The notes beneath the pieces are model-generated. The model was given only the letters and a program-made list of their open reading frames with translations, ran no database searches and had not been told where the DNA came from. Below, piece after piece: positions 1 to 64,000 of a stretch of 64,000 nt of DNA; within the stretch, counting starts at the first letter, position 1; each line of letters starts with the position of its first letter. Position numbers and translations under genes: made by a program. Origin of the DNA: Thermodesulfobacteriota bacterium (GTDB taxonomy: Bacteria > Desulfobacterota_D > UBA1144); contig JAURPH010000008.1 in assembly GCA_030835345.1 (NCBI GenBank), positions 1-64,000 on the forward strand. The letters are read 5' to 3'.

Positions 1-344
1 ATCACCAGGTTACTTATCTTGGTTCTGAGTTACCACCACAGTTCGGAAACGGACACAGATTCCAATTGGACCCAAGTTCAATTAGAACTGCTACTGGTGA
101 TGACATGAGATCATGGTACATGGCTGGAACTCCTTTTGACTTCATGGGAGGTTCATTAGGAGATGTTAAAGTACATGGATTAATTTCATTTACATTTAAC
201 TTAATCATTCCACCAGCTTCAATTGTATGGGAAAAAAGAGTTGAAAGAAACGATGATGATGTTGCAAAACATCTATTGTTCTCAACTCCTTACAAATATA
301 CAATGAGACACAGATTCTTAACACCTTACTATCCAGGTGCCTAA
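1..344 (+). CDS. Acetoacetate decarboxylase family protein, 3' part only (5' end outside window)
   Basis: The window opens inside this gene. The reading frame is open from base 3 to the TAA at 342-344, and the listed ORF start at 66 is only an in-frame TTG. The visible 113 residues match the C-terminal third of the ADC-family protein encoded at 21019-21993 on the other strand, with four residue differences by eye. The catalytic Lys-Lys region would lie left of the window. Neighbours are a strong terminator downstream and then an aldehyde dehydrogenase. ADC-family (PF06314) enzymes decarboxylate acetoacetate or carry out related Schiff-base chemistry; the substrate here is unknown. Confidence 0.85.
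   Translation, partial: HQVTYLGSELPPQFGNGHRFQLDPSSIRTATGDDMRSWYMAGTPFDFMGGSLGDVKVHGLISFTFNLIIPPASIVWEKRVERNDDDVAKHLLFSTPYKYTMRHRFLTPYYPGA
1..344. repeat. Inverted repeat, left copy (pairs with 21019-21362)
   Basis: Read on the plus strand, these 344 bases align without gaps to the reverse complement of 21019-21362. I count about 16 mismatches, falling in a few patches (near 104-110, 124-160, 250-260 and the stop codon), with runs of more than 80 identical bases between them. Similarity stops at the stop codon (TAA here, TAG in the other copy). The repeat continues left of the window for an unknown distance. Confidence 0.85.
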
Positions 345-358
345 GGTTTGATCTTTTA

Positions 359-390
359 GAGGGCCTTGGTTTAAGGCCCTCTTCTTATTT
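359..390 (+). terminator. Rho-independent terminator after the left ADC gene
   Basis: A perfect 9-bp GC-rich stem, GAGGGCCTT / AAGGCCCTC, with a 5-nt loop is followed by a T-rich tract (TTCTTATTTATTC). It starts 15 bases after the ADC stop codon and isolates that gene from the aldehyde dehydrogenase. Confidence 0.85.
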
Positions 391-430
391 ATTCTTTTTT
401 ATCGTTCTTTTTTCATGCTAAATTAATTAT

Positions 431-1888
431 ATGAGATATGTTCATAGTTTAATTAATGGTACTTTGAAAAAAACCATTGATTCACAAGTTAGAGAAAACC
501 CTGCCACACTGGAGCCTTTACAGGAAGTTGCCCTTTGTTCAAAGATTGATGTTGATCAAGCTGCTGTTGCTGCAAAAGATGCTTTCCAAGTTTGGTCTCA
601 AACTCCACCATTAATTAGAAGCAATATCATGAGTCGAATAGTAGAGTTAATAAAAAACAATCTCGATAAGTTGGCAAAAATAAATTCTGAAGAGACAGGC
701 AAGCCAATACGAGAAAGTTCCATAGTTGAGTTGGGTGGAGTTATTAGGACTTTTGAATACTATGCTGGTGCGGCAACAAAAATTTTAGGAAACACTCAAG
801 TAATTAATGAAAACTTATTGTCAATGACCTTGAAAGAACCTGTAGGCGTTGTGGGTCAAATTCTTCCGTGGAATTTTCCTCTACTGCTTGCTTCCTGGAA
901 AATTGCACCTGCACTTGCAGCAGGATGTTCAATGGTTATTAAGCCTTCTGAATTAACCCCGCTAGGGACACTAGAAATTGCAAAATTATGTGAGGAGGCA
1001 GGAGTCCCAAAAGGCGTCATAAATGTTTGTCCTGGGTTAGGAGAAGTTGCAGGTGCTGCCATTGTCGAAAACCCTTTTATTAATAAAATTTCTTTTACAG
1101 GATCAACAAAAGTTGGAAAGCAAATTATTAAAAATTCCTCAGATGATTTAAAAAAAGTCTCTCTTGAGTTGGGAGGAAAAGCTCCTAATATACTGTTTGA
1201 AGATTGTGATATTGATTCGTGTATAGAAGCGAATTTAAGAGGAGGTTTTTTTAATCAAGGAGAAAATTGCACAGCAGTAACTAGACTGTTGGTTCACTCG
1301 AATATTATTGATGAATTTACCGAAAAATATTTAGCTAAAATCAAAATAATTAATCAGGGTGATCCCTTAAATTTGAAAACAGAAATAGGTGCCTTAATTT
1401 CTAAAGAGCACATTGAAAAGGTTGAAAAATATGTGAAAGATGGGATTTCAGAGGGAGCTGAATTGTTAATTGGAGGACAAAAGCCTGACAATTTACCAGG
1501 ATATTTTTATCCGCCTACAGTTTTAAGGCTGCAGAGCGATGAAAATATTTTATTCAAAGAAGAGATTTTTGGCCCAGTTGTTGCGCTTCTGTCTTTTGAT
1601 AGTGAAATAGAGGCCATTGAGCTAGCAAATAAGACACATTACGGCCTTGCAGGGGGGATTTGGACTAAAGATATCTCTAAAGCTATTCGGGTGGCCAAAA
1701 CCCTTGAAGCAGGCTATCTATGGATTAACACATATGGTGGGATAATCCCGGAGACACCTTATGGAGGATTTAAGCAAAGCGGTTATGGTAAAGAATTAGG
1801 CCTTGAAGGTCTAAACGAATATTTGCAAATAAAAAATATATCGATTTTTACAGGAGAAGAAATTCCCAAGTGGTATGGAGACAATTAG
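431..1888 (+). CDS. NAD(P)-dependent aldehyde dehydrogenase
   Basis: A 485-residue ALDH-superfamily enzyme that would oxidise an aldehyde to the carboxylic acid with NAD(P)+. Motifs in order are the nucleotide-binding segment GQILPWNFPLLLASWK, the Rossmann motif FTGSTKVGK, the general-base Glu in LELGGKAPN, the catalytic Cys in FNQGENC, and EEIFGPVV near the C terminus. Length is normal for the family, and the type resembles betaine- or phenylacetaldehyde-dehydrogenase-like members; the substrate cannot be read from sequence. No clear Shine-Dalgarno precedes the ATG. The 3' end overlaps the next gene by 14 nt, so the two are probably co-translated. Confidence 0.9.
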   Translation: MRYVHSLINGTLKKTIDSQVRENPATLEPLQEVALCSKIDVDQAAVAAKDAFQVWSQTPPLIRSNIMSRIVELIKNNLDKLAKINSEETGKPIRESSIVELGGVIRTFEYYAGAATKILGNTQVINENLLSMTLKEPVGVVGQILPWNFPLLLASWKIAPALAAGCSMVIKPSELTPLGTLEIAKLCEEAGVPKGVINVCPGLGEVAGAAIVENPFINKISFTGSTKVGKQIIKNSSDDLKKVSLELGGKAPNILFEDCDIDSCIEANLRGGFFNQGENCTAVTRLLVHSNIIDEFTEKYLAKIKIINQGDPLNLKTEIGALISKEHIEKVEKYVKDGISEGAELLIGGQKPDNLPGYFYPPTVLRLQSDENILFKEEIFGPVVALLSFDSEIEAIELANKTHYGLAGGIWTKDISKAIRVAKTLEAGYLWINTYGGIIPETPYGGFKQSGYGKELGLEGLNEYLQIKNISIFTGEEIPKWYGDN

Positions 1889-2468
1889 AGATAAATCTTT
1901 TGAAGAGATATATAATCATATTTTAGGTGAAGTCCAGAGAGGCAGTGTAGATAGAAAGCATCCATTTCACTTGTGTTTTTTATCTACAATTAATAATTCC
2001 ACAGGATTTCCAGATTCTAGAACTGTTGTTTTAAGAAAAGTTGACAGAGATGGTTTTGTTCTTAGGGTTCATACAGATGTTAGATCTGAAAAAATTAAGC
2101 ATATTAAATTTTGTTGTAATACACACTTGCTTTTTTATAATCAAAAAGCAAAGTTACAAGTTCGACTGAGTTCTATTGGAGAAGAAGTACAAGATGAAGA
2201 ACTTAAAAAAGAAGTTTGGTCCCAAGCACAAGATATAAGTCAAAGGTGCTATTATGTGCCACATTCACCATCAACTGAAATTGATACTCCTTTTTTGAAT
2301 TCTGAAATAGATACTACAGATCAAACATTGGGCTATAATGTTTTCTCAATTCTAGAATTTAAAGTATTTGAGCTAGATGTTCTTGAGCTAAACTATGAAG
2401 GTCATTTAAGAGCTAATTTGAAAGTTAATGATGGAAAACTTGAGAAATCAGTTTGGCTTATGCCATAA
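1875..2468 (+). CDS. Pyridoxamine 5'-phosphate oxidase-like FMN-binding protein
   Basis: A 197-residue protein resembling the FMN split-barrel family around pyridoxamine-phosphate oxidase. The N-terminal half has the typical pattern of a buried strand (HPFHLCFLSTINN), then PDSRTVVLRKVD, then HTDVRSEKIKHI, matching the flavin-binding barrel. It lacks convincing features of genuine PdxH and looks more like the general Pyridox_oxase_2 type. It begins inside the end of the aldehyde dehydrogenase gene (14-nt overlap), suggesting a joint role in one oxidation pathway. The exact reaction is unknown. Confidence 0.75.
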   Translation: METIRDKSFEEIYNHILGEVQRGSVDRKHPFHLCFLSTINNSTGFPDSRTVVLRKVDRDGFVLRVHTDVRSEKIKHIKFCCNTHLLFYNQKAKLQVRLSSIGEEVQDEELKKEVWSQAQDISQRCYYVPHSPSTEIDTPFLNSEIDTTDQTLGYNVFSILEFKVFELDVLELNYEGHLRANLKVNDGKLEKSVWLMP

Positions 2469-2495
2469 AAAGGGCCAAATTAAAAAATTTGACCC
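2467..2495 (-). terminator. Terminator of the AmiS/UreI gene
   Basis: On the minus strand a stem GGGTCAAATT / AATTTGGCCC (one G-T pair) with a T-rich loop is followed by TTTTTA. It lies 20 bases beyond the stop of the AmiS/UreI gene, and its T tract overlaps the convergent stop codon at 2466-2468. Confidence 0.7.
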
Positions 2496-2515
2496 CATAA
2501 GAAACTATAATAAAA

Positions 2516-3010
2516 CTAAAATAATGTTCCTTTAAGTAGTAAGTTCATTCCAGGAATTAAAAGTGTTACAAAAGCTTCTGCAACAAATAAATAACCTAAC
2601 AATGTACCTAATGCTTTACCTTGAGCTAATACTAAGAATGCTACAAGAGTAAGAACTGCCCATGCAATATTGAACATACCTAGTTCCATTGCACCAACAC
2701 CTAAGAAATATTGTCCGTACCATAGAAAAACTATAGTAGCGAATAAACAATACCAACCTAGCCCTTTACCATCATGACCTAGTGTGAACACACCAAATGC
2801 AATTACGTAAATAAGAGCAAAAACTGAAACGAGAGTAGTGCTTGCTGCACCTTCTGGTCCTAATCCAGCACCTGTAAATGCTGCAATTAAGATTAGAACA
2901 GCAACTGCTCCGTTTAACATACCAACTTCTTTTCCACCGGTTTTTCCTAAAACAGTCATACCGTTACAAAAGAATACAAAACCTACTAGTACTAGTACAT
3001 ATCCTAACAT
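2516..3010 (-). CDS. AmiS/UreI family amide or urea channel
   Basis: A 164-residue, almost wholly hydrophobic protein with about six membrane segments. It opens MLGYVLVLVGFVFFCNGM and contains a short-loop pattern (YGQYFLGVGAMELGMFNIAW) typical of AmiS/UreI. Family members are inner-membrane channels or transporters for urea or short amides, usually next to amidase or urease genes; no such enzyme is in this window. A strong Shine-Dalgarno (AGGAGG) precedes the ATG. It sits between two terminators and so appears to be monocistronic. Codon use favours C-ending codons as in the ADC genes, suggesting high expression. Confidence 0.8.
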   Translation of the reverse strand: MLGYVLVLVGFVFFCNGMTVLGKTGGKEVGMLNGAVAVLILIAAFTGAGLGPEGAASTTLVSVFALIYVIAFGVFTLGHDGKGLGWYCLFATIVFLWYGQYFLGVGAMELGMFNIAWAVLTLVAFLVLAQGKALGTLLGYLFVAEAFVTLLIPGMNLLLKGTLF

Positions 3011-3077
3011 ATACTTATACCTCCTTTTTTAAGGTTATTTAGTTTTTAACACAATTGCTTAATAAATGTCAATTAAA

Positions 3078-3134
3078 AAAGAAAAAAAACCAGCAGTTAA
3101 ATGATCTAAATACCTTTAACTACTGGCTTTTTTT
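3078..3134. terminator. Bidirectional-looking terminator closing the beta-oxidation-like operon
   Basis: The stem CCAG-C-AGTTAAA / TTTAACT-A-CTGG (one mismatch, 13-nt loop) has a T tract on the plus strand (CTTTTTTT) and a long A tract on its left that reads as T on the minus strand. The minus-strand reading terminates the operon ending at 3153. It also separates that operon from the AmiS/UreI gene, whose promoter must lie within about 3011-3080. Confidence 0.8.
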
Positions 3135-3152
3135 AAAAAAAATAATCTCTGA

Positions 3153-3599
3153 TTATGACTCTTTTCTTTGGACCAAGATGTTCCAAATACCTGTTTGAAC
3201 AACTTTATCATCTTGGTTAATCACATTAACTTCCCAGTTTAAAAACCCCATATTAGGTCTTTTATGTTCTTTCTTTTCAACTAGCTTTCTAGTTATTTTA
3301 ATAGTATCACCAGGAAAAACTGCATCTTTAAATTTCCATTCTGAAAGCCCCATGAATGCTATTGTAGCAAGTCTCGGCATAGTGAACCAAAGACCAGTGG
3401 CTATAGATGCTACACACATACCGTGTGCTACACGAGTTTTAAAAACAGTATTTTTCGCAAATTCTTCGTCAATATGCATGTTGTTAAAATCTGCAGAAAG
3501 ACCTGCGAAGTTTACGACATCAGCTTCTGTTACAGTTCTACCACTTGAAACATGTTCTGTACCATCTGCAACTTCTTCATAAAATAATTTATCGTTCAT
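3153..3599 (-). CDS. MaoC-like (R)-specific enoyl-CoA hydratase
   Basis: Single hot-dog domain protein of 148 residues. The hydratase-2 motif is clear: GLSADFNNMHIDEEFAKNT, with the catalytic Asp and His spaced as D-x4-H, followed by RVAHGM. It would hydrate a 2-enoyl-CoA. I place the start at 3599 (MNDKLFYEEV) because AGGAG lies just upstream; the longer ORF from 3638 would run into the previous gene. Last gene of a four-gene operon, 13 nt after the DUF35 gene. In steroid side-chain catabolism single-domain MaoC proteins such as ChsH1 work with a DUF35-linked partner, and the arrangement here is similar. Confidence 0.88.
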   Translation of the reverse strand: MNDKLFYEEVADGTEHVSSGRTVTEADVVNFAGLSADFNNMHIDEEFAKNTVFKTRVAHGMCVASIATGLWFTMPRLATIAFMGLSEWKFKDAVFPGDTIKITRKLVEKKEHKRPNMGFLNWEVNVINQDDKVVQTGIWNILVQRKES

Positions 3600-3612
3600 A
3601 ATATTTAATCTC

Positions 3613-4038
3613 CTATTGGACTGGTTTAAATTTTGCAAATGTTACTTCATCAGTAGCATCTTCAAAAACAACTTCTACTTCCATACCTATTGTTACACTT
3701 TCAGGATCACAATCTACAACATTTGACATCATTTTCACTCCGTCATCAAGCTCAATCATGGCAACCACATAGGTTTCACCCTTATATGCCTTTGTTGGTC
3801 CCATATAATGAACAGAATAAGTCCAAACTTTTCCTTTTCCTGAAGATTCTACCCAATCAAAATCCATATTTGTTGAATTTGGGAAAGGGCTTATTGCTCT
3901 AGGATAAAAGAAAACTTTTCCTGTTTCTTTGCATTTTGGCAACAATAGTTTGTGTTCTTTTGTTCCATCCCAAAAAGGTTTAGTTTCAGGTCTAAAATCT
4001 GGTAATGGTTTTGCATATTCTACTTTTTCTTCTGACAT
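3613..4038 (-). CDS. DUF35 OB-fold protein, partner of the thiolase-like protein
   Basis: A 141-residue protein of the DUF35 (zinc ribbon plus OB-fold) family. The linker PLPDFRPETKPFWDG, the FYPRAISPF element and the OB-fold core (GKGKVWTYSVHYMG, ETYVVAMIELDDGVKMMSNV) are recognisable. The usual zinc-ribbon cysteines are nearly gone: only one Cys remains, in LPKCKETGKVFFYPR. DUF35 proteins bind thiolase-fold enzymes and place CoA substrates, as ChsH2 DUF35 does with Ltp2. It lies directly downstream of the thiolase-like gene with an AAAGGAG ribosome site, supporting a complex of the two products. Confidence 0.85.
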   Translation of the reverse strand: MSEEKVEYAKPLPDFRPETKPFWDGTKEHKLLLPKCKETGKVFFYPRAISPFPNSTNMDFDWVESSGKGKVWTYSVHYMGPTKAYKGETYVVAMIELDDGVKMMSNVVDCDPESVTIGMEVEVVFEDATDEVTFAKFKPVQ

Positions 4039-4070
4039 AATATTTCTCCTTTATTTAATTAATATTTTTA

Positions 4071-5282
4071 TTAACTTAATGGTTCATTTCCTAAAAGTAT
4101 TGTACTGTGTGCAGATACGATTCCACCGTTACCATGCACTAGTGCTACATTAGGATCCTTAACTTGTCTTTCGCCAGCTTCACCTCTTAGTTGTAATACA
4201 GCTTCAACTACATGATGCATAGCACCAAGGTGTGCTTGAGATAAAAGACCACCATTTGTATTTAAAGGAATGTCAGCATCTTTGTGCAATCTTCCTTCTA
4301 ATGCTGCGGCACCCGCATGCCCTTTTGGCACAATTCCTAATCCTTCAAGCTCTAATAAGGTTGTAATAGTAAAGCAATCATAAAGGAATGTAATATCAAC
4401 ATCTTGATTTGTCATCCCCGCTGTTTTAAATGCTTTGTCCCCGGATTTTTGAATAGCACCATAAATTTGATCTAAATCTTCACATGATGTTAAGTATTGG
4501 TGAGAAAAGCCTTGCCCCATTCCATGAAGATAAATAGGATCTCTTTTTAAGCCAAGCTCTTTAGCTTTTGCGGCAGTTGTAACAATAAATGCTGCACCAC
4601 CATCTGAAATAATTGAACAATCAAATTTAGTTAGTGGAGATGCGAGGAGTCTAGCTCCCATTACATCATCCATAGTAAGATCATCTTTATTCATTGCGTT
4701 TTCTTTTAATTGCGCATGTTGTCTCATAGTAACAGCAACTGATGCCAAATGCTCTCTAGTTCCTTTGCTTTCATGTAGATATCTTTGAGCCATTAATGCA
4801 TATCCGCCTGGCGTTGTAAGTCCAAATGGGTATTCAAATTCTCCATGACACATTTCTCTAATTAGAGCTATCATCCCTGTAGATGAAATTCCTGATAGAG
4901 TATTGTCGCCTCTTACACATAAAACAACTTCAGCTTGACCTGAATTTATTGCCATTGCTGCAGCAGCAGTCATCCATACAGCGGTTGCTCCACCAATAGC
5001 TACAGATTCAAAATATTTAGGATTGATTCCTATGTAATCTGCAAAAGTAGTACAATGCATAAATGTTTCTTCAACTAATGAGAAAGCAGTTATGATTCCG
5101 TCTACATCTGATTTATTTAGTCCTGCATCTTCAATAGCGATTTTAGATGCTTCAGACAAGAAATGAAATGAACTTTTTCCAGGAATTTTTCCTTGCTCAG
5201 TTTCTCCTACACCAATAATACCTATTTGGTTTTTCTTGAGTAGTTCTCTTGTATCTTCTATATTTGGTATTTGTGTACCCAT
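4071..5282 (-). CDS. Thiolase-fold protein without the nucleophilic Cys (SCPx/Ltp2-like, possible aldolase)
   Basis: A 403-residue non-decarboxylating thiolase-superfamily protein (SCP-x/lipid-transfer type). N-terminal GIIGVGETEQGK, the segment SVAIGGATAVWMTAAAAM near residues 94-110 where true thiolases have the acylated Cys, FLYDCFTITTLLELEG, GGLLSQAHLGAMHHV and the terminal HGNGGIVSAHSTILLG are visible. No Cys occupies the nucleophile position, and the second catalytic Cys site reads HGNGG. That pattern fits Ltp2-type aldol lyases, which release propionyl-CoA from a beta-hydroxyacyl-CoA side chain, better than a real thiolase. AGGAG precedes the ATG. Second gene of the operon. Confidence 0.82.
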   Translation of the reverse strand: MGTQIPNIEDTRELLKKNQIGIIGVGETEQGKIPGKSSFHFLSEASKIAIEDAGLNKSDVDGIITAFSLVEETFMHCTTFADYIGINPKYFESVAIGGATAVWMTAAAAMAINSGQAEVVLCVRGDNTLSGISSTGMIALIREMCHGEFEYPFGLTTPGGYALMAQRYLHESKGTREHLASVAVTMRQHAQLKENAMNKDDLTMDDVMGARLLASPLTKFDCSIISDGGAAFIVTTAAKAKELGLKRDPIYLHGMGQGFSHQYLTSCEDLDQIYGAIQKSGDKAFKTAGMTNQDVDITFLYDCFTITTLLELEGLGIVPKGHAGAAALEGRLHKDADIPLNTNGGLLSQAHLGAMHHVVEAVLQLRGEAGERQVKDPNVALVHGNGGIVSAHSTILLGNEPLS

Positions 5283-5330
5283 TATAACTTCTCCTTTGTT
5301 TTTTTATTTTTTTAGATTAACAAAATTTAA

Positions 5331-6476
5331 TTAAATTCCAAGCTCCTTTGCAATAATTACATGTTGAATTTCTGATGTTCCTTCAGTAATTGATGATAAT
5401 TTTGCATCTCGGTAGAATCTTTCTGCAGCATATTCTGTTGCATATCCATATCCTCCAAGAACTTGAACACCCTCACTTGCACACCACTGAACAATTTCTG
5501 CCGAATAAAGTTTAGCCATAGAAGCTTCTTTAACACATGGCCTTCCTTGATCATAAAGCCATGCAGCTTTATAGCCCAAAAGTCTAGCAGTTTCTATTTT
5601 TACTGCCATTTGGGCAAGTTTAAAACTTATAGCTTGAAATTTGTTGATTGGCCTTCCAAAGGCTTCTCTTTCTTTAGAATATTGAAGAGCATATTCGAAA
5701 GCAGCAGTAGCAAGTCCCACACTTTTTATAGCATGAGATATTCTTGCAGCGATAAGAGTTTCCATTAAGGCCTGAAATTTACCTTCTTCACCGCCTAGAA
5801 GTGCATCACCAGGCAATTTGCAGTTTTCAAAAACAAGTTCTGCAACATCCGATGATCTGTGACCTAGTTTGTGAATCTTTCTAGAAACTTCAAACCCAGG
5901 CAAATCTTTATCAACAATAAAAATACTAATACCGTTTTTCTTATCATCTTTGTCGGTATATGCAGCAACAATTACATAATTACATGTGACACCGTTTGAG
6001 CACCATGTTTTTGTCCCATTAAGAATCCAAGAATCACCATCTTTTACCGCATTTGTCTTAATTGATCTAGCATCAGTCCCAGCATTAGGCTCAGTTATAG
6101 CTAGAGCACCAATCATTTCTCCTGCAATTGATGGAACTAAATATTTTTGCTTTTGTTCTTCAGTACCAAATTTTGCAACAGGTAAAGACCCTAAGTCAAC
6201 ATGGGCAGCTACCCCTTTTGCGATCCCAGCACAAGTCTTACCCAATTCTTCAGCAAGAATACATTGAGTTACTTTATCAAGTCCAAGGCCACCGTATTTT
6301 TCTTCAAAACAAATTCCAAGAAATCCCATTTCTGCCATTTTTGGGAAAAGCTGGGAGGGAAATTCTTGTTTTTCCTCCGCTTCTTCTACAAGTGGTGCTA
6401 TTTCTTCTTTACAAAATGTTTGAATAGCATCTCTCATCATATTTTGGTCATCTGAAAAGTCAAAACTTAAACTCAT
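5331..6476 (-). CDS. Acyl-CoA dehydrogenase
   Basis: A 381-residue FAD-dependent acyl-CoA dehydrogenase that would introduce the 2,3-double bond into an acyl-CoA. It shows the flavin/substrate signature ALAITEPNAGTDARS, the WILNGTKTWCSNG beta-barrel segment, and the catalytic Glu in SITEGTSEIQHVI near the C terminus. I set the start at 6476 (MSLSFDFSDDQ) because GGAGGA lies 4 nt upstream; the ORF from 6488 would include that ribosome site. First gene of the operon acyl-CoA dehydrogenase, thiolase-like, DUF35, MaoC, so it probably supplies the enoyl-CoA for the hydratase. Confidence 0.92.
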   Translation of the reverse strand: MSLSFDFSDDQNMMRDAIQTFCKEEIAPLVEEAEEKQEFPSQLFPKMAEMGFLGICFEEKYGGLGLDKVTQCILAEELGKTCAGIAKGVAAHVDLGSLPVAKFGTEEQKQKYLVPSIAGEMIGALAITEPNAGTDARSIKTNAVKDGDSWILNGTKTWCSNGVTCNYVIVAAYTDKDDKKNGISIFIVDKDLPGFEVSRKIHKLGHRSSDVAELVFENCKLPGDALLGGEEGKFQALMETLIAARISHAIKSVGLATAAFEYALQYSKEREAFGRPINKFQAISFKLAQMAVKIETARLLGYKAAWLYDQGRPCVKEASMAKLYSAEIVQWCASEGVQVLGGYGYATEYAAERFYRDAKLSSITEGTSEIQHVIIAKELGI

Positions 6477-6595
6477 TGTTTCCTCCAATAATTCAATGTG
6501 TTAGGGGTTAATATGAACCGTAATATTATATCAGAGCACCTATTTTTCTGCAAAGAAAACTTTACGTTATTTAACATCCAATAAATAATTACTAT

Positions 6596-7978
6596 ATGAA
6601 GTTAAGGAATGTAAATAAAACCATATGTGCCCTGTGTACGCCGCCAGGAAAATCCTCGGTTGCAGTGATTAGAGTTAGTGGCAACAATGCTTTAGATATT
6701 TGTCAAAAAATGTTTACAAAAAAACTCAAGGAGCCGAGATATTTCTATTTTGGTAAAATTTTAGAAGATCAATTTTTAGTAGATGAAGCTCTTTGTGTTT
6801 ATTTTAAAGCACCTAACTCATTTACAGGAGAAGATGTTGTAGAGTTTCATGTCCATGGAGGTCTTGAAGTTGTAAAAAAAACAATTGAATTACTTACAAA
6901 AGAAGGAGCAACCTATGCAGATCCAGGAGAATTCAGCTATAGAGCCTTTATAAACAATAAAATTGATTTGGTTAAAGCTGAATCTATTTCAAACATCATA
7001 AATTCTGATTCTGAAACTGCTTTTAAGAATTCACTATTAAATTTTTCTGGTGAAACAAAGAAAAAATATAATGATATCAGGGACTTAGCAATTTCTATAC
7101 TTGCAAATATTGAATCAAGAGTCGATTTTCCTGAAGATGAAGTTCCAGATATTAATAAAAAAGAAATAATATATCAATTTAAAAAAATAATCGATTCTTT
7201 AACTTTTTTTGTTTCAAGTTATAAAAAGGGAGCTTTAATTATGAGCGGAGTTAAAGTTTTAATACTAGGGCAGCCCAATGTCGGGAAGTCTAGCCTTATG
7301 AATAGACTTGTTCTACAAGATAAATCAATAGTAAGTGATTTGCCTGGGACAACAAGAGATATTGTCGAATCTAATATAAAAATTAATGGTGTAAAATTTA
7401 ATTTTTTGGATGTAGCTGGGATTCGAGATTCAAAAGATCCAATTGAAGCAATAGGAGTTAAAAAGGCGATAGAGAAGATAGATTATTCAGATATTGTTCT
7501 TCAAGTTATAGATAACGATTCATTTGTGAATTTAGGAAAGTCAGAGCTAATGAATTTAAAAATTCCACGTGGAAAAATGATTTTAGTTTTTAACAAGATA
7601 GACAAGTTAACAAAATCGCAAATATTAGACTTTGATCGAAAAATTTCAGAAACTTTTAAAGATATCAAGCTTGTTCAAATCTCGGTCAAAGAAAACTTGA
7701 ACATTGATCTTCTTGAAAATGCATTATTAGAAAGAGTGAGAGAATTTGATGACAATGATTCAGAGGTGCTTATGACAAGCAGCAGGCAATATATGCTCTC
7801 AAAAAGTGCAATTAAAAACTTTATAGAAGCAAAAAGCTTATTTGAACAAGGTTTCCATTTGGAGATAGTTGTAGAGGAAATAAGGGCAGGTATAGACCAT
7901 ATAGGAGAAATTACTGGAGAGGTTTCTAATGAAGATATTTACGATGCTCTCTTTTCAACCTTTTGTATTGGAAAATAA
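6596..7978 (+). CDS. mnmE: tRNA modification GTPase MnmE
   Basis: A 460-residue MnmE (TrmE), which with MnmG installs (carboxymethyl)aminomethyl groups on U34 of several tRNAs. The N-terminal folate-binding domain carries TPPGKSSVAVIRVSG. The inserted G domain has G1 GQPNVGKSS near residue 225, G2/G3 region DLPGTTRD and DVAGIRD, and G4 NKID. The protein ends in FCIGK with the catalytic C-terminal Cys. Full length for the family. It is transcribed divergently from the acyl-CoA dehydrogenase operon across about 120 bp and followed by its own terminator. Confidence 0.97.
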   Translation: MKLRNVNKTICALCTPPGKSSVAVIRVSGNNALDICQKMFTKKLKEPRYFYFGKILEDQFLVDEALCVYFKAPNSFTGEDVVEFHVHGGLEVVKKTIELLTKEGATYADPGEFSYRAFINNKIDLVKAESISNIINSDSETAFKNSLLNFSGETKKKYNDIRDLAISILANIESRVDFPEDEVPDINKKEIIYQFKKIIDSLTFFVSSYKKGALIMSGVKVLILGQPNVGKSSLMNRLVLQDKSIVSDLPGTTRDIVESNIKINGVKFNFLDVAGIRDSKDPIEAIGVKKAIEKIDYSDIVLQVIDNDSFVNLGKSELMNLKIPRGKMILVFNKIDKLTKSQILDFDRKISETFKDIKLVQISVKENLNIDLLENALLERVREFDDNDSEVLMTSSRQYMLSKSAIKNFIEAKSLFEQGFHLEIVVEEIRAGIDHIGEITGEVSNEDIYDALFSTFCIGK

Positions 7979-8015
7979 TCAATGATTTCAATGACTTAGC
8001 ACTTAATTATATTTA

Positions 8016-8054
8016 GATATCAACACATTGTGGAGAAATGTTGATATCTTTTTT
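8016..8054 (+). terminator. Terminator of mnmE
   Basis: A perfect 10-bp stem GATATCAACA / TGTTGATATC with a 13-nt loop is followed by six T residues, 38 bases after the mnmE stop. It separates mnmE from pheT. Confidence 0.85.
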
Positions 8055-8116
8055 CATCAAAGGCTGACATTTGAGTTAAAAAAAAGGTAGTATATTAGGA
8101 CATTTAGGTATTTTTT

Positions 8117-10516
8117 ATGATTATTTCATTTTCATCGATAAATGAATTCTTTGATACACAGTTAGATGTGTTCGAAGTTTCAGAAAAGCTAACAATGGCC
8201 GGCTTGGAGGTAGATTCTATTAATCCAATAGATTTCTCTACTATTGACACTAATGTTGTAGTTGGGAAAATTACAGATATCTCCAAACACCCAAATGCAG
8301 ATAAATTGAAAGTTTGTATGATTGAGATTCCTGAAGAATCACTTCAAATAGTTTGTGGTGCTTCTAACATTGATGTTGGAGACTTAGTTCCTGTTGCAAA
8401 AATTGGTACAAAATTACCTTCAGGCTTAAAAATTAAAAAATCAAAAATAAGAGATGTTGAATCTTACGGAATGCTTTGTTCTCTTAGCGAGTTAGGGGTT
8501 AGTTATGATATTTCTGATGGAATCTTTTTGATGCCAGATAATTTTAAAATCGGCCAAAGTCTTAATACCTGTTTGGAACTTAATGATTATATTTTAGACT
8601 TTGGAATTACTCCAAATAGAGGAGATTGTCTTAGTGCGCTTGGGATTGCAAGAGAAGTTTCAGTCTTGATGGATTTAGATATTGTTTCTAATTTACTTGA
8701 TATAGATGATGAGCATGTAGAATCTAAATCTTTAAATGGATTAACAGTAGAATCTTTTTCAGACAACTTAAGACGATATTGTTTAATAGAGATTGATAAT
8801 ATTAAAGTTGCAGAGTCTCCCTTTTGGTTAAAAAATTTTTTAGCAAAATTTAATATCTCTTCTATCAATAATGTTGTCGATTGTACAAATTATTTTATGT
8901 TACTTTTTGGGCACCCAATACATGCTTTTGATCGTAATAAAATTTCGACAGATAAAATTATTATATCAGATGAAAAAGATGCTGAGATTGAAACATTATC
9001 TGGCGAGCAGGTTAAGCTCAAAGATATTTTAGCTATTTCGGATTCTAACCATCCTATTGCAATCGCTGGTATTATTGGGGGTAAAGAATCATCGGTTACT
9101 TATGATACAGAAAACATTTTAATTGAATGTGCTTCCTTCTCACCATCAACAATTAGAAAAAATTCTAAAAAACTTAACATATCTACAGAGTCCTCTTTTA
9201 GGTTTGAAAGAGATGTTCCTTCTTCTACAACTAGCATTGATATTTTAATAGCAGCCAATTTAATTAAAAATATTTGTGGTGGAACCATTTCTAAAGAATT
9301 TTTAGATACTCACCCAGATCTTGAAAATGAATCCACTATTCATTTAGATTTTGATAAATTAAAAAAAGTAATAGGTATTGAAATCGATAATAAAGAAATA
9401 ATAAAAATTTTAAAATCGCTCAATATTAATGCTTTAGAATTATCGCAAAATAATGGAATTTTCGAAGTACCTTATTATAGATCTGATTTAAAATTTGACC
9501 AAGATTTAATTGAGGAAGTAGCAAGAATTAAGGGAATAGATAATATACCATTAGCTTCTCCAAATATACCAATAACACAATTCCCAAAAACTAGCTTTCC
9601 AAATTTACGAAAGATCAAAAAAAATATTCGTACAACTTTATCAAATGAAGGATTTTCTGAAGTTATAAATTTTAGCTTTTTAGATAAGTCTGTTCTGAAA
9701 AATTTTGATAGCAAAGCTCTAAAAATAGTTAATCCTTTATCTTCTGATACAGAAACTTTAAGAACCTCACTCTTACCATCTGTTCTCCAAAACTTTTTGT
9801 ATAACTTTAATCATGGTTTTGAGTCAATAAGATTGTTTGAGCTAGGAAAAATTTTTCTATCTGAGAATGGTTCAACAGAAAAAGAGCAATTGGTTTTTCT
9901 TTCAACAGAAGCAAGAGAGAATTCTTTTTGGAATAAAAACAAAGTTGATTTTTATGATATAAAAGGATCTCTATTTATGGTACTTGATAACTTGAATCTA
10001 GATTTAAAACAAATTTCTTTAAGTAGCCACCTATCAAATTACCAAAATGTTTTTCATCCAGGTAAAAGTTGCGAAGTTTTTTTTAATAATGAGTCGATTG
10101 GCTTTTTAGGCGAAATTCATCCTGAACTTTTAAACGAATTTGGAATAAAAAAAGTTGCTATTGGATGTACCCTCGACTTGGATAAAATTTCGGATTTAAA
10201 AATTGGTATAAAAAAAATGGAGAAGTTTACGAATTTTCCTCAAGTTAAAAGAGATATTTCTTTGCTTGTCGAAGATAAAGTTGAATCTGGTGAAATTTTA
10301 AATAGCATTATGAACTCGAAAGTGAACATCCTTAAAGATGTAAAACTCTTTGACTATTTTAAAAATGATAAGATTGGTGATTCTAAAGTAAGTCTTTCCT
10401 TTTCGCTAACTTTTGAGTCTTTTGAGAAAACCCTTCAAGACGATGAAATTGTTAAAGCAATGGAAAAAATAATAAAGAATCTCGAGTCTAATTTTGATAT
10501 GGAAGTAAGAAACTGA
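8117..10516 (+). CDS. pheT: Phenylalanyl-tRNA synthetase beta subunit
   Basis: A 799-residue PheT, the large subunit of the (alpha-beta)2 enzyme that charges tRNA-Phe. Domains in order: N-terminal segment, EMAP-type tRNA-binding OB fold around residues 45-155 (ISKHPNADKLKVC), B3/B4 editing domain around 210-370, B5 domain around 400-470, catalytic-like core, and a C-terminal anticodon-binding FDX-ACB domain (FPQVKRDISLLVED). The alpha-subunit gene pheS, usually just upstream, is absent; mnmE with its terminator occupies that place. The sequence AGGTAGTATATTAGG ends 18 nt before the ATG and may be part of its promoter. The gene is coupled to ihfA through TGATG. Confidence 0.97.
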   Translation: MIISFSSINEFFDTQLDVFEVSEKLTMAGLEVDSINPIDFSTIDTNVVVGKITDISKHPNADKLKVCMIEIPEESLQIVCGASNIDVGDLVPVAKIGTKLPSGLKIKKSKIRDVESYGMLCSLSELGVSYDISDGIFLMPDNFKIGQSLNTCLELNDYILDFGITPNRGDCLSALGIAREVSVLMDLDIVSNLLDIDDEHVESKSLNGLTVESFSDNLRRYCLIEIDNIKVAESPFWLKNFLAKFNISSINNVVDCTNYFMLLFGHPIHAFDRNKISTDKIIISDEKDAEIETLSGEQVKLKDILAISDSNHPIAIAGIIGGKESSVTYDTENILIECASFSPSTIRKNSKKLNISTESSFRFERDVPSSTTSIDILIAANLIKNICGGTISKEFLDTHPDLENESTIHLDFDKLKKVIGIEIDNKEIIKILKSLNINALELSQNNGIFEVPYYRSDLKFDQDLIEEVARIKGIDNIPLASPNIPITQFPKTSFPNLRKIKKNIRTTLSNEGFSEVINFSFLDKSVLKNFDSKALKIVNPLSSDTETLRTSLLPSVLQNFLYNFNHGFESIRLFELGKIFLSENGSTEKEQLVFLSTEARENSFWNKNKVDFYDIKGSLFMVLDNLNLDLKQISLSSHLSNYQNVFHPGKSCEVFFNNESIGFLGEIHPELLNEFGIKKVAIGCTLDLDKISDLKIGIKKMEKFTNFPQVKRDISLLVEDKVESGEILNSIMNSKVNILKDVKLFDYFKNDKIGDSKVSLSFSLTFESFEKTLQDDEIVKAMEKIIKNLESNFDMEVRN

Positions 10517-10818
10517 TGACAAAAAAAGATATAGCAAGTCTTCTTCATAAACAGCTTGGCTTAAATTTAAAGGAATCTGCAAGAATTGTTGACAAATTTT
10601 TTGAAATTATTGTAGAAACTTTATCTGCTGGAGAAGATGTGAAACTCCCGAAGTTTGGTTCACTTAAAATACAAAATAGAAAACCTCGTATTGGGAGAAA
10701 TCCCACAACTGGTGAAAAAATTGATATTACAAGTAGAAAAGCTATTGTTTTTAGACCAAGTAAAATTTTAAGATCCAAATTAAATTCAGATAAAAATGAA
10801 GAGGATAAAGTTGAGTAA
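10516..10818 (+). CDS. ihfA: Integration host factor, alpha-type subunit (HU family)
   Basis: A 100-residue HU/IHF-family DNA-bending protein. The beta-arm region GRNPTTGEKIDITSRKAIVFRPSK with the intercalating Pro (NPTTGE) is clear, and the N terminus MTKKDIASLLHKQLGL is IHF-alpha-like. Its place directly after pheT is the classical proteobacterial position of ihfA, which supports alpha over HU. The start codon overlaps the pheT stop (TGATG). Confidence 0.9.
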   Translation: MTKKDIASLLHKQLGLNLKESARIVDKFFEIIVETLSAGEDVKLPKFGSLKIQNRKPRIGRNPTTGEKIDITSRKAIVFRPSKILRSKLNSDKNEEDKVE

Positions 10819-11446
10819 GTTTTTTTCTTTTATTAGATCATACTTTTTATCCGGCCTGGCTATTTTTATACCTTTTATAATTACTATTTATTTAATTGTA
10901 GAAATCACAAAATGGCTAAATACTTTTGTAGATTTTACTCCTGCAAGATTTATTAAAATTCCCGATTTTGTAGATCCTTATATTTCAGATTTTTTAATTT
11001 TTTTTCTTGCAGTAATTTTTTTCATTTTATTTTTAACCTTAATAGGTTTAGCAACAAAGAATTTATTAGGCAAATTGCTCTTAAATGCTGGTGAAAAGAC
11101 AATATCAAAGATTCCACTAGCTAATACTATTTTTTCTACTATGAAACAAGTATCAAAAATAATTTTTTCGGATGGACCCAAAAATCAAAAAGCTGTTATG
11201 GTTGAATATCCTAGAAAAGGCTCCTATACAATTGGGTTTGCAACTCAAGATATTAAAAATGATAAACTTACTAAGATTCCAGTCTTTATACCAACCTCAC
11301 CTAATCCAACATCAGGGTTTTTAATTTTTTTGGAAAAGGATCAAATAAAAGAGCTAGATATTTCCCCTGATGATGCTTTTAGGCTTATAGTTTCTGGAGG
11401 CCTCTCTATAAATGAGGAAGAAAATATTAAAAAATATCAATTTTAA
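10796..11446 (+). CDS. DUF502 family integral membrane protein
   Basis: A 216-residue inner-membrane protein of the DUF502 family, which has no firm function. It shows two membrane segments near the N terminus (FLSGLAIFIPFIITIYLIVE and FLIFFLAVIFFILFLTLIGL), then GEKTISKIPLANTIFSTMKQ and a soluble domain with SPNPTSGFL, all typical of the family. The start is uncertain: ATG 10796 has no ribosome site and overlaps ihfA, whereas an in-frame TTG at 10811 has GAGG six bases upstream and would just overlap the ihfA stop. Part of the pheT-ihfA-DUF502-tilS run. Confidence 0.85.
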   Translation: MKRIKLSKFFSFIRSYFLSGLAIFIPFIITIYLIVEITKWLNTFVDFTPARFIKIPDFVDPYISDFLIFFLAVIFFILFLTLIGLATKNLLGKLLLNAGEKTISKIPLANTIFSTMKQVSKIIFSDGPKNQKAVMVEYPRKGSYTIGFATQDIKNDKLTKIPVFIPTSPNPTSGFLIFLEKDQIKELDISPDDAFRLIVSGGLSINEEENIKKYQF

Positions 11447-12776
11447 TTTAAAAAATTTTTTGCCTTTTAATGCTAAAATTGTTTTTGGATTTTCAGGTGG
11501 TGCAGATTCAGTTGTACTTTTAGATATTCTCCTAAAATTTTATAAAAAAAATCAAATTATTGTTTGCCATTTTAATCATCAGATTAGAGGAAAACTTTCT
11601 GACAGAGATTATATTTTTGTTAAAGATTTTTGTAATGAAAGAGGGCTCAAATTGTTTTATAAGAGTGAAAATATAAAGATTTTGGCAAAAAAGAAGAAGA
11701 TGGGTTTGGAGGAAATGGGACGAAAAAGAAGAAGGCTTTTCTTTGAAGAAGTATATAAGAAAGTGGAAGCTGATACGGTAATTTTGGCGCATCACCAAGA
11801 TGATCAAGTTGAAACTTTTCTGATGCGTTTAGCTAGAGGTACCAGTTTAAATGGGATGGAGTGTATGAAAATTAATGATGGGATTTATTTTAGACCCATG
11901 CTTTATGCATCAAAAAAAGATATTTTAGAATATATAAATTTAAATTGCCTTAAATTCATGCAAGATGATTCTAATTTTGATACAAACTTTACGAGAAACT
12001 TTATCCGTTTAGAGTTATTACCTAAATTAAAGCAATTGAATCCCAAATTTAATGATTCAATATCAAACCTTATATCAAATGTCTCTGATGTTAATTCTTA
12101 TCTAGATTATCAAATCAATTATTTTAGAGAAAATTTCTTATATGAATTTAAAAAATTAAAAGTTTTAAAATTAAATTCAGAAATTCTTGAAACACGTTCT
12201 TTATTCAAATCGTTGATATATAAAGTTTTAATCGATGATTTAAATGCAGGCGATGATATAAATTCTAAAAACCTTGATGATATAATTAAGTTAACCTATT
12301 CCACTAAATCATCAGGGCAAGTTCATCTTAGTAATGGCCTGATAGTTGAGAAGGGTTATAAAAATATTTTTTTTTATAATTCAAATGAGCTTTATCCAGA
12401 ACATTTTAAATACAATTTTAGTTATAAAAAATATAAAAAAAATTTTTTTGAATTTAATTTTGAGAAAAAAAATAAAATGGAAACAAATTGTTCCTATTTA
12501 CAAGTAAACAGTCCCGAAGAGATAATTATTAGGTTAAATAAGCCAGGAGATAAGATATTTTATTCAAAAAAGAAAAAGATGAAAAAACTTCATGATATTT
12601 TTATAAATGAAAAAATACCAAAGTTTATAAGACCATATGTGCCAGTGGTTGAATATAGGGGGGAGATCATTAAAGTGATTGGTACAAAAGCAAAGTCATT
12701 TTTTGAATCTCAATCCAATGAAAAGAATGTTATTTCTTTAAGATATTGCTCTAAGCTTTTGGAAGTAATTTTATAA
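11412..12776 (+). CDS. tilS: tRNA(Ile)-lysidine synthase
   Basis: A 454-residue TilS, which converts C34 of tRNA-Ile(CAU) to lysidine with ATP so that it reads AUA codons, an essential step. The N-type ATP pyrophosphatase P-loop FGFSGGADSVVLLDIL, then ILAHHQDDQVETFLMRLARG and RNFIRLELLPKL are diagnostic. The C-terminal TilS domain (KKLHDIFINEKIPKFIRP) is present. The start lies inside the end of the DUF502 gene (35-nt overlap), and the 3' end overlaps the convergent trmN6 by 26 nt. Confidence 0.93.
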   Translation: MRKKILKNINFNLKNFLPFNAKIVFGFSGGADSVVLLDILLKFYKKNQIIVCHFNHQIRGKLSDRDYIFVKDFCNERGLKLFYKSENIKILAKKKKMGLEEMGRKRRRLFFEEVYKKVEADTVILAHHQDDQVETFLMRLARGTSLNGMECMKINDGIYFRPMLYASKKDILEYINLNCLKFMQDDSNFDTNFTRNFIRLELLPKLKQLNPKFNDSISNLISNVSDVNSYLDYQINYFRENFLYEFKKLKVLKLNSEILETRSLFKSLIYKVLIDDLNAGDDINSKNLDDIIKLTYSTKSSGQVHLSNGLIVEKGYKNIFFYNSNELYPEHFKYNFSYKKYKKNFFEFNFEKKNKMETNCSYLQVNSPEEIIIRLNKPGDKIFYSKKKKMKKLHDIFINEKIPKFIRPYVPVVEYRGEIIKVIGTKAKSFFESQSNEKNVISLRYCSKLLEVIL

Positions 12777-13362
12777 ATTCATAAAATATTAAATCCCTTT
12801 TTTTATTTTTAACAATTTCTTTTCTTTTAAGGAATAAATTCCTATTATTAATTTCCTTTAATACATCTGAATTTCTAATTTGTGGATAACAAAAGATTGC
12901 CCTACCTTTATTTTTTAGGCATTTAAGAGCTATGTTTATCAAGTCATTTAAACTTGCTGCAATCTCATGTTTCGCATACTGTAATTCTTTTGATTTTGGA
13001 AGTTTTCCCTCATTTTTTTTAAAGTATGGTGGATTAGAGATAATTAAATTATAGTAATTCTCGAATTCCTTATCCTCTAAATCTTTATAGTTTTGGTGAA
13101 GTGGAGTAATCGACTTACATTTATTAATAGAGACATTGTTTTTTAGTGATTCATAACTATCTTTACATATTTCAAAAGAATGAATTTTTTTAACTTTGAA
13201 ATTTTTTGAAATTCCTATCGAGATTATTCCTGAACCAGCACCTAAATCAGCTACACAAGCATCGGTAGGCAAGGTTTTAATCATTCTGAGCAACCTAAGA
13301 GAATCTTCATTAAATTTATATAAATTTTGATTCTGATTTATTTTAAAGTTAGATAATTTCAT
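12751..13362 (-). CDS. trmN6: tRNA1(Val) adenine-37 N6-methyltransferase-like (TrmN6/YfiC)
   Basis: A 203-residue Rossmann-fold methyltransferase. SAM motif VADLGAGSGIISIGI and the N6-adenine motif ISNPPYF are present, and the N terminus (INQNQNLYKFNEDSLRLLRM) matches the YfiC family pattern with F-x-x-D-S-x-L-L. It would methylate N6 of A37 in tRNA1-Val, although other RNA targets in this family cannot be excluded. Its start overlaps the end of the kinase gene upstream by 14 nt, so they form a two-gene unit. Confidence 0.85.
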   Translation of the reverse strand: MKLSNFKINQNQNLYKFNEDSLRLLRMIKTLPTDACVADLGAGSGIISIGISKNFKVKKIHSFEICKDSYESLKNNVSINKCKSITPLHQNYKDLEDKEFENYYNLIISNPPYFKKNEGKLPKSKELQYAKHEIAASLNDLINIALKCLKNKGRAIFCYPQIRNSDVLKEINNRNLFLKRKEIVKNKKRDLIFYEFIKLLPKA

Positions 13363-14299
13363 ATTCTTTAATTAGCCATTGATAAAAACTTTTGCATTTT
13401 ATTGATTCCATCACTTTTAAATTATTAGATATTAAATCAAAGCATGTTGGAATTAGCTTGTAATAGTTATTTTTCCCATCCCTATGTTTTAATCTGCTAA
13501 AAATACCTATAATTTTTAGATTTCTTTGAATCGAAAAAAAATTATATCCAAATATAAAATCATCTTTATTACAATTACTTTTATTTAAAAAATACTCAAT
13601 CAGCTCTTCTTCTAAGCTTTTCTTTATTGGATTCCTAACATCTTGAAGAATTGATAGCACATCATATGCAACATGGGTTTTTTTAATATCTTGATAGTCT
13701 ATTAATCCAATGCTATTTGATTTTTTAAAATAAAAAATATTATCTACATGATAATCCATATGACCATACACAGACATGTCCTTAACTGAGCTATAAAGCC
13801 TTCTTAGTCTTTTTTTAAACATTTCTTTTTTAGGACTTGTTATTTTTTTCTTTTGATCCTTTATTAAGTACCAGTCAATAAATAGCATGGTTTCGGTAAC
13901 AATCTTCTTCATATTAAATTCTTTTATTACTTTTTCAGGTTGTATTTTTTGTAGATCAATAATTCCATCAAGACATAATTTAAGATATTTCTTTTTATTT
14001 TGATTGTTCATAACTTTTGATAGCTTTGTTTCTCCAAAGTCTTCTATTAAAAGAAGGTCATTTTTTCCATCGGTATCAATTATGTTTGGAACTTTAATTT
14101 GATTTTTCTTTAAGATTCTAGTTGTTAATTTGAATTTATTTATCGATTCTTTCTTTTCTCTTGGCATGTGAGCTATTAATAAGTTTTTATTTGGAACCCT
14201 ATAGTAGGTTCTGTTAGATGCATCATTCTTAAGTTTGATTACATTTTTAACTTTAATACTATTTTTTGCTAGTAACTTGATTATATGTTTTTGATTCAT
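13349..14299 (-). CDS. amgK: Aminoglycoside-phosphotransferase-fold kinase, AmgK-like cell-wall sugar kinase
   Basis: A 316-residue kinase of the APH/choline-kinase fold. The catalytic loop reads GHMDYHVDN, and the metal-binding segment GLIDYQDIKKTHVAYDVLSI closely follows the AmgK pattern (IDYQD, then YD-x2-S-L-QD). AmgK phosphorylates the anomeric carbon of N-acetylmuramate and N-acetylglucosamine in peptidoglycan recycling, passing MurNAc-1-phosphate to MurU. No murU-like nucleotidyltransferase gene is next to it here, so the assignment rests on motif similarity only. Confidence 0.7.
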   Translation of the reverse strand: MNQKHIIKLLAKNSIKVKNVIKLKNDASNRTYYRVPNKNLLIAHMPREKKESINKFKLTTRILKKNQIKVPNIIDTDGKNDLLLIEDFGETKLSKVMNNQNKKKYLKLCLDGIIDLQKIQPEKVIKEFNMKKIVTETMLFIDWYLIKDQKKKITSPKKEMFKKRLRRLYSSVKDMSVYGHMDYHVDNIFYFKKSNSIGLIDYQDIKKTHVAYDVLSILQDVRNPIKKSLEEELIEYFLNKSNCNKDDFIFGYNFFSIQRNLKIIGIFSRLKHRDGKNNYYKLIPTCFDLISNNLKVMESIKCKSFYQWLIKEYEII

Positions 14300-14367
14300 T
14301 CGCTATATAGATAAATATTACATATGATAATATTAATTAAATAGTTAAAACCTGGAGGTAAATTATT

Positions 14368-15060
14368 ATGTCTGAAAGTATATATAAAGATGATATTTCT
14401 CAATATATGGGGAAACTTAAAGATTTAGCACCTGAATTAAACAGTAAGTGGATGGATTATCACAATGTAGTGTTTGAGGATGGATTAATATCAAAAAAGG
14501 ATAAGCAATTAATAGCCTTAGCTTGTGCACACATGACATCATGTCCATATTGTATAAGATCAAGGACAAAGTTGGCTAAAGCTTCTGGAGCCACAGATGA
14601 AGAGATAGCTGAAACAGTATTTATTGCAATGCGATTACAAATGGGACAGCCTTATGCATATTCCAGTATAGCTTTTGAAAATTATGACAAAATGAAAAAT
14701 AAAGAAGATGTTACAGAGGGTTCTTTTTTTTCCAAAAATATAACCCCACAGATTAAAGATTTTCATAACTTAAGTGGTGAAAAGCATGAAAAGTTTTCCG
14801 TATTCCATGATTTGGTTTATGAAGATGGTCATTTATCAAAGAAATTAAAAAAAGGTCTGATGGGATTAGCTTGTGCTATTTTGGCTAAATGTAGCTGGTG
14901 TATCAGAAGTTGTGTTAGAGATGGAATACAAGAGGGGGTAACTAAGGAAGAAATTGCTGAAGCTGTAAATATAGCTATGGTTATGGCCGCAGGTGCAGGC
15001 TGGGCTCATGCTGGAATAACAATGGAGACAGCAGAAAATTTTGGAAACAAAAAAAGTTAA
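14368..15060 (+). CDS. Tandem carboxymuconolactone decarboxylase/AhpD-like protein
   Basis: A 230-residue protein made of two consecutive CMD/AhpD domains. Each has a CxxC pair at the same relative place: CAHMTSCPYCIRSR in the first and CAILAKCSWCIRSC in the second, followed by DEEIAETVFIAMRL and KEEIAEAVNIAMVM. Such CxxC pairs act in thiol peroxidase chemistry in AhpD. The His that follows the pair in AhpD is replaced by Arg or Cys, so peroxidase function is uncertain. A strong ribosome site (TGGAGGTAAATTATTATG) and a good leader suggest an independent, well expressed gene, with rluB 11 nt downstream. Confidence 0.85.
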   Translation: MSESIYKDDISQYMGKLKDLAPELNSKWMDYHNVVFEDGLISKKDKQLIALACAHMTSCPYCIRSRTKLAKASGATDEEIAETVFIAMRLQMGQPYAYSSIAFENYDKMKNKEDVTEGSFFSKNITPQIKDFHNLSGEKHEKFSVFHDLVYEDGHLSKKLKKGLMGLACAILAKCSWCIRSCVRDGIQEGVTKEEIAEAVNIAMVMAAGAGWAHAGITMETAENFGNKKS

Positions 15061-15071
15061 AAAGAAATCAA

Positions 15072-15785
15072 ATGAAAGTCAGATTAAACAAATTTCTTTC
15101 TTTATGTGGTATCGCCGCAAGGAGAAAGTCTGAAGAATATATTCAGTCTGGTCGTGTAAAAATAAATGATCAGACTGAATTAAAACCACAAACTATTATA
15201 AATACAGAAATTGACACTGTTTGCTTTGATTCGCTACCCATAAAACCACAACAATTTAAGTACTATAAAATGAACAAGCCAAGACTATGTTTAACAACGA
15301 TGGCAAGTAACGAGAAAAAGAGAACTGTTCAGGAGTTTCTACCCAAAGAGAATATTAAGTTATTTCCTGTTGGAAGACTAGACTATGACACAGAAGGATT
15401 GCTAATTTTTACAAATGATGGTGATTTTGCTCATAAAATTTCTCATCCAAGTTTTGAAATTCAAAAAACATATCTTACTCATTTGGAGGGGGATATTTCT
15501 GCTGGGTTATTTACTAAAATGAGAAACGGGGCTAAATTGTCTGACGGTTTTCTTTTGCCAGAAAATCTTGAAGTTATATCAAGAAATAACAAAGAAACTT
15601 TAGTTAAAATTACTATACATGAGGGTAGAAACCATATTGTTAAGAATTTTTTTAAATATTTTAATAAAAAAGTTAAAAAATTAAAAAGGATTACTGTAGG
15701 AACAATTAAGCTTGGAGAGCTAGAACCAGGAAAAATAGTAGAATTAGATTATAATGAACTTCAGGCTTTGAAAAAAAATTATTAA
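15072..15785 (+). CDS. rluB: rRNA pseudouridine synthase, RluB/RsuA family
   Basis: A 237-residue enzyme with an N-terminal S4 RNA-binding domain (RLNKFLSLCGIAARRKSEEY) and the RsuA/RluB/RluE catalytic motif PVGRLDYDTEGLLIFTNDG containing the nucleophilic Asp. The terminal part (IHEGRNHIVKNFFKYFNKKVKKLKRI) is also typical. RluB modifies 23S rRNA near position 2605 in E. coli; RsuA, the 16S enzyme, is the alternative. It heads a run with tmk, holB and metG. Confidence 0.88.
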   Translation: MKVRLNKFLSLCGIAARRKSEEYIQSGRVKINDQTELKPQTIINTEIDTVCFDSLPIKPQQFKYYKMNKPRLCLTTMASNEKKRTVQEFLPKENIKLFPVGRLDYDTEGLLIFTNDGDFAHKISHPSFEIQKTYLTHLEGDISAGLFTKMRNGAKLSDGFLLPENLEVISRNNKETLVKITIHEGRNHIVKNFFKYFNKKVKKLKRITVGTIKLGELEPGKIVELDYNELQALKKNY

Positions 15786-15796
15786 GTGGGTAAAAA

Positions 15797-16435
15797 TTGT
15801 TTATAACTTTTGAAGGAATAGAGGGCTCAGGTAAATCTACTCAAGTAGAACTTTTACAAGAATCTTTGAAAAAAATACATTTTGATGTTGTTGCTACTCG
15901 TGAACCAGGTTGGGGAAAAGTAGGAAAGCTGATTAGAAAGATTATTCTTGACTATGATGATATTGAAATTGAACCAATCGCAGAATTATCATTATTTTGT
16001 GCGGATAGAGCTCAACATATTCAAGAGTTAATAAGACCTACATTGGCGGAAGGTAAAATTGTTTTATGTGACAGGTTTTACGATTCAACAATAGCTTATC
16101 AAGGTTATGGTAGGGGAATTGATACAGAATTAGTAAAAAAGCTTGGAGTTCATGCGGCTTTAGGGGTTAACCCTACAATCACTTTTTTAATTGATATTTC
16201 TGTAAATACAGCACTAAGTAGAATTGTTTCAAGGCCAGGAAGAAATAGGATTGATGATGAATCATTTGAATTCCATTCAAGAGTAAGAAAAGCTTATTTG
16301 TCATTGCAGAAAAGTCAGCCAAATAGAATTTTTATAATAAATGGTGAACAAGAGATTAATTCTGTTCATGAGGAAATCAAAAAGATATTAAAAGATAAGT
16401 TTAGTATATTCTCCAGATTAGCTAGGTTGGACTAA
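15797..16435 (+). CDS. tmk: Thymidylate kinase
   Basis: A 212-residue dTMP kinase making dTDP for DNA synthesis. P-loop FEGIEGSGKSTQ, the DR-x-Y-type motif CDRFYDSTIAYQGYGRG and the REPG motif are all present; the LID region contains SRPGRNRIDDE. The start must be the TTG at 15797, since it immediately precedes the conserved FITFEGIEG and there is no upstream ATG. Spacing of 11 nt from rluB and 5 nt to holB indicates an operon. Confidence 0.96.
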   Translation: MFITFEGIEGSGKSTQVELLQESLKKIHFDVVATREPGWGKVGKLIRKIILDYDDIEIEPIAELSLFCADRAQHIQELIRPTLAEGKIVLCDRFYDSTIAYQGYGRGIDTELVKKLGVHAALGVNPTITFLIDISVNTALSRIVSRPGRNRIDDESFEFHSRVRKAYLSLQKSQPNRIFIINGEQEINSVHEEIKKILKDKFSIFSRLARLD

Positions 16436-16440
16436 AAGCT

Positions 16441-17319
16441 ATGGCTAATAATTTATATGAGTTTCATAAAAATTCTCAAGAAAACTTGATAAATCTCTTC
16501 AAAGAGAAAAAAATTTCAAGAACCATAGCGGTTGTTGGACCTAATGGGGTCGGAAAAAAAGATTTTCTTCTTGAGCTTGTTAAATTAAGATTCAAAAAAC
16601 CTAATAAAATAGATAAAAATATTCATCCTGATTGTCTTATTATTGATTCGACAGATGGGAAAATATTAGTTGAGGATTTGACCGAAATAAACTCTTGGTC
16701 AATTAAAGCCCCCTTTGAGGAGATTGAAAAAATTCTAATAATAAATAATATGCAGGATATGAATGTAGTATCTCAAAATAAATTATTAAAAATAGTTGAA
16801 GAGCCTCCTGAGAAACTGACAATAATTTTGATTTCCTCAAATATAGACTCGCTAATACCTACATTAAGATCAAGAACTCTTCAGTTTAATTTTAAAAAAT
16901 TACCAGATTCAATAATTTTAGACTTTATCAATGAAGGGCTAGAAAATGAGCATCAAATTATTTTAAATTTATTGGATGGCTCGTTAAGAAATTTAAAATT
17001 TATTACTCAATCGAATCTTTCCTTAATAAATAACTGTGTTGATTTAATTGTATCAAAGGATTTTTCATCTCTGGATAAGTTAAATGAACTAATGGAAGAA
17101 TTGGCAAAAGAAACTAGCACATTTTTTTTATTATATTCGATAAGTAATCTTATCAACTTTAGAGTCTCGTCATTAGTTTCTAATAACAACCTTGAAAATT
17201 CCCACAATTTAATTGATTTTAATGAAGGCTTATTGAAATTTTTAAGTGAAATTAAAGATTCAAATATAAATATTAAAATTAGTTTAGATGAAATTATTCT
17301 GAATTATTTTTTAAACTAA
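16441..17319 (+). CDS. holB: DNA polymerase III delta' subunit
   Basis: A 292-residue clamp-loader subunit homologous to HolB. The P-loop is degraded (VVGPNGVGKKDFLLEL has Lys-Lys instead of Lys-Ser/Thr), consistent with a non-hydrolysing delta' subunit. Sensor region ILISSNIDSLIPTLRSRTLQ, the typical LRSRT arginine motif, is clear. The zinc-binding cysteine cluster usual in delta' is missing. Its position after tmk is the common bacterial tmk-holB arrangement. Confidence 0.9.
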   Translation: MANNLYEFHKNSQENLINLFKEKKISRTIAVVGPNGVGKKDFLLELVKLRFKKPNKIDKNIHPDCLIIDSTDGKILVEDLTEINSWSIKAPFEEIEKILIINNMQDMNVVSQNKLLKIVEEPPEKLTIILISSNIDSLIPTLRSRTLQFNFKKLPDSIILDFINEGLENEHQIILNLLDGSLRNLKFITQSNLSLINNCVDLIVSKDFSSLDKLNELMEELAKETSTFFLLYSISNLINFRVSSLVSNNNLENSHNLIDFNEGLLKFLSEIKDSNINIKISLDEIILNYFLN

Positions 17320-17350
17320 ATTAAAAAAAACTATCAGGTAGTATAAACGA

Positions 17351-18895
17351 ATGGGCAATATGAGTAATATCTATATAACAACACCTATTTATTATGTTAA
17401 TGACAAACCACATGTAGGACATGCTTACACCAGCATTGCCAGCGATGTATTAGCAAGATTTTACAGATTAAAAAATTATGAAGTTTTTTTTCTCACTGGT
17501 ACTGATGAACATGGTCAAAAAATTCAGCAAGCGACTAAAAATAACAATTTAAACACTCAAGAATTTGTTGATAGTATGAGTTTAAATTTTCAAAACCTTA
17601 CTAAAACTTTAAATCTCTCCAATAATGATTTTGTTAGAACAAGTTCCCAAAGGCATATTGAAGCCGTAAGAACTTTCTGGGAAAAATTGAGCGATAATGG
17701 ACAGATTTATTTGGATAAATATTCAGGATGGTATTCAATACGAGATGAAGCATTTTATAATGAAGATGAAATTATAGATGGGCTTGCACCTACAGGGGCA
17801 CCAGTTGAATGGGTAGAAGAATCAAGTTATTTTTTTAAATTGTCAGAATGGGAAGAGAAATTATTGAAGTTTTATTCAGATAATCCAACCTTTATTCAGC
17901 CTAAGTCTAGATATAATGAAGTGGTAAGTTTTGTTAAGCAAGGCTTAAAAGACTTGTCAATTTCTAGGACAAGTTTTGATTGGGGTGTTAAGGTTCCAGG
18001 AGATGAATCTCATGTTGTTTATGTGTGGATTGATGCACTAACTAATTATTTAACAGCATTAGGATATCCTAACAATGAGAGCAAGCCTTTAAATGATTTT
18101 TGGCCAGCAAATTTTCACTTTGTTGGTAAAGACATCTTAAGGTTTCATGCAGTATATTGGCCAGCTTTGTTAATGGCTGCAGGAATGGACTTACCAAGAA
18201 AGATTATAGCTCATGGTTGGTGGACTGTAGAGAAGGAAAAAATGTCTAAGTCTTTAGGAAATGTTGTTAATCCTGAAGATATTATTAACAAATATGGACT
18301 TGACCAGTTTAGATATTTCTTATTAAGAGAGGTTCCTTTTGGTAATGATGGAGATTTCTCAGAGGATGCTTTAATAAGTAGAATTAATTCTGAACTTGCA
18401 AATAACTTTGGGAATCTTGTGAATAGGGTTTTTTCTATGACAAAAAAGAGTCTCAATGGAGTTATACCAGAACAACAGGAACTTAAAGAAGAAGAGCAAA
18501 ATTTAATTAATATTTGCGACGAAAACCTTTCAGAATATATGGTTTGTTTTAAATCAGTTGAATTTAGCAAAGCTATTGATTCAGTTGTTGGGATAATCTC
18601 GATGACTAACAAGTATATTGATAACACTAAGCCTTGGGCTTTAGCAAAAGAAGGGAAGGTTGAAGATCTTAAGCGTGTTTTACGAGTATCTCTGGAAGTT
18701 ATAAGATTAGTTTCCATACTTTTTTATCCAATAATCCCTTCATCATCAATAAAAATTTTAAAAGCACTTAATTTATCAATAGATGAAGAAGCAAATTGTT
18801 TTGCAGGGCCTGGAAGTGTCGCTTCTTTAGTGGCTAATGATACAATTGGTGATTTAGATTTATTGTTTCCTAAAATTGACAAAAATTTAACTTAA
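17351..18895 (+). CDS. metG: Methionyl-tRNA synthetase
   Basis: A 514-residue class I synthetase. The HIGH motif is HVGHAYT near residue 24 and KMSKSLGNVV near residue 300; the anticodon-binding helical domain follows. The zinc-knuckle region (SGWYSIRDEAFYNEDEII) has no cysteines, and the C-terminal dimerisation domain is absent, so this is a short, zinc-free MetG type. Two nearby starts exist, ATG 17351 and ATG 17360. The hexamer TATAAA (17342-17347) just upstream could be a -10 element, which would favour 17360 with a very short leader. Confidence 0.96.
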   Translation: MGNMSNIYITTPIYYVNDKPHVGHAYTSIASDVLARFYRLKNYEVFFLTGTDEHGQKIQQATKNNNLNTQEFVDSMSLNFQNLTKTLNLSNNDFVRTSSQRHIEAVRTFWEKLSDNGQIYLDKYSGWYSIRDEAFYNEDEIIDGLAPTGAPVEWVEESSYFFKLSEWEEKLLKFYSDNPTFIQPKSRYNEVVSFVKQGLKDLSISRTSFDWGVKVPGDESHVVYVWIDALTNYLTALGYPNNESKPLNDFWPANFHFVGKDILRFHAVYWPALLMAAGMDLPRKIIAHGWWTVEKEKMSKSLGNVVNPEDIINKYGLDQFRYFLLREVPFGNDGDFSEDALISRINSELANNFGNLVNRVFSMTKKSLNGVIPEQQELKEEEQNLINICDENLSEYMVCFKSVEFSKAIDSVVGIISMTNKYIDNTKPWALAKEGKVEDLKRVLRVSLEVIRLVSILFYPIIPSSSIKILKALNLSIDEEANCFAGPGSVASLVANDTIGDLDLLFPKIDKNLT

Positions 18896-18903
18896 CTTAT
18901 ATT
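18876..18903 (+). promoter_or_regulatory. Predicted leuA promoter giving a nearly leaderless mRNA
   Basis: TTGACA (18876-18881), a 16-nt spacer and TATATT (18898-18903). Transcription should begin near 18910-18912, only 2 to 4 nt before the leuA ATG at 18914. The -35 lies inside the end of metG. No leader peptide or attenuator fits in the space. Confidence 0.65.
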
Positions 18904-18913
18904 TTTAAATTCA

Positions 18914-20455
18914 ATGAGTAATTTTGTAAAAATATTTGATACAACTCTTCGAGATGGTGAACAAGCTCCTGGTTGTAGCATGAATGAAGAAGAGAAAATT
19001 AAAGTTGCACTACAGCTTGAAAAGCTCGGGGTGAACATAATAGAAGCGGGCTTCCCAATTGCTTCAGAAGGTGACTTTAATTCTGTTAAAATGATAGCAG
19101 ATCAAATTAAAGATTGTGAAGTTGCAGGACTTAGTAGGGCAAATATTAAAGATATAGATAGAGCATGGGAGGCAGTTAAGAAAGCCAAAAATCCCAGGAT
19201 TCATACTTTTATTGCCACTTCAGACATTCATTTGAAGTATAAACTTAAAAAAACCCAAGATGAAGTTTTAGACATAATTCAGAAGTCAGTAGCTCATGCA
19301 GCCAAATACACCTCCAATGTTGAATTTTCATGCGAAGATGCAACTAGGTCTAGCGTAGATTTTTTGTGTAAATCAATTTCTATAGCTATAAAAGCCGGAG
19401 CAACTACAATAAACATACCAGATACTGTTGGATATACGGTTCCATCTGAGTTCTCAAGAATGATAAGAGAAATAAAAAATGGTGTGGATGATATTGAAAA
19501 GACGACAATTAGTGTCCATTGTCATAACGATTTGGGACTAGCAGTAGCTAATTCATTAGCAGCTATTCATGAGGGAGCAAGACAAGTTGAATGCACAATT
19601 AATGGTTTAGGAGAAAGGGCTGGTAATGCCTCTTTGGAAGAAATAGTAATGGCATTGAAAGTAAGAAATGATTTAAACCCATTTGAAACCAAGGTTGACT
19701 CTAAACAAATTTATGCCTCAAGCAAGTTAGTTAGTAGTGTAACAGGAGTCAATGTTCAACCTAATAAGGCGATTGTTGGTGCAAATGCCTTTGCTCATGA
19801 AGCTGGTATTCATCAAGATGGAGTTTTAAAGCAAAGAGATACATATGAAATTATGGAAGCATCCGAGGTAGGTATACCTTCAAACTATATCGTTTTAGGA
19901 AAACATTCAGGAAGGCATGCTTTTAAGGACAGATTGACTGAGTTTGGTTATAAATTAGATGATGAAAAGTTTGAAATTGCATTCATAAAATTTAAGGAGT
20001 TATGTGATAAGAAGAAGTATGTTTTTGATGAGGATATTGAAGCGCTTATTAATGAAGAGTTCGTAAGATCTGGTGATTATTATAAGCTTGTTTCCCTAAG
20101 TTGTTCATCAGGAACTAAAAATGATCCTTCAGCTGAGCTAACTCTGATGGCAAATGAAGAGCCTATAACTATCTCGGAAAGCGGTGACGGCCCCATAGAT
20201 TCGGTTTTTAGAGCAATATGTAAAGCTGTAGGAGTAGAACCAAAACTTGATTCATACAATGTAGCATCTGTGACAGGAGGAATGGACGCACAAGCTGAGG
20301 TTTCTGTCATAATAAAAGATGATGGTTTTACTGCTAGAGGAAAAGGTGCTAGTACTGATGTTATAGTGGCAAGTGCAAAAGCCTTTATTAATGCACTTAA
20401 TAACTTAAGATGGCGAAAATTGCATCCAAAAATTGCTTCCCCTAAAGGAATTTAA
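18914..20455 (+). CDS. leuA: 2-isopropylmalate synthase
   Basis: A 513-residue LeuA, the first committed enzyme of leucine synthesis (acetyl-CoA plus 2-oxoisovalerate). The HMGL-like TIM barrel begins FDTTLRDGEQAPGCSMN and contains the metal-binding HCHNDLGLAVANS and GLGERAGNASLEE. The second half holds the regulatory LeuA dimer domain (SVTGGMDAQAEVSVII), so leucine feedback is likely. Full length. No other leu genes follow; downstream is a short RNA unit. Confidence 0.96.
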   Translation: MSNFVKIFDTTLRDGEQAPGCSMNEEEKIKVALQLEKLGVNIIEAGFPIASEGDFNSVKMIADQIKDCEVAGLSRANIKDIDRAWEAVKKAKNPRIHTFIATSDIHLKYKLKKTQDEVLDIIQKSVAHAAKYTSNVEFSCEDATRSSVDFLCKSISIAIKAGATTINIPDTVGYTVPSEFSRMIREIKNGVDDIEKTTISVHCHNDLGLAVANSLAAIHEGARQVECTINGLGERAGNASLEEIVMALKVRNDLNPFETKVDSKQIYASSKLVSSVTGVNVQPNKAIVGANAFAHEAGIHQDGVLKQRDTYEIMEASEVGIPSNYIVLGKHSGRHAFKDRLTEFGYKLDDEKFEIAFIKFKELCDKKKYVFDEDIEALINEEFVRSGDYYKLVSLSCSSGTKNDPSAELTLMANEEPITISESGDGPIDSVFRAICKAVGVEPKLDSYNVASVTGGMDAQAEVSVIIKDDGFTARGKGASTDVIVASAKAFINALNNLRWRKLHPKIASPKGI

Positions 20456-20472
20456 AAAAAATAATAAAGTTG

Positions 20473-20502
20473 TTGAAATTGAAATGGTGGTTATGCTACA
20501 AT
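20473..20502 (+). promoter_or_regulatory. Predicted promoter of the first small RNA
   Basis: TTGAAA (20473-20478), an 18-nt spacer and TACAAT (20497-20502), placed just after the leuA stop. Initiation is expected near 20509-20510. Confidence 0.55.
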
Positions 20503-20508
20503 TTTATA

Positions 20509-20581
20509 AGCGTAGGTAGGTGATGGTTAAACATCCCCGTAACACTCTGAGAGGTATTTAGCGGTACCTCTCTTTTTTTTT
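20509..20581 (+). ncRNA. Candidate small RNA 1, about 70 nt, ending in a strong terminator
   Basis: Between a promoter-like element and a perfect terminator lies about 70 nt with no start codon and ORF of any length. The 5' part begins GCGTAGGTAGGTGATGG and may fold through GATG/CATC. The 3' hairpin has the 8-bp stem GAGAGGTA / TACCTCTC around the loop TTTAGCGG, followed by nine T residues. The same loop core TTAGCGG recurs in small RNA 2. Alternatives are a leuA 3'-UTR fragment or simply the leuA terminator; the separate promoter argues for an independent RNA. I do not recognise a known family. Confidence 0.5.
20549..20581 (+). terminator. Terminator of leuA and of small RNA 1
   Basis: Perfect 8-bp stem (20549-20556 with 20565-20572), 8-nt loop TTTAGCGG, then T9. 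The T tract touches the stop codon of the convergent small gene. Confidence 0.85.
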
Positions 20582-20828
20582 ATAATCCCTCTATTTTTTC
20601 CCCACAAATTGTACATTTTATGGGTAATTTATCAGTTTCAATCCACTGATCACCTTTTTCTTTAATATTATCTTTGTAATATTGGTATTTTTCTTCTTTA
20701 ACTCTTTTAGAATACTCCAACTCCCAACTTTGGTCTTTAATTCGGTCTTTAAAATATTCTTCTTTTTTGATGCTTATATAAATTTTTTTATCAGAACATT
20801 TACATTTAGTGATGATAATAGGAGACAT
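20580..20828 (-). CDS. Small lysine/glutamate-rich protein with two cysteine pairs (putative zinc ribbon)
   Basis: An 82-residue ORF that I do not recognise. It has a CKC pair near the N terminus (ITKCKCSDKKIY) and a CTIC pair near the C terminus (LPIKCTICGEKIEG), the spacing of a split zinc ribbon, with a charged, probably helical middle rich in Lys, Glu and Tyr. It is flanked on both sides by the two candidate small RNAs and read against them. No good ribosome site precedes the ATG. Codon use is like that of the neighbouring genes, so it is probably real. Confidence 0.55.
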   Translation of the reverse strand: MSPIIITKCKCSDKKIYISIKKEEYFKDRIKDQSWELEYSKRVKEEKYQYYKDNIKEKGDQWIETDKLPIKCTICGEKIEGL

Positions 20829-20869
20829 ACTTTGATAATAATCAATTAATTTAAACTTATAAAGAACTA

Positions 20870-20899
20870 TTGATTTTTTTTAACTATAAAGGCTATTAT
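20870..20899 (+). promoter_or_regulatory. Predicted promoter of the second small RNA
   Basis: TTGATT (20870-20875), an 18-nt spacer and TATTAT (20894-20899). Initiation is expected near 20906, the base of the long stem that follows. Confidence 0.6.
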
Positions 20900-20905
20900 G
20901 GATTT

Positions 20906-21013
20906 AGGTGGAAGGTGGGACTACTTAGCGGATAGTCACGTCAACGGCCTTCCACCCTAAAACACTAATTTTCATTAAAGGGCAACCAGTCCGAAGACTG
21001 GTTGCTTTTTTTT
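20906..21013 (+). ncRNA. Candidate small RNA 2, about 108 nt, two-domain structure
   Basis: This non-coding unit starts at a good promoter and ends at a perfect terminator. The 5' domain closes with TTTAGGTGGAAGG (20903-20915) paired to CCTTCCA-C-CCTAAA (20948-20961, one bulged C), and it encloses a smaller hairpin GACTA / TAGTC with the loop CTTAGCGGA. A single-stranded linker (AACACTAATTTTCATT) follows, then the terminator. GC content is clearly above the surrounding intergenic DNA. It does not carry the SRP RNA or tmRNA signatures, and I do not recognise a riboswitch class. It lies tail to tail with the ADC gene at 21019. Confidence 0.65.
20982..21013 (+). terminator. Terminator of small RNA 2
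   Basis: Perfect 10-bp stem GCAACCAGTC / GACTGGTTGC with a CGAA tetraloop, then eight T residues. The T tract is on the plus strand only, so it serves the small RNA rather than the convergent ADC gene. Confidence 0.9.
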
Positions 21014-21018
21014 ATATT

Positions 21019-21362
21019 CTAAGCACCTGGATAGTAAGGTGTTAAGAATCTGTGTCTCATTGTATATTTGTAAGGAGTTGAGAACAATAGATGTTTTGCA
21101 ACATCATCGTCACTTCTTTCAACTCTTTTTTCCCATACAATTGAAGCTGGTGGAATGATTAAGTTAAATGTAAATGAAATTAATCCATGTACTTTAACAT
21201 CACCAAGTAATCCACCCATGAAGTCAAATGGTGAACCAGCCATGTACCATGATCTGATGTCATCACCAGTAGCAGTTCTAATTGAACTTGGGTCCAATTG
21301 GAATCTGTGTCCGTTTCCGAACTGTGGTGGTAACTCAGAACCAAGATAAGTAACCTGGTGAT
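21019..21362. repeat. Inverted repeat, right copy (pairs with 1-344)
   Basis: Reverse-complement counterpart of bases 1-344; see that entry for the comparison. The match reaches at least the left window edge, so the repeat is longer than can be measured here. Confidence 0.85.
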
Positions 21363-21993
21363 CACTATAAGCTACACTTGGGTGTGTAGTGATTCTGTAG
21401 TTTAATCTTCCCCAGTCTGTTTTACCAAAGAATGTTGGTTTAACAGCTACAGGTTTGTCTGAATAACGACCGTTTGCTGAGTGAAGAACATAACCTCTTC
21501 TTTCCATTAAATGGTTGAAGTAGTTATCGTTTGTTCCGTGCTCAAATCCTGCAATGTAAGCAGCTTTTTTCGGGAAACCGAAAGGCTCTCTACCTGCGAA
21601 AATTGGTGAGTCGTTAGATAGATACATAATTGGGTAGTATCCACCTTTCCAAACTTGTCCGTCAGATCCTTTTACAGTAGCTGATGATGTAACACCAAAC
21701 TCCATGTAAGGTCCTAACATTGTATTTCTGTGTATAACATACCAGAACTCAAGAATATTATCATGAAGTTCTACTGGCTCAGGGTGGAATGCTTTTAAAG
21801 CAGCATCATCTGCTTCAACAACATATGCCATCCAACGGCTTTCTGTGTATGTTAGTGGTACTATGTCATAGTCGAAGACTGGATCCGCAACACCCTGAGA
21901 GATAATATGAATTCTATCTCTATCAAGTGGTAATGGTGGAACTTCACCTTCTTCTAACCATGGATAGCTGTATTCGTTTGCTTGTTTAGCCAT
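21019..21993 (-). CDS. Acetoacetate decarboxylase family protein (copy B)
   Basis: A 324-residue ADC-family protein, longer than classical acetoacetate decarboxylase (about 250). The Schiff-base region GREPFGFPKKAAYI places the Lys-Lys pair at residues 142-143, and MLGPYMEFG holds the partner acidic residue near 98, both as in the family. Related enzymes either release CO2 from beta-keto acids or catalyse aldol and dehydration chemistry, so the substrate is open. AAGGAG precedes the ATG, and codons ending in C are frequent, pointing to high expression. It follows its paralogue by 38 nt in one operon, and its 3' third is duplicated at 1-344. Confidence 0.88.
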   Translation of the reverse strand: MAKQANEYSYPWLEEGEVPPLPLDRDRIHIISQGVADPVFDYDIVPLTYTESRWMAYVVEADDAALKAFHPEPVELHDNILEFWYVIHRNTMLGPYMEFGVTSSATVKGSDGQVWKGGYYPIMYLSNDSPIFAGREPFGFPKKAAYIAGFEHGTNDNYFNHLMERRGYVLHSANGRYSDKPVAVKPTFFGKTDWGRLNYRITTHPSVAYSDHQVTYLGSELPPQFGNGHRFQLDPSSIRTATGDDIRSWYMAGSPFDFMGGLLGDVKVHGLISFTFNLIIPPASIVWEKRVERSDDDVAKHLLFSTPYKYTMRHRFLTPYYPGA

Positions 21994-22031
21994 GTTTATT
22001 CTCCTTCAAAAAATTTTTGTATTTTTAATTC

Positions 22032-23003
22032 CTATGCACCTTGGTGAATTGGGAATTGCTGTCTTAAACCATACTGATATGGTGTTGCATATCCTCTGTA
22101 AGAAGCTGGTCTTTCATATGTTTCTGACCAGATAACTTCTGCTGGAGGAATAACAAGATCAAATGTGAATGAAATCAATCCTTTTACTTCATCGATTTTC
22201 AATTCAGCACCCATGTTATCAAATGGAGTTGCCTGTTGGAACCAGTCGCAAGCATCGCTTGAAGCTGTTCTAGTTAACTCGTTTTTGATTTGGAATCTGT
22301 GTCCTTCTACATTAAATGCAGGTGGAAGAACAGATGGTAAATATGTACATTGCCATTCTGAACTTGCAACATCAGGACGTGTGATAACCTTCATGTTTAA
22401 TCTTCCCCAATCAGTTTGTCCGTAGAAAGCTGGAGGAGTTACAGGGGCGTCATCATACTTACCTTGTGAAGCATGCATTAGGTAACCATTTCTTGACATT
22501 GAGAATGCAAAGAAATCGTCTCCTTTTTCGCCGCCATGCTCAGTTGCTCTAATGTAAGCCATTTTTTTAGGGAATCCTAAAACACGACCTGCATCAACAG
22601 CTGAATCTTGTGTTAAATACATATATGGGTAGTATCCACCCTTCCATGTATTACCTTTTGAGTCTGTATGTGTAGCAGCTACTGTTACACCCATCTCAAG
22701 ATATGGACCTAGCATTGTATTGTTATGTTGTACATACCAATATTCTACTAAATCACCGTTTTCGCCTTCATATACTGATAAAGGTGGGTTTGGACATAGT
22801 CTTTGTAGACAATCCATTGGGCTTTTAAGAATAAAAGCTGACCATCTTGAATCTGTATAAGTTAAAGGAAGAACATCAATATCCCATAGAGGATCGGAAG
22901 GGTTTCCGATAATCCATGACTTAATGTCTCTTTCAACTGGCGGTGCTGGAATCTCGTCTGTCAAGTTCCAGTACTTTGTGTCAACGTTTAAGTGACTTGG
23001 CAT
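22032..23003 (-). CDS. Acetoacetate decarboxylase family protein (diverged paralogue)
   Basis: A 323-residue paralogue of the downstream gene, clearly diverged but collinear: DIDVLPLTYTDSRW, TMLGPYLEMGVTVAA, TWKGGYYPYMYLTQDS and the catalytic-type VLGFPKKMAYI with Lys-Lys at 146-147. I set the start at 23003 (MPSHLN) because AAGGAGG lies 9 nt upstream; the longer ORF from 23066 would run through the ribosome site. First gene of a two-gene operon. Two similar subunits side by side suggest either a hetero-oligomer or two substrate ranges. The leader carries a site complementary to the loops of the small RNAs. Confidence 0.88.
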   Translation of the reverse strand: MPSHLNVDTKYWNLTDEIPAPPVERDIKSWIIGNPSDPLWDIDVLPLTYTDSRWSAFILKSPMDCLQRLCPNPPLSVYEGENGDLVEYWYVQHNNTMLGPYLEMGVTVAATHTDSKGNTWKGGYYPYMYLTQDSAVDAGRVLGFPKKMAYIRATEHGGEKGDDFFAFSMSRNGYLMHASQGKYDDAPVTPPAFYGQTDWGRLNMKVITRPDVASSEWQCTYLPSVLPPAFNVEGHRFQIKNELTRTASSDACDWFQQATPFDNMGAELKIDEVKGLISFTFDLVIPPAEVIWSETYERPASYRGYATPYQYGLRQQFPIHQGA

Positions 23004-23028
23004 AATAATTTGCCTCCTTATAAATAAA

Positions 23029-23036
23029 TTAGCGGA
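23029..23036 (-). promoter_or_regulatory. Possible small-RNA pairing site in the ADC operon leader
   Basis: On the mRNA strand the leader reads TCCGCTAA, fully complementary to TTAGCGGA in the loop of small RNA 2, and over seven bases to the loop of small RNA 1. It lies 11 nt upstream of the Shine-Dalgarno and close to the predicted 5' end of the message. Interaction is inferred only from complementarity. Confidence 0.35.
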
Positions 23037-23049
23037 AGTAGGTTTGTAA

Positions 23050-23077
23050 AATGTAACTAGTATCAAAAAAATTACAA
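23050..23077 (-). promoter_or_regulatory. Predicted promoter of the ADC-family operon
   Basis: On the minus strand TTGTAA (23072-23077), a 16-nt spacer and TACATT (23050-23055). Initiation near 23043 would give a leader of about 40 nt containing CCGCTAA and then AAGGAGG. Confidence 0.45.
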
Positions 23078-23118
23078 GAAAATTTTTATTTTGTGAATTC
23101 TTCCTTTACAATAAGGAA

Positions 23119-24855
23119 ATGAAAGGGATAGAAATTTTCTTTAAAACACTTGAAAAAGAGGGTGTTGAATACATATTTTCACCTCCAAATAGCTTTGGAA
23201 AAAAAGTTGATAAGCTTTTTTCAGATAAATTTAGTAAATCTAAGATGAAGAAAATAATTTCTGGGAATGAGCAAGGTGCTAGCCATATGGCAGATGGTTA
23301 TGCTAGAACTACTGGAAAACCAGGAATAGTTGTTTGTGATTCTGATACGAGTGGTACAAATACAATTACAGGTTTGCAGACTGCAAATATGGATTCTGCA
23401 CCAATGGTAGTTTTTATATGCCACTTTAGTGAAAATGAAAATTTATCTAACATATTTGATCAAATAGATCATATTGGAATTTCAAGATCTACAACTAAGC
23501 ATAATTTTTTATGTGAAAAAGTGGAAGACTTATCTAGAGTTTTAAGAGAAGCACTTTATCTTTCAACTACTGGAAGACCAGGAACAATTTTAGTTGACAT
23601 TCCAAAGCAAGTTTTAGATTCTGAAACAAAGTTTACATTCCCCACAATAAAAAAAGTAAGTGGTTACAAAATTCCTAAAGAAGCAAAATCTGTTGATATT
23701 AAAAAAGCAGCGAAATTAATAATGAATTCAAAAAGACCCATAGTTTTTGGTGGCGGTGGGATAATAATATCTGAAGCCACTGAAGCATTAAGAAAATTCG
23801 CAAATCGTCTCAAAATCCCTGTTACTTTGACACTAATGGGCCTAGGAGGATACCCTCCTGATGATCCGATGAGGGTAAGTTGGATAGGCATGCACGGTTC
23901 TTATTTTGCCAATATGGCCGTTCATAATAGTGACCTTGTAATATCTATTGGTGCCAGATTTGATGACAGGTCAACTGGAGGGGTTTTTGAAAAATTTGCT
24001 CCAAATGCAAAAGTTATTCACATAGATATCGATCCTTCCACCATTAACAAAAATATCGTTGTTCATTGTCCAATTGTTGGAGATGCAAAGACTGTAATAA
24101 ATCAAATAAGCAAAGAAATTCCAATGTCATTTAAACCAAATACTGAAGATAGACTAGCCTGGTTTAATCAAATAAAAGATTGGGAAAATGAGAATCCTAC
24201 TGTAGCAAGGCAAAAAGGAAAAATGATTAAAACCAGTTACGCAATAGATTTAATTTCTAAAATTACTAAGGGTAAAGCTGTAGTTGTTACAGATGTAGGG
24301 CAGCATCAAATGTGGGTAGCCCAATATTATCAATTCGCGAATCCAAGGAATCAAATAACTTCAGGTGGTCTTGGGACAATGGGATTTGGTTTCCCTGCGG
24401 CAATTGGAGCAAAGCTTGGACGCCCTAATGATACAGTTCTTGCAATATGCGGAGATGGAAGTTTCCAGATGAATATGCAAGAATTTAGCACTGCTGTTGA
24501 GAATCAATTAGACTTAAAAATCATTTTAATAAATAACGGACACCATGGAATGGTTAGGCAGTGGCAAACCTTATTTTTTGATAAAAATTATTCATGTTGC
24601 AAGTTTGATTTAAACCCTGACTATGTAAAGATTGCTCAATCATACGGGGCAAAAGCCTTTAAAATTGATTCACCTAATGATTTGGAAGGATCTTTTAAGG
24701 AGGGATTGTCTACTAAAGGGGTAGTATTAATGGAAGTAGTTGTTGATCATACTGAGATGGTATACCCTATGTTAACTCCAGGAGGTACCATGGACGATAT
24801 GTTATTAAGTCCCGATGATCCAATACCTGATGGACCAGTCCCCGATATGTCTTAA
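23119..24855 (+). CDS. ilvB: Acetolactate synthase catalytic subunit-like ThDP enzyme
   Basis: A 578-residue thiamine-diphosphate enzyme. The ThDP/Mg motif ICGDGSFQMNMQEF, the AHAS-diagnostic NNGHHGMVRQWQ and the C-terminal MVYPMLTPGG all point to acetohydroxyacid synthase, which starts valine, leucine and isoleucine synthesis. The activating Glu is in GNEQGASHMADGYAR. The N terminus is odd: SPPNSFGKKVDKLFSD replaces the usual glycine-rich GxPGG segment, and CDSDTSGTNTITG replaces the TSGPG motif. No small regulatory subunit gene (ilvN/ilvH) follows. A different oxo-acid decarboxylation is therefore possible. The hexamer TACAAT ends 6 nt before the ATG, so the message may be leaderless. Confidence 0.85.
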   Translation: MKGIEIFFKTLEKEGVEYIFSPPNSFGKKVDKLFSDKFSKSKMKKIISGNEQGASHMADGYARTTGKPGIVVCDSDTSGTNTITGLQTANMDSAPMVVFICHFSENENLSNIFDQIDHIGISRSTTKHNFLCEKVEDLSRVLREALYLSTTGRPGTILVDIPKQVLDSETKFTFPTIKKVSGYKIPKEAKSVDIKKAAKLIMNSKRPIVFGGGGIIISEATEALRKFANRLKIPVTLTLMGLGGYPPDDPMRVSWIGMHGSYFANMAVHNSDLVISIGARFDDRSTGGVFEKFAPNAKVIHIDIDPSTINKNIVVHCPIVGDAKTVINQISKEIPMSFKPNTEDRLAWFNQIKDWENENPTVARQKGKMIKTSYAIDLISKITKGKAVVVTDVGQHQMWVAQYYQFANPRNQITSGGLGTMGFGFPAAIGAKLGRPNDTVLAICGDGSFQMNMQEFSTAVENQLDLKIILINNGHHGMVRQWQTLFFDKNYSCCKFDLNPDYVKIAQSYGAKAFKIDSPNDLEGSFKEGLSTKGVVLMEVVVDHTEMVYPMLTPGGTMDDMLLSPDDPIPDGPVPDMS

Positions 24856-24910
24856 CTTTTTTAAAATTGGGTAAACTTTTGATAGACCAAAAAAAATGAG
24901 GTTTTAAAAT

Positions 24911-27022
24911 ATGGAAAAATGTCCCGTGATGCATGGTGCATCTACGAATAATTCTAGAAGTACAAAAAATAATGATTGGTGGCCAAATCAAATTAATTTG
25001 GGGATTTTAAGACAACATACTGATAAATCTTCCCCATTTGATTTAGATTTTAATTATGCAGAAGAATTTAACAAACTAGATTATTTTCAATTAAAAAATG
25101 ACCTTAACAGTTTAATGACAAATAGCCAAGATTGGTGGCCAGCTGATTATGGTCACTATGGTCCATTTTTTGTTAGATTAACATGGCATGCTGCTGGAAC
25201 ATATAGAACTGGTGATGGACGTGGCGGAGGGGGTACTGGTGCAATGAGATTCGCACCCTTAAATAGTTGGCCAGATAATGGCAACTTAGACAAGGCAAGA
25301 AGACTCCTTTGGCCAATTAAAGAAAAGTATGGGAACAAAATTTCATGGGCAGATCTTTTCATATTGGTTGGAAATGTTGCGATTGAATCTATGGGAGGAA
25401 AGACATTTGGTTTTGGCGGTGGCAGGGAAGATATTTGGCACCCAGAGGAAGACATTTACTGGGGAGCTGAGAAAGAATGGCTGGGTGACAATAGATATGA
25501 AGAGTCTAGGCAATCTCTTGAAAATCCTTTAGCTGCAGTTCAAATGGGATTAATTTATGTAAACCCGGAAGGCCCTAATGGTAATCCTGATCCACTATTA
25601 AGTGCTCAAGATATTCGGGAAACTTTTGCTAGAATGGCAATGAACGATGAAGAGACTGTAGCTTTAATAGCTGGAGGACATACTTTTGGTAAAGCACATG
25701 GTGCAGGTGACTGTTCCTTGGTAGGACCTGAGCCTGAGGGTTCTCCAATTGAGAGCCAAGGGTTGGGTTGGAAAAGTAGTTTTAAAAGTGGAAAAGGACC
25801 TGATTCTATCACTAGTGGCATTGAAGGTCCATGGACAAGTAATCCAATTGAATGGGATAATGGATATTTTGAAATGTTGTTAGGGTATGATTGGGAATTA
25901 TCAAAAAGTCCATCTGGTGCCCATCAATGGAAACCAATTGGTTTAGAGGAGAAAAATAAAGCAATTGATGTAGATAACAGTGAGAATTTAGTACAACCAA
26001 TGATGACTACAGCAGATATTGCACTGATTAAAGATCCTTTTTACAAAGAAATTAGCGAGAACTTTTACAAAAATCCCCAATTGCTTCAAGATTGTTTTGC
26101 AAAAGCTTGGTTTAAGCTTCTTCATAGAGATATGGGGCCTAAGCAAAGATATTTAGGGCCTGAAGTTCCTGATGAAGATCTTATATGGCAAGATCCAATC
26201 CCAAAAAATGATTTATCCTTTGATATTTCTCAAGCAAAGGAATTGATCAAGAAATCTTCTTTAAGCCCAATTCAGATGATTGAAACTGCATGGGCAAGTG
26301 CATCAACATTTAGGTGTACAGATTTAAGGGGGGGAGCTAATGGATCGAGAATAAGGCTTTCACCACAAAAAGACTGGAAGATTAATAAACCCAAAGAATT
26401 AGAAAATATTTTAGAAGTTATAAAATCTATTTCTGAAAAAGTTAGTGCCAGTGTAGCAGATATTATAATACTTGCAGGTAATGTTGGTATTGAATTAGTA
26501 TCTCAATCCGAGGTTCCTTTTAAACAAGGTAGAGGCGATGCTCTTGATGAAATGACTGACAAAAATTCCTTCGATGTTCTTGAACCCCAAGCTGATGGAT
26601 TTAGAAATTATTTGGCTAAAAACTTTACTATTTCTCCAGAAGAAATGATGTTAGATAAAGCACATATGTTAAAACTAACAGCACCTGAAATGACAGTTTT
26701 ATTAGCAGGCCTTAGATCAATTGGTTTAAGCTCTGATAAAAGAGGTTTGTGGACTGAAGGTGGAAAGTTATCTAGCAAATGGTTAAAAATTTTACTAGAT
26801 ACTAATATTGAATGGATTCCAACAGGTTCGAATTCTTTTGATGGAAAATGCAGAAAGTCAGGGAAAGTATTAAGGACTGCATCAAGATTTGATTTGATTT
26901 TTGGTTCTAATTCTGAGCTAAGAGCTATAGCTGAATTCTATGCCCAAGATGACAACAGTGGAAAATTTGTATGTGATTTTATTTCTGCTTGGAACAAAGT
27001 AATGAATTCTGACTTATATTAA
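24911..27022 (+). CDS. katG: Catalase-peroxidase
   Basis: A 703-residue KatG, a bifunctional haem catalase and peroxidase removing hydrogen peroxide. The distal triad is in [10 protein letters not shown] (Arg, Trp, His near residues 88-92), and the proximal haem-ligating His is in [13 protein letters not shown] near residue 257. The Met-Tyr-Trp adduct residues appear in [11 protein letters not shown] and AMNDEE. Both the N-terminal active domain and the C-terminal inactive duplicate are complete, and the N terminus MEKCPVMHG is typical. GAGG precedes the ATG. Confidence 0.97.
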
Positions 27023-27079
27023 TCTTCTTAAATATTTCACCGATATAGACAATTTATCTCCAGCAGTTAAATTGTTTAA

Positions 27080-27877
27080 GTGTCTAAAAAGTCAGCATTA
27101 ATGGTTTACCAAAATTTAGCCAATATCAAAGAAGATAAAGAATATTGGGATAAATACATCAAGTTTCATGAATTGTACTGGGACGGTCCTAATGCATCTC
27201 AAAATGTATTCTATGGAAATGAGTACGAGGAATACAGAAATTCATTATCTAAATATTTAGAAATTGAACCGGATCAAATTAAAGATTGTTTATTTACAAA
27301 ACATGAAAATGGAGATTATTATTTAACTCCATTAGGTGTTGATTCCGATAAATATATTATGGAATCTGAAAATTCTATCCCTGCTCAATGGTTTTTAATG
27401 TTCGAAAGCAAAGAAAAGAAATTCTTTTATTCGCATGCGGGAGATGGAGCTATTCAGCCCGATGGAATTTATTATAATACTGACTGTGCCTTATCTAAGA
27501 AAAGGTTAAAAAGTGCAAAAGATATTTTGGAAAGCATTTCAAATGAATCAATACCGAAAGAGTTTGATATCTTTCATAAAGAATTATTGTTCGGAATATC
27601 TGAAATGTATTATTGGATTGAAAAGTTTCCAGATGATAGCATGGTAGTTTTAAATTATGCAGAGATTAGTAGTGTAATTCATGAATTTACATTAAAAAAT
27701 GAGAATTCAGTAAGTGATTTGTGGATGATAGTTCAAAATCTTTCTAAAAAAGATTTTGAAAGTGCTAATTCGAGTTTAAAAATATATAAACAAAAATGGG
27801 ACGAAATAACTAAAAATTGTTCTAATGTAAAACCAACAGCAGCTCCCGAAGAATTATCAAATGATACTATGCAATAG
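27080..27877 (+). CDS. Hypothetical protein, 265 residues
   Basis: I do not recognise this protein. It starts with GTG (27080); an in-frame ATG at 27101 is the alternative, and neither has a ribosome site. It is soluble, rich in aromatic and acidic residues (KEYWDKYIKFHELYWDGPN, FYSHAGDGAIQPDGIYYN) and has a helical C-terminal half ending in a Pro/Ala-containing tail. An imperfectly isolated inverted repeat, ACAATTTA / TAAATTGT (27049-27075), sits just before the start and could be a weak katG terminator or affect initiation. Codon use matches neighbouring genes. Confidence 0.65.
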   Translation: MSKKSALMVYQNLANIKEDKEYWDKYIKFHELYWDGPNASQNVFYGNEYEEYRNSLSKYLEIEPDQIKDCLFTKHENGDYYLTPLGVDSDKYIMESENSIPAQWFLMFESKEKKFFYSHAGDGAIQPDGIYYNTDCALSKKRLKSAKDILESISNESIPKEFDIFHKELLFGISEMYYWIEKFPDDSMVVLNYAEISSVIHEFTLKNENSVSDLWMIVQNLSKKDFESANSSLKIYKQKWDEITKNCSNVKPTAAPEELSNDTMQ

Positions 27878-27881
27878 AATA

Positions 27882-27909
27882 TTGATTTTTTTCCATTTAA
27901 TGTTAATTT
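27882..27909 (+). promoter_or_regulatory. Predicted rpmH operon promoter with very short leader
   Basis: TTGATT (27882-27887), a 16-nt spacer and TAATTT (27904-27909). Initiation near 27916 would leave about 3 nt before the rpmH ATG. Confidence 0.4.
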
Positions 27910-27918
27910 TAAGCTTCT

Positions 27919-28068
27919 ATGAAAAGAACATATCAACCTAGTGAGAAAAAAAGGGTTAGAACCCATGGATTTAGAACAAGGCTTTCAACGAAGGCTGGTA
28001 GGAAAGTTTTAGCTTTAAGAAGATCTAAAGGTAGAGCAAATTTAACCGTTTCTCGTCATGTAAAATGA
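27919..28068 (+). CDS. rpmH: 50S ribosomal protein L34
   Basis: A 49-residue protein too short for the ORF track: [18 protein letters not shown], then an Arg/Lys-rich tail ending TVSRHVK. This is the standard L34 sequence. It heads the conserved rpmH-rnpA-yidD-yidC-jag cluster. The TGA stop overlaps the rnpA ATG (ATGA). In many bacteria this cluster lies near dnaA and oriC, but no dnaA or replication origin is visible here. Confidence 0.96.
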
Positions 28069-28409
28069 CTTTCACAGAATCTAATAGAATACAAAAACCA
28101 AAAATTAATATAAAAAGTAATTTAAAGAGTTCAAAAAGATTAACATCTAAGTCTCTTAACTTGTTAGTTAAAAGAAATACTAATTTAAATTCACTCTTAG
28201 TAAGTGTTATAATATCAAAGAAAGTAATAAAATCCTCAGTTGTGAGAAATAAATATAAAAGGCGATTAAAGGAAGTTTTTAGAATTCATTATAGTGATAA
28301 ATTGATAAATTATGAACTGATTATTATGCCAAAAAGTTCAATTGTTAAATTTGATTTTTGGAAAATGAAGAAAGAACTTGATTTAGTCTTAAAAAAATTA
28401 TTTAAATGA
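28065..28409 (+). CDS. rnpA: Ribonuclease P protein component
   Basis: A 114-residue basic protein. The RNR motif is in [17 protein letters not shown], the RNA-binding signature of RnpA, which assists the RNase P RNA in tRNA 5' maturation. The N terminus is a charged, low-complexity extension. It overlaps rpmH upstream and yidD downstream by ATGA junctions. Confidence 0.92.
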
Positions 28410-28642
28410 AAAAGTTTTTTGAACTACTTTTGATAATACCTATAAAAATATATCAAAGGACATTGAGTAAAGTTTTACCTTCTACTTGTAGATTCACTCC
28501 GAGTTGTTCAAGTTATGCAATTGAGGCAATAAAAACTCATGGCCCTATTAAGGGTTTGTGGCTAGGTATTTTAAGAATTTTAAGATGCAATCCTTTCTTT
28601 GAATCAAAAGTTGATAAAGTGCCTAAAGGAGAGAAAATTTGA
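28406..28642 (+). CDS. yidD: YidD membrane protein insertion efficiency factor
   Basis: A 78-residue protein with the family signature TCRFTPSCSSYAIEAIKTHG, followed by GLWLGILRILRCNPF. YidD is a small membrane-associated protein that assists YidC-dependent insertion. It sits between rnpA and yidC, as usual, with overlapping stop and start codons on both sides. Confidence 0.95.
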   Translation: MKKFFELLLIIPIKIYQRTLSKVLPSTCRFTPSCSSYAIEAIKTHGPIKGLWLGILRILRCNPFFESKVDKVPKGEKI

Positions 28643-30234
28643 AATTAAATTATGTAATTTTTTTACTTGGTTCTTTTTTAATAATTTTTGCAAGTAATTT
28701 CTTCATAACTTCAGATGATAAAGAAGTATCAAAAAATATAGATTCCAAAACTATTTCCTCGCAATTTTCCGAGACTGAGGAGTACACAATATCAGATGAA
28801 ACAATTTTTTCTGAACCAGCTATGGATAAAAGTAAGATTATCAAATTTGCTAATAATAATTTTAATGGTGAGATTTCTTTGTTAGGTGGAAAGCTTGTAA
28901 ATGTTCAATTAAAGAAATACTTTAAGAACCCTGAATCCGATGAGAAAGTTCAACTTTTAGATAGGTCAGAATATTTAAGCAAGCTGATTTTAAAAGCGAA
29001 AAATGTTGAACTTCCGAATGATTTGTTGTTTGACAATATTTTAATTAACAATGATAAGGAAGTTTTACTATCTGCTAAGTTTGGAAATTTTGAAATCAGG
29101 AGAAGATACTTATTTGATTCTGATAGTTTTTCTATAAATCATCAAGTTATAGTTATTAACAAGTCAGGTCAAAATTTTATTTTTAGACTTTTTGAGGAAT
29201 CAAATGGTGAGATTAATGCCGAATCGTATCATAATTTTGATTATCAGTTTAATGAAGACTTAGAAAAAATAGATTATTTACCTAGTGAGAGCGAAAGAGT
29301 AATAGAAGATATTAATTGGTATGGATTTTCAAAAAAATATTTCTTAGCAGCAAATATATTAGATTATTCAGGTGAAAAAACACTAAAATATCAAAAGAAA
29401 ACTGCAGGAATTTTAAGAACTGTACTTAGTTATAAAACAATTAATTTGTTGCCAGGTAACCAATTTACGATGGATTCAAAGATATTTTTAGGTCCTAAAG
29501 ATGTTAAAATTTTATCCCTATATGGTCCGAATCTTGAGCAAGCACATGATTTAGGATGGTTTAAATGGCTGGCTGCTCCTTTAGAGAAAGTTTTAAATCT
29601 TTCAAATAAATTTATTAAAAATTATGGAATAGCAATAATTATCATAACAATATTAATTAGAGTTTTGTTTTTACCCTTAACAATAAAGAGCATGATGTCC
29701 ATGAAAAAAATGCAGGCTAAAATGGCTCTAATGAAGCCAAAACTTGATGAAATTAAGGAGAAATTTAAAGACGATAAAGCTACACAAAATTCTGAAATCA
29801 TGAAGCTATACTCTAAAGAAGGCATGAACCCGCTTTCAAGCTTAAGCGGTTGTCTTCCAATGTTGATTCAGCTTCCGGTTTTTGTGGCACTGTACAATGT
29901 ACTGCTTTATTCATTAGATTTAAGACACACTAGTTTTTTATGGATTAATGATTTATCTGCACCTGAGAACTTATTTGATATTGTAGGCATTCCTTTCAGG
30001 ATATTGCCATTAGTTATGGGGATATCTTGGTTTTTGACGCAGAAAATGACTCCTCCTAATCCCGGTCAAGATGAATTTCAGACCAAAATATTTCAGTATA
30101 TGCCAATTCTGTTTACAGTAATGTTTTGGGGGTTACCTTCAGGGTTAATCTTATATTGGACAGTTAGTAATATTATTTCAATATTCCAACAATTATATAT
30201 AAATAATAAATTTAAGAAGATGCAAGGAGCATAA
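28639..30234 (+). CDS. yidC: Membrane protein insertase YidC
   Basis: A 531-residue YidC of the Gram-negative type. It has an N-terminal membrane anchor (VIFLLGSFLIIFASNFF), a large periplasmic beta domain (about residues 60-300) and the conserved five-helix core (NYGIAIIIITILIRVLFLPL, GCLPMLIQLPVFVALYNVL, LPSGLILYWTVSNIISIFQQ). It inserts inner-membrane proteins with or without SecYEG. The start is a TTG at 28639, inside the overlap with yidD and preceded by AGGAGAG. The size of the periplasmic domain supports a diderm host. Confidence 0.95.
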   Translation: MKLNYVIFLLGSFLIIFASNFFITSDDKEVSKNIDSKTISSQFSETEEYTISDETIFSEPAMDKSKIIKFANNNFNGEISLLGGKLVNVQLKKYFKNPESDEKVQLLDRSEYLSKLILKAKNVELPNDLLFDNILINNDKEVLLSAKFGNFEIRRRYLFDSDSFSINHQVIVINKSGQNFIFRLFEESNGEINAESYHNFDYQFNEDLEKIDYLPSESERVIEDINWYGFSKKYFLAANILDYSGEKTLKYQKKTAGILRTVLSYKTINLLPGNQFTMDSKIFLGPKDVKILSLYGPNLEQAHDLGWFKWLAAPLEKVLNLSNKFIKNYGIAIIIITILIRVLFLPLTIKSMMSMKKMQAKMALMKPKLDEIKEKFKDDKATQNSEIMKLYSKEGMNPLSSLSGCLPMLIQLPVFVALYNVLLYSLDLRHTSFLWINDLSAPENLFDIVGIPFRILPLVMGISWFLTQKMTPPNPGQDEFQTKIFQYMPILFTVMFWGLPSGLILYWTVSNIISIFQQLYINNKFKKMQGA

Positions 30235-30236
30235 TT

Positions 30237-30944
30237 ATGTCAATTGGTAAAGAATTTGAAGGAAAAACAGTTACAGACGCAACAATAGAAGCATGTAAAG
30301 AATTAGGTGTAGCAAGAGATGATTTGGAGTTCGAAGTTATCCAGGAAGAAAAATCTGGAGTGCTTGGGATTGGATCAAGAAATGCCATTATTAAAATTAT
30401 TAACATTCAAGTAGGTAGCCCTAACCAGGTTAGAACTGATAACCCATCTGATTTACAAAAAATTGAAAAAGTAGAATTAGTTGATACTGATGGAAAACAA
30501 ATTCTAAGTATTTTTGAAAAACTAGTTGATCATTTTGTAGGAGAGGCTGAAACAAGTGTTGAAATCAACGATAGAAATATTCTCTTAAAGTTGAACAGTG
30601 AAGCAGATCTAGGTTTTATGATTGGGAAAAAAGGAGAAATGATTAAAAATTTGGAATTCCTATTGTCCAGAATATCAAGTAAGCAGAATGGACAAAGTAT
30701 TTATGTTTCCATAGATATTAATTCGTATAGAGAAAAAAGAATGGAAAAGCTCCAGGAAAGAGTGAGAACCCTAGTGGAAAAAGTCATCTCAATAAATAGA
30801 CCTTTAAGTTTAAATCCGATGAATTCCTATGAAAGGCGTATTTGTTATTTGATTATAGAAGAAAATGATCAAGTTACTTATAAAACTAAAGAATATGGTA
30901 ATTTGAAAAAAATAACTATTTTTCCAAAAAAAATTGAAATGTAG
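30237..30944 (+). CDS. jag: Jag/KhpB RNA-binding protein with altered R3H motif
   Basis: A 235-residue Jag (SpoIIIJ-associated) protein. The Jag-N domain (SIGKEFEGKTVTDATIEACK) is followed by a spacer, a KH domain (GFMIGKKGEMIKNLEFLLSR) and a C-terminal R3H region. The R3H core here reads MNSYERRICYLIIEEND; the usual His of RxxxH is replaced by Tyr, so nucleic-acid binding through R3H may be altered. Located 2 nt after yidC. Convergent tadA ends one base beyond its stop. Confidence 0.9.
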   Translation: MSIGKEFEGKTVTDATIEACKELGVARDDLEFEVIQEEKSGVLGIGSRNAIIKIINIQVGSPNQVRTDNPSDLQKIEKVELVDTDGKQILSIFEKLVDHFVGEAETSVEINDRNILLKLNSEADLGFMIGKKGEMIKNLEFLLSRISSKQNGQSIYVSIDINSYREKRMEKLQERVRTLVEKVISINRPLSLNPMNSYERRICYLIIEENDQVTYKTKEYGNLKKITIFPKKIEM

Positions 30945-30945
30945 T

Positions 30946-31368
30946 TTATCTTTTTTTTCTAAAAAAATCCTTTAATATTTTCTTGCAAAAATCTGACTTG
31001 AGAGAAATTTGCTCTGGTTTTTTTTTCAGTTTTATTTTTGATGTATTTTTAGATCCATAATAAATTTTTTTTATTCTTGCGGCTTTTATTACCTCCATAC
31101 ACATATTGCATGGTTCTATAGTCGTAAATAAAGAGTAATTATCAAGCCTCCAATCTCCAATTTTTTTTACTGCTTTTTGTATTGCAATAATTTCAGCATG
31201 AGCAGTCGGATCCCCAAGCTTTTCAGTCATGTTAAAGGCTTTTGAGATTACTTTTTTTGATTTATTACAAACTACAATTGAACCAATAGGAACTTCATTT
31301 GCATTTAATGCTTTAATCGACTCTTTAATTGCAATATCAAGAAAATTTAATAAATCTTTATCTTTCAA
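30946..31368 (-). CDS. tadA: tRNA-specific adenosine deaminase
   Basis: A 140-residue zinc deaminase: DPTAHAEIIAIQKA supplies the zinc-binding His and catalytic Glu, and TTIEPCNMCMEVI the two zinc-binding Cys. The GDWRLDNYSLF segment fits TadA, which deaminates A34 of tRNA-Arg to inosine. The C-terminal tail is Lys-rich and short. The start overlaps the trpG stop (ATG/TAA region, 4 nt), making tadA the last gene after trpE-trpG. Confidence 0.9.
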   Translation of the reverse strand: MKDKDLLNFLDIAIKESIKALNANEVPIGSIVVCNKSKKVISKAFNMTEKLGDPTAHAEIIAIQKAVKKIGDWRLDNYSLFTTIEPCNMCMEVIKAARIKKIYYGSKNTSKIKLKKKPEQISLKSDFCKKILKDFFRKKR

Positions 31369-31949
31369 TATTTAGTTTCCAAGATATTTTTAATAAGCTT
31401 TTTGCCTTGTTTCGTGAGAATGGATTCAGGATGAAATTGTACTCCTTCAATGTTTAGTTTTTTATTTAAAATTCCCATGACAATTCCATCTTTAGTTTGT
31501 GATGTTATTTCAAAATCTTTTGGTAAAGTTTTTTTGTTAATTATGAGTGAATGATATCTGGTAGCATCAAAAGGATTAGGTAGACTTTTATATATACCTT
31601 TTCCATTATGATAAATTTTTGATGTTTTACCATGCAGTAATTTTTTTGCTTTTATAATTTCTGAACCAAAAGCATATCCTATTGATTGATGGCCAAGACA
31701 GACTCCAAATATTGGAATTTTCCCAGCTAACTTTTTTACTAGATTTACTGAAATCCCAGCTTCTTTTGGGGAACAGGGTCCAGGGGATATAAATATGATG
31801 TCAGGTTTATATTTCTTTACTTCATTTATGGATATTTCATCATTTCTAACTACACTTACTTTTGCTCCAAACTCTTCTATATAATGGACCAAGTTATAGG
31901 TAAACGAATCATAATTATCAATCATTAATATTTTTTTATTTTTTACCAT
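31365..31949 (-). CDS. trpG: Anthranilate synthase glutaminase component
   Basis: A 194-residue class I glutamine amidotransferase. The oxyanion strand ISPGPCSPKEAG, nucleophile elbow GVCLGHQSIGYAFG and catalytic HPES are present. It supplies ammonia to TrpE. TrpG and PabA are hard to separate by sequence and it may serve both; the immediate upstream trpE (14-nt overlap) favours tryptophan synthesis. No other trp genes are in the window. Confidence 0.93.
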   Translation of the reverse strand: MVKNKKILMIDNYDSFTYNLVHYIEEFGAKVSVVRNDEISINEVKKYKPDIIFISPGPCSPKEAGISVNLVKKLAGKIPIFGVCLGHQSIGYAFGSEIIKAKKLLHGKTSKIYHNGKGIYKSLPNPFDATRYHSLIINKKTLPKDFEITSQTKDGIVMGILNKKLNIEGVQFHPESILTKQGKKLIKNILETKY

Positions 31950-33408
31950 ATGTATCCTTTATAGCCTTGAGCATTGCTCCCGATTTATTTATTGTTTCTT
32001 TTAATTCCATTTTGGGCTTGGAATCAGCTACAATTCCTGCACCAGCCTGAAAGTATAAATCATCCTTATTCATATAGAATGATCTTATTGTTATACTCAT
32101 ATCCATATTTCCTGAAAAGCCTATATAGCCAACGGATCCGCCATAAGGTCCTCTTCTATTAGGCTCAAGTTCATTTATTATTTGCATTGCTCTTATTTTT
32201 GGTGCACCAGATAGTGTTCCGGCTGGAAAACATGCTTTAAACACATCAATTGAATTAAACTTGTTATTTAATTTCCCTTTCACATTAGAGACTATATGCA
32301 TAACATGTGAATATTTTTCAATAGTCATAAAGTCAGTAACTTTTACTGTCCCAGTATTACAAACTTTACTAATGTCGTTTCTTGAAAGATCCACGAGCAT
32401 AATATGTTCAGCTTTTTCCTTAGGGTCAGATAGCAGCTCCAATTCTAATTTCTTGTCTTCTTTTATATTTTTACCCCTAGGCCTAGTTCCAGCTATTGGC
32501 CTGGTTTCTACAATATTATTTTCAACTCTAACTAAAACCTCAGGTGAAGCACCTATTATATAAGTATCTTTATTTTTAATGAAAAACATGTAGGGTGATG
32601 GGTTAAGTTTTCTCAAAGAAAAATACAAATCAATAGGGTTATGTTTATATTTTGTTTTCCATCTTTGTGATATTACAGCTTGAATCACATCTCCTTTGAG
32701 CACATAATCTTTAATTTTTTTAACATTTTTTTCAAAATCTATAGGTTTAAAATTCGATTTTATTTTATTCTTATTATTACTAAACTTAGTTAATGTATTG
32801 GTATCTGATTCTATATTGAGTTTCTTTTCAATAAGCTCAATCTTTTTTATTGCTTTTAAATAAAGGTTAGTCAAATCATTTTTTTTGTTTACTTCAACAT
32901 TTACAACGACCTTTGCACTCTTTTTTAAGTTGTCAAAAATAACTAAAGAATCAGAAAACATAAAATTACAATCTGGGAAATTGGTGTCATCTTTTGTAAA
33001 TCTAGGAATTCTTTCTATTTGTGAAATTATTTCATAAGAAAAAAAACCAACAAATCCACCATAAAATCTAGGTAATGTTTTTAATTTTACAGGTTTATAT
33101 TTTTTTATTATTTTCTTTAATTCATCAAATGGACAACCAGTAATTTGTTTTGATTTATTTGTTCCCGATATTTTAATTTTATTTTTAAATGATGAAAATA
33201 TATATTTTGGATTAAATCCCATGAAACTATAGCGAGACCATTTTTTTGGACCTTCATAGCTTTCTAAAAGGTAAATATTTTCTTCGTTCTGTATTTTTTT
33301 AAGAAACATAGAGGGATTTTCTACATCAATTTTGATTTTTTTGTATACAGGAATTAAATTTCCTTTGCTTGATAGCCTTTTAAAGTTTTCTAAAGAAGGT
33401 AAAATCAT
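31936..33408 (-). CDS. trpE: Anthranilate synthase component I
   Basis: A 490-residue TrpE, converting chorismate to anthranilate. The feedback-inhibition motif LLESYEG near the N terminus, ETRPIAGTRPRG, DLSRNDISKV, and the active-site FPAGTLSGAPKIRAMQII are present. I place the start at 33408 (MILPSLENFKRLSSKGNL), because the ORF-track start at 33432 falls between the -35 and -10 elements of a consensus promoter and could not be on the mRNA. Family N termini also begin here. The message would be leaderless or nearly so, leaving no room for a leader-peptide attenuator. Confidence 0.95.
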   Translation of the reverse strand: MILPSLENFKRLSSKGNLIPVYKKIKIDVENPSMFLKKIQNEENIYLLESYEGPKKWSRYSFMGFNPKYIFSSFKNKIKISGTNKSKQITGCPFDELKKIIKKYKPVKLKTLPRFYGGFVGFFSYEIISQIERIPRFTKDDTNFPDCNFMFSDSLVIFDNLKKSAKVVVNVEVNKKNDLTNLYLKAIKKIELIEKKLNIESDTNTLTKFSNNKNKIKSNFKPIDFEKNVKKIKDYVLKGDVIQAVISQRWKTKYKHNPIDLYFSLRKLNPSPYMFFIKNKDTYIIGASPEVLVRVENNIVETRPIAGTRPRGKNIKEDKKLELELLSDPKEKAEHIMLVDLSRNDISKVCNTGTVKVTDFMTIEKYSHVMHIVSNVKGKLNNKFNSIDVFKACFPAGTLSGAPKIRAMQIINELEPNRRGPYGGSVGYIGFSGNMDMSITIRSFYMNKDDLYFQAGAGIVADSKPKMELKETINKSGAMLKAIKDTYGKK

Positions 33409-33416
33409 GTAAGTTG

Positions 33417-33445
33417 AATATATTATTTGCATAAACTTTTGTCAA
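33417..33445 (-). promoter_or_regulatory. Consensus promoter for trpE-trpG-tadA, predicted leaderless
   Basis: On the minus strand TTGACA (33440-33445), a 17-nt spacer and TATATT (33417-33422), the best promoter match in the window. Initiation is expected at about 33410-33408, at the start codon itself. Confidence 0.75.
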
Positions 33446-33467
33446 AATTTATTTAATCTTTTCAATT

Positions 33468-34844
33468 ATGAATGAGAAAATTTTTAGAGAATATGATATA
33501 AGAGGCATTGCTGAAAATGATTTAAACGACCATTCAGTTATGCAAATTTCTTTAGCTTTTGGAACCTTGGCTTTAAGGAAAGATGTAAAAAAAATAGCGA
33601 TTGGAAGAGATTGTAGGCCTTCATCAACACGCATTTTCGATATATTTAAAAATGGAATTATATCTTTAGGAATTGATGTTATAGATTTGGGAATTATAAC
33701 AACACCAATTCTATATTATTCACTATTTAATTTAGATATTGATGGAGGTGTTATGATAACCGCCAGTCATAACCCCACGGAATATAATGGCTTCAAAGCA
33801 GCTATCGGTACTGAGGTTTTATCATCCAGCCAAATCCAAGCATTAAAAAATATCATATTAGCAAATGATTTTCATCCTAAAGACAAGGATGGCAAATTAA
33901 CTAAAAATAATATAATTGATAGATACACTGAAGATTTAATAAAGAATATTAATATAAGAAAAAACATTAAAGTAGGTGTGGATTGTGCAAATACACCCGT
34001 TGGATTGTTTGCAAGAAAAGTTTTTGAATCTGCTGGTTGTGAAACCTTTCCGCTCTTTGAAAACCCCGATGGTACTTTTCCTAATCATCACCCAGATCCA
34101 TCAGTAGAAGAGAATTTATCTTCTTTAAAGAATTTAGTTATATCTAAAAAATTGGATTTAGGAGTTTCTTTTGATGGGGATGCAGACAGAATCGGTATTA
34201 TTGATGACAAAGGGAATTTGGTTTACTCAGACATTGTTTTAGCAATACTTGCAAAGTCTATTTTACTAGATTTACCTAACTCAAAAATAATTGGAGAAGT
34301 TAAATGTTCAAAAGTTTTATTTGATGAAATTAGAAAAAATGGTGGGATACCTTTAATGTGGAAGACAGGCCATTCAAACATTAAAAGAAAAATAAAAGAA
34401 GAAAAAGCTCCTTTGGCCGGAGAGCTGAGCGGACATATCTTTTTTTCCGATAAACATTATGGTTATGATGATGCAATTTATGCTGCATTAAGATTTGTAG
34501 AAATTTTATCTAATTATGATAATAAATTATCTATTATTTTGCATGATATCCCTAAAATGTTCTCAACACCTGAAATTAGGTTGGATTTCCCAGAAGATAG
34601 AAAGTTTCAGATTGTTGATGATTTGGCAGATGAACTTAAAAAATTAAAATCTGAGTACTCTTTAATAAATATTGATGGAATTAGGATTGAAAATTTAAAT
34701 AGTTGGGGGTTAGTTAGAGCTTCAAATACACAGCCAGCTCTTAGCATAAGATTTGAGAGTAATTCAGAAGAATCTTTAGAAAAAATTAAAAATGAAGTTT
34801 TAAATTTATTGGAAAAGGTATCAGGTATAAAATGCAAATTTTAG
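33468..34844 (+). CDS. Phosphomannomutase/phosphoglucomutase (AlgC/ManB type)
   Basis: A 458-residue alpha-D-phosphohexomutase. The phosphoserine loop is MITASHNPTEYNGFK, the metal loop FDGDADRIGII, the sugar-binding loop GELSGHIFF, and the phosphate-binding region RASNTQPALSIRFES; the N terminus IFREYDIRGIAEN is typical of AlgC-like proteins. It interconverts hexose-6-phosphates and hexose-1-phosphates for LPS or nucleotide-sugar synthesis. Its upstream region is shared with the divergent trpE promoter, and its 3' end overlaps the next gene by 13 nt. Confidence 0.92.
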   Translation: MNEKIFREYDIRGIAENDLNDHSVMQISLAFGTLALRKDVKKIAIGRDCRPSSTRIFDIFKNGIISLGIDVIDLGIITTPILYYSLFNLDIDGGVMITASHNPTEYNGFKAAIGTEVLSSSQIQALKNIILANDFHPKDKDGKLTKNNIIDRYTEDLIKNINIRKNIKVGVDCANTPVGLFARKVFESAGCETFPLFENPDGTFPNHHPDPSVEENLSSLKNLVISKKLDLGVSFDGDADRIGIIDDKGNLVYSDIVLAILAKSILLDLPNSKIIGEVKCSKVLFDEIRKNGGIPLMWKTGHSNIKRKIKEEKAPLAGELSGHIFFSDKHYGYDDAIYAALRFVEILSNYDNKLSIILHDIPKMFSTPEIRLDFPEDRKFQIVDDLADELKKLKSEYSLINIDGIRIENLNSWGLVRASNTQPALSIRFESNSEESLEKIKNEVLNLLEKVSGIKCKF

Positions 34845-35824
34845 ATTGGGAAAACAAAACAGGTGTTCATTGTGGTTCTGTAGCCATACAAAATGTTATA
34901 AATTATTATGGTGTTGATTATCCTGAAGAGATGTGTTTTGGCTTAGGAGCAGGGTTAGGTTTTTTTTATAATAAATTATCTAAATCTTTCCCTTCAGAGG
35001 TCATTCATCTTCGTGCTCCAGATATGGAGCCTAATTTTTTCTCCAAAAATAATAAATATTATAAATGGCTAAACGAGTCATCAGCTAAAGAAGCAGAGAG
35101 AAAACTCATACAATGTTTGGATAATTTGCAACCAGTATTTCTCCAAACAGATTTGTTTTATTTAAAATATTATAATTCTAAAATACATTTTCCTGGACAT
35201 GTTGTAGTGTGTGTGGGATACGATGATGTTAAGAAAAATTTTATTTTATCTGATACTAATTTTAAGGATTTAAAAGAAGTTTCATACAAAGACTTGGATT
35301 TATCAAGATCTTCTCAGGCTGAGCCTTATCCTCTGAAATATAATTGGTTCACTATTGATTCATTTGTTCCTTTTAAAAATATTAATCATTTAATTCAGGA
35401 AGCAATAAAATTGAATTCTAAGAATTTCTTAAATGGCCAGAACAGTTTAAGAGGGACTAGTTCAGTATTTTCAATTTTAGATTGGGTTAAAAATTTAGAA
35501 AATTGGAATAGTTTAAAAGATGCATCTAACGCTTATAGATTTGCTTACCAAATAATAGCTAGACGAGGATCTAAGGGTGGTGGCTTTAGGTGTATATATT
35601 CTGATTTTTTAAAGATTGCAGAGAAGAAGTCTTTTAAAATTAAAAATTTGGGCTTGTATAATCTAATGCTTTCTTTAGCGACCGAGTGGGAAATACTAGC
35701 TTATCTTTTAAAAGAACTATCTGTGAAGCACGAGTATAAAATTGGGAAAAAAGTTATTGATTTAGTGCATGATTTATACTCTGAAGAACTTAAATATCAC
35801 CTTTTGGTTAATGATCAATTGTAA
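34832..35824 (+). CDS. BtrH N-terminal domain / DUF4872 family protein
   Basis: A 330-residue protein that resembles BtrH-like proteins. The N-terminal block GVHCGSVAIQNVINYYG, then EEMCFGLGAGLGFFY matches the BtrH-N pattern with a probable Cys nucleophile (Cys13) and a later His in FPGHVVVCVGYDD. The C-terminal half is helical and fits DUF4872. BtrH moves an acyl group from carrier protein to butirosin precursor; related proteins occur in many small clusters without known function. Here it is translationally linked to the phosphohexomutase (13-nt overlap), with no carrier protein or peptide synthetase nearby. Confidence 0.72.
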   Translation: MQILDWENKTGVHCGSVAIQNVINYYGVDYPEEMCFGLGAGLGFFYNKLSKSFPSEVIHLRAPDMEPNFFSKNNKYYKWLNESSAKEAERKLIQCLDNLQPVFLQTDLFYLKYYNSKIHFPGHVVVCVGYDDVKKNFILSDTNFKDLKEVSYKDLDLSRSSQAEPYPLKYNWFTIDSFVPFKNINHLIQEAIKLNSKNFLNGQNSLRGTSSVFSILDWVKNLENWNSLKDASNAYRFAYQIIARRGSKGGGFRCIYSDFLKIAEKKSFKIKNLGLYNLMLSLATEWEILAYLLKELSVKHEYKIGKKVIDLVHDLYSEELKYHLLVNDQL

Positions 35825-35831
35825 ATAGGAT

Positions 35832-35862
35832 AAAAAAAAAGGGGCTATATGCCCCTTTTTTA
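35832..35862. terminator. Bidirectional terminator between the BtrH-like gene and groEL
   Basis: AAAAAGGGGC / GCCCCTTTTT with a TATAT loop is symmetric: it has a T tract on each strand and lies between two convergent genes, serving both. Confidence 0.88.
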
Positions 35863-35880
35863 ATAAAGATTTTTATGATT

Positions 35881-37849
<1,969 letters not shown>

Positions 37850-37895
37850 AAAAACCCTCCAATAATTCCATTTTTATTAAAATTTTAATATTTAG

Positions 37896-37923
37896 AAGAT
37901 AAACACGATACCTACTTTGTCAA
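37896..37923 (-). promoter_or_regulatory. Predicted vegetative promoter of groES-groEL
   Basis: On the minus strand TTGACA (37918-37923), a 16-nt spacer and TATCTT (37896-37901), giving a leader of about 40 nt. I find no CIRCE element (TTAGCACTC/GAGTGCTAA) and no clear sigma-32 pattern in the interval. Confidence 0.6.
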
Positions 37924-37949
37924 GAAAATAGTATAAACTAAAGGTTTAG

Positions 37950-40031
37950 ATGGATAATTCAAACATTTTTACATTAATTTCGAAAGATAAATTGAATAAA
38001 AATCAAATAGATGCTATTTCTCATAGTTCTGGGCCAGCATTAGTTTTAGCAGGAGCAGGATCTGGTAAGACAAGAGTCTTAACTCTAAAGATTACTTCAT
38101 TAATTAAAGATAAGCTTTGTGGGTCAAATCAAATCCTAGGTCTTACATTTACAAATAAAGCAGCTAACGAAATGAAGGCTAGGATAGAAAGAATTCTAGG
38201 TTCAAAATTAGATTTTCCATGGGTTGGAACTTTTCACTCTATTTCATATAAAATTCTGCGAATCAACAGTGTGATGTTGGGAAGTACATTTAATAGTAGT
38301 TTCTCTATATATGATCCATCAGATCAATTAAAATTATTAAAAAAAATTATCAAAGATTTAGGTCTTGATAATAATAAATATGATCCATCAAGAATGAGAG
38401 GAAAGATTGACTCCTTAAAAAACACTTATTTGTACGACGAATGGGAGTTTGAAGATGAAAAAGAACTAGAAATTGCTAAAAAATATCAATCAACCCTTGA
38501 ACAATCAAATTCGATGGACTTTGGGGATCTTATTTTAAAGTTTTATGAATTGATGACAAAAAATGAATCTTTTAAAATAAAAATGCAAAATTTATTTAAA
38601 TATGTATTTGTTGATGAATATCAAGATACTAATGTAATCCAATTTAAACTTATCAATCTTTTAGCTAGCCCAGAAAAGAATTTATTTGCTGTTGGTGATG
38701 AAGATCAATCCATATATGGATGGCGAGGTGCAAATATAGATAATATCTTGAATTTTAAAAAATACTTTCCAGAAACTAAAATATACAAATTAGAGCAAAA
38801 TTATAGATCTACACCGCAAATTTTAAATGTTTCAAACTCATTGATTATGAACAATTCTGAACGATTAGAAAAAAAAATGTGGACAAACAATTTAGCTGGA
38901 TCAATGGTTGACCTTCAAGAATATCCAGACGATCGTGAAGAGGCTAGATCGATTGCTCATAAAATTTATATTAATAAAAAAAAATATAAATACAAAGATG
39001 TAGCAGTTTTTTATCGAACCAATGCTCAAAGTCGTGTTCTTGAAGAAGAATTTAGAAAGTTGGGGGTTCAATATAGGATTTTTGGAAGTATAAGTTTTTA
39101 TGAGAGATCTGAAGTTAAGGATTGCCTTTCTTATTTAAAGTTTATTTCAAATCCTAATGATGAGATAGCTTTTGATCGAATAATAAATATTCCCTCTAGG
39201 GGCATAGGGAAAAAGACATTGGAAAAAATTAAAGCTATTTTCCAAAATTCTGAAGAAAATTTTTTACAGACACTGGAGACATGTTTAAATTCTAATTTTT
39301 TTACAAAGAAAACATTTGTAAGTATTAGCAAATTAGTTGAAGAGATTCGCTCTTTTAAACTAAATCTGGTGACTAATAATTCTATTTCTGAAAGTTTTGA
39401 ATTGTTTTTGAAAAATATCAGTTACTTCGATTTTTTAAATGATGAAGATCGTCTTGGTAATGTCTCTGAGCTATTAAATTTTATATCCGAGTATGAACAA
39501 GGTATAGATAAACCAGATATAAATGAATTTTTAAATTCAATTATGCTTTCTTCCTCGATTGATCAAATGAATTCAGATTCATCATATGTAACATTAATGA
39601 CAGTGCACTTAGCAAAGGGTTTAGAGTTTCCATCAGTCTATGTTGTAGGTCTGGAGGAAGGACTTTTCCCTCATTCAAGGGCTATGTATTCAGTTGGGGA
39701 GCTAGAAGAAGAAAGGAGGCTATGTTATGTTGCAATGACAAGAGCTATTGATTATCTCCATTTGTCTTATTGTAGACTAAGAAGACAATTCGGTTCAATA
39801 ATCTACTCTAATTCCTCGCAATTTTTAGATGAAATTTCTTCATGTGAGGAAGTTAATATTCTAAAAGATGATCAAAAAGATTTGGATGAATCTAATAGAG
39901 TGTTCCATTATAAGTTTGGGCAAGGTTATTTAGTAGATTCTAATGTTGACGAGTATGATGAAGTTGTCATGGTGGAATTTGATAGTGGATACAGAAAGAA
40001 AGTTTTTATTGCCGATCTAGAGGAAGTTTAA
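37950..40031 (+). CDS. pcrA: UvrD/PcrA-type DNA helicase
   Basis: A 693-residue superfamily 1A helicase. Motif I AGAGSGKTRVL, motif Ia TFTNKAANEMKAR, motif II DEYQDTN, motif III GDEDQSIYGWRGA, motif IV QNYRSTPQIL, motif V LMTVHLAKGLEFPSVYV and motif VI YVAMTRA are complete. The C-terminal Tudor-like tail FGQGYLVDS..VEFDSGYRKKV is typical of PcrA/UvrD. It unwinds DNA 3' to 5' in repair and replication restart. UvrD, PcrA and Rep are hard to separate on sequence alone. The start is close behind a TAGTATAAAC element, so the leader may be short. Confidence 0.93.
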   Translation: MDNSNIFTLISKDKLNKNQIDAISHSSGPALVLAGAGSGKTRVLTLKITSLIKDKLCGSNQILGLTFTNKAANEMKARIERILGSKLDFPWVGTFHSISYKILRINSVMLGSTFNSSFSIYDPSDQLKLLKKIIKDLGLDNNKYDPSRMRGKIDSLKNTYLYDEWEFEDEKELEIAKKYQSTLEQSNSMDFGDLILKFYELMTKNESFKIKMQNLFKYVFVDEYQDTNVIQFKLINLLASPEKNLFAVGDEDQSIYGWRGANIDNILNFKKYFPETKIYKLEQNYRSTPQILNVSNSLIMNNSERLEKKMWTNNLAGSMVDLQEYPDDREEARSIAHKIYINKKKYKYKDVAVFYRTNAQSRVLEEEFRKLGVQYRIFGSISFYERSEVKDCLSYLKFISNPNDEIAFDRIINIPSRGIGKKTLEKIKAIFQNSEENFLQTLETCLNSNFFTKKTFVSISKLVEEIRSFKLNLVTNNSISESFELFLKNISYFDFLNDEDRLGNVSELLNFISEYEQGIDKPDINEFLNSIMLSSSIDQMNSDSSYVTLMTVHLAKGLEFPSVYVVGLEEGLFPHSRAMYSVGELEEERRLCYVAMTRAIDYLHLSYCRLRRQFGSIIYSNSSQFLDEISSCEEVNILKDDQKDLDESNRVFHYKFGQGYLVDSNVDEYDEVVMVEFDSGYRKKVFIADLEEV

Positions 40032-40033
40032 TT

Positions 40034-40363
40034 ATGGCCCAAAAGAAAAATAGAGATGGGAAAATAATGAGAAAGCATTCTAGGATAAAGCATTTAGATA
40101 ATTTTTTGAAAAGATATATTGAGCCCTTGGATGATGTTACTTTAATCACTCCTGGTGTAATTAAAGTTGGTAAAGGTACTGGAGAGAACTTAAAAATAAG
40201 TTGGGGGCGAGAGCTGATTCAAGGTTCCGGGAAGATTGTGGTTGGATGTAAGCTTAATGCAACATCTGGAAATTCGAACCAAGAAGTATTTGTCTCAACA
40301 AGTAAACCACAAAAAGTAAAGGAACTTCTAATTAGCATTGATCATCTTAAGAAAAACAATTAA
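40034..40363 (+). CDS. Small basic protein, DUF2103-like
   Basis: A 109-residue protein 2 nt after the helicase gene. The pattern MRKHSRIKHLDNFLKRY, TLITPGVIKVGKGTG, GCKLNATSGNSNQEVFVST reminds me of DUF2103 (His-Ser near the start, PGxI, G-K-L-x-A, QEVFV), a family of unknown function. The similarity is from memory and not strong. Its 3' end overlaps the convergent dnaE by 17 nt. A role linked to the helicase is only suggested by position. Confidence 0.6.
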   Translation: MAQKKNRDGKIMRKHSRIKHLDNFLKRYIEPLDDVTLITPGVIKVGKGTGENLKISWGRELIQGSGKIVVGCKLNATSGNSNQEVFVSTSKPQKVKELLISIDHLKKNN

Positions 40364-43300
40364 TTCCTTTAATTTCTTTTTTTAATTCGTCACAATTATT
40401 TATTTTAAAATCCTCAATTGAGATTTTTGCTTTTAAACCATTGTTTTTAAAAATTATTTCAATCGTAGATTCACCAGGATATTTTTCAAGGATAGACTTT
40501 AATTTAGAGGATTCTTCAATTGTAATATCATTTTTCAAATAAACTCTTAACGGCAATGATAAATTCTTAATTTCTTTTATTGAATCATTCCCGTTAAAAC
40601 TATTAACAATTAATTTAAAGCTATCATCATTATTTTCTATAGTACCAGTTATCAGAAGTGGTGTGCCCAATTTTAATTTTCCCTCATGTTTTTCAATTTC
40701 ATCATTAAATATTAATCCTTCTATGATTCCTGATGTATCTTCAAAGTTAACAATTGCATATTTTTTTGCATTCCTTTTGGAACTTTTAATATCTAATGAT
40801 GTAATAAAAGAAGCAATAGTTACAACCGCTTTGTCTTTTAAGTCTTTAAGTGTACTAATTTTTTTAAAAGCTAGATTTTCAATTTTGTCTTTGACGGCAT
40901 CCAAAGGATTGACACTTACTGAATATCCCAGAGTTTCGATTTCATATTTACTTAAATCAAAAATTGACCATTCTTTTCTTAAATTAATTTCAGGTATCTG
41001 ATACATTTCTTCATTGCTAAATAATGTTTCTTGATTATCATTTTGTTTTTTATTATTTACCCCAACATTTGATTGAAGTACCTCTATATTTTCAAATAGA
41101 GTCGCCCTATTAAAGCCAAAAGAATCAAGTGCACCGGACTTAATAAGACTTTCGAGAGTTTTTTTATTCATTTTCCTTGAGTCCATTAAACCTAAAAACT
41201 CAAATATATTATCAAATTTATTTTTTTCTTGTCTTAGCTCTTCTATATTTTTAACAATATTGCTGCCTAAATTTTTAATTCCATTTAACCCAAAACTTAT
41301 TGAATTCTCAAGAGGTGTAAAACCTGATCCACTATCATTAATATTTGGAGGTAGTATCTTTATATTCATCTCTTTACATTCTCTTATATCGGATACAATT
41401 TTTTCAGAATTATTTATCTCAGTAGTCATGAGTGAAGCCATAAATTCACATGGGTAATATGCTTTAAGGTAAGCAGTTTGAAATGTTATATAGGCATAGG
41501 CTGTACTATGACTTTTGTTAAATGAATATTCCGCAAAATTTTCCATAGTATCAAATATTTCTTTAGCTAAATTTTCATTAATTTTATTCGATTCAGCACC
41601 TTTCAAAAATTTTTCCTTTTGTGCCAACATTTCAGATGCCTTTTTCTTACCCATAGCTCTTCTTAGCAAATCAGCATCACCTAAAGTAAAACTTGCAAGA
41701 ACCGATGCTGTTTTCATTATTTGTTCTTGATATACAAATAATCCATGAGTTTCTTTTAAAATATCTTCGAGCTCAGGTGTTGGGTATTTTGTTTTAGTTT
41801 TTCCATTTTTTCTTAAAATATATTCATCTACCATTCCGCTATCTAATGGTCCAGGTCTGTAAAGTGCAAGGAGTGCTACTATATCATCAAACTTATCTGC
41901 TTTTAAATTTTTAAGTACATCTTTCATACCACTAGATTCAATTTGAAAAATTCCTCTGGTAAGCCCTTTTGCTAGTAAGTTGTAAATTTTAGAATCGTTT
42001 AAATCGGCTTTGTTTATTTCTTCATCAATTAGCGGATTTTTAATTCTAATAAATTCTTTAGCTTTTTTTATAACAGTTAAAGTTTTTAAACCTAAGAAAT
42101 CAAATTTCACAAAACCCAATTCTTCCACAGCATTCATGTCGTATTGAGTTACAGTTTCATCTTTTGATCCTCTGTACAGAGGAATCATTTTATCTAGAGG
42201 TTCATCCGAAATCACTACTCCTGCCGCATGGGTTGATGAATGTCTTACAGAGTTCTCGAGTTTCACACTCAAGTTATAAAGTTCAGTAAATGCTGAGTCT
42301 TTCTCAACTAATTCTCTAAATTCTTTTACTTTTTTATAACATTCCTCAAGACTGTAAACTTTCCCTCTAAAGGATGGAATCATATTTGTTAACTTATTTA
42401 CATCAGCAAATGTAAAGCCTAATACTCTACCAACATCTTTTACTACTGCCTTTGAAGACATGGTTCCAAATGTACCAATTTGGGCGACTTTATCCTTCCC
42501 GTATTTTGCTGTGACATATTTGATGACTTCATCGCGGCCTTCACCACAAAAGTCAATATCTATATCTGGCATGCTAATTCTTTCAGGATTTAGAAAACGC
42601 TCAAAAATTAGTCCATGCTTTATTGGATCCACTTCAGTAATATCTAGAAGGAATGCTACAAGACTTCCCGCTGCACTTCCTCTTCCTGGACCAACTGGGA
42701 TTCTATTATCTTTGGCATAATTAATAAAGTCAGAGACAACAAGAAAATATCCTTCAAAACCCATCTTTTCAATTATATTGATTTCATGATTAATTCTTTC
42801 TTTATATAAAGGCTTATCCTTTTTGCTTATAAAGCCATTGTGAATTTTTTCCTCTAAAGATTTATCACTGATTTCTCTAATTCCATCATAATTAATATCT
42901 TCGTCAATTTTTGGTAGCCTATAATCATCAGTTTCAAATTTAATGTCACATCTCTCAGCAATTAAGATACTATTGTCGATTGACTCTTCATCTCCATCCA
43001 GTGCATCCATCATTTCTTGTTTAGATTTTAAATAGAACTCATTTCCATTAAATCTAAATCTTTTTTCTTCTTTTACTAAGGCATTTGTTTGAATGCATAG
43101 CAAAGTGTCATGTGAATGAAAATCATTCTTAGTTAAATAATGACAATCATTTGTAGCGACAACTTTAATATCTAATTTTTCAGCAATTTCTTTTAAAACT
43201 TTATTAACTCTTATCTGTTCTTTAAGACAAGTTCCCTGTATTTCAATAAAATATCTATCTCCAAGGACATTCTTAAACTCAGAAGCAACTTTTAATGCCT

Positions 43301-43757
43301 CATCTTTTTTACCTTTTAATATGTTGTGAGAAACTTCACCATTCAAACACCCACTTAAAACTATCAGGCCATCAGATTTTTCAAAGAGTAATTTTTTATC
43401 TATTCTTGGTTTTCTATAAAATCCTTGTAAATGGCCAAAAGATACCAATGAGCATAGGTTCTCATATCCTTCTAGATTCATTGCTAATACGGTTAAATGA
43501 TGTGTTTTATTATTCTCGTTTGTTTTATTTGTATGGTCTTTTGCTATATATACTTCACACCCAATTATAGGCTTTACATCACTTTCTTTAGCTTTTTTAT
43601 AAAATTCATATGCACCGAAAAGATTACCGTGATCAGTTAGAGCAACTGATGGCATTCCTTGTCTTTTAACTTCTTCAAAAAGTTCATCAAATTTAATTGC
43701 TCCATCTAACAATGAAAACTGAGAATGAAGATGTAAATGAGCAAAATCGTTTTTCAT
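40347..43757 (-). CDS. dnaE: DNA polymerase III alpha subunit
   Basis: A 1136-residue C-family replicative polymerase. The N-terminal PHP domain starts FAHLHLHSQFSLLDGA and has VALTDHGNLFGAYEF. Palm-domain catalytic aspartates lie in PDIDIDFCGEGRDEV near residue 395, after GPGRGSAAGSLVAF. Finger region, helix-hairpin-helix (GIKNLGSNIVKNI) and OB domain follow. Length is typical. A TATAAT lies shortly before the ATG on the minus strand, so the leader is short. Divergent from ftsY. Confidence 0.98.
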   Translation of the reverse strand: MKNDFAHLHLHSQFSLLDGAIKFDELFEEVKRQGMPSVALTDHGNLFGAYEFYKKAKESDVKPIIGCEVYIAKDHTNKTNENNKTHHLTVLAMNLEGYENLCSLVSFGHLQGFYRKPRIDKKLLFEKSDGLIVLSGCLNGEVSHNILKGKKDEALKVASEFKNVLGDRYFIEIQGTCLKEQIRVNKVLKEIAEKLDIKVVATNDCHYLTKNDFHSHDTLLCIQTNALVKEEKRFRFNGNEFYLKSKQEMMDALDGDEESIDNSILIAERCDIKFETDDYRLPKIDEDINYDGIREISDKSLEEKIHNGFISKKDKPLYKERINHEINIIEKMGFEGYFLVVSDFINYAKDNRIPVGPGRGSAAGSLVAFLLDITEVDPIKHGLIFERFLNPERISMPDIDIDFCGEGRDEVIKYVTAKYGKDKVAQIGTFGTMSSKAVVKDVGRVLGFTFADVNKLTNMIPSFRGKVYSLEECYKKVKEFRELVEKDSAFTELYNLSVKLENSVRHSSTHAAGVVISDEPLDKMIPLYRGSKDETVTQYDMNAVEELGFVKFDFLGLKTLTVIKKAKEFIRIKNPLIDEEINKADLNDSKIYNLLAKGLTRGIFQIESSGMKDVLKNLKADKFDDIVALLALYRPGPLDSGMVDEYILRKNGKTKTKYPTPELEDILKETHGLFVYQEQIMKTASVLASFTLGDADLLRRAMGKKKASEMLAQKEKFLKGAESNKINENLAKEIFDTMENFAEYSFNKSHSTAYAYITFQTAYLKAYYPCEFMASLMTTEINNSEKIVSDIRECKEMNIKILPPNINDSGSGFTPLENSISFGLNGIKNLGSNIVKNIEELRQEKNKFDNIFEFLGLMDSRKMNKKTLESLIKSGALDSFGFNRATLFENIEVLQSNVGVNNKKQNDNQETLFSNEEMYQIPEINLRKEWSIFDLSKYEIETLGYSVSVNPLDAVKDKIENLAFKKISTLKDLKDKAVVTIASFITSLDIKSSKRNAKKYAIVNFEDTSGIIEGLIFNDEIEKHEGKLKLGTPLLITGTIENNDDSFKLIVNSFNGNDSIKEIKNLSLPLRVYLKNDITIEESSKLKSILEKYPGESTIEIIFKNNGLKAKISIEDFKINNCDELKKEIKGINCFS

Positions 43758-43837
43758 ATAACATTTTAATTATAAATGAATTGCAAATGTTTAACATCTT
43801 TATTGATAAATTCCAAAAATAGAGACAGAATATTTTT

Positions 43838-44773
43838 ATGTTTGGGAAAATTAAAGGTTTTTTTACATCTATAAAAGATAAACTGTCTGATAGTAGTAGC
43901 AATATAAAAGAAATTGTTTCTTCAGTTTTAAAACAGTCAGTAAAAATCGATGAGAATACAATAGAGCTTATTGAAGAAGCTTTGATAATGTCCGATGTCA
44001 GTGTTCAGACAACCCAGATTTTGATAGAGAATATTAAGAAGAGAGTAAAAAATGAGAAATTTGAGAATGAAGCTACAGAAAATTTTTTTTTAGATTTGAT
44101 TAGTGATGAGGTTGAGAAAATTTTAAAGAGAGATGATTTAGAGTTAAATCTAAATCCCCATAGATTATCCGTAATCTTAATTTCAGGTGTTAATGGAAGT
44201 GGAAAGACTACAACGGTAGGTAAGTTATCGGGTCTTTTAAGAAAAATAAGTGATAAAAGAATCATGTTAGTTGCTGCCGATACGTTTCGAGCAGCTGCAA
44301 TTGATCAATTGAAAGTCTGGTCTGAAAGGTCTAATGTATCCTTTTTCTCGAATGATCAAAAAGACCCTGCATCAGTAGTCTATTCTGCTCTTGATGATGC
44401 TATAAGACAAAATATTGAAATTTTAATTATTGATACTGCTGGCAGATTGGCAAATAATTCTAATTTAATGTCAGAAATTAAAAAAATAGAAGATATAGTA
44501 ATTAAAAAAACCAATTCATTACCACAGGAAACATTACTAGTGCTGGATGGTACATCAGGTCAGAATGCGCTCAGTCAAATAGAAAAATTTAAAGAAGTTA
44601 TAACATTGACAGGTGTCGTTATTACAAAGCTAGATAGTTCATCTAAAGCAGGATTTGCTATATCCGCTTCACGCGATTTTGACCTACCAATTAAATTTAT
44701 AGGAGTTGGTGAGAAGCTTGAGGACCTAGTGCCTTTTGATCCATCAGAATTTAGTAGGGCATTATTTAAATGA
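43838..44773 (+). CDS. ftsY: Signal recognition particle receptor FtsY
   Basis: A 311-residue SRP-GTPase. The N domain begins without a long acidic A domain (FGKIKGFFTSIKDKLSDS). G1 VNGSGKTTTVGKLSGLL, AADTFRAAAIDQL, DTAGRLANNSNLM, and TKLDSSSKAGFA identify FtsY, and DFDLPIKFIGVGE-LEDLVPFDP closes the G domain. It docks ribosome-SRP complexes at the inner membrane. TTGATA, 17 nt and CAGAAT upstream would start transcription right at the ATG. It is coupled by ATGA to ribD. Confidence 0.96.
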   Translation: MFGKIKGFFTSIKDKLSDSSSNIKEIVSSVLKQSVKIDENTIELIEEALIMSDVSVQTTQILIENIKKRVKNEKFENEATENFFLDLISDEVEKILKRDDLELNLNPHRLSVILISGVNGSGKTTTVGKLSGLLRKISDKRIMLVAADTFRAAAIDQLKVWSERSNVSFFSNDQKDPASVVYSALDDAIRQNIEILIIDTAGRLANNSNLMSEIKKIEDIVIKKTNSLPQETLLVLDGTSGQNALSQIEKFKEVITLTGVVITKLDSSSKAGFAISASRDFDLPIKFIGVGEKLEDLVPFDPSEFSRALFK

Positions 44774-45858
44774 AAAATTCTAATATAGTTCAATATATGA
44801 GGCAGGCTTTTAACCTTGCAAAAAAGGGTATAAATAAAACAGGACTAAATCCACTAGTTGGAGCATTGATAGTTAAAAATGGAAAAATAATTGGTGAAGG
44901 ATTTCACAATAAATTTGGTGGAGATCATGCAGAAATAGTCGCTATAAAAGATGCAGAGAAGAAAAAATATAATGTTAAAGGCTCATTGTTATTTGTGACA
45001 CTTGAACCTTGTTGTCATGAAAATAAAAAAACACCGCCTTGTACAGATAAGATAATAAATAAAGGTTTTAGGAAAGTTTATTTCGGTTCATATGATCCAA
45101 ACCCATTAGTAAACAAAAGAGGAATTGAAAAATTAAAGAAGCATGGAATTAAAGTTGAGATGGTGAATTTGAAAAATTCTTTAACTGAAATAAATAAGGG
45201 TTTTGAAACTGTTATTCAACATAAAAGACCAAGAATAACATTAAAGATTTGTTCAAGTTTAGATGGAAAAATTTTCTCTCGAATCAAAACATCAAGAGAT
45301 GTTGGAGATGAAAAACAACAGTTAGATGCTAACAACTTAAGGAAGCTTCACGATGCAATTTTGATTGGTATTAACACTCTAAGAGAGGATAATCCTTTAT
45401 TGACATTCAGAGGTAAAGGATCAAAGGATTTCATACAACCAAGACCTATAATTTTAGACTCTCATTTAAGAAGTCCGATTGATTCAAACATTTTTAAAAT
45501 TGGTAATAAGCCTATAATTTTTACAGAAAATATAAAGAGTTCTATAAAAGAAAAAAAATTAAAAAAAATAGGGGCAGAAATTATTCTCTTAAATAGTATT
45601 ACACCAAAAAAAATTATTAATCATCTTTATAAACTAAAATTACAAAGAATATTAATTGAGGGTGGAGGAAAAGTGTTTTCAAGCTTTATAGAACAAAATT
45701 TGTGGGATGAAATTATTTTTTATTATGTAAAGACTATATATGGTAAAGAAAGTATTTCGATGACAGATTACTTAGATAAGGTTGTTGATATTAGTTCACA
45801 ATATAAAAGTGAAGTAAAAAAAATAGGTAATAGTTTTAGGGTTAAAATAACTAAATGA
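44770..45858 (+). CDS. ribD: Bifunctional riboflavin biosynthesis deaminase/reductase
   Basis: A 362-residue RibD. The N-terminal deaminase has GGDHAEIVAIKDA and TLEPCCHENKKTPPCTDKI (zinc ligands); the C-terminal reductase has LKICSSLDGKI and ILIEGGGKVFSSFIEQ. It carries out the second and third steps from GTP to riboflavin. No FMN riboswitch fits upstream, since the gene begins inside ftsY. The order ftsY-ribD-nadD-rsfS has overlaps at every junction. Confidence 0.95.
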   Translation: MKNSNIVQYMRQAFNLAKKGINKTGLNPLVGALIVKNGKIIGEGFHNKFGGDHAEIVAIKDAEKKKYNVKGSLLFVTLEPCCHENKKTPPCTDKIINKGFRKVYFGSYDPNPLVNKRGIEKLKKHGIKVEMVNLKNSLTEINKGFETVIQHKRPRITLKICSSLDGKIFSRIKTSRDVGDEKQQLDANNLRKLHDAILIGINTLREDNPLLTFRGKGSKDFIQPRPIILDSHLRSPIDSNIFKIGNKPIIFTENIKSSIKEKKLKKIGAEIILLNSITPKKIINHLYKLKLQRILIEGGGKVFSSFIEQNLWDEIIFYYVKTIYGKESISMTDYLDKVVDISSQYKSEVKKIGNSFRVKITK

Positions 45859-46499
45859 GAGTAGGGGTTTTTGGTGGAACTTTTAATCCAATACATTTGG
45901 GGCATGTAAATTTAATCAATACTTCAACCAAATTATTTGGTTTAGACAAAGTCATTGTTTTACCTAATTTAAATCCATACTACAAAGAAAATTCTGTTAA
46001 AAATTTTGAACATGTTAAAAACATGATAAACATGTCACTCAATTTGGATTGTGATTTTGAAATATCTGATCTAGAAAAAGATTCTAAGAAAAAACATTAT
46101 TCTTACAATAGCCTAAAAGAAATCATTTCTTTAAATGGTAAATATAAATACTATTTCTTTCTTGGTTCGGATACATCTTTAAATTTCAAGGAATGGTATA
46201 AATATTCAGATTTATTAGATTTAGTAAATGTTGTGTTTGTTTCTAGACCAAAATTTAAATTTTCGTCAGATTTTATTGATGATAAAATTTATTCAAGAAA
46301 ACTTAATTATAGAGGAATGTTGGTCTATTATAATCATTTGACAAAAATGAAAATTATTAAGCTTTCACTTAAGAAAGAAATAGATGTTTCATCTAAAGAA
46401 TTAAGATTAATGTTAAAGTCTTTTGATGAAAATAAAGTTAAGCAATTTGTTAACAATGAAGTTTATGATTATATTATGAAAAATAAGTTGTATTTTTAA
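45855..46499 (+). CDS. nadD: Nicotinate-nucleotide adenylyltransferase
   Basis: A 214-residue nucleotidyltransferase. The N-terminal GVFGGTFNPIHLGHVNLI gives the GxFxPxHxGH motif, and the C-terminal part has the ISSKELR-like DVSSKELRLML. NadD adenylates nicotinate mononucleotide in NAD synthesis. Placement before rsfS is a common bacterial pairing. Confidence 0.94.
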   Translation: MRVGVFGGTFNPIHLGHVNLINTSTKLFGLDKVIVLPNLNPYYKENSVKNFEHVKNMINMSLNLDCDFEISDLEKDSKKKHYSYNSLKEIISLNGKYKYYFFLGSDTSLNFKEWYKYSDLLDLVNVVFVSRPKFKFSSDFIDDKIYSRKLNYRGMLVYYNHLTKMKIIKLSLKKEIDVSSKELRLMLKSFDENKVKQFVNNEVYDYIMKNKLYF

Positions 46500-46834
46500 T
46501 GAATGATTTATCAAAAATTTTAAATAAAATAATTGAAGAGCTTGATTCAAAGAAGGCAATAAGCCCCGTTGTTTTAAATACCCAAGGTGTCTCTTCATTC
46601 TCCGACTACTTTATAGTGGCTTCTATGGATTCAGAAAGAGGAGTAAAAGCACTTTCAGAGCATATTAATGTACTATTAAAAAAAGAATTAAAAATAAATA
46701 CAAAGACTGATGGACTCTCTTCTCCGAGTTGGGTTATCATAGACACTGGAGATATAATGATACATCTCTTCCACAAAGATGCCCGTGAATATTACCAATT
46801 GGAATCTTTATGGAATAATGCCGAAAAAAAATAA
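46499..46834 (+). CDS. rsfS: Ribosomal silencing factor RsfS
   Basis: A 111-residue RsfS (Iojap). Motifs FSDYFIVASMDSERGVKAL and the terminal GDIMIHLFHKDAREYYQLESLW are diagnostic. It binds L14 and blocks subunit joining when nutrients are low. The start overlaps the nadD stop (TAATG), and its stop is directly adjacent to that of the convergent ftsZ. Confidence 0.96.
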   Translation: MNDLSKILNKIIEELDSKKAISPVVLNTQGVSSFSDYFIVASMDSERGVKALSEHINVLLKKELKINTKTDGLSSPSWVIIDTGDIMIHLFHKDAREYYQLESLWNNAEKK

Positions 46835-48040
46835 TTATTTTTTAGGTTTTCTTAAAAATGCTGGTATTTCAAAATGTTCATCATCACCTAGGGGGTGGAG
46901 TTCATCAATCTCTGAATTGCCATTACCTTCACCATTTTGATCACTAGCTTCTAAGTTCTCAATCGATTCATTTAAATCAAAACTTTCTTGATTTGGATCT
47001 TCTTCAATTATAGGATTTTCAGCAGAAGCTTCAGTCCTCATAGGGGAATCACCATCTATACCAGTTGCTATTACAGTAATTCTTACTTTATCACTTAAAG
47101 ATTCATCTAATACTAAGCCAAATATCAACTCAACACTTCTACTTGCTTTTGATTTAATATGATTACAAGCTTCATTTAATTCATCAATTGTAAAATTACT
47201 TGATGCTGTAACATTAATTAATATTCCTGTAGCACCATCAATGGAAATATCTTCAAGTAGTGGGCTTGTTATGGCGTTTTCAGCAGCTTCAACTGCTCTA
47301 GATGTTCCTTCTCCTTCACCTGTACCCATGAGAGCTTTGCCACCGCTTTCTCTCATTATTTTTTTAACATCAGCAAAATCTACATTAATAAATCCTGATC
47401 CTACAATAATATCTGCTATTCCTCTGACTGCTTTTGTAAGCACTCCATCAGCAGCTCTAAAAGAATCTACAATTCCTGTTATTTGTTGAACATCTTTAAG
47501 TCTGTCATTTGGTATAACTATAATGGAATCAACTTCCTCTGTTAACTCTTGAATACCTTTATCAGCCTGTGAAATTCTTTTATTTGCTTCAAACTCAAAT
47601 GGTTTAGTAACAATCGCAATAGTTAAGGCCCCAGCATTTTTTGCTAGCTTTGCTACTACAGGAGATGCTCCTGTGCCAGTTCCACCACCCATACCAGCAG
47701 TTATAAAAACCATGTCAGAACCTTGAAGAGCTTCAGTAATATCATTTTGATCAGCTTTTGCACATTCGTTTCCAAGGCTTGGATCTCCTCCTACACCTAA
47801 ACCTTTTGCAATATTTTTTCCTATTTGAATAACTCTTTTAGCTTTTGACTTCTGAAGATCTTGAAAATCTGAATTAACTGCTATAAATTCTACACCTGTA
47901 ATATTTTCTGATATCATTGAATTGATTGCATTTCCTCCAGCACCACCTACTCCAACTACCTTAATTTTTGCACCAAGGCTTTCAAAAAGGTTGTCTGTTT
48001 GGGATCCTGAGATTTCACCTGAAAATTCGAATGTAGGCAT
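46835..48040 (-). CDS. ftsZ: Cell division GTPase FtsZ
   Basis: A 401-residue FtsZ. The GTP-binding glycine-rich loop [17 protein letters not shown], the N-terminal [15 protein letters not shown], and the synergy-loop region are intact. An acidic linker of about 70 residues leads to the conserved terminal peptide EIPAFLRKP, which binds FtsA and other partners. AAGGAG precedes the ATG. It ends the dcw cluster but has its own 102-bp upstream gap with repeats, so it probably has a separate promoter. Confidence 0.98.
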
Positions 48041-48142
48041 AAAATACTCCTTAATGTCTATATGTAGTATTAATTTTGGTATAAAAATACTATATTTAGT
48101 ATAATTATATCTTAGTAATAATGAAAATAATAGTCTATTAAA
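48041..48142 (-). promoter_or_regulatory. ftsA-ftsZ intergenic region with short ATACT/AGTAT inverted repeats
   Basis: This is the only sizeable gap in the dcw cluster. On the minus strand it contains TATAATTATACTAAATATAGTAT, with ATACTA and TAGTAT forming a 6-bp inverted repeat, and further ATACC and ATACT copies before AAGGAG. A TATAAT hexamer suggests a promoter, but no good -35 is visible. The repeats may be an operator for ftsZ expression. Confidence 0.35.
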
Positions 48143-49387
48143 CTAAAAAAGATCAGAAAACCATGTTTTCATTGTGTTGAAGACCCTTTTAAAGACTTGG
48201 GCCTCACGAATACGAATTTTTTGATTTTTCGATGCCACCGCATTTTTTGAACCCCATACTAAAAGTCCAACACCTGTGGCACATTCTGGCTTAGCGACAA
48301 GCTCTTCTAATCCTGATATTTGGTTTGGAACACCCAACCTTACAGGCATGTTTAATATCTTTTGTGCTAAATAGTCTGCACCTTTGATAGCCATAGAGCC
48401 CCCAGTAATAACACAACCAGCCGGAAGCATGTCATAATATCCGGATCTCATCATTTCTCTTCTTGCCATTGTAAAAATTTCTTCAAGTCTCGGTTCTATT
48501 ATGTTTGCTAATTCATTTTTTGTTATCTTTTTCCTTCCTGCACCAGCAATTTTATCAATTTTAATCTCTTCATCTTGATCAACCAAATCGGCAGAAGCTA
48601 TCCCATATCTTTCTTTGATTTCTTTAGCGACTTGCTTTGAAGCACCTAATCCAAAAGAAATATCATTATCAAGAAAATCGCCACCTATTGTTATGTTGCT
48701 TGTATATTTAATGGAGCCATCACAAAAAACAGCAATATCAGTTGTACCTCCGCCGCAATCAAGCAAAACAACACCTACATCTCTTTCGTCAGGAGTTAAT
48801 ACTGCTTCGCTGGATGCAACTTGCTCTAGAACTAATGACCCAACATCAACACCAGAGTTATGAACACATTTAACCAAATTTTTAGCTTGAGTTACTTGAG
48901 CTGTTACCATATGGATTTTCGCTTCTAATTTAACACCATATAGCCCAACAGGATCCTTGATTTTTCTTTCTCCATCTACAATAAATTCTTGAGGCATGAC
49001 ATGAATGACTTCTCTATCCGCAGGTTGAGCTCCGGCTGTAGCTGATTCAATAACTCTATCTAAATCTCTTTTCGTAACTTCACGGTTTCTTAAAGTTATC
49101 ATTCCATGTCCATTCAGACTTCGAATATGACCCCCAGCTATTCCAACAATTACACTTGTAATTTCGGTTCCAGCCATTTTTTCCGCATCTTCTATAGCTT
49201 GTCTAATTGACTGAACAGTACTATCAATGTTAAGAACTATTCCTCTTTGTAAACCTTTGGAAGGATGACTGCTGACACCTATGATTTCAACATCACCAGA
49301 TCCTCTAACTTCAGCAACTAAACATAGAATTTTAGTTGTTCCAATATCTAAACCTACTATTACTTCACTTTGTGCCATTTTAGCCAT
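48143..49387 (-). CDS. ftsA: Cell division protein FtsA
   Basis: A 414-residue actin-like ATPase. VGLDIGTTKILCLVAEV at the N terminus, the 1C subdomain (SVIVGIAGGHIRSLNGHG), VVLLDCGGGTTDIAVF and GCVITGGSMAIKG are recognisable. The C-terminal amphipathic helix FKRVFNTMKTWFSDLF would tether the Z-ring to the inner membrane. ATG 49387 follows AGGA; a second ATG lies three codons later. Confidence 0.97.
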   Translation of the reverse strand: MAKMAQSEVIVGLDIGTTKILCLVAEVRGSGDVEIIGVSSHPSKGLQRGIVLNIDSTVQSIRQAIEDAEKMAGTEITSVIVGIAGGHIRSLNGHGMITLRNREVTKRDLDRVIESATAGAQPADREVIHVMPQEFIVDGERKIKDPVGLYGVKLEAKIHMVTAQVTQAKNLVKCVHNSGVDVGSLVLEQVASSEAVLTPDERDVGVVLLDCGGGTTDIAVFCDGSIKYTSNITIGGDFLDNDISFGLGASKQVAKEIKERYGIASADLVDQDEEIKIDKIAGAGRKKITKNELANIIEPRLEEIFTMARREMMRSGYYDMLPAGCVITGGSMAIKGADYLAQKILNMPVRLGVPNQISGLEELVAKPECATGVGLLVWGSKNAVASKNQKIRIREAQVFKRVFNTMKTWFSDLF

Positions 49388-49394
49388 TATAATC

Positions 49395-50066
49395 CTAAAG
49401 AGTATAATTTACAATACCTTTACTTTTTTCTCTTAAATCTACTAATCTAGGTATTCTATTTACTTTTAGACTATCATTAAAAATAATTATTAATTGTTTC
49501 AGTTTTACATCAAAATCCTGCATTCCTAAAAGAATAATTTGATTGTTCGTTGTATATATTTGTGCTCCAATAATTTTATCAATTATAATTTCTGAAATTT
49601 CGAAATAGATATTTAAATCTTCTTCAGCGATTTTGTTAAGCAGATTAGTTGCAATGGTAATATCTTCATCATTTTCCGCTACTAAAAAAGGTAAATTTGG
49701 AAAATTTGCAAGATCAGAAAAATAAAAAAAATCTCCATCACTGTCGATTAAACCCTTTGTATTTGAATTATTTATTTTGAATATAAAATTTCTTTCAATT
49801 ATTTGAATTTCAATCTCACTATATGAAAGTAATGATAATTCAATATTTTTAATCATTATATTTTCTTTTAATTTTTTTTTAAAAGAATTTTTATTATAAA
49901 AAAATACGAAATTGTTTAATAACTCTGATGTTTGGATTATTTCATCTTCTGCTATGTTTTTATTACCAACTATTTTTATTTTTTTTACTATAGAAAATAA
50001 GGGATTAAATATTGTCCAACAAATAATAATTAAAGTCATTAATAATAGAGGTAATTTATTTTTCAT
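49395..50066 (-). CDS. ftsQ: Cell division protein FtsQ
   Basis: A 223-residue bitopic membrane protein. It has one N-terminal membrane helix (LPLLLMTLIIICWTIFNPLF), a POTRA domain (VKKIKIVGNKNIAEDEIIQ) and the FtsQ beta domain ending in VDLREKSKGIVNYTL. It links FtsB/FtsL and FtsI at the septum. Shorter than the E. coli protein. The position between murB and ftsA supports the call more than the weak sequence conservation. Confidence 0.88.
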   Translation of the reverse strand: MKNKLPLLLMTLIIICWTIFNPLFSIVKKIKIVGNKNIAEDEIIQTSELLNNFVFFYNKNSFKKKLKENIMIKNIELSLLSYSEIEIQIIERNFIFKINNSNTKGLIDSDGDFFYFSDLANFPNLPFLVAENDEDITIATNLLNKIAEEDLNIYFEISEIIIDKIIGAQIYTTNNQIILLGMQDFDVKLKQLIIIFNDSLKVNRIPRLVDLREKSKGIVNYTL

Positions 50067-50928
50067 TTACAATCTTTACTTCATTTAATAGGTTAATCCC
50101 TTTTTTTTGGAGCACTTCCTTTCTTATTTTTTCTATTAGAAGAAATATTTCATCAGGATTAGCATTGCCCTTATTTACTATGTAATTAGCATGTAATCTT
50201 GATACTTCAGCATCACCCTCTGATAAACCTTTTAATCCTAAATCTTCGATTATTTGTCCAGCAAATTTTGGAAGAGGGTTTCTAAATACACTTCCTGCAC
50301 TAGGTAATTTTACTGGTTGTGTCTTATTCCTATGTTTTAAATATGAATTTATATTTTCTTTAGCTTTCACAACATCACCTTTTATAAGTTTAAACTTTGC
50401 ACTTGTGATAACTTGGCTAGGCTTTATCGAGCTTTTTCTGTATTCAAATTTAATCTCTTCCTTAGTCAATTCGACTTCTTTATCTTTATCTATGAGAGAT
50501 ACTGAAATTAGATTATCTGAGATTGTTCCTCCATTAGCTCCTGCATTTGTTATTAATGCTCCACCTATTGTTCCAGGAATACCAGTTGAAAATTCAAATC
50601 CAACAAGTCCATTGTTTAAGCATTTGCTCATAACTAAGCTAAGGGATGCTCCGCATTCTACCTTTAATATTTCATTTTCAAAAATAATTGATTTCATTTT
50701 CTTTGTACTTATAACAATTGTATCTTTTAAGCTTATAAATAATGTGTTGGAGCCATTCCCTACTATATATTTTTTACTTTTTAGGCTTAACAGTGTTTTT
50801 AATTCATTAGTATTTTTGGGATAAAATATATATGAAACATTACAACCTGATCTCCATGTACAATAATCCGACAAGTTTACATTTTTATAATATTCAATTT
50901 TTAAAGATTCAAAATCATTCTTATCCAT
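50056..50928 (-). CDS. murB: UDP-N-acetylenolpyruvoylglucosamine reductase
   Basis: A 290-residue MurB. The FAD-binding region has YIVGNGSNTLF, GFEFSTGIPGTIGGALITNAGANGG and EFEYRKSS-like KFEYRKSSIK; the catalytic Ser is in LPSAGSVFRNP and the Glu near LLNEVKIV. NADPH reduces the enolpyruvyl group to lactyl, forming UDP-MurNAc. Overlaps murC by 8 nt and ftsQ by 11 nt. No ddl lies between murB and ftsQ. Confidence 0.96.
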   Translation of the reverse strand: MDKNDFESLKIEYYKNVNLSDYCTWRSGCNVSYIFYPKNTNELKTLLSLKSKKYIVGNGSNTLFISLKDTIVISTKKMKSIIFENEILKVECGASLSLVMSKCLNNGLVGFEFSTGIPGTIGGALITNAGANGGTISDNLISVSLIDKDKEVELTKEEIKFEYRKSSIKPSQVITSAKFKLIKGDVVKAKENINSYLKHRNKTQPVKLPSAGSVFRNPLPKFAGQIIEDLGLKGLSEGDAEVSRLHANYIVNKGNANPDEIFLLIEKIRKEVLQKKGINLLNEVKIVNEK

Positions 50929-52294
50929 TTTTAATTGTCTTAATCAATTTCGTTCCGACTTTCCTTATATCGCCAGCACCCATTGTAATAATCCTTATAT
51001 GAGAATTATTTTTAAATATTTCCTTTTTTAATTTCACTACAATTTTATCATAATCATTAATATAATAAGCTTTACATGATTTGTTTATCTTTCTTAATTC
51101 ATAGACGAAGTCTTTAGAGGTGAACTTTTGTTTTTTTTCAAAAGCTGAATAAATATCACTCACAATAACTTCTTTCCACAAAGATATTTCATTTAAAAAA
51201 TCTTTGTAATGTTTTTTTAATCGAGTGAATCTATGAGGTTGAAAAACAAGAATAGTTCTCGTCTCTGTATCATCCTTAATAAATTTTCTTACTTCTTTTA
51301 TTGCATTATGATGATGGGCATAATCGTCAATAATTGTTATATTTTTTCTATTATATATCTTTTCAAATCTTCTACTAGGTTGATCAAGTTTTTGACTTAT
51401 TTTTTTTATTTTTTCACTGGAGATTCCCATTTCAATTGCTGTAATAATAGATCCAACAACATTGTAACAATTATAGTGACTAATTTTTTGAAACTTAAAT
51501 GTACCAATAATATTCTTTTTCTTATATAAGATGATTTCAGTCCTTTTTTGGCTGTTTTTGATTTCGAAATAAAATTCAGCATTTTTCTCAATATTGCTAA
51601 ACCTGATAATTTTTTTATTTGTATTTTTGACAATAATATTTTTAATATTTGGGCAATCATTATTTACAATTACTTTATTGGTAGTTTTTTTTATAAAATT
51701 TTCAAATGCAAGATAAAGGTTCTTTTTTGTTTTATAAAAGTCCATATGGTCAAAATCAATATTTGTTATGATTGAATACATCGAGTTTAAAAAATTAAAA
51801 CTATTATCACTTTCATCAGCCTCAATCACATTTAGGTTGCTTCGATTATAAATAAAGTTAGTTTTGTATTTAGTATTTATAGCTCCTAGGAAAACAGAAG
51901 GTTTTTTACCACAATTTAATAATATTTGAGCCAAATAATTAGTGGTTGTACTTTTTCCATGGGTTCCAGTTATGCATACATTATTATCCTTACGTGTAAA
52001 TTCACCCAAAGCTCGTCCTCTTGTAATACACTTGATTCCTCTTTTTTTTGCTTCGACTAACTCCGGATTATTATTTTTAATTGCAGAGGTATAAATTATG
52101 AGATCTTGATTTGTAATATTTTCAGCTGATTGGTTTTCATAAATTTTTATCCCTGTTTTTTTCAATTTTGTTGTTATTTCATTGCCACTTAAATCAGACC
52201 CCGTGACAGTATAATTTTTATGTAAAAATTCGGCCAAAGAACTCATTCCTATCCCAGCAATTCCTATAAAATGAATCTTATTATTTTTGTTCAT
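50921..52294 (-). CDS. murC: UDP-N-acetylmuramate--L-alanine ligase
   Basis: A 457-residue Mur ligase. The UDP-binding N terminus IHFIGIAGIGMSSLAEFL, the ATP loop CITGTHGKSTTTNYLAQIL and IDDYAHHHNAIKEV identify MurC, which adds L-Ala to UDP-MurNAc. Overlaps murG by 14 nt. Asn- and Lys-rich codon use is typical of this AT-rich genome. Confidence 0.97.
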   Translation of the reverse strand: MNKNNKIHFIGIAGIGMSSLAEFLHKNYTVTGSDLSGNEITTKLKKTGIKIYENQSAENITNQDLIIYTSAIKNNNPELVEAKKRGIKCITRGRALGEFTRKDNNVCITGTHGKSTTTNYLAQILLNCGKKPSVFLGAINTKYKTNFIYNRSNLNVIEADESDNSFNFLNSMYSIITNIDFDHMDFYKTKKNLYLAFENFIKKTTNKVIVNNDCPNIKNIIVKNTNKKIIRFSNIEKNAEFYFEIKNSQKRTEIILYKKKNIIGTFKFQKISHYNCYNVVGSIITAIEMGISSEKIKKISQKLDQPSRRFEKIYNRKNITIIDDYAHHHNAIKEVRKFIKDDTETRTILVFQPHRFTRLKKHYKDFLNEISLWKEVIVSDIYSAFEKKQKFTSKDFVYELRKINKSCKAYYINDYDKIVVKLKKEIFKNNSHIRIITMGAGDIRKVGTKLIKTIKNG

Positions 52295-53381
52295 CCCTGA
52301 GTATTTCCTTGACTATATTTTCCGCAGAATAGTTATTTCCTTCGTTTCTTTTTCTGTTCAAAATTTTTGTTGCTTCAACCTTATTCCATAATAAATTCAA
52401 GATTTTATTAGTAAGAATTAAGGTTTGATCATCTTCTTGCCATATCTCTGCTAAACCATTTTCATACATTTCTATAGCATTTTCATATTGATGGTTATTT
52501 GTTGAATTTTTTATTGGGACTACAATGTTTACAAGATCAAAGTTTTTAGTTTCAGATAGTGTTGATGCACCAGCTCTTGAAATGAGCAATTTTGTTCTAG
52601 AATAGTAATCGCTAATCTCATTTATAAAAATTTCAACTGAATATTTTAAGAAATCAAATTTTGATTCGTACTTGGATGCTATTTCTTTTATTTTTTGGAA
52701 ATCTTTAATACCTGTTTGATGAATTAATGTGAACTCATTTATCCCTTGTCTAGTTATCTGATTTAATAAATTTTCAAGTTGAGCAAGGAATTTTGTATTC
52801 AATGTCTCAGAGCCTTGGCTGCCTCCAATAATAAGTATATCGATATCTTTTTTTGCTTCCCCTTTTTTTTCGACTTGCCTGATAGGGTACCCCAAATTGA
52901 AACATTTGGATTTATTGAAATGATTTAATGATGATTCAAAGTTAATAAATATTTTATTTGAAAGCTTTGATATTATTTTGTTCGAAAGGCCCGGAATAGA
53001 ATTTCCTTCAATTGTATAAATTTTTTTATTTAAAATGAAACTTGAAATTCCAACTGGGAGCCAAACAAACCCACCTGATCCAATAACAGCCTCTGGTTTA
53101 AATTTTATTAATATTAAAAGTGTTTTAATTATGCAAATGAATAAAGACAAAAATGATTTAACTTTTTTTAATATACTTTTCCCAACAAATCCATAAATAT
53201 TTATTCCACTAATCTCATAATTGAAATTTAGTTTGGGCAGCATTTTATTGGATTTTAATGTGTTAATAAATAAAATTTCTGAATCAGGCAAACTTTGTTT
53301 TATTGCATCTGCAATGGCTATTCCTGGAAATATATGTCCACCTGTTGCACCAAGACATATCACAAATTTTCTTTTGTTCAT
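52281..53381 (-). CDS. murG: UDP-GlcNAc:lipid I N-acetylglucosaminyltransferase
   Basis: A 366-residue GT28-family enzyme. GATGGHIFPGIAIADAI, GSGGFVWLPVGI and the donor-binding IIGGSQGSETLN and SRAGASTLSE motifs are present. On the inner face of the membrane it turns lipid I into lipid II. It overlaps ftsW by ATGA. Confidence 0.97.
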   Translation of the reverse strand: MNKRKFVICLGATGGHIFPGIAIADAIKQSLPDSEILFINTLKSNKMLPKLNFNYEISGINIYGFVGKSILKKVKSFLSLFICIIKTLLILIKFKPEAVIGSGGFVWLPVGISSFILNKKIYTIEGNSIPGLSNKIISKLSNKIFINFESSLNHFNKSKCFNLGYPIRQVEKKGEAKKDIDILIIGGSQGSETLNTKFLAQLENLLNQITRQGINEFTLIHQTGIKDFQKIKEIASKYESKFDFLKYSVEIFINEISDYYSRTKLLISRAGASTLSETKNFDLVNIVVPIKNSTNNHQYENAIEMYENGLAEIWQEDDQTLILTNKILNLLWNKVEATKILNRKRNEGNNYSAENIVKEILRDEQK

Positions 53382-54484
53382 TTTTTCCTCATGTCTAGGG
53401 CTAGAATAATTCCAAGAGAAAACAATGTAAATACTAAAGAGCTACCTCCATAGCTTACAAGTGGAAGAGGTACCCCCTTTGTAGGAATAAGGCCTATTGT
53501 TACAGATATGTTAATTATAACCTGCATGAGAGTTATTAATAATATTCCGGACATCAAATATCTACAGAAAACATCTTTTGCTCTAAGAATCATTTTATAA
53601 ATAGAGAAGAATAAAGAGAAAAAAAGAATCAATGTTAATATGCAACCTAAAAAGCCTAATTCTTCAGCAATAATAGAGAAAATAAAATCATTGTGATTTT
53701 GTGGAAGAAAAAATAACTTTTGTGAACTATTTCCTAGGCCTACTCCAAAAAATTTACCTTTGGCAAAAGATACATATGATTGAATTATTTGGTAACCTGC
53801 ACCATGAGGATCTTCATAAGGATTAAGAAAAGTTAATAGTCTTTTCATTCGATATGGTGCAGCGAGGATAAGGGCACCAAAGGCCAGACATAATAAAATG
53901 AAAGAAAATATGAGATGTTTTATCCTTGCCCCAGCAATGATTATCATTAAAAAAATAGTAGATAGTAGTAAAACTGTGTTTCCAAAATCTGGTTGTGATA
54001 GGAGAACAATTACATAAGGTAGAGTCAATGTGAAAGGGGATATTATTCCTATTTTGAATGTATTTATTTTATTTAATTTCACCATCAAGTGTTTAGCAAT
54101 AAAAATTAACAATAAATATTTTGAAATTTCTATTGGTTGTAAGGATATCCCCGCAACTTGTATCCATCTAGATGCTCCACCAGCAGTTTTAGATAAAATC
54201 GGAATCAAGGTAAGAGCTAATAAAAGAAAACCAAGGAAGTAAAAAAATTTGTATTTTTTTTCAAGATATTCAGTTTTGAGCTTACTTGAAATCCAAAAAA
54301 GAACTAAACCAAAAGCAAGATAAAAAGTTTGTTTCTTAAGAAAGAAATAAGGGTCTGCATGATTTTCCATTGCTTGAACTGAGCTAGAGCTGAAAACCAT
54401 TACTAACCCAAATATTGATAATACCAAAGTAGATAAAGTAAATAGCGTTCTAGGGTTAACATTATTTAAAAAATTTATTAACAT
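53378..54484 (-). CDS. ftsW: Peptidoglycan glycosyltransferase FtsW
   Basis: A 368-residue SEDS protein with about ten membrane segments. The sequence HADPYFFLKKQTFYLAFGL, the catalytic-region HNDFIFSIIAEELGFLG and the terminal VPLPLVSYGGSSL are conserved. It polymerises glycan strands at the septum with FtsI. The start overlaps the murD end by 23 nt; a later start is possible. Confidence 0.96.
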   Translation of the reverse strand: MLINFLNNVNPRTLFTLSTLVLSIFGLVMVFSSSSVQAMENHADPYFFLKKQTFYLAFGLVLFWISSKLKTEYLEKKYKFFYFLGFLLLALTLIPILSKTAGGASRWIQVAGISLQPIEISKYLLLIFIAKHLMVKLNKINTFKIGIISPFTLTLPYVIVLLSQPDFGNTVLLLSTIFLMIIIAGARIKHLIFSFILLCLAFGALILAAPYRMKRLLTFLNPYEDPHGAGYQIIQSYVSFAKGKFFGVGLGNSSQKLFFLPQNHNDFIFSIIAEELGFLGCILTLILFFSLFFSIYKMILRAKDVFCRYLMSGILLITLMQVIINISVTIGLIPTKGVPLPLVSYGGSSLVFTLFSLGIILALDMRKK

Positions 54485-55697
54485 ATTGATTAAATTTTTC
54501 TCCTCTTTCTATGTATGAAGTGTATGTGTCAAAGCTAGAACTGCCTGGACTGAAAACTATAGTATCAGTTTTTTTTACAATTTTTTTAAGTTGAATGATT
54601 GTGTCTTCCATATCTTTGCAAATTATACAATTTTTTGATGAAAAGAATTGTGCTAATAGAAACTTGTTTTCCCCAAATAAAAAAACTTTCCTAACTTTTT
54701 TTGCTAATATCTTTTTCACAGTTGTATAATCAAGATTTTTATCTTTACCCCCCATCAATAGATAGATCTTTGAATTAAAAGATTCTATGGCATTTATAGT
54801 GGCATCAGGTGATGTAGACTTTGAATCATTAAATATTTTTGGTTTACCAAGTATTTTCTCAAGTCTAAAGCTGGGTGGTTGAAATTGGTAAATTTTCTCT
54901 AGAATGTTTTTGTCAAGATTAACAAAAATATTGGCTATTTCTAAAGCAAATAATAGATTTTCAATATTATGGCTCCCTACTATTTTTAAATTCTTAATTA
55001 AAATTTTTAATCCATGTACCTCTATATAGTTTTTTTTTCTTGGTATTCTTAAAAATATTTTTCTAGGAATGGTTTTTAAACTATTTAGTTCAATGTTTTT
55101 TTTTAAAATTAAGAAATCATTCTTTTTCTGATTTTTAAATATATTAAATTTTGATTCATAGTATTCATTTAAATCCTTATGGTGATCAAGATGATTAGGA
55201 GATAGGTTGGTTATTACAGATACCCTTGGTGAGAATTCTTTGTCCATGAATTGTAGTTGAAAACTACTACATTCTAAAAGAAAAATATCATAATTTTCTT
55301 GCATTAATATTCCTTTAATAAAAGGTGTCCCAATGTTGCCACCAATAAATACTTTTAGCCCATAATTTTTTAAAATTTCATAAGTTAACAATGTAGTAGT
55401 GGTCTTTCCATTAGTACCAGTAATTGCAATAATTGGTTTTTTTGTAAATTTTGCAGCAAATTCTATTTCACTTATTACTTTTATTTTTTTCTTGAGAGCA
55501 ATTTGAATATTTAAATTAGTTTTTTTTATTCCCGGGCTTAAAACAACAGTTGATATATCTTTTAAGATTTTTTTAAAATCTATTTCCCTTTTCGTGTCGT
55601 CATATAATTCGTATGGTATTTTTTTGTGGCTACAAAAATTCTTCACTGCTTTACCAGTGACACCCATTCCATAAATTAAAATCTTTTCTTTAATCAT
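54462..55697 (-). CDS. murD: UDP-N-acetylmuramoyl-alanine--D-glutamate ligase
   Basis: A 411-residue MurD. The N-terminal ILIYGMGVTGKAVKNF, the ATP loop AITGTNGKTTTTLLTYEIL, and FNDSKSTSPDATINAIESF are diagnostic. I start it at 55697, where ATG overlaps the mraY stop (TAATG); the ORF-track start at 55754 lies within mraY and adds residues that do not fit the family. It adds D-Glu to UDP-MurNAc-L-Ala. Confidence 0.95.
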   Translation of the reverse strand: MIKEKILIYGMGVTGKAVKNFCSHKKIPYELYDDTKREIDFKKILKDISTVVLSPGIKKTNLNIQIALKKKIKVISEIEFAAKFTKKPIIAITGTNGKTTTTLLTYEILKNYGLKVFIGGNIGTPFIKGILMQENYDIFLLECSSFQLQFMDKEFSPRVSVITNLSPNHLDHHKDLNEYYESKFNIFKNQKKNDFLILKKNIELNSLKTIPRKIFLRIPRKKNYIEVHGLKILIKNLKIVGSHNIENLLFALEIANIFVNLDKNILEKIYQFQPPSFRLEKILGKPKIFNDSKSTSPDATINAIESFNSKIYLLMGGKDKNLDYTTVKKILAKKVRKVFLFGENKFLLAQFFSSKNCIICKDMEDTIIQLKKIVKKTDTIVFSPGSSSFDTYTSYIERGEKFNQYVNKFFK

Positions 55698-56791
55698 TAT
55701 CTTATTTTTAATGTTGCTATTGCTATTAATGAGAAAATTATTCCTATAATCCAAAATCTAATAACTATTTTTGACTCTTTAATCCCTAATTTTTCAAAAT
55801 GGTGATGTATTGGCGCAATTAAAAATATTCTTCTGTTAAACATTCTAAATGAAAAGATTTGAATAATTACTGATATTGCTTCTATTACAAAGACTCCACC
55901 TATTATAAGTAATAGAAATTCTTGTTTAATCAAGATAGCTACTAATCCCAAGGTTGCACCCATTGGTATCGAGCCGGTATCTCCCATAAAGATTTGAGCT
56001 GGATTTGAGTTATACCAGAGAAAGCCTAGAAGACTTCCTATGAGTGCTGCAATGAAAACAACTATCTCTCCGACATTAGAAATAAATGGCAGATATAAAT
56101 AAGATGAATAAACACTGTTTCCAGCAATATATGTAAATATTGTAATAGAAGAAAAGGATATTATTAGGCTTCCTGTAGCCAATCCATCAAGTCCATCAGT
56201 GAAATTTACAGAATTAGATGATCCTAATATTATGAATATCATTAGAACAAAATATATAGAGCCAAGATTGAATATGTTTTTTGTAAATGGAAGGATTATG
56301 TTATTAATATTTTTGGTTTCTTTCTGATAAATAAAGGAATCAGATTGCTCAATTATTAGCCAACTAATTAGAATTGTTACTAATATTTGAATTAAAAATT
56401 TTAATTGTATTTTTAAACCAGTTCCTTTTCTTAGCTTTATAAAGTCATCAATAAATCCGGTTATGGCAAATAATGTATATGTGCAAATTAGGATTTGAAT
56501 CTTTGAATTAGATAAATCACTGAATAGTAAAGTTGAAATTAAAATTGAAACCCCAATTAACAAGCCACCCATATTGGGAGTTCCTGTCTTTTTTTTATGG
56601 TTTTCGTCTAAGTATTTATTTATGGTTTCACCTGAATTTTTATTTATTAGGAAGTTTATGAATTTCTTCCCAAGTAAAACAACAAATAAAAAGCTTATAA
56701 TTCCAGCTAAAATTGATCTAAAAGTTATATATTGAAAGAGATTTAATAAGGGAATTGAATCTATAAAATTTAAATATAAATAGTGAAACAT
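55697..56791 (-). CDS. mraY: Phospho-N-acetylmuramoyl-pentapeptide transferase
   Basis: A 364-residue polytopic enzyme with about ten membrane segments. KKTGTPNMGGLLI, the catalytic NFTDGLDGLATG, FMGDTGSIPMGATLG and PIHHHFEKLG are all present. It makes lipid I from undecaprenyl phosphate and UDP-MurNAc-pentapeptide. The start shares one base with the murF stop. Confidence 0.97.
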   Translation of the reverse strand: MFHYLYLNFIDSIPLLNLFQYITFRSILAGIISFLFVVLLGKKFINFLINKNSGETINKYLDENHKKKTGTPNMGGLLIGVSILISTLLFSDLSNSKIQILICTYTLFAITGFIDDFIKLRKGTGLKIQLKFLIQILVTILISWLIIEQSDSFIYQKETKNINNIILPFTKNIFNLGSIYFVLMIFIILGSSNSVNFTDGLDGLATGSLIISFSSITIFTYIAGNSVYSSYLYLPFISNVGEIVVFIAALIGSLLGFLWYNSNPAQIFMGDTGSIPMGATLGLVAILIKQEFLLLIIGGVFVIEAISVIIQIFSFRMFNRRIFLIAPIHHHFEKLGIKESKIVIRFWIIGIIFSLIAIATLKIR

Positions 56792-58143
56792 TAAATTTCT
56801 AAAAACTCCAAAATTTTCTCCATTTTTGATCCACGAGAACCTTTGATAAGAATAACAGTATTATCAATTTTCTTTAAATCCAAAAAATTTGATATATCAC
56901 TATGGTTTGCAAGTATAGTTGCAGGGATTTTTTGATTAATGCCCCTTAAGTAACTATTACAATTTGTACCATAAATATATGCTTGATTGAATTTTTCAGA
57001 ACAAAGTAGTTCTCCAATTTTTTGATGTTCATTTTTTTCAATATCACCTAGTTCAAGCATGTCTCCCAGAATTGCAATTTTATTAAGTTTGGGAAAAATT
57101 GCATTTGTCATCTCGATAGCAGTCTTCATTGAATTAGGATTTGCATTATATGAATCATTGATAATAAAATTGCTACCAGTTTGTTTAATATTGAAACGAT
57201 TAGAGATTCCATTATATTCTTCTAGCCCTTTCTTTATAAGCTCTGGTTTAATATTTAATGTTTTTGCAGATGCTATTACTGCTAATGAATTATAAATATT
57301 ATTAATACCAGGTGCTTTTATTTTTATCTTGATTTTTTCTTTATTTATCGTGATTGAGAATTCATTATAAGAGTCTGATATTTCTTCACCTTTGGTATCA
57401 GAATCTGTGATAATAGAGAATGACATTTTTTTAAATTTTAAATTATTACATTTTTCTGCTAATAATTTATTATCAGCATTAAATATAAGAAAATTCTGAG
57501 GACCAAAAAATTTTGTTATATTAAATTTTTCTTTAAGAATTTCACTTTCATTTTTTAAATATAAGGTGTGCCCTTTTCCAATGTTTGTAATGACTGATAG
57601 GTTAGGTCTTGCTATATTTGATAAAGCTTCAATTTCTCCGGGACTATTTGTACCCATTTCTAATATTAATACCTCAACACTTTCATTTAAATCCAATATG
57701 GTCAGAGGTAAGCCAATATTATTATTATTATTTCCTTGAGTTTTATGAACAATGAATTTTTGCCCAAGAACACTTGCCATAATTTCCTTCGTTGATGTTT
57801 TACCATTTGTTCCTGTTATTCCTATTTTAAATATTCTGTCTTCTTGTTGGAGGATAAATGCAGAAAATTTTTGAATGAAATCCAATGTTGATTTTACATG
57901 GATTGAGTTTGGGTTGATTTCCTCTGATATACAAAAAGCGGCCCCTTCTTGAAATGCTTTTTGAACAAAGGTGTTTCCATTAAAGTTTTCCCCACTTAAG
58001 GCTATGAATATATCGTTTTTTTTTAATTTTCTAGTATCAGTACATATTTCTCCAAGTTTTTCATAGTTTATATTTATTTTATTAGACAATATTCCATTAT
58101 ATTGATTTAAGAATTTGGATAAATATTTCTTATAAAGCTTCAT
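56791..58143 (-). CDS. murF: UDP-MurNAc-tripeptide--D-alanyl-D-alanine ligase
   Basis: A 450-residue Mur ligase. ATP loop KIGITGTNGKTSTKEIMASVL, EMGTNSPGEIEALSNIARPN and NDSYNANPNSMKTAIEM point to MurF. It attaches the D-Ala-D-Ala dipeptide, so a Ddl ligase must be encoded elsewhere in the genome. Overlaps murE by 14 nt. Confidence 0.96.
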   Translation of the reverse strand: MKLYKKYLSKFLNQYNGILSNKININYEKLGEICTDTRKLKKNDIFIALSGENFNGNTFVQKAFQEGAAFCISEEINPNSIHVKSTLDFIQKFSAFILQQEDRIFKIGITGTNGKTSTKEIMASVLGQKFIVHKTQGNNNNNIGLPLTILDLNESVEVLILEMGTNSPGEIEALSNIARPNLSVITNIGKGHTLYLKNESEILKEKFNITKFFGPQNFLIFNADNKLLAEKCNNLKFKKMSFSIITDSDTKGEEISDSYNEFSITINKEKIKIKIKAPGINNIYNSLAVIASAKTLNIKPELIKKGLEEYNGISNRFNIKQTGSNFIINDSYNANPNSMKTAIEMTNAIFPKLNKIAILGDMLELGDIEKNEHQKIGELLCSEKFNQAYIYGTNCNSYLRGINQKIPATILANHSDISNFLDLKKIDNTVILIKGSRGSKMEKILEFLEI

Positions 58144-59587
58144 CTCTCAAAATTTGTGAAACAACTTTATGGTCTGAATATGCTTCTCTTACTCCATTGA
58201 TCTCTTGATAATCTTCATGACCTTTACCAGCAATTAATACTATATCTTCTTTATTAGATGCGATAATAGCTCTATTTATTGCCTCTTTTCTATTTAAAAT
58301 AATCTTTATTTTATTGGAATTTTGAATCCCTTCTATTATATCATTAATAATCTTTTTGGGATTTTCTGTTCTAGGATTGTCATTGGTTAAATATATTTTA
58401 TCCGAATATTTGACAGCAATTCGTCCCATTTTAGCCCTTTTTTTGATATCCCTGTCACCTCCACAGCCAAAAATCGTGATAATTTTATTGTTAGGATATT
58501 CTATTTTTATTGATTTCAATGTTTTATTCAATGCATCGTGTGTATGAGCATAATCGATAAAAATAATTCTTTCTTTCTTCCCCACAGGTTCCAGTCTTCC
58601 TTTTGCACCTTTAAAAGAGGCAATTTTATTTATTATTAATTTAAGGGGCTTTTTCTTTACAATAGAAAATGCGAATGCTGCAAGTATATTCTCAAAATTA
58701 AAGTTCCCAAACATAGGCGTAGAAATTGTACAACTTTTTTTATTAAATATGATTTTTAATTCATATTTTTTTTTAACTTTATTAATTTTTTGGATATAAA
58801 AATCTGCTGATGAGTTTTTAATCGAATATGTGTAATATTTTATTGATTTTTTTCTTTCTTCAAGGATTTTTAATCCATATTTATCATCAATATTGATTAT
58901 TGCAAATTTATTTTTTTTTCTACTTTTATTTAAATATTGTGAAAATAATTTATTTTTAGCCTTAAAATAATTAGTCATATTTTTATGAAAATCGAAATGA
59001 TCTTGTGTCAAATTGGTAAAAATTGCTGATTCAAATTCAATTCCATGCACTCTCTCTTGGTCTAGGGCATGTGAAGAAGTTTCCATAAATAAGTTTTCAA
59101 TTTTTTTTTCTTTCATTTTTTTTAATATTTTATTTATTTCGTAACAATCAGGAGTCGTTAATTTAGCCTTTTCTTTTTGCTTTCCATATTGAATGTTAAT
59201 TGTTCCAATAACTCCAGACTTTTCTAGGCCCCAAATATGAGAAAGCAATGCAGCAATAGAGCTTTTACCATTAGTTCCGGTAATTCCACAGATACTAATT
59301 TTTTTTGATGGGTGTCCGAATATTCTTGAGCATTCTTCTGAGTAGAAACTTCTAACATTGTTTGAATAAATTTTAATTATTTTATCGTTTCCAATTTTTT
59401 TTAATGAGCCTTTCTTGCCACTTATTATTATTTTTGCCCCTTTTTTGATAGCTTCAGGTATATAGTCATTTCCATCTACATTACTTCCAGATATTGCAAA
59501 AAAAGCACCTCCATCTTGGATTTTTCTTGTTGAATTTGAAATTTGAGATATAGAATTATTTTTTAGAAATTTTGGATTTTTATACAT
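58130..59587 (-). CDS. murE: UDP-MurNAc-dipeptide--meso-diaminopimelate ligase
   Basis: A 485-residue MurE. The ATP loop CGITGTNGKSSIAALLSHIW, the carbamylated-Lys region METSSHALDQERV, YAHTHDALNKTL and the amino-acid specificity motif DNPRTENP are present; the Arg in DNPR marks meso-DAP rather than lysine addition. I start it at 59587 (MYKNPKFLKNN), one base after the ftsI stop; the track start at 59623 would overlap ftsI by 35 nt and cannot be fully excluded. Confidence 0.95.
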   Translation of the reverse strand: MYKNPKFLKNNSISQISNSTRKIQDGGAFFAISGSNVDGNDYIPEAIKKGAKIIISGKKGSLKKIGNDKIIKIYSNNVRSFYSEECSRIFGHPSKKISICGITGTNGKSSIAALLSHIWGLEKSGVIGTINIQYGKQKEKAKLTTPDCYEINKILKKMKEKKIENLFMETSSHALDQERVHGIEFESAIFTNLTQDHFDFHKNMTNYFKAKNKLFSQYLNKSRKKNKFAIINIDDKYGLKILEERKKSIKYYTYSIKNSSADFYIQKINKVKKKYELKIIFNKKSCTISTPMFGNFNFENILAAFAFSIVKKKPLKLIINKIASFKGAKGRLEPVGKKERIIFIDYAHTHDALNKTLKSIKIEYPNNKIITIFGCGGDRDIKKRAKMGRIAVKYSDKIYLTNDNPRTENPKKIINDIIEGIQNSNKIKIILNRKEAINRAIIASNKEDIVLIAGKGHEDYQEINGVREAYSDHKVVSQILRDEAL

Positions 59588-59588
59588 A

Positions 59589-61475
59589 TTAAATTCCAGG
59601 TTCAAGAAATACTTCAACTTCATCTAGGTGAGATATCTCTTCACCAGGCTCAGGAATTTGTCTTTTTACATAACCATTACCTTTTAAATTAATTTTAATT
59701 TTATTTTTCTTTGCAATGTTTATAACCTCTTTTTTACCTTTACCTAAAAAAGATGGAACATTTTTTTGAGAAGCTATTTCATTAAACCCATCCTCATCAA
59801 CTAATATTTTTTCCATTGTCCTTTTGAAGGTTGGAGCAGCCCATCTTCCTCCGTATGCGTTTGGACCTTTAGGATAATCTATTGTTATTACTGAAACTAA
59901 TTGTGGATTTTCTGTTGGTGCAAATCCAATAAACGAAACAATAAACCTTTTTTTATGATATTTCCCGTTTTCAGCAAATTGTGCTGTTCCAGTTTTTCCA
60001 GATACATCAATTCCTTTAACCTCGGCTCGATATGCTGATCCTGTTTCAACAACTTCCTTGAGCATTTTTCTAATCTTTTTTGTTGTTTGATATTTTAAAA
60101 CCCTTGTATCTTTTGCCAACTTATGATCATAAACAATCTTCCCATTTCTTTTTTCTATTCTTTTAATTATATATGGCTCAACAAATGTTCCACCATTTGC
60201 TATTATTGATAATGCTTGTGCTAATTGAATTGCAGATACAGACATCCCTTGTCCAAAACTTATATTCGCTAGTTTAATTCTGCTCCAATTATTTGGATCA
60301 GAAAGCAAACCATTTCCTTCTCCAGGCAAGCCAATATTTGTTCTCTTTCCAAAGCCAAATAACTTAAGATACTCATAATATTTTTCACCTGTTAATTTTT
60401 CAATAATTTTAGAAGCACCAATATTACTTGAATAACGAAGTATGTCTTCAGGATTTAGCTTCCCTTTTGGATTAACATCCTTTATTGTATGCCCTCCGAT
60501 TTTTCTTTTCCCATTTTCACAATCAATTATAGTTTCTTCATTAATTACCCCTTCATTTAATGCTGAAGCCACTAAAAAACTTTTCATAATCGATCCAGGC
60601 TCGAACATATTCCATATAGGTAAGTTTTTCTTCTCAATGCTTGAGTATTCAGAGTATTTATTAGGATTAAAAAATGGATAAGATGCCATAGCATATATTT
60701 CCCCGGTGTTTGGGTTCATTAATATTCCATAACCTCTTAAAGAACCAGACTCCTTAACAGTTTTTTCAATTTCTTCCTCTAATACGAATTGGTATTTACT
60801 ATTTATTGTAAGAGTAATATCAGAACCAGAACTAATTGAACTTGTTGAAGTGCTACCAGCAATAATTTTACCCATCCCATCTTTATAAACTTTTATCGTT
60901 TTCTTTGCCCCTAAAAGATGCTCATCGTACTTATATTCTATTCCTTCCATTCCAACCTGATCTATATTCGTATGCCCTAATATTTGACCAGCTAAGTGGT
61001 TAGATGGATATATTCTTTTGGGCTCCATTTGAATTCCAACATGTTTGAGATTCAGATTCTTTATTTTTTCTCCCTCTTCAGGGCTCGCCAATCTCTTTAC
61101 CCATACAAAATATTTTTTAGAATCTAGTTTCTTTTCAACTTGTTCTTTTGGAATCTTTAAAATTTTAGATAGTTGTTTTGTATATAGCTTTTTATTTTTT
61201 ATAGCCCTTGGATTTAAATAAATTGATGGATATTCAACACTTGTGGCAAGTATTTCTCCATTTGTATCTTTTATCGTTCCCCTGTCGCCGGTTAGTGTGA
61301 AAGGATTGCTAATAGCAGCAGAAAACTTTAATGGCTTTTCATTATCTATTATTTGTAAGAAGAATATTTTACTAACTATTAATAAGCTTACTATTAAAAA
61401 AATAAATCTTATTATCTTCACCCTTTTTATAAAACTATTTTCTTCTTTTTTGAGAGCAGCAATAATTTTACTCAT
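59589..61475 (-). CDS. ftsI: Septal transpeptidase FtsI (PBP2x/PBP3-like) with C-terminal PASTA domain
   Basis: A 628-residue class B penicillin-binding protein. One N-terminal membrane helix (FIFLIVSLLIVSKIFFLQII), the dimerisation domain, and the transpeptidase motifs SxxK (EPGSIMKS, near residue 290), SxN (RYSSNIGAS) and KTG (DVSGKTGTAQF) follow in order. The last 60 residues (NVPSFLGKGKKEVINIAKKN onward) form one PASTA domain, as in SpoVD and some deltaproteobacterial FtsI. I choose ATG 61475, overlapping the ftsL stop; a GTG lies at 61484. Confidence 0.95.
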   Translation of the reverse strand: MSKIIAALKKEENSFIKRVKIIRFIFLIVSLLIVSKIFFLQIIDNEKPLKFSAAISNPFTLTGDRGTIKDTNGEILATSVEYPSIYLNPRAIKNKKLYTKQLSKILKIPKEQVEKKLDSKKYFVWVKRLASPEEGEKIKNLNLKHVGIQMEPKRIYPSNHLAGQILGHTNIDQVGMEGIEYKYDEHLLGAKKTIKVYKDGMGKIIAGSTSTSSISSGSDITLTINSKYQFVLEEEIEKTVKESGSLRGYGILMNPNTGEIYAMASYPFFNPNKYSEYSSIEKKNLPIWNMFEPGSIMKSFLVASALNEGVINEETIIDCENGKRKIGGHTIKDVNPKGKLNPEDILRYSSNIGASKIIEKLTGEKYYEYLKLFGFGKRTNIGLPGEGNGLLSDPNNWSRIKLANISFGQGMSVSAIQLAQALSIIANGGTFVEPYIIKRIEKRNGKIVYDHKLAKDTRVLKYQTTKKIRKMLKEVVETGSAYRAEVKGIDVSGKTGTAQFAENGKYHKKRFIVSFIGFAPTENPQLVSVITIDYPKGPNAYGGRWAAPTFKRTMEKILVDEDGFNEIASQKNVPSFLGKGKKEVINIAKKNKIKINLKGNGYVKRQIPEPGEEISHLDEVEVFLEPGI

Positions 61476-61791
61476 ATTTAACACTCTTTATATCTTTCTT
61501 CTTAGGAAATATCATTCCATTAGATACAGCAATTTTTTTTATTCTATAATTAGATTTTAAAGCTGATATCTTGGTTCTTAAAAGTTTATTCTCCAACTTG
61601 GTTTTTTTAAGAATTTTACTGTTTTCTGCTAATGAATAACCCAATTTTGTTATATTAGCTTTTATTGAAATTATTGATAACAACAGTATTACTATTAAGA
61701 ATAGGAGGTAAGATTTTTTAAATAAATCTTTAGCGGCTTTAATCACTCTAGATTTTTCTCTGATTAAGCCAATTAATCCCGAATTAATCAT
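61468..61791 (-). CDS. ftsL: Cell division protein FtsL
   Basis: A 107-residue bitopic protein with a basic cytoplasmic N terminus, one membrane helix (SYLLFLIVILLLSIISI) and a leucine-spaced coiled coil (ENSKILKKTKLENKLLRTKI). Sequence conservation of FtsL is always low; position between rsmH and ftsI decides the call. It would recruit FtsB/FtsQ and activate FtsWI. ATGA overlap with rsmH. Confidence 0.85.
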   Translation of the reverse strand: MINSGLIGLIREKSRVIKAAKDLFKKSYLLFLIVILLLSIISIKANITKLGYSLAENSKILKKTKLENKLLRTKISALKSNYRIKKIAVSNGMIFPKKKDIKSVKYE

Positions 61792-62702
61792 ATTGCTTCC
61801 CCAACTCTTAATTTTGCACTTCTTGAACTTGGGTTTTGATTTATTTCAGATTCAGATGGAAGAATAGGTTTTTTTGTAATAATCTTCAATTCTGATTTTT
61901 TATTACAATCACAAAGCATTTGTGTTGATGGACAAATACAATCTTTTTCTGAAAGTTTCATGAAATTTTTAACAATTCGGTCTTCTAAAGAGTGAAACGA
62001 GATAACCATTAGCCTACCTTTAGGCTTTAACAGACTTAATGAGGTTTTAAGAAATTCTTTTAACGATTCTAGCTCATTATTGACTTCAATTCTCAAGGCC
62101 ATAAATGTTTTTGTTGATGAGTTTATTTTCGATTTTTTCGATGAGCATCTGTCAATAAGATCAGAGAGCTCTTTACAAGTATTTATCTTTTTTTTAGTTC
62201 TTTCTTTGCATATATAGCTTGCAATTTTGTAATGATTTCTTTCTTCACCAAAGTCTTTCAACATAGTAGATAGATTGTTCAAATTATAGTTATTAATTAT
62301 ATAATGAGCATCTAAAATTTGATTTTTATCCATTCTCATATCTAGTCTTTCATCACTTGTGAAGCTAAAGCCTCTTTTTTTGTTTAATAATTGATAAGTT
62401 GATATTCCAAGATCTGCTAGTATGTAATCAACTTTATCATCAATATAATTTTTTAGGTTTTTAAAATTGGTATGAAAATATTTTATATTTTTTCTAAATG
62501 AGGACAGTCTTTCCTTTGCAATTTCAATTGATTCCTTATCTTGATCAAAACATAAAAAATTAAATTTCCCTGAACTTGCTTCAGATATTGAAAAGGTATG
62601 TCCACCCATACCTAAAGTTGCATCTACAAATGTTTTGTTTTCTTCCGTATTTATAAAAGATATTATTTCATTTTTCATCACTGAATAATGACTATATTCC
62701 AT
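61788..62702 (-). CDS. rsmH: 16S rRNA (cytosine-1402 N4) methyltransferase RsmH
   Basis: A 304-residue MraW/RsmH. SAM-binding FVDATLGMGGHTFSI, DYILADLGISTYQL, GFSFTSDERLDMRMD, FMALRIEVNNELESL and the C-terminal SRSAKLRVGEAI are characteristic. It methylates C1402 in the ribosomal P site. Overlaps mraZ by 11 nt. Confidence 0.97.
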   Translation of the reverse strand: MEYSHYSVMKNEIISFINTEENKTFVDATLGMGGHTFSISEASSGKFNFLCFDQDKESIEIAKERLSSFRKNIKYFHTNFKNLKNYIDDKVDYILADLGISTYQLLNKKRGFSFTSDERLDMRMDKNQILDAHYIINNYNLNNLSTMLKDFGEERNHYKIASYICKERTKKKINTCKELSDLIDRCSSKKSKINSSTKTFMALRIEVNNELESLKEFLKTSLSLLKPKGRLMVISFHSLEDRIVKNFMKLSEKDCICPSTQMLCDCNKKSELKIITKKPILPSESEINQNPSSRSAKLRVGEAI

Positions 62703-63129
62703 CTAAAACATCCCTGCTTCTTTGAAAGTTTTTAAAACTATTCTTTGAATTTACATTCCATGATTTTTCCGACCAAATTTCAAATCGAGTTAAAAGACCA
62801 ACAAATATTAAATTTTTATTTAATCCAAGATCTTTTCTAAGAATTTGAGGAATGTTAATTCTACCCTCTGTGTCAATTTCACATTCATTTGCATTACCAA
62901 TTAAATGTCTTTCGAAATCAACTGTGTTTTTTTTAAACCTTGGAAGTTTTAAAATCCTCTTCTCTAATTTTTCCCATTCTGGTAAGGGATAGCATGATAA
63001 ACAGTTTTCAAAGAGAGTAATTATGACTTTTGATGTCTTGTATGCTCTTTTAAGGTTTTCTCTAAATTTTGAAGGAATACTAACCCTTCCAGTTTTAGAT
63101 ATGAGATGTACAAATTGTCCTCTGAACAA
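62692..63129 (-). CDS. mraZ: Transcriptional regulator MraZ
   Basis: A 145-residue MraZ with two SpoVT/AbrB-like half repeats: KTGRVSIPSKFREN near the N terminus and DTEGRINIPQILRKDLGL in the second half. It binds repeats in its own promoter and represses the dcw operon in other bacteria. The start must be the TTG at 63129, just before FRGQFVHLIS, with GGAG about 10 nt upstream. First gene of the cluster. Confidence 0.93.
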   Translation of the reverse strand: MFRGQFVHLISKTGRVSIPSKFRENLKRAYKTSKVIITLFENCLSCYPLPEWEKLEKRILKLPRFKKNTVDFERHLIGNANECEIDTEGRINIPQILRKDLGLNKNLIFVGLLTRFEIWSEKSWNVNSKNSFKNFQRSRDVLDGI

Positions 63130-63177
63130 AATAAAACTCCATTTATGCCAAAATATGACAAAACCTGCCTTATATAG

Positions 63178-63206
63178 ATTCTAAGAAAATTATTTAATAA
63201 AGTCAA
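63178..63206 (-). promoter_or_regulatory. Predicted dcw-cluster promoter upstream of mraZ
   Basis: On the minus strand TTGACT (63201-63206), a 17-nt spacer and TAGAAT (63178-63183). Initiation near 63171 leaves a leader of about 40 nt with GGAG. I could not make out a convincing set of TGGG-type MraZ boxes; TTGGCATAAATGGAG is the nearest, with 9-nt spacing. Confidence 0.65.
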
Positions 63207-63227
63207 TAAGATAAGATATTATTTTGT

Positions 63228-63470
63228 ATGCCAAACATCAAAATTAAATTAAAAGAAATATCTGATATCGTAAATTTTCAGTTTTATTATTCCCAATATC
63301 AACATATTGGCTGGCCAAGGTCTTCGAGAAAGGTCTCGACCATTATTACAATTTATACAACTAGTGACTTGATTGAAAAAAATTTAGGAATCTTAATGTT
63401 AATAAAAAAGTATTTAAATTTTGAGATTATGAGTACTACATTAAAATCTGTGAGTTCTATTCCTGATTAA
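63228..63470 (+). CDS. Small ORF of doubtful status, 80 residues
   Basis: This ORF fills the gap between mraZ and the metallo-hydrolase. It starts MPNIKIKLKEISDIVNFQF, has no recognisable domain and no clear ribosome site, and its end overlaps the convergent gene by 14 nt. Its centre (63310-63345) is richer in G and C and contains GGTCTTCGAGAAAGGTCTCGACC, which can fold into an imperfect hairpin. It may be a real small protein, or the region may encode an RNA or be remnant DNA. Confidence 0.3.
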   Translation: MPNIKIKLKEISDIVNFQFYYSQYQHIGWPRSSRKVSTIITIYTTSDLIEKNLGILMLIKKYLNFEIMSTTLKSVSSIPD

Positions 63471-64000
63471 TTAAATGAATAAATCCTGTAATACTTCCAA
63501 CTAAAGCTTTTCTTAATCCACCAAAATCTTCTGGTGCAGTAAAAAGTCTGCCTGATTCTTGGTCAACTCCAGATATTTCTTTCGCAATAGCTTCTTCTTC
63601 GCTAATTCCTCTTTTTAAACAATCTGCAACACAGAGTTTCCATGATTCAAGTTGGTCAATGTGTTTTTTTAAGAGTAGATCTGCATTTGGCCTAATTGCA
63701 TGGTGAGCGTATGCAATTTTTTCAGGCTTATATTCAATCATCGCATTTAATGATTCAACTCCTGAGCTCATCCTGTATGGATGAGGTGTAGTAGGAACAA
63801 GAGCATCGTTTAGTCCAGGTATAAACATTCCAGCAGAATCTCCTGAAAACATTATTTTTTTATCCATCATCATGAAACTAAAATGATGACTTGCATGGCC
63901 AGGAGTTTCTATCCATTGGAATTCTACACCCTCAACATTTATCTCAAAAGTTTTATCTTGAATTGCTATGAGGCAATCCTCATTAACGGGATCGGGTTTT
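63457..64000 (-). CDS. Metallo-beta-lactamase-fold hydrolase, C-terminal part (5' end outside window)
   Basis: The ORF-track start at 63873 is internal. The frame stays open to the right edge and reads EFQWIETPGHASHHFSFMMM before it, giving the metallo-beta-lactamase motif TPGHASHH (third zinc ligand) followed by KIMFSGDSAG with the bridging Asp. The visible 180 residues end with a helical C-terminal region (FGGLRKALVGSITGFIHL). The first HxHxDH motif must lie right of the window. A thioester or lactone hydrolase is likely, but the substrate cannot be told. Confidence 0.82.
   Translation of the reverse strand, partial: KPDPVNEDCLIAIQDKTFEINVEGVEFQWIETPGHASHHFSFMMMDKKIMFSGDSAGMFIPGLNDALVPTTPHPYRMSSGVESLNAMIEYKPEKIAYAHHAIRPNADLLLKKHIDQLESWKLCVADCLKRGISEEEAIAKEISGVDQESGRLFTAPEDFGGLRKALVGSITGFIHLINQE

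Follow-up and report, generated by a model that had tools for sequence, protein, structure and literature searches.

Gene order at the locus

The window is a 64,000-nt contig stretch from a streamlined marine Candidatus Dadabacteria of the UBA1144 clade, whose own genome (0.97 Mb, 94% complete) is labelled G000. The gene order starts with leuA, which ends at 20455 on the plus strand and lies upstream of two candidate small RNA genes on the same strand, sRNA1 (20508-20577) and sRNA2 (about 20904-21013). Between these two is a minus strand open reading frame of 82 aa (20580-20828) that displays CxC and CxxC motifs and is zinc-ribbon-like; no Pfam match was found for it. The open reading frame is present at the same place in relatives, with its 3′ end abutting the sRNA1 T run and its start facing sRNA2. 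Convergent with sRNA2 is a minus strand operon of two acetoacetate-decarboxylase-like (ADC) genes, both with homology to PF06314: ADC1-A (21019-21993, E = 3.8e-19), which is the second gene of the operon, and ADC2-A (22032-23003, E = 1.8e-18), the predicted target gene. The next gene, on the plus strand at 23119, encodes a thiamine-pyrophosphate enzyme.

The ADC2-ADC1 operon of the window is here termed ADC-A, and ADC-B denotes a paralogous operon that is located elsewhere in relatives. The 3′ end of ADC-B (1-344, plus strand) forms the left edge of the window; the two ADC copies (1-344, plus strand, and 21019-23003, minus strand) are in opposite orientation and about 20 kb apart. In several relatives contigs end within ADC, and in G007 an ADC-B type leader is found beside sRNA2. 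The arrangement of ADC across contigs suggests recombination between copies, inversion of the segment, or misassembly.

The sRNA1 unit

The original prediction was that two plus strand non-coding units are present here, each with a promoter-like element and a perfect terminator stem, and that both carry the loop sequence TTAGCGG. Both units are found with these elements, and the count of two stem-plus-T-run units compares with 0.5 expected in shuffled sequences. Judged by sequence, each sRNA appears to form a transcription unit by itself, with a promoter and a terminator of its own. The sRNA1 promoter, TTGAAA-18-TACAAT with an extended -10 TG, is at 20473-20502 (plus strand); in an alignment of 12 genomes the -35 and the extended -10 elements are kept and the flanks are variable. 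The predicted transcript of about 68 nt ends in an intrinsic terminator, a hairpin followed by a T run (20549-20577), with the stem at 20549-20572 and the loop TTTAGCGG at 20557-20564. Folding of sRNA1 compared with shuffled sequence gives z = -2.6. The heptamer TTAGCGG is at 20558-20564, on the terminator hairpin loop as had been proposed, and again at 20925-20931 in sRNA2.

A DNA search and a covariance model (R1) show sRNA1 and its promoter to be conserved in 12 of the 14 family genomes, and the model found it in none of the 44 other genomes of the class. In G006 and G013, the two family genomes without sRNA1, the assemblies are also missing the leuA locus that would flank it. Within the transcript, the 5′ end AAGCGUAGGUAGG (20508-20520), whose last bases also enter stem 1, has a mean column identity of 97%. 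In the terminator, all 9 columns of the 5′ stem arm are invariant as opposed to only 3 of the 8 loop columns, and the loop appears between species as UUUAGCGG, UUUAGCGA, UUUAGCAG, CUUAGCAG, CUUUUGUAG and CUUUGCGG; thus the terminator loop is not the conserved part of sRNA1. This follows from the yardstick set with the original prediction, by which a functional loop should drift less than its flanks. The seed that is conserved in the alignment is the 5′ end of the RNA, and not the drifting loop.

A coding function for sRNA1 was also considered. A 12-codon frame with an AUG at 20523 (MVKHPRNTLRGI) is not kept in relatives: in the alignment, read by eye, it is frameshifted in G001 and G004 and has a stop after 5 codons in genus g2. 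A short coding RNA was thus rejected. The middle of sRNA1 (20536-20549, plus strand) displays a conserved single-stranded sequence, CCCCGUAACACUCU, that could be a second seed. With this sequence as query, the best ortholog pair is a non-ADC gene, G000 C7:54087-55430, with ranks 9 and 4 in two genomes.

The sRNA2 unit

The sRNA2 promoter, TTGATT-18-TATTAT, is at 20870-20899 (plus strand). It is kept between genera, with TTGATT, a spacing of 17-18 nt, and TAttAT or a close match in g1, g4 and g2 genomes. The transcript starts at about 20904 and consists of a hairpin domain (20907-20956), a tail (20957-20986) and, in G000, a terminator (20977-21013) formed by a 15-pair stem (20977-21010) followed by T8, all on the plus strand. 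With the terminator included, folding compared with shuffled sequence gives z = -5.5. The outer stem of the hairpin pairs 20907-20915 with 20948-20956, and the apical loop CTTAGCGGA is at 20924-20932. In the fold first proposed, the heptamer formed the loop of an inner GACTA/TAGTC hairpin enclosed by a 13-bp stem. Its apical position holds, but the outer stem has 9 contiguous pairs, with an outward extension only past a bulged C, and the inner helix of the minimum-energy structure differs from GACTA/TAGTC. Under both folds UAGCGGAU is in the apical loop.

Comparison between genera shows that sRNA2 keeps its shape and its loop. In g1 and g4 the form is GGUGGAAGG..GACUA-CUUAGCGGA-UAGUC..CCUUCCACC, followed by the tail and a separate terminator, and in g2 it is GGGUGGAACC..CUUG-AGUUUAGCGA-CAAG..UUCCACCC, with the T run directly or closely after. 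The plus strand T run is kept in g1, g4 and g2 despite the differing hairpins and terminators. The inner stem is wholly replaced and the loop core UUAGCG is invariant in 8 genomes; thus the proposal that the loop is the functional part, which is unsupported for sRNA1, fits sRNA2, where the apical loop is probably the conserved, functional element.

The distribution of sRNA2 follows that of ADC-A. It is present in all 9 genomes that have ADC-A beside the locus, and is readable whole in 8 of these and partially in the ninth, where the contig ends. In G003, G005 and G012, sRNA2 and ADC-A are jointly absent from the locus and the thiamine-pyrophosphate enzyme gene directly follows the 82-aa open reading frame.

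Complementarity of the sRNA2 loop to the ADC-A leader

A likely explanation for the sequence shared by the two RNAs is its antisense match to the 5′ leader of ADC-A, a target that the original prediction missed: read as RNA, UUAGCGG is complementary to part of a site upstream of ADC2-A. The predicted target site of both sRNAs, CCUACUUCCGCUAA, is at 23029-23042 (minus strand), 11 nt upstream of the GGAGG at 23013-23017. A predicted ADC-A promoter, TTGTAA-16-TACATT (23050-23077, minus strand; consensus read by eye), shows the same arrangement in G002, G008 and G011, and would have the mRNA begin about 5-6 nt before the target site. This leader target probably explains the presence of AGCG in both RNAs.

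The leader element is CUACUUCCGCUAA in G000, CCUACCAUCCGCUAA in G011 and CUACCUGUCGCUAAA in G002 and G008, and the sRNA2 loops of the respective genomes are antisense to their own leader, UUAGCGGA with 8 pairs, UUAGCGGAU with 9 and UUUAGCGACA with 10. When seeds were ranked against positions -100 to +20 of every gene in the genome, the sRNA2 loop placed ADC2-A 2nd of about 1,066 genes in G000, and the loop of G002 itself placed it 1st of 1,084 genes in G002; it should be noted that seed lengths were the analyst's choice, and that the ADC leader was noticed by eye ahead of the ranking, which took in all genes. A longer query of the 21-nt stem-loop places ADC2-A only 112th in G000, because this query also scores its own stem bases. 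Whole-RNA duplex energies, which ignore internal structure, were uninformative and were set aside. In G000, TCCGCTAA, the 8-mer complement of the sRNA2 loop, occurs 16 times, and the single occurrence within 70 nt upstream of a start is that of ADC2-A, at -33; in G002, TGTCGCTAAA, which exactly complements the loop there, occurs 5 times, and again the only one within 70 nt upstream of a start is ADC2-A, at -33. The chance expectation per 70-nt leader is 6e-4 for the former and 2e-4 for the latter.

Two positions of the predicted duplex differ between genera in loop and leader alike, a G-C pair having become A-U and an A-U pair C-G, and one further pair has been gained. In 6 genomes the loop pairs with its native leader at -11.4 to -14.8 kcal/mol. 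A loop taken from another genus gives -7.8 to -8.3 kcal/mol, and with it the pair, otherwise within the best 0.05-0.6% of leaders, drops to 6-7%. Between sRNA2 and the mRNA of ADC-A, a distinct transcript, complementarity is thus conserved through compensating changes, with the reservation that the co-variation counts few independent events and in essence a single change, between g1/g4 and g2.

That the two RNAs are unconnected transcripts or terminators which share TTAGCGG by chance should be considered here. The heptamer is found 5 times in the window as opposed to 1.7 expected, so that it is weak evidence by itself, and the sRNA1 loop drifts. Nevertheless the conserved promoters, the genome-wide ranks obtained with two seeds and the compensating changes in loop and leader make a chance association very unlikely.

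The main rival is a DNA-level explanation, in which CTACC-N-CGCTAA or its complement is an operator for a transcription factor near the starts of sRNA1, sRNA2 and the ADC operons, with no RNA pairing. In each of the four units the motif and the predicted start are no more than about 66 nt apart, and parallel change between genera would also be expected of an operator with shifting specificity. However, the sRNA and mRNA copies are always oppositely oriented, as pairing requires, in sRNA2 nothing outside the hairpin loop matches (except, in g2, the CA of the stem), and the motif is found anywhere from about +1 to +66 relative to the predicted start. The motif displays no palindrome and half of the bipartite sequence is missing in sRNA2. 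An operator thus appears unlikely, and regulatory pairing of sRNA1 and sRNA2 with the ADC leader, leaving aside the sign of the effect, is the probable reading of these sequences.

Pairing of the sRNA1 5′ end with both ADC leaders

The 5′ end of sRNA1 can pair with the ADC-A leader in two blocks, AGCG/CGCU and GGUAG/CUAC(C/U). With this end as seed, ADC2-A ranks 2nd of about 1,066 genes in G000 and 3rd of 1,084 in G002. Among 901 ortholog pairs ADC2 comes first, ADC2-A of G000 being matched there with ADC2-B of G002. The two-part pairing includes a G-U pair and is interrupted by small internal loops, and in single genomes similar scores are reached by other genes. The terminator loop was rejected as a seed, as it places ADC2-A just 16th in G000 and it drifts. 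Of 2158 leaders, those of ADC-B fall within the top 0.2-0.7% for the sRNA1 seed in five genomes and at 1.5% in G003; the sRNA2 loop has no match to ADC-B leaders. Complementarity between sRNA1 and ADC is conserved, and clear compensating changes are seen for sRNA2 and ADC-A alone. Because sRNA1 matches both leaders and sRNA2 matches ADC-A only, the data fit a division of labour in which an older sRNA1 would act on both ADC copies, and sRNA2 would have come with ADC-A and would act there alone.

Possible origin of sRNA2

The sRNA2 tail shows 89-93% identity over 28-29 nt to the ADC-B leaders of G001, G004, G007 and G009, in the section just before the Shine-Dalgarno sequence. In g2 the tail resembles the g2 ADC-B leader instead (GCAAAUUUCA). 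Thus sRNA2 may derive from the ADC-B leader or exchange sequence with it. A more specific origin is possible and is put forward tentatively: sRNA2 would be a reversed copy of the ADC-B leader beside ADC-A that was turned into a trans-acting RNA with an ADC-A-selective loop. If so, two operons with nearly identical proteins would be controlled separately, with the older sRNA1 controlling both, and a route from mRNA leader to new sRNA would be visible in a bacterium without known RNA chaperones.

The likeness of the tail to the ADC-B leader also raises the prospect that sRNA2 is mainly a sponge for sRNA1. A modest sRNA1 seed match in the tail is found in g4 genomes (best 1.8-7%), but there is none in the own genome or in g2, with ranks of 1026 and 1431 of 2156. 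The seed match is not conserved, and a sponge role is extremely improbable.

The ADC-B mRNA leader upstream of ADC2-B (L036, L038, L039, L047 and L049) opens with a hairpin, AACGGGGUG..CACC, of variable loop, whose role may be in mRNA stability or in cis-regulation.

Proposed mode of action

In the proposed mechanism, sRNA1 and sRNA2 would be two unrelated trans-acting base-pairing sRNAs that converge on one mRNA leader. The apical loop of sRNA2 would offer UUAGCGGA for pairing with UCCGCUAA, which is part of the 5′ leader of ADC-A, the operon next to it. The largely single-stranded 5′ seed of sRNA1, AGCG-UA-GGUAGG, would pair in that leader with CUAC(C/U)-N2/3-CGCU, and in the paralogous ADC-B leader with a related site. 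Since the two sRNAs overlap on CGCU, one mRNA could not hold both. The duplex would most likely hinder ribosome loading and lower ADC synthesis, through sRNA1 on both copies and through sRNA2 on ADC-A only. The conserved units, their complementarity and the co-variation are read from sequence; that the RNAs are transcribed and pair inside cells is inferred, as is the sign of the effect. A direct prediction of the pairing model is that a change of the sRNA2 loop from UUAGCGGA to UUAGCGAC would abolish the effect and that the matching change in the leader would restore it.

As to the sign of the effect, the predicted consequence for the Shine-Dalgarno sequence differs between genera. From initiation footprints, a duplex so near the ribosome-binding site most likely hinders loading. 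The target site ends 10-11 nt before GGAGG, and repression is favoured on this ground, with some confidence; activation or mRNA stabilization carries a lesser but substantial probability. In structure modeling with the site blocked, the predicted accessibility of the Shine-Dalgarno sequence rises from 0.23 to 0.58 in G000 and from 0.11 to 0.62 in G011, whereas in g2 leaders it goes from 0.14-0.16 to 0.11-0.20, i.e., without release. Activation by freeing the Shine-Dalgarno sequence was thus rejected as a general mode, being predicted in g1/g4 only. A sub-case of the pairing model, in which pairing is as described and the mRNA is activated or stabilized through Shine-Dalgarno release or through shielding of the 5′ end, cf. 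FasX-ska, draws on the release predicted in G000 and G011 and on the site being at the extreme 5′ end of the mRNA predicted for ADC-A. It is rather doubtful, given the g2 leaders, and given that in ADC-B about 50 nt separate the site from the predicted 5′ end, such that shielding would be possible for ADC-A only.

No Pfam match to Hfq was found in 21 Dadabacteria genomes and none to ProQ in 15, with positive controls found in known genomes for both proteins; CsrA was likewise found in none of 15 Dadabacteria genomes. With neither Hfq nor ProQ detected as encoded, the sRNAs were not assigned to the classes that depend on these proteins. A CsrA/RsmA-sequestering sRNA was rejected, as the loop GGA becomes GAC in g2 and CsrA was not found in the 15 genomes. 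Pairing that is kept by compensating changes, where Hfq, ProQ and CsrA are undetected, bears on how short duplexes between an sRNA and an mRNA can operate without the known chaperones.

Comparison with known small RNAs

The Rfam 15 scan gave no gathering-level match for either sRNA, and permissive thresholds gave none either; no tRNA or tmRNA was found. This agrees with the earlier view that no known RNA family matches, and with conservation in relatives it upholds the two as undescribed and genuine-looking non-coding units. The best sub-threshold match is STnc370 (RF02064), at 30 bits compared with a cut-off of 54. It is driven by the terminator, as the likeness to the 3′ end of sRNA2 is limited to the hairpin and T run of the terminator, and it represents a different family. 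In open-licence literature nothing relevant was found on small RNAs or acetoacetate decarboxylase in Dadabacteria, and neither topic comes up in a survey of marine Dadabacteria genomes (PMC8115339). Regulators of this kind are already known, but both sRNA families are undescribed and absent from Rfam 15. They add two families with a specific predicted mRNA target in an uncultured marine phylum with genomes of about 1 Mb, and the partial likeness of sRNA2 to a paralogous operon leader may show how new sRNAs arise.

Closest in arrangement are the sibling sRNAs NgncR_162/163 of Neisseria, an adjacent pair that is 78% identical and folds alike (PMC9973317). Both systems have two adjacent sRNA genes with shared metabolic mRNA targets and pairing in the 5′ region, the last two being predicted here. 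Unlike the Neisseria pair, sRNA1 and sRNA2 have no common overall sequence or fold; compared by eye, only the target-matching bases agree, and the high identity between copies that marks sibling sRNAs is not seen. FasX of Streptococcus pyogenes stabilizes ska mRNA (PMC4691137), and, like the pairing predicted here, that of FasX involves the 5′ end of its target; by contrast, the RNAs here are unrelated and the host belongs to a candidate phylum. In RNAIII of Staphylococcus aureus, which acts on spa and hla, loop-loop contacts are made within a large RNA (PMC4691137). The recognition of a target leader by an sRNA hairpin loop, predicted here, is common to both, but sRNA2 differs from RNAIII in that it would present a single loop, about 9 nt long, to a leader that is itself weakly structured.
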